Program-made: the position numbers and the translations under genes
Notes under the pieces: generated by a model
Told to the model about the DNA's origin: nothing
The model's database searches: none
What the model saw: only the letters and a program-made list of their open reading frames with translations
Shown here: positions 1-40,009 of the stretch, piece by piece
How the letters are laid out: the number at the start of each line of letters is the position of its first letter
How positions within the stretch are numbered: the first letter of the stretch is position 1
NCBI GenBank assembly: GCA_947169935.1
Contig: CAMVRS010000011.1
Location: forward strand, 1-40,009
Length of the DNA: 40,009 bases
Source: an uncultured Lachnospiraceae bacterium
GTDB taxonomy: Bacteria; Bacillota; Clostridia; Lachnospirales; Lachnospiraceae
Reading direction: 5' to 3'

Positions 1-54
1 CAAAAGGCTTATAATCAAGGTTTTTTGTGCAAAATTAATAAGAAAGTATAGAGA

Positions 55-498
55 GTTCAGGAAATGGAGAATATGCGCGATCAGGTGATAGTGATATTCG
101 CGGGATATCCCAAACCCATGAAATCCTTTATTGAAAGAAATGAAGGCCTGCGCAGCAGGATAGCATTTCATATGGAATTCAAGGATTATAATGCTGATGA
201 GCTTACGCAGATCATCATGGATATGAGCGCGGAGCAGGGCTTTGTGATGGAGCCGGAAGCGGTAGAAAAATGCAGGAAGATATTCTATAATGCATGTATG
301 ATGCCTGATTTCGGAAACGGACGTTTTGCCAGGAATATGCTGGATAAAGCACTGCTCAATCAGGCGAAGAGAATATCGGGACCTGACCGTAAGGGGCGGG
401 TTACAAAAAGGATACTTACAACCCTTATCGGTGATGATTTTGATGAGGAGATCATAGCGGGCAGAGGGCAGGATATACGCAGGATAGGTTTTGTATGA
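55..498 (+). pseudogene. CbxX/CfqX (SpoVK)-type AAA+ ATPase, N-terminally truncated
   Basis: Only the C-terminal part of a CbxX/SpoVK-like AAA+ ATPase is present. The peptide opens inside the family: VIVIFAGYPKPMKSF matches the beta-strand/sensor-1 segment, NEGLRSRI the arginine-finger region, and the rest the small alpha-helical lid. The Walker A and B motifs that should precede it are absent. Reading the same frame upstream reaches a TAG at 49-51, and the family-like residues start at about 55 (VQEMENMRD). Bases 1-54 are AT-rich and do not encode the missing part in any frame. The ATG at 64 has only a weak AGGAA just before it. The fragment overlaps the next gene by 4 bases (ATGA). It is either a remnant cut by an insertion or deletion near base 54, or a break at a contig edge; the upstream sequence needed to decide is outside the window. 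Confidence 0.7.
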
Positions 499-1877
499 GA
501 TACGATATGGACGGGATCAGGATATACAGAGGAATAAACCAGATAGGCGGTATAGTCACGGAGATAAAAAAGGGTGACCACCGCGTATTGATAGACTTTG
601 GCGCAAATCTTCCCGGAACGGAGAATGCCGAGCTTGATGATGATGAGCTGGTGAAGGAAGTGTTTTCCCGGCAGGAAGTAAAGACAGATGCTGTCCTGTT
701 TACGCATTACCATGGAGACCATACCGGTTTAAAGAACAGGATCCCCGAAGACATACCCATGTATATAGGCCGGATCGCAAAAGATATAATGAAGATCATT
801 GCAAAGGATGCGGACTATGTAAAGATAAAGAACGGACAGGCAGATAAGATAGAGACTCCTGTCATAGACAGGATGATCCCCTATTGGAGAGCCGGAGAGT
901 TTAAGGATCTTAACGGGATCAGGATAATGCCGCTTATCTGCGATCATTCTGCTCTGGACGCCTATATGTTTGTGATAGAAATGAACGGGGAACGCATCCT
1001 GTATACAGGTGATTTCCGCGCACACGGGATCCCCGGTGAAAAGAATTTTGAAAAGCTGGTAAGGGAAAAGATCGGGAAGGTTGACATACTGATCACCGAG
1101 GGCACCATGGTATCAAGGGTCAAAGAGGAAGCGGTAAATCCTATAAGGACCGAGAAGGATCTGAAGGAAAAGGCAGCGGAGATATTCAGCCGGCATAAGG
1201 AAAATGTTGTGCTGGTGTCTTCTACGAATATAGACAGTGTTATGGGATTTTATCTTGCCACGCCGCGGGATAAGGCATTTATCGTAGATCCGTATCAGGC
1301 CCGCGTTATGATGACTGCCATAGAAGCAAAGCATAAGTATTTCCCTGATGATTACAGATACGGAAATGAAATTTATGTATTGTGCCCAAATGAGAATGAT
1401 TATTGTATAAAAGATCTTAAAGAGCACATGATACCCGGCACGCAGCGGAAACCGTTCCATATGGCCAGACCGGATATTTATCTTGATAAAGGTTTTGTTA
1501 TGCTGGCCAGGCCTAACAGAAATCCCTATGTTTCTACGGGTAAGTTTGAAGAACGCCTTATGGCCATGAAGGATCCGCATATTATCTATTCCATGTGGAC
1601 CGGATATCTTAAAGGCGGTAAGGCCGAGGATCCTTCGGTGGTAGAATTCCTTAAGGGATACAAGCCGGAAAACATAGAGGTCCTGCATACCTCCGGCCAC
1701 GCTTATGTAGAGGACCTCAAAAAGCTGATGGACATGACCTGCCCCGACATCATAGTCCCCATGCACACCGAAAGTGCCGCCGCCTTTAAAGAGCCGGAAC
1801 TTTTCGCTGACTACAGTGACAAGATAGTAACACTGGAGCGAGGGGATATGCTGGGGATATGCAGTGGGCTTTCCTGA
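495..1877 (+). CDS. RNase J-like metallo-beta-lactamase/beta-CASP hydrolase
   Basis: This 460-aa protein is a metallo-beta-lactamase fold hydrolase of the RNase J/beta-CASP type, expected to be a cytoplasmic two-zinc phosphodiesterase acting on RNA. Seen motifs: motif I aspartate in LIDFGAN (residues 32-38); the zinc motif HYHGDH (H71, H73, D75, H76); the downstream ligands in CDHSALDAY and YTGDFRAHG; a beta-CASP-like insert; and the C-terminal HTSGHA and VPMHTE histidine motifs typical of RNase J and ComEC-type enzymes. It is shorter than classical RNase J (about 550 aa), so the C-terminal domain may be missing. The start at 495 overlaps the upstream stop (ATGA) with AGGATAGG upstream; an ATG four codons later is an alternative. 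Family membership is firm; the exact substrate is inferred. Confidence 0.85.
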   Translation: MRYDMDGIRIYRGINQIGGIVTEIKKGDHRVLIDFGANLPGTENAELDDDELVKEVFSRQEVKTDAVLFTHYHGDHTGLKNRIPEDIPMYIGRIAKDIMKIIAKDADYVKIKNGQADKIETPVIDRMIPYWRAGEFKDLNGIRIMPLICDHSALDAYMFVIEMNGERILYTGDFRAHGIPGEKNFEKLVREKIGKVDILITEGTMVSRVKEEAVNPIRTEKDLKEKAAEIFSRHKENVVLVSSTNIDSVMGFYLATPRDKAFIVDPYQARVMMTAIEAKHKYFPDDYRYGNEIYVLCPNENDYCIKDLKEHMIPGTQRKPFHMARPDIYLDKGFVMLARPNRNPYVSTGKFEERLMAMKDPHIIYSMWTGYLKGGKAEDPSVVEFLKGYKPENIEVLHTSGHAYVEDLKKLMDMTCPDIIVPMHTESAAAFKEPELFADYSDKIVTLERGDMLGICSGLS

Positions 1878-1908
1878 TACCAAAAGGCGGGCCGCGTCTT
1901 GTGACTTG

Positions 1909-1969
1909 GTCATTCTGGGGGGGTGACAACCTGTTGCCCTGTCATTCTGAGCGAAGCGAAGAATCTTGA
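1909..1969 (+). repeat. Extragenic hairpin repeat (partial plus full copy)
   Basis: GTCATTCTG occurs at 1909-1917 and again at 1941-1949, a 32-bp step. The second copy is complete and forms a small hairpin: ATTCT (1944-1948) pairs with AGAAT (1960-1964) around the loop GAGCGAAGCGA. The same element recurs at 38361-38387 with compensating changes in the stem. It lies between the RNase J-like gene and the nuclease-like gene. Confidence 0.75.
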
Positions 1970-1992
1970 AAGAGTAGAGGAAGAGAAAGAAC

Positions 1993-2901
1993 ATGAGTGT
2001 AGAAGAATCTATATTAAGTATTATAACAAAAAACGTGATCAACGATTATTACACCGCCGGCATAAAGACGGAAGTAGTTATCGATACGCTGATCACGCCG
2101 GTGATAGTTGATATCGTTGCCGGACAACTAAAAGGAAGTAATAATTTGAAATATATAACAAAAGAGTTTCCGTTAGTTAAGGAAGCGGTAAAAGATAAGC
2201 TGGAAAAAATGAAACAGAAAAAAAATGAAACAGAAGAAAATAAATCAAAAAAAGCATCATATAGTAATACAAAGGCTGACTATATTCTTTCTGATGATAA
2301 ATTTATTTACATAGTTGAACTAAAAACATCTTCAGATAGTATAAATGATGAGCAAATAAATGCATATGCAAATTATATTAATAGAATATCCGGATCCGGA
2401 TCTGGATCTGACGAAATGCTTGAAGAGTTTACTGCTGTTTTTAATAAATATAGTAGTTCGGGAATAAAAGATGATGAATTTTTAGAAAATTACAAAAATC
2501 CTGAAAAACAAGAGCAATATAAACTTACAGAGATAATAGCCAAAGTTGAAAAGAAAAATAATAATAGCCAGAAAACGTCATCAAAGAAATATTATAAACA
2601 GGCTACGCAGATCAAAGATAATGGATTGGAAAAATGGGAGGGAAAGGGTGTAAAACTAATATATATCATCCCTCATGAAGAAAAGGTTTTAAAAGATAAG
2701 ATAATAGAAAAGCTGGGTGAAGAAAAAGTATCTTTTGTTTATTTGGATAAAATAGGTGGTGTCTCAGGGAAAGATAATGATGAAAGTAAAGAGGATGATA
2801 CAGTTAGCGAAGAAGATAGAAAACAGTATTATGATTGGGTTAGAAAAAGTATACTAAAACCCATTTTTAATAAATCTGACCCCAAACAGTCACAGGTATG
2901 A
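1993..2901 (+). CDS. Putative PD-(D/E)XK (RecB-like) nuclease, orphan
   Basis: This 302-aa protein has no firm family name, but residues 94-125 carry a recognisable PD-(D/E)XK nuclease core. D96 is in KADYIL, E109 and K111 are in VELK, and Q121xxxY125 fits the QxxxY motif of RecB-type nucleases. A short basic linker (residues about 70-90) precedes the core and an SGSGSGS linker follows near 133-139. The last 130 residues are lysine- and glutamate-rich. The start has a good GAGGAAGAG site. Base composition changes sharply: the first 130 bases resemble the neighbours, while from about 2130 onward the gene is very AT-rich, which suggests recent transfer or a chimeric origin. No methylase, specificity subunit or toxin partner is adjacent. 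A role in DNA cleavage (defence or selfish element) is inference. Confidence 0.6.
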   Translation: MSVEESILSIITKNVINDYYTAGIKTEVVIDTLITPVIVDIVAGQLKGSNNLKYITKEFPLVKEAVKDKLEKMKQKKNETEENKSKKASYSNTKADYILSDDKFIYIVELKTSSDSINDEQINAYANYINRISGSGSGSDEMLEEFTAVFNKYSSSGIKDDEFLENYKNPEKQEQYKLTEIIAKVEKKNNNSQKTSSKKYYKQATQIKDNGLEKWEGKGVKLIYIIPHEEKVLKDKIIEKLGEEKVSFVYLDKIGGVSGKDNDESKEDDTVSEEDRKQYYDWVRKSILKPIFNKSDPKQSQV

Positions 2902-2990
2902 ATAGAATTGGAATAATACACGATGAAAGGATAAATTATATTGTAGTTGAGTTTAATACAACTATTGCGTCATTGGATTTACACATATAA
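2898..2990 (+). CDS. Possible 30-aa small ORF coupled to the nuclease gene
   Basis: An ATG at 2898 overlaps the stop of the nuclease-like gene as ATGA and opens a 30-residue frame ending at the TAA 2988-2990 (begins MNRIGIIHDERINYIVVEF). The coupling suggests translation, but there is no independent ribosome binding site and the peptide matches nothing I recognise. It could equally be the decayed remnant of a longer partner gene. Confidence 0.25.
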   Translation: MNRIGIIHDERINYIVVEFNTTIASLDLHI

Positions 2991-3006
2991 GTGGTATTAT
3001 TTTCAT

Positions 3007-3025
3007 AGAACGTTCTGAATATAAT
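3007..3025 (+). promoter_or_regulatory. Probable promoter with palindromic operator for the XRE gene
   Basis: The perfect 10-bp palindrome AGAACGTTCT (3007-3016) sits immediately before a TATAAT hexamer at 3020-3025, 20 bases upstream of the XRE start. The -35 region is poor. A palindrome abutting the -10 box and followed by a helix-turn-helix gene fits an autoregulatory operator. Confidence 0.45.
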
Positions 3026-3045
3026 TTATATCGGAGGAACTGCTT

Positions 3046-3678
3046 ATGATGTATTTACCTGCCAACTTGAAAAAATACAGGCTTATAAAAGAATTGACGC
3101 AAGAGGATGTGGCTGAGTTTTTAGGAATTACTCCGCAGAGCGTATCTAAATGGGAACGAGGCGAAAGCTATCCCGATATTACGCTTCTTCCTGCGTTAGC
3201 TAATATATTCGAGACAAGCGTTGATCTGCTTCTTGGAATGGACACTATCCGGGCAGAAGAAACACGATACAATATTCATAAAAAAGCTGTTGAATATCAA
3301 AGAAGTGGCGACTTGGATATGGCAGAAAAAACCTATCGCGATGCCCTGTTGATATATCCGAACAAGCCGGGGATGATACTGGGATTGGCAAGTACATTGG
3401 CATTAAAAGGTGATACAGAAGAAGCTATAGAGTTAATGGAACGGGGGTTACCTATTTCCAATAACGAAAAGCAGAAATCAACGATTAGAGCTGCATTATG
3501 TTTTTTGTACTTAAAGGCGGGCAGGGAAGACAAAGCTTGCAAGCTTGCTTCGCAGCTGCCGCATATGCGTGAAAGCAGGGAAGTTGTCCAGCCTTTAATT
3601 AAACAGGGACTTAGTCACTCACAAATAGACGATAATATTAAGAATATCATTTTAGGTGACGGGGATGGTATTTGGTAA
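3046..3678 (+). CDS. XRE-family regulator with TPR-like C-terminal domain
   Basis: This 210-aa cytoplasmic DNA-binding protein has an N-terminal Cro/XRE helix-turn-helix (residues about 7-62; [20 protein letters not shown] is the HTH). A tetratricopeptide-like helical repeat region follows (about 75-175; [20 protein letters not shown] and [17 protein letters not shown] are TPR units). HTH-TPR regulators of Firmicutes often bind a peptide or protein ligand through the TPR part. The start has CGGAGGA 8 bases upstream. The GH2 gene follows after 41 bases on the same strand, so local control of that enzyme is a reasonable inference. An AGAACGTTCT palindrome at its own promoter suggests autoregulation. 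Confidence 0.85.
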
Positions 3679-3719
3679 GCGGACTGTTAGTAGACCACCG
3701 GAAAGAGAAAGGATTTTCA

Positions 3720-5480
3720 ATGGTAAAAAAGTATTTATCTGACATACATCTGGAAGATTATGCTGCCGGATATGAGAATAAAAAAGCAACGCATAAAGAT
3801 ATGGTCTTTGAGGGCGGGAGGGAATTCCTGTCATTGAACGGAGAATGGAATTATGCGGTAGATCAATATGACACCTGCCTGAGACAGAACTGGTACAGGG
3901 AAAGATATGTTGACGAGAGAGGCTTTACACTTCCTGTTGATTATTCTTTTGATGAATGGCCGCTTATGAAACTGCCCTGCTGCTGGAATACTTTTGCTTC
4001 CGAGTATCTTTTATATGAAGGGCCGATGGTATTTACGCGGAAGTTCAGATATGATACTGCAGACAATGGCAGATGTATTTTACGTATCGGAGCCGCTTCA
4101 ATGTTATGCAGGGTTTTTATCAACGGCAGCTATATTGGAATGCATCGCGGAGCTTCAACGCCGTTTTATTTTGATATTACGGAATTGCTTAAGGAAGAAA
4201 ACAGGATCATTCTTTGTGTTGACAGTACCAGGCGGCCGGAACAGGTTCCTACGGAGAATACGGACTGGTTTAATTATGGCGGTGTATTTCGTGACATAGG
4301 ATTGATAACGCTTCCCGGGGTATATATCAGATCATTCAGGATAAATCTTGTACCGGACGGCGGGTTCAATAAGATCCATGCATCAGTATCATTATCTGAA
4401 TGTACAGAGGGAAAAGCAAAGCTTAAGATCGATGAGCTTAAGATAGATGAAGAAGTTGACATCGTAAACGGAAAAGGGGAAACAGAGATTGCTGCGGACC
4501 TGAGATTATGGAGCCCCGAAGATCCGTACCTGTATGATGTGACTTTGTGTTTTAATGAAGATACGGTTTCTGACCGTGTGGGTTTCAGGGAGATAAAGGT
4601 TCAGGGCAGGGAGATACTGCTTAACGGACAGAGTATATTTTTAAAAGGCATCAGTGCCCACGAAGACAGTACAGAGAACGGGCGTGCGTTGACGGATAAA
4701 GAAAGAATAGAGAATATCAGCCTTGCTAAGGAACTGGGATGTAATTTCATGCGTGTTGCACATTATCCCCACCATGAAAGAATGGCAAAGCTTGCCGATG
4801 AGATGGGTATCATGCTATGGGAGGAGATACCTGTATATTGGGCTATACGTTTCGAAAGGGAAGAAACATATGAGGATGCCCATAATCAGCTGGCAGAGCT
4901 GATAGAGAGAGACTATAACAGGGCTTCTGTGATCATATGGTCAGTGGGAAATGAGAATGCCGATACGGACAGCCGCTTAAGTTTTATGAAAGGTCTGGCC
5001 GACTATGCGCATGAAACGGATCCGGGCAGGCTTGTATCTGCAGCGTGCCTTGTAGATGAAGCAGAAAACAGGATCGCGGACAGGCTTGCGGATTCGCTGG
5101 ATATCATAGGCGTTAATGAATATTGCGGTTGGTATTCACCGGATTTTGAACGTCTTCCCGAGCTTATGAAGAACAGTGATCCGGATAAACCTGTGATAAT
5201 AACCGAATTCGGCGCAGACGCAATGCGCGGGAATACGGGGGATCCGGACCGGAAAGGAACTGAGGAATATCAAGCCTGCGTATATGATCGCCAGCTGGAT
5301 ACGCTTTTGAAGATCGATTATGTAAAAGGGATATCACCCTGGATACTGTATGATTTCCGCTGCCCCAGAAGGACCAGCGTTATACAGAAGTATTACAACA
5401 GGAAAGGACTTCTTGATGAAACAAAAACATACCGTAAGCCGGCGTTCTATGTTTTACAGAAATACTATCGGAATAAGTGA
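3720..5480 (+). CDS. Beta-glucuronidase (glycoside hydrolase family 2)
   Basis: This 586-aa enzyme has the GH2 domain order: sugar-binding jelly roll (about 30-190, with [13 protein letters not shown]), immunoglobulin-like domain (about 200-285) and TIM barrel (about 290-586). The acid/base glutamate is E412 in VGNEN and the nucleophile is E496 in ITEFGA. N560-R-K562 (NRKG) matches the N-x-K motif by which beta-glucuronidases recognise the glucuronate carboxylate, which favours GUS over beta-galactosidase. Length is close to E. coli UidA (603 aa). No signal peptide is seen, so it acts in the cytoplasm on imported glucuronides. The start chosen is ATG 3720 with AAAGGA upstream; an in-frame TTG at 3672 lies inside the XRE gene and is unlikely. 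No glucuronide transporter is adjacent. Confidence 0.85.
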
Positions 5481-5501
5481 TCACAGTGGAGGAGCAAAGC
5501 C

Positions 5502-5936
5502 ATGAACACAGCATTGATGGAAAGAAACGGTAAGAGGATAGCAAAGATACTTGAATATGTAGGATACGAAGACAGTGCGATCATAATCGAAAAAGACTGG
5601 GATCTGCAGGTATACTTCAGCGGAAGGGAAGAGGGCTGCATCACCATAGAGATGTGCGCGCATAAGGACATGAACGGAGATTCACTTTTTGATCCGCTTA
5701 TGAGGATAGAGCTCAGCACGGATGAATCCGATAATATCCTGAGCGCCAAGGCGGTTTATTATCTCTCCAGATCGATCTTTGCCGATATCGAGATCTATGC
5801 AAAAGACGATCCCGATTGCTGGAATCCTGAGTTATATGAAAAATACAGCGGACAGCTTGACGAGCGCCTTTGTGACTGGCTGAACACGATCGATATGAGA
5901 AAATACCTGACAGAGGGCAGAATAGAAAAAATTTGA
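5502..5936 (+). CDS. Hypothetical protein, 144 aa
   Basis: A 144-aa acidic, soluble protein of unknown function. The central segment (residues about 33-70, around YFSGREEGCITIEMCAHKD then GDSLFDPLMRIEL) alternates hydrophobic residues as in an antiparallel beta sheet. It loosely resembles small uncharacterised proteins that share an 'NGDLxxDP' turn (DUF6908/DUF1249-like); that resemblance is weak. It has a good ribosome binding site (GGAGGAG) and follows the GH2 gene by 21 bases, so it is probably co-transcribed. It ends just before a hairpin followed by a T-rich tract. No catalytic motif, signal peptide or membrane segment is visible. Confidence 0.65.
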   Translation: MNTALMERNGKRIAKILEYVGYEDSAIIIEKDWDLQVYFSGREEGCITIEMCAHKDMNGDSLFDPLMRIELSTDESDNILSAKAVYYLSRSIFADIEIYAKDDPDCWNPELYEKYSGQLDERLCDWLNTIDMRKYLTEGRIEKI

Positions 5937-5948
5937 AATATAAATGAC

Positions 5949-6007
5949 CGTGTGCCTTTACAAGATTGTTAAGGAAATTAATATGTAAAGGTACACGTTA
6001 TCTTTTT
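5949..6007 (+). terminator. Hairpin with T-tract after the 144-aa gene
   Basis: CGTGTGCCTTTACA (5949-5962) pairs with TGTAAAGGTACACG (5984-5997) over 14 bp with one G-U pair, around a 21-base loop. It is followed by TTATCTTTTT. The 3' arm is part of a 24-bp direct repeat. The loop is long for a classical intrinsic terminator. Confidence 0.5.
5981..6004 (+). repeat. 24-bp direct repeat, left copy
   Basis: This copy is identical over 24 bases to 6512-6535 (shared core TGTAAAGGTACACGTTATC). The two copies frame a 507-bp AT-rich segment holding a start-less ORF and a 78-aa gene. Confidence 0.8.
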
Positions 6008-6222
6008 CAGGCAATGCAATATCGATAAAAGAGCGCGAAAAAATACGCCATGAAATTAATAATCTATACTATCCTAAATATGATGGTTTGTTGTATATAG
6101 CGCATAGATCAGTAGGATTGGATAATTGTTATTATATTTATTTGTTGGAAAATCATGGCTTTGATGATTATTTATTTCTGATGAGATATGATAACCTTGA
6201 TGATGAGGATATTTTATTATGA
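5991..6222 (+). pseudogene. Start-less ORF of about 75 codons, probable 5'-truncated gene
   Basis: A frame open from just after the TAA at 5987-5989 runs to TGA 6220-6222, with plausible protein character (segments ISIKEREKIRHEINNLYYP, YIAHRSVGLDNCYYIYLLE, DNLDDEDILL). It has no ATG before codon 64 and no ribosome binding site. Its 5' end coincides with the left 24-bp repeat, as if the repeat marks a breakpoint. It ends in an ATGA overlap with the next gene, which suggests the pair was once a translationally coupled operon. The AT-rich composition differs from the flanks. The function is unknown. Confidence 0.4.
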
Positions 6223-6455
6223 CTATGAGAGAATTTAGGGAATTATTATATAAGGTAGATCGGTCTTATGATGATTTTGTGAGCCTGATAATTTCATATA
6301 TCAAAATACCGGGGAACAGATCCAAAGCATTATTGATAAGGGATTATATTGAAAGTCATCCATTTTCTGACTCAAGTGATGTGTTGCAGTTTATGGTAGA
6401 AGAGTTGGGCATGGCTGATATGTCGAAGGTTTCAGCCTTGGAAGTGATTACATGA
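6219..6455 (+). CDS. Hypothetical protein, 78 aa
   Basis: A 78-aa AT-rich gene of unknown function, beginning MTMREFRELLYKVDRSYDDF. It overlaps the stop of the preceding start-less ORF (ATGA) and has GAGGAT upstream. The predicted character is helical and acidic, without membrane segments. It lies between two copies of a 24-bp direct repeat and ends before a perfect GGCGATC-TTCG-GATCGCC hairpin. Small paired AT-rich genes of this kind are often immunity or accessory genes, but nothing in the sequence proves that here. Confidence 0.5.
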   Translation: MTMREFRELLYKVDRSYDDFVSLIISYIKIPGNRSKALLIRDYIESHPFSDSSDVLQFMVEELGMADMSKVSALEVIT

Positions 6456-6477
6456 TATATTGAAGTAAAGGATATGC

Positions 6478-6505
6478 GGCGATCTTCGGATCGCCATTAA
6501 GTTTT
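6478..6505 (+). terminator. Stem-loop with TTCG tetraloop after the 78-aa gene
   Basis: GGCGATC (6478-6484) and GATCGCC (6489-6495) form a perfect 7-bp stem closed by a stable TTCG tetraloop. It is followed after ATTAAG by five T residues. Confidence 0.6.
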
Positions 6506-6511
6506 TAAACT

Positions 6512-6535
6512 ATATGTAAAGGTACACGTTATCTT
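6512..6535 (+). repeat. 24-bp direct repeat, right copy
   Basis: This is a perfect copy of 5981-6004, located between the TTCG-loop hairpin and the following strong terminator. Confidence 0.8.
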
Positions 6536-6566
6536 ATAACACCTGATTCATCAGGTGTTATTTTTT
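6536..6566 (+). terminator. Intrinsic terminator upstream of the GntR operon
   Basis: ATAACACCTGA (6536-6546) and TCAGGTGTTAT (6551-6561) form an 11-bp perfect stem with loop TTCA, followed by an uninterrupted T run (6561-6566). It insulates the GntR promoter that starts 20 bases later. Confidence 0.85.
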
Positions 6567-6572
6567 GCGATA

Positions 6573-6616
6573 AACAGTATAAAACAGTTGACAACTGTTT
6601 TATACTGTTATATACT
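6573..6616 (+). promoter_or_regulatory. Sigma-A promoter inside a 37-bp palindromic GntR operator
   Basis: TTGACA (6588-6593), a 17-base spacer and TATACT (6611-6616) give a near-consensus promoter. Positions 6573-6590 and 6592-6609 are perfect reverse complements (18-bp arms around a single A at 6591), covering the -35 box and spacer. TATACTGTT recurs next to it at 6611-6619. The layout fits tight autorepression by the GntR protein encoded at 6705. Confidence 0.8.
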
Positions 6617-6704
6617 GTTTATATCCGGAGGGGAAAGATTACTGCAGAAATCTTTCGAACCAACGCAATGCGCAGGCGGGGGCTCCGGGGAAAGGGAAAA
6701 AAGC

Positions 6705-7076
6705 ATGCAGATAGTTATAAACAATACATCTATGGTACCTGTATATGAGCAGCTGATGGACAATATAAAGCAGGAGATCATAAATGGCGGTATCAAAGAA
6801 GGTGAGCCGCTTCCTTCTGTAAGGACACTGGCAAACGAGCTTAAGATCAGCGCCCTTACGGTAAAGAAAGCATATGACAAACTTGAGGAAGAAGGATTTA
6901 TCGTAACGGTACACGGAAAGGGCAGCTTTGTTGCGGCAACGGATATGGCGCTTGCAGCGGAAGCCAGAAAGAAATCCGTTGAAGAAGCCTTTGCTCTTGC
7001 AACCGAGCGGGCCAGGGCACTGGGGCTTTCCGATGATGAGATCAGAGAGATCCTGGAGATCATCCTCAATGAATGA
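6705..7076 (+). CDS. GntR-family (YtrA-type) transcriptional regulator
   Basis: This 123-aa protein has an N-terminal winged helix-turn-helix (about 10-78; PLPSVRTLANELKISALTVK is the HTH) and only about 40 further residues of mostly alpha helix (about 82-123). That short architecture is typical of the YtrA subfamily, which usually controls the ABC transporter encoded next to it. The start ATG 6705 is supported by GGGGAAAGGG upstream; in-frame codons further upstream run through the promoter region. It is followed 15 bases later by an ATP-binding subunit and then a permease, the expected ytr-like order. A long palindrome over its promoter is the probable operator. The inducing signal (often a cell-envelope antibiotic in this subfamily) is unknown here. 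Confidence 0.88.
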   Translation: MQIVINNTSMVPVYEQLMDNIKQEIINGGIKEGEPLPSVRTLANELKISALTVKKAYDKLEEEGFIVTVHGKGSFVAATDMALAAEARKKSVEEAFALATERARALGLSDDEIREILEIILNE

Positions 7077-7091
7077 TAAGGAGTTAAGGAT

Positions 7092-7931
7092 ATGATCGTA
7101 ATAGAGAATCTTCAAAAGAAATATAAAGGTTTTGAACTAAATGTATCCATAAATATCCCGGAAGGGACTGTGACCGGTCTGATCGGAAAGAACGGAGCCG
7201 GCAAGAGCACGACCATCAAGTCTATTCTGGGACTGGTCCGGCCGGACAGCGGCAGCATAAAGGTTCTGGGAAAGGATCCGGGGGAGGAACTGGATTCCAT
7301 AGGCGTGGCGCTTTCCGATTCGAACTTCAGCATGATGCTGAATATCAAGGATGTGGTAAGCATCCTGCGGGCTTCCTATAAGGATTTTCAGGAAGAGGAA
7401 TTCACGGAAAGATGCAAAAGGCAGAACCTTCCTTTCGATAAACCGATCAAGGATTTCTCAAGCGGTATGAAAGCAAAGCTGAAAGTGCTTTCGGCGTTAA
7501 GCCATAAGGCAAAGCTTCTGGTATTGGACGAGCCTACCACAGGCCTTGATGTACTGGCAAGAAATGAGGTGCTTGATCTGCTCCGTGAATATATGGAAGA
7601 AGATCCTTCAAGGTCGATCCTTATAAGCTCACATATATCGTCGGATCTTGAAGGGCTTTGCGATGATATCTATATGATAGACAGAGGACGTATCTGCCTT
7701 CATGAGGATACCGATACACTGCTTGGCCGCTACGGGATCCTTAAGATGTCGGACAAAGAATTCGAGGAGCTTGATAAGCAATATATAAAGGTGAGCAGGA
7801 AAGAACGGCTGAGTGTAACCTGTCTGACTGATGAAAAGCAGTATTATCTTGATAATTATCCGAATATCGTAGTGGAAAACAGCAGTATCGATGATATCAT
7901 CGTTTTGACTTTGGGAGGGAATGAGAGATGA
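7092..7931 (+). CDS. ABC transporter ATP-binding protein (YtrB-like)
   Basis: This 279-aa nucleotide-binding subunit energises the membrane partner encoded next. Seen motifs: Walker A GKNGAGKST (32-40), a signature-like FSSGMKAKLK (the usual LSGGQ degenerated to SSGMK, as is common in this exporter subgroup), Walker B LLVLDEPTTGLD and the H-loop ILISSH. About 70 residues follow the core domain, as in YtrB/CcmA-like subunits. The ribosome binding site AAGGAG is well placed. It overlaps the permease by 4 bases (ATGA), indicating translational coupling. Substrate is not deducible; YtrA-regulated exporters usually respond to envelope-active compounds. Confidence 0.88.
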   Translation: MIVIENLQKKYKGFELNVSINIPEGTVTGLIGKNGAGKSTTIKSILGLVRPDSGSIKVLGKDPGEELDSIGVALSDSNFSMMLNIKDVVSILRASYKDFQEEEFTERCKRQNLPFDKPIKDFSSGMKAKLKVLSALSHKAKLLVLDEPTTGLDVLARNEVLDLLREYMEEDPSRSILISSHISSDLEGLCDDIYMIDRGRICLHEDTDTLLGRYGILKMSDKEFEELDKQYIKVSRKERLSVTCLTDEKQYYLDNYPNIVVENSSIDDIIVLTLGGNER

Positions 7932-8593
7932 AAGGATTATTGATAAAAGATCTTCATATGCTGGCTCAGCAGAAAAAGCTTATGGCACTTTATCTTGTTC
8001 TGGCTGTATTCCTGGGATATTCCATGGATAGCTCTTTTGTGGTAAGTTATTTTCCCATGATCGCGGTACTTCTGGCTTTTAGCACGATCTCAAATGACAG
8101 CTTTGATAACGGTATGGCTTTTCTTATGGCGATGCCGGGGACAAGAAAAAACTATGCAAAAGAAAAGTTCCTGCTTTCATTTATGGTATTGGCTGTATCA
8201 TGGGTATTTGCCCTTGTTGTACAGTTTGCATCCCTGATGATAAAGAAAGAGAGCTTTGACGTCCTGGATCTTTTAGGACAGGATCTGATGTATATACCGG
8301 TATTTATGCTGGTATGCAGTGTGATGATACCTATAGTGCTTAAATTCGGAGCCGAAAAGGGACGACTGGTATTCTTTGCCATTTTCGGAATCGGAGCGCT
8401 GGTTATCATATTCGGAGGCAAGATAGCTGATTTCCTGGGAAGCACTACGGGTTTTGATGCTAAGGCGTTTATCTCCGGACTTGAGCAGATACCGGCTGTT
8501 ACGGTAGCCGGAGTGATGGGAGCCGTAGCTGTTGTGATCATGCTTGTTTCACTTCTGATCAGCACGGGTATAATGAATAGGAAAGAGTTTTAA
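7928..8593 (+). CDS. ABC-2-type transporter permease (YtrC/D-like)
   Basis: This 221-aa integral membrane protein has about six hydrophobic segments (near 18-30, 37-55, 78-98, 115-135, 147-165 and 190-215). A cytoplasmic N-terminus begins MKGLLIKDLHML, the usual opening of small ABC-2 permeases (ABC2_membrane_5 type). The segment SNDSFDNGMAFLMAMPGTRK, between the second and third membrane segments, is the conserved cytosolic loop of this family ('LPVSRKxYVxxK'). It is the membrane half of the transporter with the ATPase at 7092-7931, to which it is coupled by ATGA. As one permease is present, the functional unit is probably a homodimer of each half. Confidence 0.8.
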   Translation: MKGLLIKDLHMLAQQKKLMALYLVLAVFLGYSMDSSFVVSYFPMIAVLLAFSTISNDSFDNGMAFLMAMPGTRKNYAKEKFLLSFMVLAVSWVFALVVQFASLMIKKESFDVLDLLGQDLMYIPVFMLVCSVMIPIVLKFGAEKGRLVFFAIFGIGALVIIFGGKIADFLGSTTGFDAKAFISGLEQIPAVTVAGVMGAVAVVIMLVSLLISTGIMNRKEF

Positions 8594-8613
8594 TCATCAC
8601 AACAGAGGTTTTA

Positions 8614-9210
8614 ATGATTAAAAAAGTAGAAAACTTATCGAAAAGCCAGCTTAAAAAGATCCGCACACTTATTGGCGAAGCCTTTGTGACCAATGAACTG
8701 TTTCATGACTGGGGATCTTATGATGAGCGTCGTGAAGATGTCATGACGTACCTGGCGCTGTATGTGGACTATGTATACAAAGCCGGCGAATTATATGCAA
8801 ACGAGGATCTTACCGGATTTATCGGATTGGAGGATTCGGCGCATGCACATAAGCTTCCGCAGTTATGGATGCTGATAAGGATGATGGCGAAGATCAGGCG
8901 GTCCAGGCTTAAGAGCCTTCTGAATTATGCGGACCAGATCCGCGGAGCGAATGCGGAGTATGCAAAACAGCGGCATCTGGATGTACTTATGGTCTGCGTT
9001 GATAAAAAATACCAGGGGCAGGGGATCGCAACCGAGCTGGTGGAATATGCAAAGAATATGTCGGATGAGCTTGATATACCGGTTTTATTCGATACGGATA
9101 TGAAAGACTATGCATATATGTATCTGCATCTTGGCTGTGAACTCTACAGTACGGTTACAGCAGATAACGGTGTGACAAGATACTGCCTTTGTTATAAAAA
9201 TGTTCAGTGA
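8614..9210 (+). CDS. GNAT-family N-acetyltransferase
   Basis: A 198-aa cytoplasmic acyl-CoA-dependent acetyltransferase. The acetyl-CoA binding motif A is LMVCVDKKYQGQGIATELV (QGQGIA is the pyrophosphate loop, near residues 138-143), followed by motif B in YAYMYLHLGCELY. The N-terminal half is helical. It follows the ABC permease by 20 bases with an AGAGG ribosome binding site, so it is probably part of the GntR-controlled operon. Acetylation of an antibiotic or small amine in concert with the exporter is a guess from context. It ends just before an inverted-repeat promoter of the next operon. Confidence 0.82.
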   Translation: MIKKVENLSKSQLKKIRTLIGEAFVTNELFHDWGSYDERREDVMTYLALYVDYVYKAGELYANEDLTGFIGLEDSAHAHKLPQLWMLIRMMAKIRRSRLKSLLNYADQIRGANAEYAKQRHLDVLMVCVDKKYQGQGIATELVEYAKNMSDELDIPVLFDTDMKDYAYMYLHLGCELYSTVTADNGVTRYCLCYKNVQ

Positions 9211-9216
9211 AATGTC

Positions 9217-9249
9217 ATAAATGACAGATATGTCATTTATTGGTATAAT
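9217..9249 (+). promoter_or_regulatory. Promoter with inverted-repeat operator for the lipoprotein/VYAGP/rSAM operon
   Basis: ATGACA (9221-9226), a 17-base spacer and TATAAT (9244-9249) make a strong promoter. ATAAATGACA (9217-9226) and TGTCATTTAT (9231-9240) form a perfect 10-bp inverted repeat around GATA that covers the -35 box and spacer. A further TGTCAT half-site lies at 9213-9218. This fits an operator for an unidentified dimeric regulator. Confidence 0.7.
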
Positions 9250-9288
9250 AATATTTTATATTGATATGAAAAAGTTGAGGAGAGAATT

Positions 9289-10338
9289 ATGAAAAAGAAA
9301 TCTGTAATTGCTGCAATAGGAAAATTTGCATGTATGGTACCGCTGATGGCAATGCTCACCGGCTGTAACGGGAAGGATGTTACGCCGGAGCCGGATAAGC
9401 CGGCTGTAACTTTAGATCCCGCCGATACCACGGAACCCATTGCCACCACCGCACCTGAAAGCCCGGATGAACCTGAGGAAACACCGGCAGGATCAGAGGA
9501 TGATGTAACAGAACCCGTGACTGCCGGCGGAAGAAAAGACGGTGAGCGCTTTGAGGACACCATCATGCTTGAAGGCATGGAGGAGATTGTTAAATACGAA
9601 CATGTAAAGAACGAGGCAATCGGCTTTGAAATGGATTACGATTATGAGAGTTTAGCCCGGAGCAAGGATGCGGGCGTGGAACGTTTCGTTTCCATATATG
9701 ACAATGCGGATTCTCCGGAGAATTATCTTGAGGTGACATTCAGTCCGGAAGACCGCGATACAGCCTCTGAAGCGATCCAGGCGAAGCTTATGAAAAAATA
9801 TGACGTCATGACAGGAATTACCAAGCTGGATAATGCAGGTGACTGTTTTGAGATCGATGCATTATGGGCCAGCGGTGGAGGACCGATCGACCGGATGCAG
9901 ATGGTTTATATCATTCCCGTTTCCGACGGCTGCGTGATCGCTGCGGCGCATTTTGCTGCTGAAGCTTCGGAAGGCTTCGGAAGACGTTTCGCTGAAATAG
10001 TGAATACCATAACAATCATAGACAGGACTGCAGACAGCAGACTTTCTGATGATGAAGTATTTTATGCGATCGTAGATTACTGCCATGACAACTATCCGGA
10101 TCTGGACAAGATAATAGAAGAAGGAGATTATCCGACTTATTGGGATATAGAATCCACCAGCGATAAGGGAGTAGTTATCCTTTTCAGATCGTATACGGGT
10201 GCACAGGTCAGATATTATGTTGATCCTTATTCAGGAGATACCTATGTCACCGAATATGTTCCCGCAATAACCCCGAATGAAGAAATGACGGAAACGCGTT
10301 TAAATGTGAGATATTATCTTAATGCAAAACAGAATTAA
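9289..10338 (+). CDS. Secreted lipoprotein of unknown function
   Basis: A 349-aa lipoprotein. Residues 1-25 are a signal peptide with lipobox LTGC (lipidated C26). Residues about 30-90 form a Thr/Pro/Glu-rich linker of the kind that spans the Gram-positive wall. Two globular stretches follow (about 95-245 and 250-349), with no family I can name with confidence. The first contains ENYLEVTFSPEDRDTASEAI and resembles substrate-shielding or stress-response lipoprotein domains only in general layout. It is the first gene of an operon with a strong promoter and a perfect operator-like inverted repeat 40 bases upstream. The VYAGP-repeat protein starts 14 bases after its stop, so it is a candidate accessory (export, display or receptor) component of that system. 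Confidence 0.75.
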   Translation: MKKKSVIAAIGKFACMVPLMAMLTGCNGKDVTPEPDKPAVTLDPADTTEPIATTAPESPDEPEETPAGSEDDVTEPVTAGGRKDGERFEDTIMLEGMEEIVKYEHVKNEAIGFEMDYDYESLARSKDAGVERFVSIYDNADSPENYLEVTFSPEDRDTASEAIQAKLMKKYDVMTGITKLDNAGDCFEIDALWASGGGPIDRMQMVYIIPVSDGCVIAAAHFAAEASEGFGRRFAEIVNTITIIDRTADSRLSDDEVFYAIVDYCHDNYPDLDKIIEEGDYPTYWDIESTSDKGVVILFRSYTGAQVRYYVDPYSGDTYVTEYVPAITPNEEMTETRLNVRYYLNAKQN

Positions 10339-10351
10339 AGGAGCAGCATCT

Positions 10352-10762
10352 ATGGATAATAATGACGAAAAAAATATGAATAAGGAAATTGATCTGAATC
10401 AGATGATGATGGTTTATGCCGGACCGCAGATGATGGCCGTTTATGCAGGACCGACGCAGATTGGGATGGTTTATGCAGGACCGCCGATGATGGCCGTTTA
10501 TGCGGGGCCTGTGAGCAGTCCTGCTCCTGATAATATGATAGGAATCGGGACGGTAAAGGTCCGTGAGGGGATATACTGCTTCTGCCCGGAATGCGGGACT
10601 ATGTCGAAGGGTGAAAATTTCTGCCGTGATTGCGGAACGCCCTTAAAGGACGCTAAGCGCTACAGGGACTGCCCGGGCTGCGGAACCAGACTCGGTGCGG
10701 AAGAGAAATTCTGTCGCGAATGCGGAAAGAAGCAGGATACGGAGGAGACCGGACTGGCGTAA
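10352..10762 (+). CDS. VYAGP-repeat protein with double zinc ribbon, candidate rSAM-modified peptide
   Basis: A 136-aa protein in two parts. Residues 18-53 hold four near-identical units ending in VYAGP (21-25, 30-34, 40-44, 49-53; spacing 9, 10, 9), each preceded by Met-rich residues (MMM, MMA, IGM, MMA). Residues 76-124 hold two zinc ribbons, each with two CxxC knuckles (C78/C81 with C91/C94, and C107/C110 with C121/C124). A radical SAM/SPASM gene starts 3 bases after the stop. Repeated short aromatic motifs next to such an enzyme are a hallmark of RiPP precursors; here the zinc ribbons would have to act as the recognition part and lie C-terminal to the repeats, which is unusual. The start is ATG 10352, with AAAGGAG upstream. 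Modification is inferred, not seen. Alternative: a zinc-ribbon membrane-associated or scaffold protein unrelated to the neighbour. Confidence 0.7.
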   Translation: MDNNDEKNMNKEIDLNQMMMVYAGPQMMAVYAGPTQIGMVYAGPPMMAVYAGPVSSPAPDNMIGIGTVKVREGIYCFCPECGTMSKGENFCRDCGTPLKDAKRYRDCPGCGTRLGAEEKFCRECGKKQDTEETGLA

Positions 10763-10765
10763 GCT

Positions 10766-11782
10766 ATGGGAAAATATCAGTTAAAACAATGTGTATGGGA
10801 GATCACCCTGGCCTGCTGCTTTTCCTGCAAGTATTGCGGATCCGGCGGTGGTAAGGCAAGGGAGAACGAGCTGAGTGAAGAAGAGTGCTTAAAACTGGCG
10901 GATGATCTGGCAGAGCTAGGCTGCCGTCGTATAAACCTGATAGGCGGGGAGATATTCATGCGCCCTGACTGGAAGAATATTGTAGACCGCCTGGTAAAGA
11001 ACGGTATGGCGGTATGCATAATCAGTAACGGCTATATGATAGACACCGATCTGGCGATGCAGCTTAAGGCACTGAATATAGAATCTTTGGCGCTTTCGCT
11101 GGACGGGCCGGCGTGCATTCATGACCGCTATCGTCAGGAGGGCAGTTTCAAACGTGTGAAACGGGCCCTGGGCGTACTTGCAAATGTGGGAGTGCCCACT
11201 TCTGTTATCAGTACGCTTAATTCGGAAAATGAAAAGACTTTAGAAGAGCTCTATGATTTTCTTATAGATTATCCCATTTTTGCCTGGCAGCTGCAGGCCT
11301 GCCTTCCCATGGGGAATGCATCCCGGTCCGGAGTGGATCACCGATTTGATGTTAAGCGTGTCATACGTTTTGTTGAGGAACATGATGATGCACCTTTCGC
11401 AATAGGGATAGCGGATAACATAGGTTATTTCACACCCGGTGAAGGGTCGCTGCGTGGCAACAGGAGCGGCGTTGCTGTTTATAAGGGATGTCAGGCCGGA
11501 CTTACGGTAATAGGTATCGACAGCATAGGAAATGTTAAAGGCTGCGAATCCCTTTATGATGAAAGATTTTTTGAAGGAAATATCAGGCAGCGCAGCTTAA
11601 AGAGCATATGGGAAGATCCCGATGCCTTTGCATATAACAGGAAGTTCGATACGGATAAGCTTACGGGGAAATGTGCATCCTGTGATAAAAAGGAAGCCTG
11701 CCGCGGAGGCTGCCGTTCAATGGCATATTTTGCAGGCGGAAAACTTTATGAAGCGCCTTATTGTGCAAGAGAATTTCAGTAG
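10766..11782 (+). CDS. Radical SAM/SPASM peptide-modifying enzyme
   Basis: This 338-aa enzyme binds a [4Fe-4S] cluster and S-adenosylmethionine through C17-x3-C21-x2-C24 (in LACCFSCKYCG). It continues with the GGE motif (LIGGEIF) and a partial TIM barrel. Its C-terminus has the full seven-cysteine SPASM pattern: C-x12-G-x4-C (GCQAGLTVIGIDSIGNVKGC), then C-x2-C-x5-C-x3-C (CASCDKKEACRGGC), and a final C in APYC. SPASM enzymes with auxiliary clusters mostly modify ribosomal peptides or proteins by crosslinking, thioether formation or oxidation (for example AnSME and PqqE). The gene follows the VYAGP-repeat gene by 3 bases and has no close ribosome binding site of its own, so translation is probably coupled; that repeat protein is the obvious candidate substrate. 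Its 3' end overlaps the convergent cyclase gene by 7 bases. Confidence 0.9.
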   Translation: MGKYQLKQCVWEITLACCFSCKYCGSGGGKARENELSEEECLKLADDLAELGCRRINLIGGEIFMRPDWKNIVDRLVKNGMAVCIISNGYMIDTDLAMQLKALNIESLALSLDGPACIHDRYRQEGSFKRVKRALGVLANVGVPTSVISTLNSENEKTLEELYDFLIDYPIFAWQLQACLPMGNASRSGVDHRFDVKRVIRFVEEHDDAPFAIGIADNIGYFTPGEGSLRGNRSGVAVYKGCQAGLTVIGIDSIGNVKGCESLYDERFFEGNIRQRSLKSIWEDPDAFAYNRKFDTDKLTGKCASCDKKEACRGGCRSMAYFAGGKLYEAPYCAREFQ

Positions 11783-12858
11783 ACTATCTTGTCCCTGCCG
11801 CTCTGTTTGCCGTCATAGAGTTTGCCGTCGGCATCCTTGAGATTATCGGTGAGGGTCTTCATCTTATCATATTCGGTGAGGCCGTAAGTCATGGTAACGC
11901 TGATATTATGACCGTCGGTCTCCACCAGGATCTTGCGGATACGGCTCTGGACTCTGTAGAGTACGTCTATGGCCTGGTCGCCGTTCATATTGGGAAAGGC
12001 GATAAAGAATTCTTCTCCTCCCCATCTGGCTACAAAGCCGCTGTCTCCCACGGTGGAAGCAAGAGCTGCGGCTACAGCTTTCAGCACCAGGTCGCCTGCA
12101 TCATGACCGTAAGTATCGTTTACTTGCTTGAAGTGATCTATATCGCAGATGCAGATGCTTGCTATCATTTCATCTGCCTTCTTTACAAAATCCTCAAGAT
12201 AATCTATAGCCATGCCACGGTTGTTGAGCCCTGTCAGAGGATCGGTGTTTGCCTTATCCTGCAGCCGTTTATTATATTCTATGAGTTTGTTTTCCATCTT
12301 AAGATTATCTTTGGAAAAGATATGGGCGGCTATGCAGGTGCATAAGATCATGATGAACATGTTGCAGTCCCTGACGCAGCGGTGCGCTGCAGTATTCAGG
12401 GCCAGCAGGGGGAGCCTGCTGCCATAGAGCATGGACATGCCGTGATAGACCGCAAAGGTACAGATACCGAAGACAACCTTATAGGGAAGGCTGTCATAGC
12501 TTGCAAAAAAGAAAATGAATATTACAAAAGGCGGGAATATCTGAAAACTCGAATCCGGTCCGAAAAGCCAGAGCATTGCTGAAGCCCAGACGGTAGTTAC
12601 TATTATAAAGGACCAGACCAGAGGCTTTTTGGGTATAAGATAGGAAAGCACAAATACCATGGAATAAAATACAGCCAGCAGCAGATTGCCTACAGCGGCA
12701 GAATTGATCTTTACCCAGAAAAAACCAAGGGTCATGAACAGGAAGAAGACGATAAGCGTAATGCACAGAATACGCACAAGAACAGCCATTTTCTTTGACT
12801 CATTTTCTCTGGCAGTGTCCTGTGTGATGAATTTTTTGAGCTTCTCCATAAGTGTCAT
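11776..12858 (-). CDS. Membrane-bound GGDEF diguanylate cyclase
   Basis: A 360-aa protein that makes cyclic di-GMP from two GTP. Residues about 28-180 contain about six hydrophobic segments, a membrane sensor module without a recognised ligand domain. A short helical linker (about 183-203, NKLIEYNKRLQDKANTDPLTG) leads into the GGDEF domain (about 205-360). The active-site motif is GGEEF (280-284), which is catalytically competent. The RxxD inhibitory site that normally precedes it is absent (GDSGFVAR), so product inhibition is probably lost. It is convergent with the radical SAM gene and divergent from the sugar sensor operon. The start codon context is weak; a Met three codons later is possible. 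No phosphodiesterase (EAL/HD-GYP) is in the window. Confidence 0.88.
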   Translation of the reverse strand: MTLMEKLKKFITQDTARENESKKMAVLVRILCITLIVFFLFMTLGFFWVKINSAAVGNLLLAVFYSMVFVLSYLIPKKPLVWSFIIVTTVWASAMLWLFGPDSSFQIFPPFVIFIFFFASYDSLPYKVVFGICTFAVYHGMSMLYGSRLPLLALNTAAHRCVRDCNMFIMILCTCIAAHIFSKDNLKMENKLIEYNKRLQDKANTDPLTGLNNRGMAIDYLEDFVKKADEMIASICICDIDHFKQVNDTYGHDAGDLVLKAVAAALASTVGDSGFVARWGGEEFFIAFPNMNGDQAIDVLYRVQSRIRKILVETDGHNISVTMTYGLTEYDKMKTLTDNLKDADGKLYDGKQSGRDKIVY

Positions 12859-12927
12859 AGCTTTTTCATTATATTCTATCCAATATGTACATACAACTAT
12901 TATTTTACTTTTGCTTTTTTGAAAGTA

Positions 12928-12936
12928 TGTTATAAT
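12928..12936 (+). promoter_or_regulatory. Extended -10 promoter of the sugar-sensor operon
   Basis: TGTTATAAT at 12928-12936 is an extended -10 element (TGnTATAAT). It lies 33 bases before the GTG start at 12970 and downstream of the divergent cyclase gene. The -35 region is weak, as expected for an extended -10 promoter or one needing an activator. Confidence 0.6.
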
Positions 12937-12969
12937 CAGAAAAACGATTTGGTTCAGGGGAGTGCGGAC

Positions 12970-14019
12970 GTGCGTTCAAAGTCGATCATCTTTCCCATAT
13001 TAAGCATAGTTTTTGCAGCTGCGGTATTTGCCGTGGCTTGGATATATTTTCGCTTTATTTCCGGAACGGATGCGGATGAGGAGCCTGTAAAGAACTATAG
13101 CCGTTATTATGCAATGATCACGGATGACTATAAGTCCTCCTTCTGGCAGTATGTATGGAAGGGTGCCGGAGAAGCTGCAGAGGATAAAGATGCTTATGTG
13201 GAACTCTTCGGATCGAACTTAAGCTACGATTATTCTACCGAAGAGCTGATGGAGATGGCCATTGCAGCTAAGGTTGACGGGATAATGGTATACGGCAGCG
13301 GACAGGAGGAGCTGGCAGGACTTATAAATGAAGCGGTAGAGAAGGGCATACCCGTGGTGACCATGTATTCGGATATACCCGAGACCGGCAGGTGCTCTTA
13401 TGTGGGTGTCAGCGGTTACAATATAGGTCTTGAATACGGACGCCAGATTCTCAGTGCAAAAAACGAGATGCAGCGTCTTGCCGGCGATATGGAAGAGGAA
13501 CCCAAAGCAAGCTACAGCGTCACCGTGCTTGTTGAGGAAAAGAAGCCCCTTTATGACCAGAATGTAATATTGTCGGGTATCAAGGACAGTCTGGAGCGTG
13601 AAGAAGCAGAGGAAGAGTTTATCATCAGGACCGTGCCGGTTGATAACAGCAATCCCTTCTCTGTTGAGGAAGCTGTCAGGGATATCTTCATGGGAGAAGA
13701 GGTGCCTGATATCATGGTATGCTTAAGCGAGCTGGATACCACCTGCGCATATCAGGCCGTCATAGATTTCAATCTGGTGGGCGCCGTTTATATACTGGGC
13801 TATTACAATTCGGAAAAGATATTGAATGCCATAAGCAGGAGCGTAGTTTATTCCTCTCTGGCCGTTGATACGCAGGAGCTTGGAAGGTACTGCGTTGAAG
13901 CTATGGATGAGTATATCAGCACGGGTAATACCAGCCAGTATTTTACCGCAGATGTAACGATAATTGACAGGAATAATGTCAGTGAATATATAAATAAGGA
14001 GGAGCCGTATGAGAAGTAA
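12970..14019 (+). CDS. Membrane-anchored periplasmic-binding-fold sugar sensor (XylFII-like)
   Basis: A 349-aa extracytoplasmic protein with one N-terminal membrane anchor (about 6-28), no lipobox, and a type 1 periplasmic-binding fold (about 45-340; AAKVDGIMVYGSGQEELAGL is a typical sugar-binding beta-alpha unit). The GTG start at 12970 is preferred because GGGGAG lies 8 bases upstream and the extended -10 element (12928-12936) would otherwise fall inside the gene. It overlaps the histidine kinase gene by 11 bases. Gene order and anchor match XylFII of clostridial XylFII-LytS-YesN systems, where the binding protein, on capturing xylose, contacts the kinase's extracellular domain. The ligand here is inferred to be a monosaccharide; the specificity is not readable. 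Confidence 0.82.
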   Translation: MRSKSIIFPILSIVFAAAVFAVAWIYFRFISGTDADEEPVKNYSRYYAMITDDYKSSFWQYVWKGAGEAAEDKDAYVELFGSNLSYDYSTEELMEMAIAAKVDGIMVYGSGQEELAGLINEAVEKGIPVVTMYSDIPETGRCSYVGVSGYNIGLEYGRQILSAKNEMQRLAGDMEEEPKASYSVTVLVEEKKPLYDQNVILSGIKDSLEREEAEEEFIIRTVPVDNSNPFSVEEAVRDIFMGEEVPDIMVCLSELDTTCAYQAVIDFNLVGAVYILGYYNSEKILNAISRSVVYSSLAVDTQELGRYCVEAMDEYISTGNTSQYFTADVTIIDRNNVSEYINKEEPYEK

Positions 14020-15496
14020 GCTGGCGGGTCTCCCCCTTTCACATAAGATAAGCGGTATATTCATACTGGCCAATCTGATGACTTTTATCGTTGATATCGC
14101 ACTGCTGCTGAGTATAAACAGGATGTCTGTTGATATGGAAGGCACCTATCGTGAAAACAGCCATCTGAACGTTATGCTGGAAGCCTTGGACGGCGTACAG
14201 CGTACCATGACGGAATATCTGAATTCCAAATCCACGGATTCGCTTTCCGATTATTATATGTCGGAACAGCGTTATTCGGAGCTGGCCCAGGAGCTGGATG
14301 TCAAAGTAAGCGACAGGGCCTATGACAGGATGGAACGTAATATCCATTATATGTCGGAGGATTATCTGGGCATGGTATCCCGTACCATCGAGGCTAAGCG
14401 AGGCAGGAATGTTGAGAGGTACAGAGTCAGTTTTGAGGAGGCTACAAGAAAATACGAATATATCAAAGCCTATATCCGAAGCCTTAATGAAGAGCAGTTC
14501 GTAAGTAACTCTGTTAAATATACCAATCTGGCAAGGCGTTTCAGAAAGCTGGAGATCTTTGCGGTGGTCGTAATGTTTGCGGTGCTCTTCAGCAGTGCCT
14601 TTGTCATAACCGGTATCATCAGGAATCTGATACAGCCTCTGGGCGCGCTGGCAAAGAGCGCCGGCGAAGTGGCAAACGGTAATCTGGAAGCAAAGCTGCC
14701 TGAGAGTACGAACAACGATGAGATAGGAAGACTGACCGTTGCTTTCGGAAAGATGATGGTCAGCATAAGAGAGTATATCGAAAAGCTCCGCATGAGTATG
14801 GAAAAGGAAAGAGTCATGCAGGAGAAGGAACTGATGATGGAGACCCATCTGAAGGATGCACAGCTGAAATATCTCCGCGCACAGATAAATCCCCATTTCC
14901 TGTTCAACACCCTTAATGCCGGCGCACAGCTTGCCATGATGGAAGGCGCGGACAGGACCTACGAATATGTGCAGACCGTTGCAGACTTCTTCCGTTATAA
15001 CGTTAAGAAGCAGGACGAGCTGGTCAGTATTGAAAACGAAGTGGATCTGGTGGATAATTACATCCGCATACTGAACGTGCGTTTTTCCGGGGATATACAT
15101 TATGACCAGCAGGTTGATGAAAGGCTGCTTAAGGTAAAGATGCCGGGGATGATACTTCAGCCCATCGTTGAGAACGCCGTAAATCATGGTATAAGGGAGA
15201 TGGGTGATAAAGGTCATATACTCCTGAGGGTCTATCGTGATGAGGACAGGGTTTTTATTTCCGTAAAAGATAACGGAAAGGGTATGAGCCGTGAAGATAT
15301 CGATAAGCTGATAGGCGGCGAATGGAGATACGAGGAAAGCGCGGGTGATTCAAACGGCGTAGGTATGGATAACGTGATCGCAAGATTGAAATTATTCAGT
15401 GAAAGAGAAGATGTTATACAAATAAACAGTGAAGGAAAGGACATGGGAACGGAAGTAGTGATAAGCCTGCCCTATGTTAATGATACAGAGGTGTGA
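14009..15496 (+). CDS. LytS/YesM-family sensor histidine kinase
   Basis: This 495-aa membrane kinase has TM1 (about 17-37), an extracellular helical region (about 38-180), TM2 (about 185-207), HAMP (about 208-262), the His_kinase domain with phospho-acceptor H296 in QINPHFLFNTLN, and a HATPase_c domain (N box VENAVNHG, G1 DNGKG, G2 SNGVGMDN). No cytoplasmic PAS or GAF is present, so the signal must arrive through the outside or membrane part, consistent with the adjacent sugar-binding sensor gene. GGAGGA lies upstream of the ATG. The response regulator starts 3 bases after its stop. It is expected to phosphorylate that regulator in response to sugar. Confidence 0.92.
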   Translation: MRSKLAGLPLSHKISGIFILANLMTFIVDIALLLSINRMSVDMEGTYRENSHLNVMLEALDGVQRTMTEYLNSKSTDSLSDYYMSEQRYSELAQELDVKVSDRAYDRMERNIHYMSEDYLGMVSRTIEAKRGRNVERYRVSFEEATRKYEYIKAYIRSLNEEQFVSNSVKYTNLARRFRKLEIFAVVVMFAVLFSSAFVITGIIRNLIQPLGALAKSAGEVANGNLEAKLPESTNNDEIGRLTVAFGKMMVSIREYIEKLRMSMEKERVMQEKELMMETHLKDAQLKYLRAQINPHFLFNTLNAGAQLAMMEGADRTYEYVQTVADFFRYNVKKQDELVSIENEVDLVDNYIRILNVRFSGDIHYDQQVDERLLKVKMPGMILQPIVENAVNHGIREMGDKGHILLRVYRDEDRVFISVKDNGKGMSREDIDKLIGGEWRYEESAGDSNGVGMDNVIARLKLFSEREDVIQINSEGKDMGTEVVISLPYVNDTEV

Positions 15497-15499
15497 CGA

Positions 15500-17095
15500 A
15501 TGTACAGGATACTGCTGGCTGATGATGAAGGTATCGTTATCGATTCCATGAAATATATCATAGAAAAGGAATTCGGTGACGAATGCGAGGTGGAGTTTGC
15601 AAAGACGGGAAGATCGGTAATAGAACTGGCGGAAAGCTTCCGTCCGGATATTGCCGTAATGGATATACAGATGCCCGGCATCAACGGGATAGAGGCTATG
15701 AAGGAGATCAGGAAATTCTCCGTGAACACGGTCTTTATCGTGATGAGTGCCTACGATAAATTTGATTATGCACAGGAAGCCATCAAACTGGGCGTTCTGG
15801 AATATATAAACAAACCCATGGAGAAGACCAAGTTTGTCATGGTTCTTAAGAAAGCCATGGAGGAGATAGATTTAAAGAGAAAGAAGCGCAGCGAGGATCT
15901 TCTGGTAAGGGAAAAACTGGAGAATGTTGAGCCCATCATAGAAAACGGTCTCATCTATAATATACTTTTCCAGGAACATTTTGATGAGGATATTGATAAT
16001 TACAAGACCATCCTGGGAGTGGATGCAGGCTACGGCTACATGATGTGCCTGGTATGCGGCGATACCCAGGAAGGCAATCATATGACCAACGCCGTGGGAA
16101 GTTCCGTAAAGATATCAACACATTACCAGGAATTACGCAGCAGTCTTAAGGAATTCTTTCCCTGCAAGGTGGGTTCCGTTATGGGTAATAAGGTAGCGAT
16201 CCTGGTTCCTTTTTCCGATGACGAGATGGAATATAACGCCAGGATAGAATTGATCGAAAAGGGAAGAGAGCTTATAAGATATCTTCGCAAGAAATTCGGC
16301 TTCAGTTTCCGTCTGGGAGTGGGACGTATCAAACCCATCAGGCAGCTGGTAAAATCCTACAGGGAAGCGCAGAATGCGCTGATAGCATCTACGGGACAGG
16401 TGGCCCATGCCGACGATCTGCCCATAGGCTGTGATTACGAGAAAGATTACCCTGTTGATCTGGAAAAAGGACTGCTGGAAAGCGTGGGCAGGGGCGATCT
16501 GAGCGAGGCTTCCATGTATGCGGAAAGATTTGTGGAATGGATGAAGAGCTTTGACGGCGGCAATATCATGGCTATCCGTTTAAAGATACTGGAGTTCACC
16601 CTGCGTGCGGAGAGTCTTGCATACGAGAACGGAGGTATGACTTACCGCTTCGGATCCAGGGATTCCTATCTGCCGGAGATAATGTCCATGGAAAGCGTGG
16701 ATGAGCTGAAGGTCTGGTTTTTGAGTAAACTTACTACTGCATGCCGTAATATAGGCAGCAAGAGGCAGGAGCGATCTACCGATATCATAAAGAATGCAAG
16801 GGATTATATCGGGGATAATTATTCGAAGGATATAACCCTTGATGATGTATCAAGGGTAGTAAATATCTCGCCTTATTATTTCAGCAAACTATTTAAAGAA
16901 GCTACAGGCGAGAACTTTATAGAATATCTTACTAATCTCAGGATAGAAAAAGCCAAGGAACTGCTGGGTAAAGCCGAGCTGTCAATGAAGGAGATCTGCG
17001 CCATGTGCGGTTATTCGGATCCCAATTATTTCAGCCGTACTTTTAAGAAGAATGTCGGACTGACTCCGACGGAATACAGGGAGAAAAATGCGTAA
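15500..17095 (+). CDS. YesN-family response regulator with AraC-type DNA-binding domain
   Basis: A 531-aa cytoplasmic activator. The N-terminal receiver domain (1-120) has the acidic pair D8/D9, phospho-acceptor D55 in VMDIQMPG and the conserved Lys in INKPMEK. A long middle region (about 130-415) is the typical YesN linker. The C-terminal AraC/XylS double helix-turn-helix spans about 430-530 (ISPYYFSKLFKEATGENFIE and MCGYSDPNYFSRTFKKNVG). It is the partner of the kinase at 14009. The likely target is the downstream sugar transporter operon (18337-23516), whose leader holds a hairpin-forming inverted repeat. Its 3' end overlaps the next binding-protein gene by 8 bases. Confidence 0.92.
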   Translation: MYRILLADDEGIVIDSMKYIIEKEFGDECEVEFAKTGRSVIELAESFRPDIAVMDIQMPGINGIEAMKEIRKFSVNTVFIVMSAYDKFDYAQEAIKLGVLEYINKPMEKTKFVMVLKKAMEEIDLKRKKRSEDLLVREKLENVEPIIENGLIYNILFQEHFDEDIDNYKTILGVDAGYGYMMCLVCGDTQEGNHMTNAVGSSVKISTHYQELRSSLKEFFPCKVGSVMGNKVAILVPFSDDEMEYNARIELIEKGRELIRYLRKKFGFSFRLGVGRIKPIRQLVKSYREAQNALIASTGQVAHADDLPIGCDYEKDYPVDLEKGLLESVGRGDLSEASMYAERFVEWMKSFDGGNIMAIRLKILEFTLRAESLAYENGGMTYRFGSRDSYLPEIMSMESVDELKVWFLSKLTTACRNIGSKRQERSTDIIKNARDYIGDNYSKDITLDDVSRVVNISPYYFSKLFKEATGENFIEYLTNLRIEKAKELLGKAELSMKEICAMCGYSDPNYFSRTFKKNVGLTPTEYREKNA

Positions 17096-18137
17096 GTTAA
17101 AGAAGTATATTTTATTGCTGGCGATGTTTGCCATGCTGGTTCTGTCGCTGGGGGCATGTCAGAAAAATGAAGCTTCCGTTGAAAACGGGTCAGCGGAGGA
17201 GGAAAAGAAGCTTTCCATAGGTATGAGTTTTGATTCCTTCGTAATAGAAAGATGGCAGAAAGACCGCGATATCTTTGTGCAGGCAGCCAAGGAACTGGGG
17301 GCGGAAGTGAATGTGCAGAACGCCAGCGGTGATGTGGAAGAGCAGCGCAGGCAGATAGAGTATCTTATTAAAAAGGGCGTGGATGTGCTGGTCATCGTAT
17401 GTATCGATTCCGATGCGCTGACCGAATCAGTGGCGGCAGCAAAGAATGAAGGCATCAAAGTCATTGCCTACGACCGTCTGATAAATAATGCAGACATAGA
17501 TCTGTACATATCTTTTGATAATGAGATGGTGGGAACCCTGATGGGCCAGAGTCTTATACAGGAAGGGCTGTCCGGCGGCAAGGTTATAATGATAGGAGGA
17601 TCGCCTGCGGATAATAACGTATCCCTGGTGGAAAACGCCTTTATCAAAGTGATGAATAACTATGGGGTAGAAATATTGGACAGTACCCATTGCGACGGCT
17701 GGCGGGCAGAACTGGCGGCAGATTATATATATGAACACCGCGACCTGGTAGCCCAGTGCGACGCCATTATGTGCGGAAACGATAACGTGGCAAGCCAGGT
17801 GGCAAGTTCCCTGGCAGTACAGAGGCTTGCGGGAAAGATAATGGTAACGGGACAGGATGCGGATCTGGAGGCCTGCCAGAGGATAGTGGAAGGCACGCAG
17901 ATAATGACGGTATATAAACCTGTGGAAAAGCTTGCCAGAAGGGCTGCGGAATGTGCAGTGGCGCTGGCAAGGGGAGAAGAGATAACAGGCTCTGATGTGG
18001 GAGAGATAGATAACGGAGGAAAAACACTGCCCTTTGTGCGTCTGGAGCCTATAAAGGTTACCAGAGAAAACATGGATGAGGTGATAATCGACAGCGGATT
18101 CCATTCAAAAGAGGAAGTTTATCTGAATGTAAAGTGA
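17088..18137 (+). CDS. Xylose-type sugar-binding lipoprotein (XylF-like)
   Basis: A 349-aa lipoprotein. Signal peptide with lipobox LGAC (C24), then a type 1 periplasmic-binding fold close to the D-xylose/ChvE group: EQRRQIEYLIKKGVDVLVIV, VIAYDRLINNADIDLYISFD and MVTGQDADLEACQRIVEGTQ are characteristic segments. It overlaps the response regulator by 8 bases and is followed by an intrinsic terminator. It therefore belongs to the sensor operon rather than to the transporter operon, which has its own abundant binding protein. It may deliver sugar to the transporter at low expression, or serve as a second sensing protein for the kinase. Confidence 0.87.
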   Translation: MRKLKKYILLLAMFAMLVLSLGACQKNEASVENGSAEEEKKLSIGMSFDSFVIERWQKDRDIFVQAAKELGAEVNVQNASGDVEEQRRQIEYLIKKGVDVLVIVCIDSDALTESVAAAKNEGIKVIAYDRLINNADIDLYISFDNEMVGTLMGQSLIQEGLSGGKVIMIGGSPADNNVSLVENAFIKVMNNYGVEILDSTHCDGWRAELAADYIYEHRDLVAQCDAIMCGNDNVASQVASSLAVQRLAGKIMVTGQDADLEACQRIVEGTQIMTVYKPVEKLARRAAECAVALARGEEITGSDVGEIDNGGKTLPFVRLEPIKVTRENMDEVIIDSGFHSKEEVYLNVK

Positions 18138-18165
18138 TCTGATGTGGACATATTTGTGATATCCG

Positions 18166-18204
18166 GCCGGTGCTATGCCAAAAAAATGCTAGCACCGGCT
18201 TTTT
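18166..18204 (+). terminator. Intrinsic terminator ending the sensor operon
   Basis: GCCGGTGCTA (18166-18175) pairs with TAGCACCGGC (18190-18199) with a 14-base loop, followed by five T residues. It separates the sensor/regulator operon from the transporter operon. Confidence 0.85.
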
Positions 18205-18282
18205 GCGTAAAAAAAACAAAACAAAAAAATGAAGAACTTTGCAAGCATCTTCTATTTGACCCGTGTTATTATCGTGCCATCA

Positions 18283-18301
18283 GGAACCGGCAGTCGGTTC
18301 C
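18283..18301 (+). promoter_or_regulatory. Inverted repeat in the leader of the ChvE-like gene
   Basis: GGAACCG (18283-18289) and CGGTTCC (18295-18301) form a 7-bp perfect inverted repeat 36 bases before the start codon, without a T run. It may be a 5'-end mRNA-stabilising hairpin or a regulator site. No convincing promoter could be fixed in 18205-18282 (TTGACC at 18256 has no good -10 partner), which would fit an activator-dependent promoter. Confidence 0.4.
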
Positions 18302-18336
18302 ATTCTCACAAAAAATTTAAATGGGAGGAATTAAAA

Positions 18337-19503
18337 ATGAAGATGCAGAGATTAGCAAAAATGTTCCTGGGCGCTACACTTGCAGTTTCCATGCTTGCAG
18401 GATGTACAGGTGATAACGGAGGAGCAGCAAGCACAGACGGCGGCAACGCAGGAAGCAGTACCACTACTGCTACATCTACCACTTCTGACAGTGGCAATAC
18501 CGATACCGCTCCCGCTCCTGCAAACGGAACCAAGGTTGGTGTATCAATGCCTACCAAGGATCTGCAGAGATGGAATCAGGACGGCGCCAACATGGAGAGC
18601 CAGTTAAAGCAGGCAGGCTACGAAGTAGAGCTTCAGTTCGCAGCTAACGATGTTCAGCAGCAGCTGTCACAGATCGAGAACATGATCTCCAACGGATGCG
18701 ATGTACTGGTTATCGCAGCTATCGAGGGTTCTTCACTTGGTGAGGCTCTTGACATGGCTAAGGGCGCAGGCATCCCCGTTATCGCTTACGACCGTCTGCT
18801 CATGAACTCCGATGCAGTTTCCTATTACGCAACCTTCGATAACTACAAGGTTGGTACCGTTCAGGGTACATACGTAAAGGATACCCTTGATCTGGACAAT
18901 GCAGCAGGACCTTTCAACATTGAGTTCACCGCAGGTGATCCCGGTGATAACAATGCAGGTTACTTCTTCAACGGTGCTTACGATGTACTTAAGGGCTACA
19001 TCGATAGCGGCAAGCTGGTAGTTGTTTCCGGTCAGAAGACCTTTGATGAAGTTGCAACTCCTACCTGGGCAACTGAGACCGCTCAGTCCAGAGCAGAGAA
19101 CATTCTTTCTTCATACTATGCAGACGGAACCAACGTAGATGTATGGCTTTGCTCAAACGACTCCACCGCACTTGGTGTTGAGAACGCTCTTGCAGCAAAC
19201 TATAACGGAACTTATCCCATCATCACAGGTCAGGACTGCGATATCCAGAACACCAAGAACATGATCGCAGGCAAGCAGTCAATGTCAGTATTCAAGGATA
19301 CCCGTACACTTGCTTCTCAGGTTGTTAAGATGGTTGGCCAGATCATCAATGGCGAGACCGTTGATGTGAACGATACCTCTACCTATAACAATGGCGTGAT
19401 AACCGTTCCTTCATTCCTTTGCGAGCCTGTATTTGCAGATGCAGATAACTACAAGACCATCCTGATCGATTCCGGATACTATACCGAGGATCAGTTAAAG
19501 TAA
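18337..19503 (+). CDS. chvE: Multiple-monosaccharide-binding lipoprotein (ChvE-like)
   Basis: A 388-aa lipoprotein with signal peptide and lipobox LAGC (C23), then a Ser/Thr/Ala-rich linker (about 24-65) and a type 1 periplasmic-binding fold. GVSMPTKDLQRWNQDGANM, QLSQIENMISNGCDVLVIAA, AYDRLLMNSDAVSYYATFDN and ITGQDCDIQNTKNMIAGKQS follow the ChvE pattern closely. The real start is ATG 18337 with GGGAGGA upstream. Codon use is strongly biased, as in highly expressed genes. It is followed by a stem-loop without a T run before the ATPase gene, the usual way to keep the binding protein more abundant than the rest. Substrate range inferred from the family: xylose, glucose, arabinose and galactose-type monosaccharides. 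Confidence 0.9.
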   Translation: MKMQRLAKMFLGATLAVSMLAGCTGDNGGAASTDGGNAGSSTTTATSTTSDSGNTDTAPAPANGTKVGVSMPTKDLQRWNQDGANMESQLKQAGYEVELQFAANDVQQQLSQIENMISNGCDVLVIAAIEGSSLGEALDMAKGAGIPVIAYDRLLMNSDAVSYYATFDNYKVGTVQGTYVKDTLDLDNAAGPFNIEFTAGDPGDNNAGYFFNGAYDVLKGYIDSGKLVVVSGQKTFDEVATPTWATETAQSRAENILSSYYADGTNVDVWLCSNDSTALGVENALAANYNGTYPIITGQDCDIQNTKNMIAGKQSMSVFKDTRTLASQVVKMVGQIINGETVDVNDTSTYNNGVITVPSFLCEPVFADADNYKTILIDSGYYTEDQLK

Positions 19504-19527
19504 GAAAAAGCAGTATTTGATAATAGG

Positions 19528-19551
19528 GCAGGCGGGACAAAACCCGCCTGC
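19528..19551 (+). other. Stem-loop between binding-protein and ATPase genes
   Basis: GCAGGCGGG (19528-19536) and CCCGCCTGC (19543-19551) form a perfect 9-bp stem with loop ACAAAA, followed by TTATAT rather than a T run. It is likely a 3'-stabilising or partial-termination element that sets the binding protein to ATPase ratio. Confidence 0.65.
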
Positions 19552-19620
19552 TTATATCGAGGGAGAACAGTTTTTGGACAGCCCGGAGCATTTGATCCGG
19601 GTAAGATAGGAGGGATATTT

Positions 19621-21159
19621 TTGGGCAGGATATTACTCGAAATGAAAAATATTACCAAGACCTTCCCCGGGGTTAAGGCGCTGGATAATGTAAACCTTCA
19701 GGTTGAAGAAGGTGAGATACATGCACTGGTTGGTGAGAACGGGGCCGGTAAGTCTACATTGATGAACGTGCTTAGCGGTATATATCCCTACGGAAGTTAT
19801 GAGGGAGATATAATTTATAACGGTGAGATATGCCAGTTTCAGAAGATAACCGATTCCGAGAAAAAGGGGATCGTTATAATACATCAGGAATTAGCTCTGG
19901 TACCCCAGATGTCGATAGGCGAGAATATGTTTCTTGGCAATGAGAGGGGAAAGAAGAGCGCGATCAACTGGAATGAAACATACAGTGAGGCGGATAAATA
20001 TCTTAAGATGGTAGGTCTTTCAGAATCCTCACGTGTGCTGATCAAGGATATAGGAACAGGTAAACAGCAGCTTGTTGAGATAGCAAAAGCACTGGCAAAA
20101 AATGCAAAACTGCTTATTCTTGATGAGCCCACGTCTTCACTGAACGAAACGGATTCCAGAGCTCTGCTGGATCTGATGCTCGAATTCAAAAAACAGGGAA
20201 TGACCATGATCATCATTACGCATAAGCTTAATGAGGTCGTATATGTTGCCGATAAGATCACAGTTGTCCGCGACGGTTCTACTGTAGAGACTCTGGACTG
20301 CCATTCGATCGCGATCAGCGAAGACCGCATCATCAGAGGAATGGTAGGACGTGAGATCACAGACCGTTTCCCCAAGAGAAGCGGTGTTGAGATCGGCGAT
20401 ATAAATATGGAAGTTGATAACTGGACTGTATATCATCCCCTCTATGCAGAACGCAAGGTTGTGGATAATGTAAACATGAACGTCGGAGCAGGTGAAGTGG
20501 TAGGTATCTACGGACTGATGGGTGCCGGCAGAACAGAGCTGGCAATGAGTATCTTCGGACGTTCCTACGGTGCGGATATCACGGGTACCCTTAAGATAAA
20601 AGGTGAAGAAGTTACATTAAAGAATCCCAGGGAAGCCATCAATGCGCATCTGGCTTATGTGACTGAGGACAGAAAAGGAAACGGACTTGTTCTTTCAAAT
20701 CCCATCCGTGTCAATACTTCACTGGCAAATATGGCGGGAGTCAGCAAAAACGGCGTCATCGATGTTGATAAGGAATATCAGGTGGCAGTTGAATATAAGG
20801 ATAAGTTAAAAACAAAGACTCCTTCGGTTGAGCAGAATGTAGGCAATCTTTCCGGCGGTAACCAGCAGAAAGTTCTGCTTGCAAAATGGATGTTCACTAA
20901 CCCTGATATACTGATCTTAGACGAGCCTACCAGAGGTATCGACGTAGGTGCAAAGTACGAGATCTACTGTATCATCAACGATCTGGTAAAATCCGGAAAA
21001 TCGGTGGTTATGATATCTTCCGAGCTTCCCGAGGTTATAGGTATGAGCGACCGTATCTATATAATGAACGAAGGTAAGTTTGTCGGTGAGATGAAAGCAG
21101 AAGATGCTACGCAGGAGAATATCATGGCCTGCATCTTGCAGTCAGGGAGGGGCGAATAA
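19621..21159 (+). CDS. mmsA: Multiple-monosaccharide ABC transporter ATP-binding protein
   Basis: A 512-aa double ATPase of the sugar (RbsA/XylG/GguA) type. The first domain has Walker [10 protein letters not shown] (38-46), a degenerate signature ([14 protein letters not shown]) and Walker [12 protein letters not shown]. The second has the degenerate Walker A region [11 protein letters not shown], the signature [15 protein letters not shown] and Walker [21 protein letters not shown] after the first Walker A is characteristic of the multiple-monosaccharide subgroup. The start is a TTG at 19621 with AGGAGGG upstream; the ATG at 19642 lacks a ribosome binding site and would cut conserved sequence. 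It is followed by two permeases with 2- and 12-base gaps. Confidence 0.92.
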
Positions 21160-21161
21160 GT

Positions 21162-22334
21162 ATGAGTATAAAAATTCAGGATATATTAAAAAAATATACT
21201 ATGGTCTTTGCCCTCATAGCAGTTGTCATTTTCTTTTATGTGACGACTTCGGGAAAGATACTTCTTCCGCAGAACATTAATAACCTTATCTCACAGAATG
21301 CATACGTTTTCGTACTGGCAGCAGGTATGCTGCTCTGCATACTGACCGGAGGTAACATCGATCTGGCTGTAGGTTCTGTGGTATGTTTCGTCGGCGGTAT
21401 CGGTGCGGTTGTCATGGACAAGAATATCAATGTATGGATAGCCGTAGCGATAATGCTGATAGGCGGACTTCTGGTAGGTGCATGGCAGGGCTTCTGGATA
21501 GCATATGTTAAGGTACCTCCGTTCATTGCAACACTGGCAGGCATGTATGCCTTCCGCGGTCTGGCAAACGTGGTAATGCAGGGTCTTACAATAGGTATTG
21601 ATAACACCACCTTCCTTAATGTTTTCGGTGGCGGCGCAGACTGCTACATTCCGGATTTCCTTAAGATGGAAGGCGTTGATCTGAACATCACCTGCATGCT
21701 GGCCGGTATCATCGTAGTTGCACTTTTCGCATTATTTGTAATAAAGAACAGACTGGATGCAAAGTCAAAGGGTTTCGATATAGCTCCCCTTTATCAGGAT
21801 ATCATCAAGCTGGTTGCTGTAGGTGCTTCCGTTCTCTGGATCTTCTACAAGCTGGCTAAATACAAAGGTATCCCCGCAGGTCTGATCTGGATAGCGGTCG
21901 TACTGCTTGCATACGGATACATTACTTCCAAGACCACAATAGGCCGTTACCTTTATGCAGTAGGCGGTAACGAAAAAGCAACCAGACTTTCCGGTATAGA
22001 TTCACGCAAGGTATTCTTCTTCGCATATATCAATATGGGTCTGATGGCAGGACTTGGCGGTATACTTACTATAGCAAGAGCATCAGGCGCACAGCCTACT
22101 TTCGGACAGGGTTACGAAATGGATGCCATCGCGGCCTGCTTCATCGGTGGTGCTTCGGCATACGGCGGTGAAGGCGGTATCTTCGGTGTGATCATAGGTG
22201 CGGTTTTGATGGGCGTTATCAACCAGGGCATGAGTATCATGGGTATTTCAGCAAACTATCAGAAGGTTGTAAAAGGTATAGTTGTGCTGGTGGCTATCAT
22301 ATTCGATGTGCTGTCAAATAAGAAGAAAAAGTAA
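21162..22334 (+). CDS. mmsB: Multiple-monosaccharide ABC transporter permease (first copy)
   Basis: A 390-aa polytopic membrane protein of the BPD_transp_2 (RbsC/XylH/GguB) family with about ten hydrophobic segments. Conserved segments: LTGGNIDLAVGSVVCFVGG near the N-terminus, VPPFIATLAGMYAFRGLANV, TTIGRYLYAVGGNEKATRLS (the cytoplasmic coupling loop with the EAA-like role), and FIGGASAYGGEGGIFGVIIG. GGGAGGGG lies upstream. It is followed directly by a paralogue of nearly equal length, so the channel is probably a heterodimer of the two. Confidence 0.9.
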   Translation: MSIKIQDILKKYTMVFALIAVVIFFYVTTSGKILLPQNINNLISQNAYVFVLAAGMLLCILTGGNIDLAVGSVVCFVGGIGAVVMDKNINVWIAVAIMLIGGLLVGAWQGFWIAYVKVPPFIATLAGMYAFRGLANVVMQGLTIGIDNTTFLNVFGGGADCYIPDFLKMEGVDLNITCMLAGIIVVALFALFVIKNRLDAKSKGFDIAPLYQDIIKLVAVGASVLWIFYKLAKYKGIPAGLIWIAVVLLAYGYITSKTTIGRYLYAVGGNEKATRLSGIDSRKVFFFAYINMGLMAGLGGILTIARASGAQPTFGQGYEMDAIAACFIGGASAYGGEGGIFGVIIGAVLMGVINQGMSIMGISANYQKVVKGIVVLVAIIFDVLSNKKKK

Positions 22335-22346
22335 GGAGAGAGAGTC

Positions 22347-23516
22347 ATGGCTAAATTTTTGGAAACATTAAAAAAGTATGCAATGCTTATAATCCTTGTC
22401 CTGGTATATATCTTTTTCGTAGTGATGACTAAAGGCATGATGTTCTCACCTCTGAACTTCAACGCCCTGATCACTCAGAACGCTTATGTATTTATACTGG
22501 CGACAGGTATGCTGATGTGTATGCTGACCGGTGGTAATATCGATCTCTCCTGCGGATCTTTCGTCTGCCTCATGGGAGCTATCGGTGGTATCCTTATGGT
22601 TGTCAAGGAATTGCCTGCCGGAACATCGATCTTTATAATGCTGCTGATAGGTGTGGCTTACGGCTGTCTCCTTGGTTTCCTGGTAGCATATGTAAACATT
22701 CCCCCCTGGATCGCAACACTGGCAGGTTATCTGGCATTCCGCGGATTGGGAACAGCACTGCTTTCCGCTAACAGTAAGACGGGCAGTATCGCTCCTTTCC
22801 CCCAGACCTTCCTGTCACTGTTCTCCGGCAAGATCTTTGAAACAAAGATCAACGAGCTGAACATTGTATGTATGGCGGTTGGCGTGGTTGCATCAATAAT
22901 AGTTGTAGCTGTTAATTTCCTTAACAGGGCAAACAGGGTAAAGAAGGGTTACGAAGCGGATTCAATGATATCCGTGATCATTAAATCGGTACTGTCTGTT
23001 GCAGTGATCATGCTCTTTGCATATAAGCTGGCAATGGCAGGCGGTATCCCCACAGTACTTGTATGGGTTGTAGCAATAGTTCTTATATACAGTTTCATCA
23101 CTTCAAAGACTACGCTGGGCAGATACTTCTATACCATAGGCGGTAACAAAGAAGCAACCAGGCTTTCCGGTGTTGATACAAAGAAGATCATGTTCTTCGC
23201 TTACCTCAACATGGCGGTCCTGACAGTCATCACTTCCTATATAGTTATCGCCCGTTTCCAGGCAGCAAATGCGCAGGCGGGAACCAACTACGAAATGGAC
23301 GCCATCGCAGCCTGCGTTGTAGGTGGTGTATCAGCATACGGCGGTTCCGGTTCCGTATTCGGAATGGTGGTCGGTGCTACTCTGATAGGTGTCATCAACC
23401 TGGGCATGCAGCTGATGAACGTTGACGCCGACTGGCAGAAGATAGTAAAAGGTATCGTGCTCCTTGGCGCAGTAGTATTTGATATACTTGCAGCCAAGAA
23501 AAACGCCAACAAGTAA
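22347..23516 (+). CDS. Multiple-monosaccharide ABC transporter permease (second copy)
   Basis: A 389-aa paralogue of the preceding permease, with the same landmarks in the same order: LTGGNIDLSCGSFVCLMGA, IPPWIATLAGYLAFRGLGTA, TTLGRYFYTIGGNKEATRLS and VVGGVSAYGGSGSVFGMVVG. Roughly half of aligned residues look identical by eye. The differences cluster in the loop after the fifth segment and at the N-terminus. AAGGAGAG lies upstream. It is the last gene of the operon and is followed by an intrinsic terminator about 90 bases on. Most MmsAB systems have one permease gene, so a tandem pair implies either duplication with specialisation or an obligate heterodimer. Confidence 0.9.
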   Translation: MAKFLETLKKYAMLIILVLVYIFFVVMTKGMMFSPLNFNALITQNAYVFILATGMLMCMLTGGNIDLSCGSFVCLMGAIGGILMVVKELPAGTSIFIMLLIGVAYGCLLGFLVAYVNIPPWIATLAGYLAFRGLGTALLSANSKTGSIAPFPQTFLSLFSGKIFETKINELNIVCMAVGVVASIIVVAVNFLNRANRVKKGYEADSMISVIIKSVLSVAVIMLFAYKLAMAGGIPTVLVWVVAIVLIYSFITSKTTLGRYFYTIGGNKEATRLSGVDTKKIMFFAYLNMAVLTVITSYIVIARFQAANAQAGTNYEMDAIAACVVGGVSAYGGSGSVFGMVVGATLIGVINLGMQLMNVDADWQKIVKGIVLLGAVVFDILAAKKNANK

Positions 23517-23602
23517 AATTTACTCAAACCGCCGGACTATCATTATAGAGCGATCGCTCCTTTCATCCACAGACGGCGGTAAACGACAGATATAAGTCAA
23601 AG

Positions 23603-23636
23603 ACAGGGCGGGGCCGAAACTCCGCTCTGTTTTTTT
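23603..23636 (+). terminator. Intrinsic terminator of the monosaccharide transporter operon
   Basis: ACAGGGCGGGG (23603-23613) pairs with CTCCGCTCTGT (23620-23630) with two G-U pairs around CCGAAA, followed by seven T residues (23630-23636). Confidence 0.85.
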
Positions 23637-23639
23637 GCG

Positions 23640-23866
23640 CAAGCGGACGCTCCGCCGGTATAAAACTCTGCCTGTTTTGCGGGGGACGCTCCGCCGGTAA
23701 ACTATTGTTGTATTTGCGCAGGACGGTACAGGCATCCGTGTCCTGCCTGTGGCCGGCTGCGCATACAACACGGTATCCCCCCCGGCGGAGCGTCACGCGC
23801 AAAACAACAGGATCTGCCGGCGGAGCGCCCTGCGTAAAATAACAGGGTTTACCGGCGGAGCATCTT
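23640..23866 (+). repeat. GC-rich palindromic intergenic element with five CCGGCGGAGC units
   Basis: The 398-base gap before the next gene (23517-23914) holds a terminator, a 12-bp palindrome GAGCGATCGCTC (23548-23559), and this element. The unit CCGGCGGAGC occurs three times on the plus strand (23782, 23817, 23852; exact 35-bp steps, each followed by a CGCAAAACAACAGG-like tail) and twice in reverse complement (23648-23659 and 23687-23698 within GGACGCTCCGCCGGTA at 23645 and 23684). The two sets face each other around a further inverted repeat: TGTTGTATTTGCGCA on the left and TGCGCATACAACA on the right. The whole could fold into one long imperfect hairpin. No ORF in it looks coding. Confidence 0.7.
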
Positions 23867-23914
23867 TGTGATAGTATGTTTATGTGTGTTATGAAATTTG
23901 AAAGGGGAAATGCT

Positions 23915-25114
23915 ATGTACACTCTTGAAGATAATGTTAAAGATATCATGGAGCGGGCGGTTGCCAACGGGGAAGAAAACGGCGGGACTTTCATATTGTA
24001 CAGGGATGGATATAAGGTGCTGGAGCAGAGTGCCGGATATGCGGATGTAAAGAATAAGATCCCGTTTAAGAATGACACAATATTGCGGATATATTCCTGC
24101 ACGAAAGTGTTTACGTCATTGGCGGCGGCGATACTTATAAGCAGGGGAAGGCTGGATACCTTCTGGGATGTGTCCAGGTTCTTTCCGGAATATGAGAATC
24201 CTTATATTATAAGGAACTGGAAGAAAGTCGGCTGCAGGCAGGTTACTGTAAGGGATCTGCTTAATATGACTTCGGGTCTGGCGTATCCCGGTGATAAGCA
24301 TGAGGGCATAGAAGCAACAAACGATCTGTGGGGAAGACTGGATCAGAGCATCCGTGACGGGAAGTGCATGACTACGGAGGAATTTGCGAGAGAGGCGGGC
24401 AAGTGTCCCCTTATGTTTGCACCCGGTGATGAATGGATGTACGGATCTTCCGCAGATGTACTGGGAGCAATCATAGAAAAAGCGTCCGGCATGGAACTGG
24501 CTGAGTTTATTAAGAAAGAGATAACGGAGCCCCTGGGAATGGTGGATACGGACTTTTATGTTCCTGCCGGTAAAAGGGATAGGCTGGCAGTGTTATATGA
24601 AAATGCGGGAGAGGATCCCAAGAGCCCGGATTACGTGAATCTGTGCATTTACGATTTTGAAGAGAAGCCGGCTTTCCAGTCCGGCGGTGCGGGTCTTTTC
24701 TCCACGGCAGAGGATATGGCAAAGCTGGCAGGGGAGCTTTCTACGGGAAGGGCCGGTATCGCAGGCAGACATATCACGGATTTTATGCGCAGCAACGGAC
24801 TTACAAAGCAGCAGCGTGTATACGCAAACTGGGATTCGCTGCGTGGCTACGGATACGGTAATCTGGTACGCTGTCTGGAAGACCGCAATGAAGCCGGATG
24901 TTTTGCGCCTCCGGGAGTTTTTGGCTGGGACGGCTGGACAGGACCTTATTATCTGATAGATACGGAAAATAAGCTGGGTATACTGCTGGCGCTGCAGCGC
25001 ATTAATGCCGGGAGCAGCCAGCTTTCCCGAAGCCTGGTAAATGCGGTATACGGCGGTATCCGGGACAATGGACTTGGGCGGATAACGGTACCGCTGTTCG
25101 GTCAGGATCAGTAA
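23915..25114 (+). CDS. Beta-lactamase-family serine hydrolase
   Basis: A 399-aa protein with the class C beta-lactamase/D-alanyl-D-alanine carboxypeptidase fold. The nucleophile motif SxxK is S61-C-T-K64 in RIYSCTKVFTS. The second motif is Y176-G-S (usual YxN), in WMYGSSADVLGAIIEKASG. A C-terminal glycine-rich strand around GVFGWDGWTGPYYLIDTEN replaces the KTG motif with a GWDG-type sequence, as in esterase- and EstB-like members. No signal peptide is seen, so the action is probably cytoplasmic (esterase, amidase or peptidase) rather than antibiotic resistance. The start chosen is 23915, with AAGGGG upstream, rather than 23876. It is flanked by the GC-rich palindromic element and the GGDEF fusion gene; no operon partner. 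Confidence 0.85.
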   Translation: MYTLEDNVKDIMERAVANGEENGGTFILYRDGYKVLEQSAGYADVKNKIPFKNDTILRIYSCTKVFTSLAAAILISRGRLDTFWDVSRFFPEYENPYIIRNWKKVGCRQVTVRDLLNMTSGLAYPGDKHEGIEATNDLWGRLDQSIRDGKCMTTEEFAREAGKCPLMFAPGDEWMYGSSADVLGAIIEKASGMELAEFIKKEITEPLGMVDTDFYVPAGKRDRLAVLYENAGEDPKSPDYVNLCIYDFEEKPAFQSGGAGLFSTAEDMAKLAGELSTGRAGIAGRHITDFMRSNGLTKQQRVYANWDSLRGYGYGNLVRCLEDRNEAGCFAPPGVFGWDGWTGPYYLIDTENKLGILLALQRINAGSSQLSRSLVNAVYGGIRDNGLGRITVPLFGQDQ

Positions 25115-25146
25115 CAGGCGGCAGCCAAATAAATTACCGTATTTAA

Positions 25147-25175
25147 TTGAAAAAAGCGGGTTTTTTTGATAAAAT
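25147..25175 (+). promoter_or_regulatory. Sigma-A promoter of the LacI-GGDEF/TCS operon
   Basis: TTGAAA (25147-25152), 17 bases, then TAAAAT (25170-25175), followed by a 46-base leader to the GTG start with AAGGAGA. Confidence 0.7.
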
Positions 25176-25221
25176 ATACTTCGTCAGTTTTAAAGATCCT
25201 TTAATATAGAAAGGAGACCTC

Positions 25222-27159
25222 GTGAGCGATCGAAAAAGAATAGCGCTTTTCGCTGCTTTTCCCGAGATGGTCCATGTCCGCAGGATACTGGATGGTATAT
25301 TATCACGCTGCGAGGCGTATGATTATGATATCTGCGTATTTGCGTCGAGTACCCACCTTTCTTTCCCGCACAGAGATTATATGAGGGGCGAATCCAATAT
25401 CTATGAACTGGCTAATCTGGATAAATTCGACGGAGTGATCATCGATCACGGTTCCATGACCGGCGATAAGGGTGATACATCCCTTAAAAGACTTGAAGAG
25501 CGTCTCGAGGCTTATCCCGATCTTCCCAAATGTTCGCTGGAAATGTCCCTTAAGGGTATGAAACTCATTAAAAAAGACAATGAAGACGTATTAAGGGAGA
25601 TGTGCCGTCATGTTATAGAAAAGCATGGCAGGAAAAAGATATGCATCCTGACGGGACCGGCAGATAATGAGGTTGCCGTTGACCGTCTTAAGATCTTCCT
25701 TGATGAAATAGAAAAACACGGTCTGACTGTTCTGCCGGAACATATCCACTACGGCGATTTCTGGTACTTTGGCGGTGATGCGCTGGCCAGAAAGATAATG
25801 AACGGTGAGATAGAACAGCCGGATGCGGTGATATGCGCAAGCGACTGTATGGCCATCGGTCTGGTGGACCGTCTGCAGAAGAGCAGTATACGCGTCCCCG
25901 AGGATATAGCGGTTGTCGGCATTGACGCTTCGGATGAGGGAGCGATCAATCCGATCACCATCAGTTCTTATGATACGGGTGAAGAGACCATAGGTCTGGA
26001 AGCCGTGGATTACTTAAGGAGCATTATGGAACCCGGCGCGGAGATACTGCCCATGGAAAACGACAGTTCCAGACAGTTCCATCCCGGAGGAAGCTGCGGC
26101 TGCGAAACGGATCCCACCTATGCCATGAGGCTGTTCAGGGATTCACTTTATATCAGCTCTTACAATCATGCCGATGAGGATGTTATCGATCATGTCAATA
26201 TAGGCGCATTGATGGAGAGCTATGCCCAGGAGGATTTTACGGCATCCGGTTCGGCAGAGGAGTGTTTTAAGTTCATATCTTCCTATACCGGACTGCTGCG
26301 GCCGTATCAGAACTTCTATCTCTGCCTTAAGGAAAACTGGCTGAACATGGAAGATGAAGTCTATGAAGGGTATCCCCAAAAAGTACGTACTTTCGTGGCG
26401 TCTTCCTGTGTAGGTGAAGAAGAATTCTACGGAGAAGAAAAGTCCGTAGCCTTTGAAACCTCACTGATGCACCCTATCCTTTATAAGAAACGTGACAAGG
26501 CGTCTGTTTTCTATTTTTCACCCGTGCACTTTAACGGTGTGCTGCTGGGATATGCTGTACTGCAGAGATCCCATTCCACCAGGCCGGCTATAAATATCGT
26601 TTACCGCAACTGGTTGCGCTATATCAATAACGCCCTGCAGCTGATCCGTTCGGAAGAGCGTCTTAAGACCCTTTCGATCCGCGACCAGCTTACCGGTGCC
26701 TTAAACCGCAGGGGTATGTATGAAAGATATAAGGAGATGCTTTCAAACGCCAAAGAAGGCGACGCCCTTTTTGTGAGCGTTCTTGATATGGACGGACTCA
26801 AATATATCAATGATACCTTTGGACACGGAGAGGGTGATGAAGGCATCAAAGGTTTATGCCAGGTATTAACTTCGCTTACCCGCCCCAATGAGATGAGTGT
26901 CAGAAGCGGCGGTGATGAGTTCTTCCTGATAGGTATAGGTGATTATAAAAAAGAAGACGAAGCTTTGCGGGCTTCCGAGTTTGCCGAAGCCGTGGCAAAG
27001 AAGTCGGAGGCTATGAATAAGCCCTATAATCTGTCCGCAAGTATAGGATGTCTGGTATTCCCGGATTACAAAAACATAAATCTGGATCTGGCCCTGAGTG
27101 ATGCCGATGAAAAGATGTATAACTACAAGATGCGGCACAGAAGACACAGAAGTGTATAA
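25222..27159 (+). CDS. LacI-type sugar-binding domain fused to GGDEF diguanylate cyclase
   Basis: A 645-aa cytoplasmic fusion. Residues about 5-290 form a LacI/GalR-type periplasmic-binding-like domain: RKKICILTGPADNEVAVDRL and DAVICASDCMAIGLVDRL are typical, as is PEDIAVVGIDAS. It has neither the LacI DNA-binding headpiece nor a signal peptide. A middle region (about 300-480) of unknown type precedes a GGDEF domain (about 485-640) with an intact GGDEF at 563-567. It would make cyclic di-GMP in response to an intracellular ligand, probably a sugar; this is inference from the domains. The start is GTG 25222 with AAGGAGA. A LytTR response regulator gene follows after 4 bases, so the three genes form one operon. 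Confidence 0.87.
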   Translation: MSDRKRIALFAAFPEMVHVRRILDGILSRCEAYDYDICVFASSTHLSFPHRDYMRGESNIYELANLDKFDGVIIDHGSMTGDKGDTSLKRLEERLEAYPDLPKCSLEMSLKGMKLIKKDNEDVLREMCRHVIEKHGRKKICILTGPADNEVAVDRLKIFLDEIEKHGLTVLPEHIHYGDFWYFGGDALARKIMNGEIEQPDAVICASDCMAIGLVDRLQKSSIRVPEDIAVVGIDASDEGAINPITISSYDTGEETIGLEAVDYLRSIMEPGAEILPMENDSSRQFHPGGSCGCETDPTYAMRLFRDSLYISSYNHADEDVIDHVNIGALMESYAQEDFTASGSAEECFKFISSYTGLLRPYQNFYLCLKENWLNMEDEVYEGYPQKVRTFVASSCVGEEEFYGEEKSVAFETSLMHPILYKKRDKASVFYFSPVHFNGVLLGYAVLQRSHSTRPAINIVYRNWLRYINNALQLIRSEERLKTLSIRDQLTGALNRRGMYERYKEMLSNAKEGDALFVSVLDMDGLKYINDTFGHGEGDEGIKGLCQVLTSLTRPNEMSVRSGGDEFFLIGIGDYKKEDEALRASEFAEAVAKKSEAMNKPYNLSASIGCLVFPDYKNINLDLALSDADEKMYNYKMRHRRHRSV

Positions 27160-27163
27160 ATAA

Positions 27164-27886
27164 ATGCTGCGTATAGCTGTCTGCGATGATGAAGAAAATA
27201 TGGTGACTTCGCATAAGAAGGTTGTAGAGGATTGTTTAAGAGCCTGCGGAGAAACCGGCGATATAGTGACATATACGGTTTCCGATAATCTGTTAAGTGA
27301 CGTTACCGATGACGGATTTTATTTTGATCTGATCCTTCTGGATATAGAGATGCCCGGCTGCACGGGCATGGAACTGGCGGGTAAGTTAAAGCCTTACCTT
27401 CCGGATGTTAAGATCATCTTTATCACTTCCCATATAGAATATGCAATAGATGCTTTTGAGCTTTCCATATTCCGTTATGTTCCCAAGGATAAGCGCGACA
27501 TTAAGCTGCCTTCTGCGGTAACGGATGCCATTAAGCTGCTTACCCTTGAGGGCGGTAAAAGCTATACGATACAGACAAACAGCAGGCTTGAGAAAATACC
27601 GTACAAGGAGATACTTTATATACAGCGTGAAGGGAAGAATGCGGAGATCTTTTACGGTAAGGAAAGCACAAAGGTCAGAAAGAGCCTGGCACAGGTATAT
27701 GATGAGCTGGGAAGTGAGGAGTTTATCTATACCGACAGGGGATGTATAGTCAATCTTATCCATGTGATGCAGGTTAAGGATGGTGAAGCGGTGATGGATA
27801 ATGACGAGCGCATTCCTGTCAGCAGATCCCATCTTCAGGATGTGAAACTTAAGATAAATGAGTACTGGGGGGCGCACATAGGATGA
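27164..27886 (+). CDS. LytTR (AgrA-like) response regulator
   Basis: A 240-aa regulator. The receiver domain (1-125) has D8/D9 and phospho-acceptor D60 in LLDIEMPG, and PKD in place of the usual KP at the conserved Lys. The LytTR DNA-binding domain follows (about 140-235; ILYIQREGKNAEIFYGKEST and RGCIVNLIHV are conserved). There is no ribosome binding site of its own 4 bases after the upstream stop, so translation is likely reinitiated. It is coupled by ATGA to the kinase gene. LytTR proteins bind direct repeats about one helical repeat-pair apart; such a repeat pair lies at 29201-29233, in front of the ABC operon. Confidence 0.9.
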   Translation: MLRIAVCDDEENMVTSHKKVVEDCLRACGETGDIVTYTVSDNLLSDVTDDGFYFDLILLDIEMPGCTGMELAGKLKPYLPDVKIIFITSHIEYAIDAFELSIFRYVPKDKRDIKLPSAVTDAIKLLTLEGGKSYTIQTNSRLEKIPYKEILYIQREGKNAEIFYGKESTKVRKSLAQVYDELGSEEFIYTDRGCIVNLIHVMQVKDGEAVMDNDERIPVSRSHLQDVKLKINEYWGAHIG

Positions 27887-29184
27887 GCGTTATCATGTTC
27901 ATTATTGCCCTGACAGTCTTTATAAGGATCTGCGGCGGATTCCTGGTGATCGAAAAAGCCGTTACCAAAGGCAGGCCGGGGATCAGGGAAATACTGATCG
28001 CCTTAATGGTGGCTGCAGGAGCGGCGGCTTTGGAATACTTTGTCGGGACCACTCAGATCAAGCATTATATAATACCTGCTGCGGAGCTTTTATGTTTATG
28101 GTTTTGCGGGAGGTATTTATGGAAAGGCGAAAAGCGTAAAACCCTCTTTTTTGCCATATTTTTTGAAATGGCTTCATTTCTTGCGGCCACGCTTCTGCGG
28201 GCTCTGTTTACGGTACTGGTGGCAGACGTGACATATATGGACATGCTGTCGCTTAAGGGGAGTGTAGTCTGCCTTATTTCCACTGTCCCGGTATTTCTGG
28301 CATCCCTGGCGATTTACAGCCTTAATAATGTTTCGGAGCGCATGTGGTTCAGGCTGGGACTGGCAGCAGCCATGCTGTCGGTTTTATTTATCAATTATCT
28401 TACATCCATAGAGAATCCTTTGATCGACAGGGAAGAAGTGAGCAGCTGGCTGTATTATGCGATAGTACTGCTGGTTTTGATCTTTGTTGTGCAGATGAAT
28501 AAGCATTACAACACGGAAAAAGAGCTGGCTGAGCTTAAGTCTGATGAGGCCATGATGCTTGAGCGGGAGTATGCCTCCCTGAGCAGGTCGTATGAAAGCA
28601 ATGCAAAGCTTTTCCACGATTTCAGGAATCATTGCGGTATGCTTAAGAATTTTCTCACCAAAGGAAAGACGGATGAAGCCATAGCCTATCTGGATGAACT
28701 GGTGGGAGAGAGCAGCACCTTTAAGGCCTGCGTATGGACCGGGGACGAGACGGTTGATTATCTGATAAGCATTAAAAAGGCTCTGGCAGAGGAAAAGGGC
28801 ATAGCTTTTGAAGCAGAGGTGGAGTTCCCGTGCAATACGAATATCAAAAGCAGTGACCTTTGCGCGATCCTGGGGAATCTTCTGGATAATGCCATAGAGG
28901 CGTGTGTTAAAGTTAAAGAGCCCTCGGACAGGAAGATCAGGCTGGTGATAAGAAGGATACGCCAAATGATGGTGATAAAGCTTGAGAATACTTATGCCCG
29001 GGCACCTATTGTTAAAGACGGGGAGATAAAGACAAGCAAAACCGACGGCGGCCTGCACGGCTGGGGGATCAAAAGTGCAGGGACAGCAGCTGAGAAATAT
29101 GACGGAACGATCAACAGTAGCTGCGATGATAAGCTGTTCACTACGGTCGTTACCCTTTCTTTTGACGGGGTAAAGGTATCTTAA
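27883..29184 (+). CDS. GHKL sensor histidine kinase (AgrC-like)
   Basis: A 433-aa kinase. Residues about 1-205 hold six hydrophobic segments, the multi-pass sensor of AgrC/ComD-type kinases. A coiled linker then leads to the acceptor region with H245 in FHDFRNHCGML and a GHKL ATPase domain (about 320-430; N box LGNLLDNAIEACVKV, G box GGLHGWGIKSA). Overlap with the regulator gene by ATGA shows they are partners. No AgrB/AgrD-type peptide genes are adjacent, so the signal (peptide, drug or other) is unknown. The ABC operon that follows is a likely output. Confidence 0.88.
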   Translation: MSVIMFIIALTVFIRICGGFLVIEKAVTKGRPGIREILIALMVAAGAAALEYFVGTTQIKHYIIPAAELLCLWFCGRYLWKGEKRKTLFFAIFFEMASFLAATLLRALFTVLVADVTYMDMLSLKGSVVCLISTVPVFLASLAIYSLNNVSERMWFRLGLAAAMLSVLFINYLTSIENPLIDREEVSSWLYYAIVLLVLIFVVQMNKHYNTEKELAELKSDEAMMLEREYASLSRSYESNAKLFHDFRNHCGMLKNFLTKGKTDEAIAYLDELVGESSTFKACVWTGDETVDYLISIKKALAEEKGIAFEAEVEFPCNTNIKSSDLCAILGNLLDNAIEACVKVKEPSDRKIRLVIRRIRQMMVIKLENTYARAPIVKDGEIKTSKTDGGLHGWGIKSAGTAAEKYDGTINSSCDDKLFTTVVTLSFDGVKVS

Positions 29185-29200
29185 AACATTCTTTTTTCTG

Positions 29201-29259
29201 ATTCGCGGACAAAAAACGTCCATTCGCGGACAATCACGCAGAAAGATATATCTTATAGT
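29201..29259 (+). promoter_or_regulatory. Probable LytTR-regulated promoter of the three-gene ABC operon
   Basis: ATTCGCGGACAA occurs exactly at 29201-29212 and 29222-29233, a 21-bp (two-turn) spacing on one DNA face, as known for AgrA/LytTR sites. TATAGT at 29254-29259 serves as -10; the second repeat overlaps the -35 position, which is otherwise poor. The start of the 56-aa gene is 59 bases downstream. Confidence 0.65.
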
Positions 29260-29317
29260 ATTATGGCATCACAGGGAGGACATAAAGTCCACCGGAACAA
29301 AAAGGAGGAACAATACT

Positions 29318-29488
29318 ATGAGACATATGATAATCAGAGGCATCATGGGACTTATCTGGGCAGCAGCGGGAGTGTTCATGCTGGCTGCAGGAAAGAGCGA
29401 AGGAGCATTTTCAATACTGATGGGTGCCGTATTCGGCTATTCGGCATATACGATGTGGAAGAAGAACAAGGGAGCTGAGAACAAATGA
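29318..29488 (+). CDS. 56-aa membrane protein of the ABC operon
   Basis: A short gene with AAAGGAGG upstream, encoding MRHMIIRGIMGLIWAAAG and onward to WKKNKGAENK. Two hydrophobic segments (about 6-24 and 29-46) joined by GKSEG predict a helical hairpin in the membrane with a positively charged C-terminus. Its stop overlaps the ATG of the ATPase gene (ATGA), so it is translated with it. It could be an auxiliary subunit of the exporter or an independent small regulator. I do not recognise a named family. Confidence 0.75.
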   Translation: MRHMIIRGIMGLIWAAAGVFMLAAGKSEGAFSILMGAVFGYSAYTMWKKNKGAENK

Positions 29489-30186
29489 AACTGCTTGAGA
29501 TAAAAGGTTTAAGTGCATGGTACAATGCGGATAAAAAGATCCTTAAAGGTTTTGATCTGGAGCTTAACGAAAACGAAGCAGTGGGCCTGATAGGTTTAAA
29601 CGGAGCAGGAAAGACCACCTTCATAAAAGTGCTTACCGGTCTGATCAAGGGATATGAGGTGAGTGAAAAATCCTTCCGGGGAAGCGATCTTAAGTTCCGT
29701 GATAACGCCTTTAAGAACAGCAGATATGCAGTCTTTGCGGAGGATGATTCCTTTAAATACTTTACCTTCCGCGAATACCTGACCTACGTATGCGGCGCTT
29801 ACAAAAAGAAAGCCCAGGGCGTGGAAGAGCTGATAGAGGGATTTCATTTCGGAGAGTTTGAAAACACGCTGCTTAAGGATCTGTCCACCGGAAACAGAAA
29901 GAAAGCTTTTCTGATAACAGGATTTGCACTGAGGCCTGAGCTCCTGATCCTGGATGAGCCGGTAAACGGTCTGGATTTTGAGAGTACGGAATTTTTATAC
30001 AGCTGCATTGCGGGATACAAGAAATACGGGACGGTGCTTTTTTCCTCACATATACTGGAGAGCATAACCCTTACATCGGACAGGGTAGTAGTACTGGAAA
30101 ACGGAGTTATATCAAAGAAGTTTGAAGGTGAAGAGATAAAGGCTGAGGCCATCAGGGAGGCACTTCGTTATGAAGATGTTAACTAG
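29485..30186 (+). CDS. ABC transporter ATP-binding protein
   Basis: A 233-aa ATPase with Walker A GLNGAGKTT (37-45), the modified signature LSTGNRKKAFLITGFAL, Walker B LLILDEPVNGLDF and H-loop VLFSSH. It is coupled by ATGA to the 56-aa membrane gene and overlaps the permease by 17 bases. Size and the short C-terminus fit an exporter of the ABC-2 class. Its place behind an AgrAC-like system with a LytTR-type repeat promoter suggests export of a peptide or antibiotic, or self-protection, but the substrate cannot be read. Confidence 0.88.
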   Translation: MKLLEIKGLSAWYNADKKILKGFDLELNENEAVGLIGLNGAGKTTFIKVLTGLIKGYEVSEKSFRGSDLKFRDNAFKNSRYAVFAEDDSFKYFTFREYLTYVCGAYKKKAQGVEELIEGFHFGEFENTLLKDLSTGNRKKAFLITGFALRPELLILDEPVNGLDFESTEFLYSCIAGYKKYGTVLFSSHILESITLTSDRVVVLENGVISKKFEGEEIKAEAIREALRYEDVN

Positions 30187-31222
30187 TTCATTTGCAAAAG
30201 AGTTTCTGGGAGTCAGATATGAGAGAGCGCTTAAGAGCATCATGATAAGCGCAGTCATATTCTTTGGTGTTTCCGGATGCGGATATAGGCTGGACATAGC
30301 TCCTTTTATACTTTATCTGTTCGGAGTGGTCTTTACCGCTTCGGTTATGTGGCAGTCCCTTAATTCAAAGGATGCGGAAGAACGCTTTAAGAATATCGTG
30401 ATGATGCCTTTTGAGAGTTCAGCCCTTATCGCTTCCTATGTGGGGAGTCTTGGCGTGCATACCATCTGCACAAAGACCCTTCCCCTTATGTCACTGCTTA
30501 TCGCACTTGGTAAGTTTGAAGTGACAGAGATAGTGACGGCTGCAGCTGCAGCCGTGGGCGGCGTATTATTAAGTGCTGCAATATACCTGATCAAAGGGCA
30601 TGCTTCAAAACCTGCAGGATACGTATTTTACGATCTGGCAGTTTTGGCGGGAAAGAGCAGCGGAGTTGTAAAGAGCCGCCGCCATGGCCTGGTTTGGACC
30701 TACCTTTTCAGGTATCTTATGACCCATAAGAATTATCTGGTGAATTCACTGTTTTTATGCGGAATAGCCATTTTATTCCCTTATATGGCTTCAACCATGG
30801 GGGAAGAGCTGCCGGATAAGAATATGTTTCTTTATATGGGGTTTGGAATTGCATGCGTAAATACGCCGCTCTGTGTACTGATCTCCTGCGATCACGATCT
30901 GGACAGGAGTCTGCACAGCATGCCGGGATGCGGACTTAAGTTCTTTGTACCTTATGCAGGTTTTCTGTTTATGAGCCTTTGCCCCGCCTATGCATGTCTC
31001 CTTACGAGCTGGCACTTTCTGATAGGAGGTATAGGGATCGTACATATCATCATGGCTGTATGCCTGGCTTTCCTGAGTGCAGTAATGTCGGCAGCGATGG
31101 AGTATTTCTTCCCTATCCTTAACTGGAAGACGGAGAGCGACCTTATGCACAACCCCAGAAAGTATATAGTGCCTGCCATAACCCTGCTGCTGGCGTGTTT
31201 TATCGGCACCCTGGTGATATAA
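30170..31222 (+). CDS. ABC exporter permease, multi-pass membrane protein
   Basis: A 350-aa membrane protein with about eight hydrophobic segments (for example around 23-60, 80-105, 118-140, 190-212, 220-240, 262-310 and 325-348). A positively charged loop near residues 155-175 lies in the middle. It overlaps the ATPase gene by 17 bases and has GGGAGG upstream of its start. No family name is certain; by position it is the membrane partner of the ATPase. After its stop there is no strong terminator, only a weak TCGGG/CCCGA stem. Confidence 0.75.
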   Translation: MKMLTSSFAKEFLGVRYERALKSIMISAVIFFGVSGCGYRLDIAPFILYLFGVVFTASVMWQSLNSKDAEERFKNIVMMPFESSALIASYVGSLGVHTICTKTLPLMSLLIALGKFEVTEIVTAAAAAVGGVLLSAAIYLIKGHASKPAGYVFYDLAVLAGKSSGVVKSRRHGLVWTYLFRYLMTHKNYLVNSLFLCGIAILFPYMASTMGEELPDKNMFLYMGFGIACVNTPLCVLISCDHDLDRSLHSMPGCGLKFFVPYAGFLFMSLCPAYACLLTSWHFLIGGIGIVHIIMAVCLAFLSAVMSAAMEYFFPILNWKTESDLMHNPRKYIVPAITLLLACFIGTLVI

Positions 31223-31330
31223 TATGCATATAATATGCATCGGGTCATTTCTCCCGACTAAATTCATAAATCCCCCCGAAAAATCATAGGAAAGTATGAA
31301 CAGACTATGAACTAATTGTGAAAAAGAATA

Positions 31331-31346
31331 ATGAAAGCGCTTTCAG
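31331..31346 (+). promoter_or_regulatory. CcpA catabolite-responsive element (cre)
   Basis: The site ATGAAAGCGCTTTCAG matches the cre consensus WTGNNARCGNWWWCAW at 15 of 16 positions, and its core TGAAAGCGCTTTCA is perfectly palindromic. It lies 45 bases upstream of the -35 box of the carbohydrate transporter gene at 31478. Confidence 0.75.
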
Positions 31347-31390
31347 ACTAGCAGAAATTAACAAAAATATGTCATGAATAATAAAATATC

Positions 31391-31419
31391 TTGCATAACA
31401 TTTTTTGCTGTGCTAAACT
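31391..31419 (+). promoter_or_regulatory. Probable promoter of the second carbohydrate ABC operon
   Basis: TTGCAT (31391-31396), 17 bases, then TAAACT (31414-31419). An alternative is TTAACA at 31358 with TAAAAT at 31382. Both lie downstream of the cre site. Confidence 0.5.
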
Positions 31420-31477
31420 TCAAAATGCAAACGGCACAGGGCCGTTAAAAAACAATTTTATGGGAGGTAATTTCAAG

Positions 31478-32911
31478 ATGAAAAAGAGATTATTGGCATT
31501 AAGCATGGCAATGATCATGGCAGCAGGCACTCTGGCTGGCTGCACCGGCGACACTGCACCTGCAAGCACCACTGGTGGTGACGAAGGCGGTAGCACTACT
31601 ACCGAGGCTACTCCTACCGAGAAGCCCGTTCTGGATGAGAACGTAGAAGTTGTTGATGTAAGCGAGGAAGTAGAAGGCAAAGTTCTTAATATCTACTGCT
31701 GGAATGAGGAGTTCAAGAGCCGTCTTACAGATCACTATCCCGGATACACCGAAGTAGATGCTACTCACGGTAAGATCGGTGATATCGATGTTGTATGGAA
31801 CATCACTCCTTCAGATGACAACGCTTACCAGAACAATCTGGACGAGACCCTGCTTAAGCAGGACAGCGCAGCAGCTGATGACAAGATCGACCTGTTCCTG
31901 GTTGAGGCTGACTACGCACTTAAGTATGTAGATACCGATTACACTATGCCTGTTACCGATCTGGGCATCTCTCTTTCCGAGCTGAGCACACAGTATAAGT
32001 ACACTCAGGATGTTATGACCAGCAGCGATGGAAAGCTTAAGGGCGTTTCATGGCAGGGCTGCCCCGGTGTTCTGATCTACAACCGTGAGGCTGCTAAGAC
32101 CGTTCTTGGTTCTGACGAGCCCGCTGATGTTCAGGCAGCTGTTAAGGATTGGGATACCTACAAGGCTACCGCAGCTGATATGAAGAAGGCTGGTTACTAC
32201 ATGACCGCTACCGTTAACGATACCTATCGTACATTCTCCAACAACGTGAGCGTGCCTTGGGTAAGCGCTGACAAGAAGGTACAGGTTGACGACAACATCA
32301 AGAGATGGGTTGACGATTCCAAGGAAATGTATGATGCAGGAGAGATCAAGTCTACTGAGAACCTCTGGGGCGATGCTTGGTCATCAGGCTTCTATCCCGA
32401 TGGTAAGGTATTCTGCTACTTTGGACCCGCTTGGCTGATCAACTTCTGTATGGCAGCTGATACCGATGGTTCCATCGCTAACCAGGGTGGCTGGGGCGCA
32501 ACCGAAGGACCTCAGGGCTTCTTCTGGGGCGGTACCTGGATCTGCGCAGCTAACGGCACTGACAACAAGGCTACTGTAGCAGACATCATGAGAAAGCTTA
32601 CCGTTGACAAGGACATCATGGTTGATATCGTTAAGAAGGATGATGACTTCGTAAACAACCAGCCCGCTATGGAAGAGCTTGCAGCTAGCGATTACACCAG
32701 CGCAGTATTCGGCGGCCAGAATCCTCTGGGTATGTTCGCAGCAGGTGCTAAGAACATCAGCCTTGACAAGATCAGCGCATATGATCAGGGTTGCAACGAA
32801 GAGTTCCAGAACGCTATGAAGGATTACTTCGATGGCAACGCAGATTATGACACTGCACTCAACAAGTTCTATGATGCAATCACCACAAAGTATCCCGCAC
32901 TTAGCAAATAA
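31478..32911 (+). CDS. Family 1 carbohydrate-binding lipoprotein
   Basis: A 477-aa lipoprotein. Signal peptide with lipobox LAGC (C22), Thr-rich linker (about 26-45), then the type 2 periplasmic-binding fold of family 1 oligosaccharide-binding proteins: GKVLNIYCWNEEFKSR at the start of the fold and YFGPAWLINF, GGWGATEGPQGFFWGGTW in the second lobe. Many tryptophans suggest sugar stacking. The start ATG 31478 has GGGAGG upstream. Strong codon bias suggests high expression. Permeases follow after a hairpin terminator-like element. Substrate not deducible, probably an oligosaccharide. Confidence 0.9.
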   Translation: MKKRLLALSMAMIMAAGTLAGCTGDTAPASTTGGDEGGSTTTEATPTEKPVLDENVEVVDVSEEVEGKVLNIYCWNEEFKSRLTDHYPGYTEVDATHGKIGDIDVVWNITPSDDNAYQNNLDETLLKQDSAAADDKIDLFLVEADYALKYVDTDYTMPVTDLGISLSELSTQYKYTQDVMTSSDGKLKGVSWQGCPGVLIYNREAAKTVLGSDEPADVQAAVKDWDTYKATAADMKKAGYYMTATVNDTYRTFSNNVSVPWVSADKKVQVDDNIKRWVDDSKEMYDAGEIKSTENLWGDAWSSGFYPDGKVFCYFGPAWLINFCMAADTDGSIANQGGWGATEGPQGFFWGGTWICAANGTDNKATVADIMRKLTVDKDIMVDIVKKDDDFVNNQPAMEELAASDYTSAVFGGQNPLGMFAAGAKNISLDKISAYDQGCNEEFQNAMKDYFDGNADYDTALNKFYDAITTKYPALSK

Positions 32912-32956
32912 GTAACGGCCTTTGCGGAAAGATAAGCAGACTGAATAAGTATGAGG

Positions 32957-32988
32957 ACGTGCCTGTCCGAAAGGGCAGGCACGTTTTT
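32957..32988 (+). terminator. Partial terminator between binding protein and permease genes
   Basis: ACGTGCCTGTCC (32957-32968) pairs with GGGCAGGCACGT (32973-32984) over 12 bp (one G-U pair), loop GAAA, then five T residues (32984-32988). Read-through would express the permeases at a lower level than the binding protein. Confidence 0.8.
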
Positions 32989-33044
32989 AGTCGGAAAAAA
33001 GGATTTTTAAGAAAAATGAAGGTAATCCGGAGGGAAAAAATAGC

Positions 33045-33962
33045 ATGAAAAAAAAGAAATCCGTTGTTTCTTATAATAAATGGGGTTATATCTTTCTTAT
33101 ACCTTTTGCTGTAGTGTTTGTTATATTTCAGCTGATCCCCCTTGTTAATACTATCAAGAACAGTTTCTTTGAGCATTATCGTGACGGACTTACGATAATA
33201 GGACCCAATTGGGTTGGTCTTAAGAATTATGGTAAGTTGTTTTCGGAAGGAAACATATTAAAGTACTTCAAAAATACCATGATCATGTGGATCATGGGCT
33301 TCGTACCGCAGATTATAATCTCGCTTCTGTTCGCAGCATGGTTTTCAGATCCCAGCCTGCGTCTTAAATGCCAGAGATTTTTCAAAACAGTTATATATCT
33401 GCCGAACCTGATAATGGCATCGGCATTCTCCATGTTGTTCTTCACACTGTTCTCAACTGTAGGCCCTGTGAACGATATATTGATTAAGTTAGGTATCATT
33501 AAGGAAGCATACGACTTCATGGCTCACACCGGAAGCGTACGTACCCTGGTAGCTTTGATGAACTGCCTGATGTGGTTTGGTAATACTACCATACTGCTGC
33601 TGGCCGGTATGATGGGTATCGATACAGCCCTCTTTGAGGCTGCAGAAGTAGACGGAGCTACAGCTAACCAGGTATTCTGGAAGATAACGCTTCCTATACT
33701 TAAACCCATATTGATCTACGTTATGGTAACATCACTTATCGGTGGTCTGCAGATGTTCGATGTTCCCCAGATCCTTACCGATGGTAAAGGTTCACCGAAC
33801 AACAGCGCAACTACTCTGATCATGTGTCTGAACAATCATCTGTACAGCAAGAACTACGGTATGGGTGGTGCATTATCCGTTATCCTCTTCTTTATCACCG
33901 GCGTACTGAGCATCATAGTGTTCAAGTTCAGCGGTAACGAAGATAAATACGGTAAAGCGTAA
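33045..33962 (+). CDS. Sugar ABC transporter permease, MalF/MsmF-type
   Basis: A 305-aa inner-membrane permease with six predicted membrane segments. The EAA loop EAAEVDGATANQVFWKITLP contacts the ATPase. The N-terminal cytoplasmic sequence is basic (MKKKKSVVSYNKWGYIFLIP). GGAGGG lies upstream. It pairs with the second permease 14 bases downstream. No ATPase gene is present in this operon, so it most likely uses a shared MsmK/UgpC-type ATPase encoded elsewhere. Confidence 0.9.
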   Translation: MKKKKSVVSYNKWGYIFLIPFAVVFVIFQLIPLVNTIKNSFFEHYRDGLTIIGPNWVGLKNYGKLFSEGNILKYFKNTMIMWIMGFVPQIIISLLFAAWFSDPSLRLKCQRFFKTVIYLPNLIMASAFSMLFFTLFSTVGPVNDILIKLGIIKEAYDFMAHTGSVRTLVALMNCLMWFGNTTILLLAGMMGIDTALFEAAEVDGATANQVFWKITLPILKPILIYVMVTSLIGGLQMFDVPQILTDGKGSPNNSATTLIMCLNNHLYSKNYGMGGALSVILFFITGVLSIIVFKFSGNEDKYGKA

Positions 33963-33976
33963 AGGAGGAGAAGACA

Positions 33977-34849
33977 ATGGCGGATATAAAGATCAATACA
34001 GTCGAAGAGAGAGTTAAGGGCAGCGTCAAGAGCAGACGCGTCGTAGCATATGTTGTACTGAGCATTGCATGCTTCTTCTGCCTCATATGGTTCTACATAC
34101 TGATAATAAACGCTACCAGATCAAAGGGTGAGCTGACCAGAGGTTTTACGCCTATCCCCAGTACCCACCTGTTTGAAAACCTGCATAATGCGTTAACGGG
34201 TACACAGCCCATACTTAACGGTATGATCAACAGTATCATCGTTTCGGTTTGTACTGCAGCGCTGTGTGTGTATTTTTCAGCAATGACCGCTTATGCGATC
34301 CATGCTTATGATTTCAAGTTTAAGAAGGCTATCTTCACCGGAATACTGGCCATCATGATGATCCCTACACAGGTTACCGCACTTGGTTTCCTGCAGTTGA
34401 TCGACAAGATGAAACTGATGGATAACTTTATTCCTCTGATCGTACCTTCCATCGCAGCGCCTATCGTATTCTTCTATATGAAGCAGTACATGGAGAGCGC
34501 ACTTCCTCTGGAACTGCTGGAAGCAGCACGTATCGACGGCGCAGGTGAGATAAGGATATTCAACACCATAGTACTTCCGCTGATGGTACCGGCTATGGCA
34601 GTTCAGGCGATCTTCTCCTTCGTGTCAAGCTGGAATAACTACTTCACTCCTGCCCTGGTACTTTCAACAGATAAGAAGAAGACACTGCCTATATTGATCG
34701 CTCAGTTACGTGGTGCCGACTTCCTTAAGTTTGATATGGGTGTTGTTTATGCGACCATCGCATTCTCGATCTTCCCTGTTGTAGTTGTTTACCTGGTTCT
34801 GTCCAAGTTTATCGTTGGCGGTCTGGCAGCTGGTTCCGTAAAGGGTTGA
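33977..34849 (+). CDS. Sugar ABC transporter permease, MalG/MsmG-type
   Basis: A 290-aa permease, second half of the channel with the preceding gene. It has six membrane segments, the EAA loop LLEAARIDGAGEIRIFNTIV and a C-terminus SKFIVGGLAAGSVKG, the family's typical ending. AAAGGAGG lies upstream. It is followed by a strong terminator, though the next gene (YesL-like) resumes on the same strand after 89 bases. Confidence 0.9.
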   Translation: MADIKINTVEERVKGSVKSRRVVAYVVLSIACFFCLIWFYILIINATRSKGELTRGFTPIPSTHLFENLHNALTGTQPILNGMINSIIVSVCTAALCVYFSAMTAYAIHAYDFKFKKAIFTGILAIMMIPTQVTALGFLQLIDKMKLMDNFIPLIVPSIAAPIVFFYMKQYMESALPLELLEAARIDGAGEIRIFNTIVLPLMVPAMAVQAIFSFVSSWNNYFTPALVLSTDKKKTLPILIAQLRGADFLKFDMGVVYATIAFSIFPVVVVYLVLSKFIVGGLAAGSVKG

Positions 34850-34880
34850 TTTAAAAGGCTTAAAACAGTATAATGTATCC

Positions 34881-34914
34881 AAGAGAGGCGGGATTTTCTC
34901 TGCCTCTCTTTTTT
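34881..34914 (+). terminator. Intrinsic terminator after the permease pair
   Basis: AAGAGAGGC (34881-34889) pairs with GCCTCTCTT (34902-34910) around a 12-base loop, followed by T residues to 34914. Confidence 0.8.
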
Positions 34915-34938
34915 CTAAAACACTAAGGAATCATAGAA

Positions 34939-35631
34939 ATGAAAGGTTTATTTTCACCCGACAGCGCCATAGGAAAGGCGTTGACCAAGATAGGCGAGCT
35001 GGTTATACTAAGTATAATCTGGTTTATTACCAGCCTGCCGGTGATCACCATAGGTGCATCAACCACCGCCCTGTACTATGCTACGGTCAAGAGTCTCAGG
35101 ATGGGCAGGGGATATGTTATAAAGGAATATTTCAAGGCCTGGAAGGAGAATTTTCTCCGCGCCACTTTCCTTACGATATTCTTCATAGTATGTATCCTGG
35201 GATTGTGGACGGTATTGCAGATGATGGGTGTCACGCTTGAAGATATATCCGTGAATGCCATTAAAAGCGCCTATGTTGATAATGCAGAAACGGCTCTGGC
35301 CATGTATTTTATCTCTGCGGGATATATAATACTGCTTGGGGGATTGTTCTGTTATGTATTCCCTCTGCTGTCGCGTTTCGACCAGAGCGGGATCAAGATC
35401 CTCTTTATGGCTTTCGTGATGATGATCCGTTTCTTCTATTATAGTATATCCGTATTTGTGATACTGGTGGGATTGGGATATCTGGTGGTAAGACTTCCGT
35501 TGGGCATAATGTTTGCGCCGGGATTGTGGGCGCTGCTTTCATCATTTTTACTGGAAAAGGCTTTCATCAAATATACGCCCGAGCCTGATCCGGATTCGGA
35601 CGTGGATGCATGGTGGATGAGGCTGTCATGA
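34939..35631 (+). CDS. YesL-family (DUF624) membrane protein
   Basis: A 230-aa membrane protein of the YesL/DUF624 family. It opens with a short soluble stretch and [20 protein letters not shown], the family hallmark, then four to five hydrophobic segments. YesL-like proteins accompany carbohydrate ABC transporters and YesMN-type regulators in Firmicutes, but their biochemical role is unsettled. It starts 24 bases after a terminator and has no obvious promoter of its own, so it probably depends on read-through. A chemoreceptor gene follows. Confidence 0.85.
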
Positions 35632-35698
35632 AAACATGAGGACATGGGGACAGTCCCCGCGTCTTCACCATAGATTACAAAAGGAGGGTATTGGGGTT

Positions 35699-37447
35699 AT
35701 GAAGAACAAAGTATCTTTTGTAAAAAGGATCAATTTTGTCACAGGTATAAGCTTTCTGCTTTTGCTCCTTGTATATCTGGGCACCAGTATTTACAGTATT
35801 GTGGGCAGCCACAGTATGCAGCAGGTCAATTCGCAGATATCACAGTCTCTGGTATCCTATGCGGATAAGCAGGCAGCCCTTAAAGTTGCCACTTCAGAAC
35901 TGCAGAGACATCTGGTAACAGCCATTCTGGCTGCGGATGATGCAGTCCGTCAGGATTCCCTAAATCAATACAACAGTACAAAAGCCGAGCTGGGCACGCT
36001 GCTGGAAGATCTGAGCAAAGTTATGGCGGCAGACGGCGCAGCAGGTTATGAAGACGTGATCAACAGAATGGAGGAGAACCTCCAGCGGTATACGGAAGTC
36101 TGTGACAAGTGCATAACGGCGTCTGATATCAACAGACAGCTGGCTTTTAACATGTCTATCGAGGATCTGGCAGGACCCAAGGCGGATCTGGAACAGACTA
36201 ATAAGGATCTTTCGGATCTGATCAGCGCTGTTGAAAAACAGGGTATGGACAGGTCCTCCGAACTGATAAAGAACAGCAGGAATGTGACGGTTTTCGGTAT
36301 CATAGGATTTATTCTGGTCATGCTGGTTTCTATAGTGATCATCCTTAAGCTGGTGACCACGCCTCTGCGCAGGACAGCGATAGAGCTGGATGCAATGATC
36401 GATGAGATACGTGAGCAGAAGGGTGACCTGAGCCGACGCATAGAGGTTAAGTCCGATAATGAGATAGGCAGTGTGGTCAGCGGTATCAATGAATTTGTGG
36501 AAACACTGCAGACTATAATGCGTCAGCTTAAGGATAATGCGAACAGCTTAAGCGAGACCTCCGGAGCAATAAGCAAGAGGATGAACGAGGCCAACGACAG
36601 TATTAAAAGGTCTAATGACGCTATGGATCAGGTTACTTCTACCATGGTGACCGTGACCAGTACTACAGATGATATATCCGGAAAACTGGAAGGCGTGCGT
36701 GATTCCGTCAATAACATGAGCAGGCTGACAAAGGAAGGCAGCAGATTTGCTTCTGATGTGGTGAAGGAAGCGGATATGATCCAGAAAGAGGCCGGTGATA
36801 AGAAGATTAAGACCGGAAAGCATATAGAGGAACTGAACGAAGTGCTTAAGCGCTCCGTAGAGAACTCCGCACAGGTAAGCCGTATAGGTGAGCTTACGGA
36901 AAACATACTTGAGATAGCCTCCGAGACCAATCTGCTCTCCCTTAACGCCAGCATAGAGGCGGCCAGAGCAGGAGAAGCCGGCAGGGGCTTTGCCGTTGTG
37001 GCCGGTGAGATAAGCAAACTGGCAGAAGACAGCAGCAAGACGGCAGCCGATATCCAGAATATAAGCAATAACGTAACTTCTGCTGTTAAGGAGCTTTCCG
37101 AAAACGCTACGGCAGTTATAGAATTTATTAATAATGTAGTTCTTGCGGATTATGACGCCTATGTACAGACCGGCGATAAATATGAGAAGAGCGCGGTGCA
37201 TTTCAACGAAGTGCTTACCGGTCTGCTTAAGTCTACCGGTGAGCTGGATGCGGCAATGGGCTCCATGAGCAAGGCTGTGACCGCCATAAGCGATTCCGTA
37301 GGCGTATCCGCAGATGCTATACGCGAGGCAGAGCGCAGCGCAGGCGAGATCAGCGATAACATCGTGGATGTCAATACTCTGGTAGATACAAACCAGGATA
37401 TCAGCAACGCGCTGAACAGGGAAGTAGGCAGATTTGCAAAACTGTAA
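35699..37447 (+). CDS. Methyl-accepting chemotaxis protein
   Basis: A 582-aa chemoreceptor. TM1 (about 10-34), a helical extracytoplasmic sensing region (about 35-193), TM2 (about 195-216), HAMP (about 217-275) and a long signalling coiled coil whose conserved tip is [20 protein letters not shown] followed by [18 protein letters not shown]. The start is ATG 35699 with AAAGGAGGG; an upstream in-frame start at 35636 has no site. No cache domain is obvious; a four-helix-bundle sensor is likely. Its position after a sugar uptake operon suggests it may report on the same substrate. Its presence implies that the organism has a chemotaxis pathway and is probably motile. Confidence 0.9.
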
Positions 37448-37492
37448 GCCTGTCCGGACCCTTATAAAAGCCGCTTAAACCGCAGAAAGTCC

Positions 37493-37521
37493 TTGAAAAA
37501 GGCTGTTTCTTGTGATAGGAT
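37493..37521 (+). promoter_or_regulatory. Promoter of the 203-aa hypothetical gene
   Basis: TTGAAA (37493-37498), 17 bases, then TAGGAT (37516-37521) preceded by TGA, an extended -10 context. Confidence 0.6.
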
Positions 37522-37593
37522 AATAAGAGCGATTGCTTTTATCGCAGAGGCTTTTGGGGGCATTTGAAAAATAGAAAAGGGAAGGTAAAGGCC

Positions 37594-38205
37594 ATGATAG
37601 ACGTTAACCAGATAATGTTCGAAATGATCAGAAAAAGCAATTCTGTAGCTACTTCGAATGTTAACGAGATAGAAGAGATAGTGGATACCGGACTTGAGAA
37701 GTCCGAAGAGAATATCCAGAAGATAGCCATGGAATACCTTGAGGATAAGGGATATTCCAAATCCGTTCAGAACATGGACGAGGCTAAGAAGAAGATCATT
37801 GCCAGCAGCATGTATTCCGATACGGTGCGTATCCGCAAGACCCGCCGCATGGAAGATGATCTGCTTCTGGAGGCAGAGCCCGATGATGTAGAGAAGCTGA
37901 TGGATATCTGCCTGCTTGATAATCTGATGAAGGTTAACGAGAGGCTTGAGAATTTCACAAACGGCCGTGTTGAATATGCGGTTGAAGTGGTTGACGAGAT
38001 CCTTCTGGATAATGAGAAGACCGGCGGAAGCCTTTTGGAATATGTATCATTACAGACTCTTCTCAACAGATATGCGGCTCAGGGTTTCCATGTGGTAACC
38101 ATCACCAACAGAGAGATAGGAAGCGGCGGAAAGCTTATGATGGCAGGCTTTTCATCAGTTAAGAAGCAGACCGTTATCGTATTCGAGCGCCGCGTAGAAG
38201 GGTGA
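37594..38205 (+). CDS. Hypothetical protein, 203 aa, with DUF4177-like C-terminus
   Basis: A 203-aa acidic, soluble, mostly helical protein of unknown function. Residues about 85-155 are helices rich in Glu/Asp/Leu (around EDDLLLEAEPDDVEKLMDIC). The last 50 residues (LLNRYAAQGFHVVTITNREI then KKQTVIVFERR) resemble the short alpha/beta fold of DUF4177 ('LNxxGxEGWxLV ... VIFKR'); this match is weak. The ATG at 37594 with GGGAAGG upstream is preferred to a TTG at 37564. It has its own promoter and a perfect terminator, so it is a single-gene unit. Confidence 0.65.
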   Translation: MIDVNQIMFEMIRKSNSVATSNVNEIEEIVDTGLEKSEENIQKIAMEYLEDKGYSKSVQNMDEAKKKIIASSMYSDTVRIRKTRRMEDDLLLEAEPDDVEKLMDICLLDNLMKVNERLENFTNGRVEYAVEVVDEILLDNEKTGGSLLEYVSLQTLLNRYAAQGFHVVTITNREIGSGGKLMMAGFSSVKKQTVIVFERRVEG

Positions 38206-38223
38206 GCTTATAAACATTAATTC

Positions 38224-38251
38224 AAGGGGACGGGATGACCGTCCCCTTTTT
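38224..38251 (+). terminator. Intrinsic terminator of the hypothetical gene
   Basis: AAGGGGACGG (38224-38233) and CCGTCCCCTT (38239-38248) form a perfect 10-bp stem with loop GATGA, followed by T residues to 38251. Confidence 0.88.
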
Positions 38252-38259
38252 ATGACTCT

Positions 38260-38390
38260 GTCATCCTGAGGGTGTCAGAAGTAAAAATGCGTGTCATCCT
38301 GAGGGCGTCAGAAATATAAATTACGTGTCATCCTGAGGGCGTCAGAAATATAAATTACGTGTCATCCTGAGCGAAGCGAAGGATCTTTAT
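38260..38390 (+). repeat. Tandem extragenic repeat array, four units of 33-34 bp
   Basis: GTCATCCTGAG starts units at 38260, 38293, 38327 and 38361 (steps 33, 34, 34). Units 2 and 3 (38293-38326 and 38327-38360) are identical over all 34 bases. Unit 4 carries the GCGAAGCGAAGGATC half missing from the others and can fold as ATCCT (38364-38368) with AGGAT (38380-38384). The same hairpin element occurs at 1941-1967. Confidence 0.85.
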
Positions 38391-38402
38391 TAGGAGAAAT
38401 TT

Positions 38403-39245
38403 ATGAGAGAGATAAACACCGAGAACATCATACAGGCAGTACGCGATATGTGCATCGAAGCCAATTACGGCTTATCCGGTGATATGAAGGCAGCGCTGGA
38501 TAAGGCTGCGGAGACGGATTCTTCCGAGCTGGGACGCAGCATCTTATGCCAGCTGCAGAAGAATCTAAAGATTGCAGGAGAGGATCAGATCCCCATCTGC
38601 CAGGATACGGGTATGGCAGTGGTCTTCGTTGAGCTGGGCCAGGACGTGCATATTACAGGCGGCGGTCTGGAAGATGCTATAAATGAAGGCGTCCGCCGCG
38701 GCTATGTGGAAGGCTATCTGCGCAAGTCAGTTGTCGGGGATCCCATAGAGAGAGTCAACACCAAAGACAATACCCCTGCGGTGATCCATTATTTCGTGGT
38801 TCCCGGGGACAGGCTTAAGATAACCATCGCGCCCAAAGGCTTTGGCAGCGAGAACATGAGCCGTGTATTTATGTTAAAGCCTGCAGACGGAGTCGAGGGC
38901 ATAAAAAACGCCGTTATCACGGCTGTTAAGGATGCAGGTCCCAACGCCTGCCCTCCCATGGTAGTGGGTGTGGGTATAGGCGGGACATTCGAAAAATGTG
39001 CACTGCTGGCAAAGAAGGCGCTCACCAGAAATATAGAACAGCATTCCGATAAGCCTCATGTACGTGAGCTTGAAGAAGAGATATTAAAACAGATAAACGA
39101 GAGTAATATAGGACCCGGTGGTCTTGGGGGAAGCACTACGGCTTTTGCGGTGAACATCGAAACTTATGCGACCCATATCGCAGGCCTGCCGGTTGGCGTG
39201 AACATCTGCTGCCATGTTAACAGGCATGCAGTAAGAGAACTATAA
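38403..39245 (+). CDS. Fumarate hydratase (class I) alpha subunit
   Basis: A 280-aa alpha subunit of a two-subunit, iron-sulfur fumarase or L-tartrate dehydratase, which interconverts fumarate and malate (or dehydrates tartrate). Cluster ligands expected at C66 (PICQDTGMAV), C183 (NACPPMVVGVGIGG) and C270 (VNICCHVNRH) are present, as is GPGGLGG at about 238-243. TAGGAG precedes the start, which lies 12 bases after the tandem repeat array. The beta subunit gene, normally next to it and needed for activity, is absent: the downstream gene is a convergent acyltransferase, and nothing upstream is beta-like. The substrate cannot be settled from the alpha subunit alone. Confidence 0.88.
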   Translation: MREINTENIIQAVRDMCIEANYGLSGDMKAALDKAAETDSSELGRSILCQLQKNLKIAGEDQIPICQDTGMAVVFVELGQDVHITGGGLEDAINEGVRRGYVEGYLRKSVVGDPIERVNTKDNTPAVIHYFVVPGDRLKITIAPKGFGSENMSRVFMLKPADGVEGIKNAVITAVKDAGPNACPPMVVGVGIGGTFEKCALLAKKALTRNIEQHSDKPHVRELEEEILKQINESNIGPGGLGGSTTAFAVNIETYATHIAGLPVGVNICCHVNRHAVREL

Positions 39246-39974
39246 GGACTGTTTATTTTTCAGATACGTCTCCATCATCATCTCCCTCACTTTATCGGGC
39301 AGGGCTTTGCGCTGATCCCGGTCTAAGGGAGCCACATCGATGGGAGGAAGGTATTCTATGGTGACGGAAGCCTTCTTTATAAAAGGAAGATGATCTTCAA
39401 ATATAGCGGCGGTGTTGTTTAAAACTACCGGGATTATCTTGCAGTCACTCTTTTCGGCTATCTTAAAGCTGCCGGCGTGGAAGGGCAGCATCACTTCATC
39501 CCCTTTATTTCTGGTGCCTTCCGGGAAGATTGCCATGGAAATGCCGTTCTTTATCTTATCGGCGGAATCGTTGATAGTCTTCATTCCCTTGCGTATATCT
39601 TTACGGTCAAGGAATTCACAGTGGAGCAGCTTCATCCACCAGGTCAGGGTCAGGAACTTGAGCAGTTCCTTTTTTGCTATATATCCGCAAAGTCCGGGAA
39701 CTCTGGGATAGGTTAATATAATATCGAAGAAACTGTTGTGGTTTAAAATGTAGAGTACGGGTTCATCCTTGGGGACATTCTCTTCGCCAATGACATTTGT
39801 TTTGACACCGCAAAGGAAGATGACTACGCGGAAAGCCCAGTTTACTATCCCCAGGCTGGCCTTATCACGCGCCTTTTTGCTGAAGAGTCCTATTAAGAGC
39901 ATCAGCGGCTGTAATATAAATGATATTATCAGAAAAGGCAAAACAAACAGCAGTACTATTATCAAACGTATCAT
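39240..39974 (-). CDS. 1-acyl-sn-glycerol-3-phosphate acyltransferase (PlsC-like)
   Basis: This 244-aa membrane-associated enzyme transfers an acyl chain to lysophosphatidate in phospholipid synthesis. One N-terminal hydrophobic stretch (about 3-30) anchors it. The catalytic HX4D is H79-NSFF-D84 in NHNSFFD, and the acceptor motif is FPEGTR (150-155) with the later IIPVVLNN. AAGGAGA lies 5 bases before the start. Its stop overlaps the 3' end of the fumarase alpha gene by 6 bases. Family is firm; the exact acyl donor (acyl-ACP or acyl-CoA) is not readable. Confidence 0.88.
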   Translation of the reverse strand: MIRLIIVLLFVLPFLIISFILQPLMLLIGLFSKKARDKASLGIVNWAFRVVIFLCGVKTNVIGEENVPKDEPVLYILNHNSFFDIILTYPRVPGLCGYIAKKELLKFLTLTWWMKLLHCEFLDRKDIRKGMKTINDSADKIKNGISMAIFPEGTRNKGDEVMLPFHAGSFKIAEKSDCKIIPVVLNNTAAIFEDHLPFIKKASVTIEYLPPIDVAPLDRDQRKALPDKVREMMMETYLKNKQSL

Positions 39975-40009
39975 TATAAATCTCCTTTTTCGTCGGTCAA
40001 CACAGGCAT

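Follow-up and report, generated by a model that had tools for sequence, protein, structure and literature searches.

The spliceases and their spliceotides, represented by PlpXY of Pleurocapsa and reportedly described by Morinaka in 2018 and by Scott in 2022 (in Chem), form the characterised superfamily nearest to the enzyme reported here. According to the literature, PlpX belongs to IPR026482 and has Xaa-Tyr-Gly as its site, tyramine is what PlpXY excises at the XYG site, and the tags used with PlpXY contain PIRPLYGLPI. Of the FtsZ tag constructs in the labelling work, only two were accepted, which indicates that the sequence context matters, and a review mentions the use of spliceases on proteins as well as on peptides. 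We take IPR026482 to be the same entry as TIGR04103, which would place PlpX in the superfamily of the present enzyme. In Nostoc, an enzyme annotated as "nif11-class peptide radical SAM maturase 3" (TIGR04103) adjoins a Nif11 precursor ending in IALYGLPPELF, and the gene behind it is PlpY-like by position only, with no Pfam match. Two further chemistries at such residues are described: mycofactocin maturation acts on adjacent Val and Tyr, and a three-residue cyclophane links residue i to residue i+2. The target of MftC, which works with the partner MftB, is a C-terminal Tyr; MftB was annotated beside MftC in the mycofactocin loci looked at.

The locus studied here lies in a 40,009-nt stretch of DNA (the window; contig CAMVRS010000011.1) from an uncultured Lachnospiraceae bacterium, and its features are collected in Table 1. 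The four VYAGP motifs described in the earlier note were confirmed in a 136-aa ORF, where they are spaced 9, 10 and 9 residues. This ORF had been listed as 146 aa from an earlier ATG at 10322; the 136-aa version starts at 10352, behind a probable Shine-Dalgarno sequence recognised by eye (AAAGGAG, 10337-10343). None of 20,000 shuffles of the 146-aa frame contained at least two VYAGP copies. The stop codon of the substrate gene ends at 10762 and the ATG of the radical SAM gene stands at 10766, so that the reported 3-base gap was found again, together with all the expected cysteines of the enzyme. Pfam E-values for the pair were 1.3e-25 (Radical_SAM), 6.8e-07 (SPASM) and 1.3e-08 (DZR). The exclusion of sactionine chemistry also stood, as the repeat region is free of Cys and the Cys residues are confined to the zinc ribbon part; sactipeptides and ranthipeptides were rejected for the missing thioether donors.

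The operon limits proposed before were borne out in part. The promoter, the convergent gene and a perfect inverted repeat (arms 9217-9226 and 9231-9240, 10 nt each) exist; promoter and repeat precede the lipoprotein-like ORF, which ends 13 bases before the substrate gene, and the convergent gene overlaps the 3′ end of the enzyme gene by 7 bases. However, the promoter and the lipoprotein gene are not a conserved part of the system. Profile searches gave no family match for the lipoprotein-like ORF, and its gene belonged to no gene cluster common to at least three of the compared loci.

Table 1. Features of the tagged-protein locus and its surroundings in the window.
Feature	Position	Strand	Remark
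Sigma-70-like promoter, 11/12 positions; overlaps perfect inverted repeat 9217-9240	9221..9249	+	context only
Lipoprotein-like ORF (by eye), 349 aa	9289..10338	+	context only
Tagged substrate protein, 136 aa: short N-terminus, four VYAGP, double zinc ribbon	10352..10762	+	
VYAGP copy 1, residues 21-25	10412..10426	+	
VYAGP copy 2, residues 30-34	10439..10453	+	
VYAGP copy 3, residues 40-44	10469..10483	+	
VYAGP copy 4, residues 49-53	10496..10510	+	
Double zinc ribbon, four CxxC pairs	10583..10723	+	Pfam DZR/Zn_Ribbon_1
Radical SAM/SPASM enzyme, 338 aa, splicease-like clade, without extra N-terminal domain	10766..11782	+	
CxxxCxxC of SAM [4Fe-4S] cluster (C17, C21, C24), then G-S	10814..10837	+	
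SPASM region, auxiliary-cluster cysteines C242 to C333	11489..11764	+	
Convergent gene, GGDEF-like by eye	11776-12858	-	

The enzyme class, its pairing with the tag, the conservation of the tag, its occurrence on several scaffolds and the co-occurrence in genomes are results of computation. The best NCBIfam matches of the enzyme were TIGR04103 (1.4e-67) and TIGR03913 (1.3e-60), with mycofactocin far behind (4.1e-42). Its TIGR04103 score of 228.1 bits is far below the curated family cut-off of 725, which counts against a splicease; this cut-off was passed in none of 96 order-level genomes, that of the window included. Among the best 60 of 218 plasmid matches, the TIGR04103/TIGR03913 families and unnamed relatives scored 167-239 bits, and MftC, NirJ, TIGR04053 and others at most 128 bits. 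Two phage records gave distant matches only (24-27% identity). Of the 62 rows placed in a tree, the 38 enzymes of the tag clade formed a single clade (support 100/100), nested in an ingroup that also holds archaeal enzymes and those of TIGR04103/03913 and XYG type (outgroup branch 99/97). The tag clade and this ingroup have three features in common, CxxCGS, an NIGYY-like stretch, and WQ[LIV]Q with an MGN-like triplet behind it, none of which was seen in the MftC, NirJ and TIGR04053 rows compared. By its place and by these signature residues, the window enzyme is a member of the TIGR04103/TIGR03913 group; this corrects the earlier note in that the kind of enzyme is not unknown.

The SPASM cysteines of the window enzyme are C242, C260, C303, C306, C312, C316 and C333, and the cluster cysteines were invariant in an alignment of 40 sequences (window plus 39 relatives), except C242 (90% or more). 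Structure comparison revealed a SPASM fold close to those of SuiB, SkfB, PqqE and anSME, with no splicease among the matches listed, an absence that carries no weight against one. Two enzymes of one genome bin carry GYGLP/GYALP in their own tails, a further interchange of Ala and Gly after Tyr. An AlphaFold model of an enzyme with a tag tail (L030) did not show the tail docked, as it stayed disordered at a pLDDT of about 28-42.

Two further systems carry comparable tags. The TIGR03913 "GDL motif" enzymes accompanying DUF1843 proteins (Azospirillum, Aureibacter) belong to the same ingroup, and their DUF1843-type small neighbours show PYGPA, LYAAG, MYAAS or PYGAG near the N-terminus; the last three, in three neighbouring genes, display a swap of Ala and Gly after Tyr, as found here. 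That system differs in having a single N-terminal tag in a short domain, and its enzyme extends into a long C-terminal part, where a zinc-ribbon-like stretch scores below the Pfam threshold, whereas in the window the zinc ribbon is on the substrate. A literature search for radical SAM with DUF1843 returned a quorum-sensing paper only. The second system, in the family of the window, comprises KYGYP-repeat proteins (L046, L049, L050), which likewise are larger proteins with a repeated Tyr-centred tag and Pro at +3, and whose neighbouring enzymes are homologous to the window enzyme (33-38% identical). They differ in using XYG proper with mostly Lys before Tyr, in a longer enzyme (with TPR in L046) and in another N-terminal scaffold with no Pfam family above cut-off; the guess that this domain is a chagasin-like inhibitor was dropped, Pfam having given no name.

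Many related gut bacteria carry the same pair of enzyme and tag. The results showed that 35 of 38 close enzyme rows directly follow an ORF with an x-Y-x-x-P tag, or 34 of 37 without L038, whose enzyme is identical to that of L016 and lies on a contig of equal length; in the other three rows, tagged proteins lie downstream or elsewhere in the same genome. These counts were made after removal of archaeal rows (L033/L034), enzymes cut by contig ends (L035/L036), the distant clade (L046-L051) and copies of the window (L054-L057). When the search was later widened to the class, all five new enzymes had tagged neighbours. The pairing that the earlier note proposed to look for in relatives was thereby found, as was its other expectation, a motif that is kept while the copy number varies (from 1 to 8, and 10 in L158). 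Among 299 genomes of the window's family, at least two M-x-x-VYAGP copies occurred in 5 of 10 genomes with a close enzyme and in none of the 289 others, so that the refuting case named in the earlier note, repeat proteins without the enzyme, was sought with this pattern and not found; substrates without an adjoining enzyme do occur, in trans, in genomes having the enzyme elsewhere. The remaining 5 of the 10 had no M-x-x-VYAGP match at all, and the five single matches in enzyme-free genomes lay in unrelated or doubtful frames. This stricter pattern separated enzyme-positive from enzyme-free genomes. VYAGP[DE] was useless as a marker, being present in 192 of the 299 genomes, one source reading by eye as ribosomal protein L13 (VYAGPEHNHAA), and the loose xYAGP matched 16 places in the window genome, four of them in the window, versus 26 in a reversed control.

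The tag itself is strongly conserved. The 36 tagged ORFs contain 87 VYAGP copies, compared with 0.006 expected from shuffles, and among 33 one-change variants Tyr was altered in one and Pro in none. The residue after the tag Tyr was Ala in 113 of 128 copies; the others have Met (8), Asn (4) or Gly (3). VYGGP and VYAGP alternate within single precursors; the window substrate has VYA, relatives have VYGGP and LYGAP, and the second substrate of the window genome has VYGGP. Literature searches named no such family for VYAGP or for VYGGP/VYMGPP/LYGLPP/YGLPI, the PlpXY labelling work alone being relevant, and found nothing linking radical SAM with WXG100, zinc ribbon and YAGP.

Moreover, the tag is found on unrelated scaffolds (zinc ribbon, kinase-FHA, WXG100). 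The zinc ribbon described before is present, as one scaffold among several, and the window genome encodes a second, unlinked tagged protein of zinc-ribbon type. Apart from the enzyme and the tagged gene, small ORFs (30-120 aa) within 1.5 kb recurred in at most 5 of the 38 rows, of which 10 have less than 1.5 kb of flank on one or both sides, and gene families of 80 aa or more reached at most six of the loci compared. Pfam revealed no functional context among ten neighbours of two loci and no Nif11 or NHLP leader in the window substrate; no conserved leader, small partner gene, protease or transporter was found at the compared loci. The suggestion of a RiPP-like system was supported as regards the conserved pair of repeat protein and enzyme, whereas a precursor with leader, core and export was not seen, given the several scaffolds and unlinked proteins. 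The tag behaves as a local tag on resident proteins, and a classical RiPP pathway was rejected, as leader, RRE, protease and transporter are not conserved in a cluster.

We consider it reasonably likely, judging from sequence comparison, that the enzyme is a splicease-like radical SAM/SPASM protein acting at V-Y-A of the tag. It probably rewrites the VYAGP tag in at least two of the bacterium's own proteins, and the most likely rewriting would be excision of part of a tyrosine. The enzyme would apparently need neither leader peptide nor partner protein to recognise the short tag x-V-Y-[A/G]-G-P in resident proteins, namely the double-zinc-ribbon protein and the second, unlinked zinc-ribbon protein, and would remove tyramine (C8H9NO, about 135.07 Da per site) from the tag Tyr. 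With resident proteins as substrates, no peptide would be exported; instead, cell proteins would gain a set of sites that are reactive or altered in structure. We infer Tyr as the target, the loss of tyramine and the acceptance of Ala for Gly. The pair looks like an unusual offshoot of known protein-splicing chemistry. It resembles PlpXY in enzyme superfamily (by the presumed match of the two entries), in the signature residues of a TIGR04103 enzyme, in a tag built around Tyr, which is followed by a small residue and has Pro at +3 (LYGLP, VYAGP), in having several sites per protein and, according to the review, in use on proteins as well as peptides. It is unlike PlpXY in having mostly Ala after Tyr, in lacking a Nif11/NHLP leader, a conserved small partner gene and conserved export genes, and in its scaffolds, which in this clade are zinc-ribbon, FHA-kinase and WXG100 proteins. 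Against a splicease stand the frequent Ala, as opposed to the XYG given for PlpXY, the absence of a leader and of any recurring small ORF, the weight of sequence context in the FtsZ constructs and the undocked tail of L030.

The enzyme might instead alter the tag Tyr without excision, by a C-C or C-O crosslink (Val-Tyr, Tyr-Pro), desaturation, hydroxylation or epimerisation, which we regard as rather unlikely. The fold is close to SuiB, SkfB, PqqE and anSME, whose chemistries vary widely, the tag departs from XYG at the position after Tyr, and mycofactocin maturation also concerns adjacent Val and Tyr; all this is in keeping with such an alteration. On the other side, the splicease superfamily is the nearest characterised one, and a cyclophane formed toward the C-terminus is opposed by the second residue after Tyr, since 111 of 128 copies have Gly there, which lacks a beta carbon. 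By the triceptide criterion (an aromatic residue bonded to the beta carbon two positions on), this count covers one ring direction. MftC shares with the window a radical SAM/SPASM enzyme and a Val-Tyr pair, but it needs a C-terminal Tyr and MftB, serves a redox-cofactor pathway and forms a separate clade; mycofactocin was rejected because the tag Tyr is internal, no small neighbour recurs and the enzyme lies outside the MftC clade. Less probable still is a tag that serves for docking or spacing only, with the enzyme modifying a small molecule or another part such as YP-x-[NS]. Of the 36 tagged ORFs, 24 contain this second short motif, on several scaffolds, but it is absent from the window substrate, whereas the x-Y-x-x-P tag is the only feature found on every scaffold and its Tyr and Pro hardly vary. 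Although zinc ribbons occur in many proteins and may be preceded by Met-rich linkers, a low-complexity linker lying by chance beside a radical SAM gene is highly improbable in view of the excess of VYAGP copies, the pairing in both draws and the confinement of multi-copy tags to enzyme-bearing genomes.

Returning to excision at the tag tyrosine, we tentatively propose a general tag-directed modification of resident proteins, not a peptide natural-product pathway, in which a leader- and partner-free radical SAM enzyme would create backbone alpha-keto-beta-amino residues at V-Y-[A/G]-G-P. Up to ten copies of the tag would have been grafted by evolution on zinc-ribbon, FHA-kinase and WXG100 proteins, and unlinked substrates would be served in trans. 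As a guess, the modified site could act as a conformational switch, or as a ketoamide trap for proteases or amines. The pair consists of two genes only and is therefore easy to test. Should the tag be spliced, reactive ketoamides could be introduced at several sites of a protein by means of a short sequence alone, with no leader, which would make a practical labelling tag. Furthermore, the known site would be widened from XYG to XYA, and ribosomal beta-amino acids would acquire a function in regulatory or secretion proteins of the cell itself.

Computational analysis defined the class of the enzyme, the tag, the pairing between the two and the variety of scaffold proteins carrying the tag. The coordinates, repeat spacing and cluster cysteines described in the earlier note were borne out by re-reading of the window ORFs and by alignment, in which all the expected cluster cysteines of the enzyme were present and, except for C242 (at least 90%), invariant across 40 sequences. 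Comparison of the enzyme with its nearest relative (L005) revealed 130 synonymous and 40 amino-acid-changing differences among 337 codons, which implied that the enzyme is under constraint. The lipoprotein-like gene and its promoter were not common to the relatives' loci compared, and were therefore treated as context.

Genes of the tag locus in the window
Feature	Position	Strand	Length	Remark
Lipoprotein-like gene	9289-10338	+		precedes the substrate ORF
Tagged substrate ORF	10352-10762	+	136 aa	four VYAGP copies within residues 1-53, then a double zinc ribbon
Radical SAM/SPASM gene	10766-11782	+	338 aa	starts 3 bases past the substrate ORF

A peptide-pattern scan of an 84,980-species collection gave 32 loci, 10 of them with a ruminant gut site named, and searching 299 genomes of the window's family with the enzyme gave 14 at E <= 1e-40, of which 10, including the window's genome, belong to the close clade. 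From the scan and the family search this clade comprises 38 rows (the window and one repeat included), all with at least 55% identity. The results showed a tagged ORF ending near the enzyme start in 35 of the 38 rows, with one to eight tag copies per tagged ORF. Among the three rows lacking an upstream tag, L045 carries IYAPP in an ORF that lies downstream and is convergent, and the genomes of L006 and L008 encode unlinked proteins combining a double zinc ribbon with three and two tag copies, respectively, the former resembling the window's substrate. Since the tag pattern had been refined on the first loci, the pairing test was repeated on a further draw of 391 genomes of the class, which yielded five new enzymes, four from one genus. 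Tagged ORFs adjoin all five, four lying upstream and one (L160) downstream only; ten tag copies occur at L158. Of the 299 family genomes, 10 have a close-clade enzyme; at least two M-x-x-VYAGP copies were found in five of these 10 and in none of the remaining 289 (Fisher p 1.3e-8). This strict pattern had no match in five of the 10 enzyme-positive family genomes, and a single chance-like match was present in five other family genomes.

In a count of 128 tag copies, with Tyr and Pro fixed by the search pattern, Val occupied position -1 in 104, Ala position +1 in 113 (Met in 8, Asn in 4, Gly in 3), Gly position +2 in 111 and Met position -4 in 73. A second count, fixing neither Tyr nor Pro, admitted stretches with at most one change from VYAGP and gave 85 exact matches and 33 variants in 34 ORFs, where shuffles predict 0.7 such stretches; the changes affected Val (13), Ala (13), Gly (6) and Tyr (1), and never Pro. 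VYAGP itself occurred 87 times in 36 ORFs, versus 0.006 in shuffles. The residue after Tyr switches between Gly and Ala within single precursors and gene rows. The tag Tyr is strongly suggested to be the target of the enzyme. Another short motif, YP-x-[NS], often continued by [YF]A-like residues, recurs in 24 of 36 tagged ORFs, including both zinc-ribbon and kinase scaffolds (L009, L010, L014, L041 and others); the window's substrate lacks it.

In 27 of the 36 tagged ORFs there is at least one CxxC of the kind seen in zinc ribbons. The nine without CxxC include a WXG100 protein (L025; Pfam 3.4e-11), a protein-kinase-FHA protein (L043, read as L103; Pfam 1.6e-16 and 1.4e-16) and, by eye, an FHA-like protein (L030); with one tag copy each, these are weaker pairings. 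The enzymes of L030 and of the fragment L036, which belong to one genome bin, themselves carry a C-terminal GYGLPDED or GYALPEED tail; at L030, YAPPEFM comes after it. The window's genome encodes a second tagged protein (contig C257, 2285-2947) with VYGGP, AYAGP, VYAGP and a zinc ribbon. Enzyme and tagged ORF aside, any gene family of at least 80 aa occurred in at most six of the loci compared, and any smaller ORF, searched for within 1.5 kb, in at most five of the 38 rows, 10 of which have flanks below 1.5 kb on one or both sides. At L103 (7075-18281), the genes for the kinase-FHA tagged protein and the enzyme belong to a same-strand run that also includes a Band_7_1 (SPFH) zinc-ribbon protein and several proteins with no Pfam family above cut-off. 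The tagged protein of L005 (3967-5997) and a CobB/CbiA-like ORF occupy a single open frame, and the tagged protein of the L008 genome (L157, 4572-5393) lies between CbiB-like and CobQ-like genes; these names were assigned by eye, and both arrangements are possibly due to chance.

The NCBIfam ranking of the enzyme was TIGR04103 (228 bits), TIGR03913 (205) and mycofactocin (145), the first two scores being under the family cut-offs. In the tree, whose root is unsure owing to long outgroup branches, the tag clade (100/100) lies inside an ingroup with TIGR04103 and TIGR03913, the group order of which is weakly supported (82/73), and a 99/97 branch parts this ingroup from the mycofactocin maturase MftC, NirJ, TIGR04053 and others. 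Sequence signatures agree with this placement: MftC has in common only C-x-A-G at the first auxiliary cysteine. TIGR04103 presumably corresponds to IPR026482, as supported by a TIGR04103 locus of Nostoc, where the Nif11 precursor has IALYGLPPELF at its end. The review PMC11002830 places PlpX, the Pleurocapsa splicease, in IPR026482 and describes its excision of tyramine at Xaa-Tyr-Gly, leaving an alpha-keto amide; tags containing PIRPLYGLPI are given in PMC10533398.

Related enzymes elsewhere lie beside KYGYP repeats, and beside archaeal proteins in which YG occurs close to the end. The KYGYP-repeat proteins of L046, L049 and L050, beside homologous longer-tailed enzymes, have a common N-terminal domain (NYGWCL-x-x-LP-x-G), with no Pfam family above cut-off in the two of three tested. 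In Thermoplasmatota (L033, L034), the genes of homologous enzymes are preceded by small ORFs that look membrane-like by eye, contain YP[FY]A and have YGVF, YGTY or YGAY close to their ends; they may be additional substrates for enzymes of this type. Two GDL-type (TIGR03913) enzymes (L066, 3890-5440; L068, 3947-5371) have a C-terminal zinc-ribbon-like stretch, sub-threshold in Pfam and recognized by eye, respectively. The GDL type has this stretch on the enzyme, whereas the VYAGP clade has a zinc ribbon on the substrate; the zinc ribbon may be a docking module that moved from one partner to the other.

For the structure model of the enzyme (pLDDT 93), the alignment to SuiB, SkfB and 5WGG/5WHY starts no earlier than residues 88-101 of those proteins. 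The preceding part of those enzymes holds an N-terminal recognition domain, and since the model has no counterpart of it, substrate recognition would have to rest mainly on the tag. We infer that the enzyme excises tyramine, tolerates Ala and is leader-independent. The enzyme falls below the TIGR04103 cut-off and neither a PlpXY-type partner nor a leader was found for the window system; by these criteria it is therefore not a PlpXY-type spliceotide system, and as far as sequence can tell it would work like one. No publication in the literature collection searched names the tag. Scott 2022 reportedly documents broad use of spliced peptides and proteins, and relatives may already be included there. 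Protease inhibition is ascribed to spliceotide products in PMC11117315 and PMC10373908, so that protease trapping would be a possible role.
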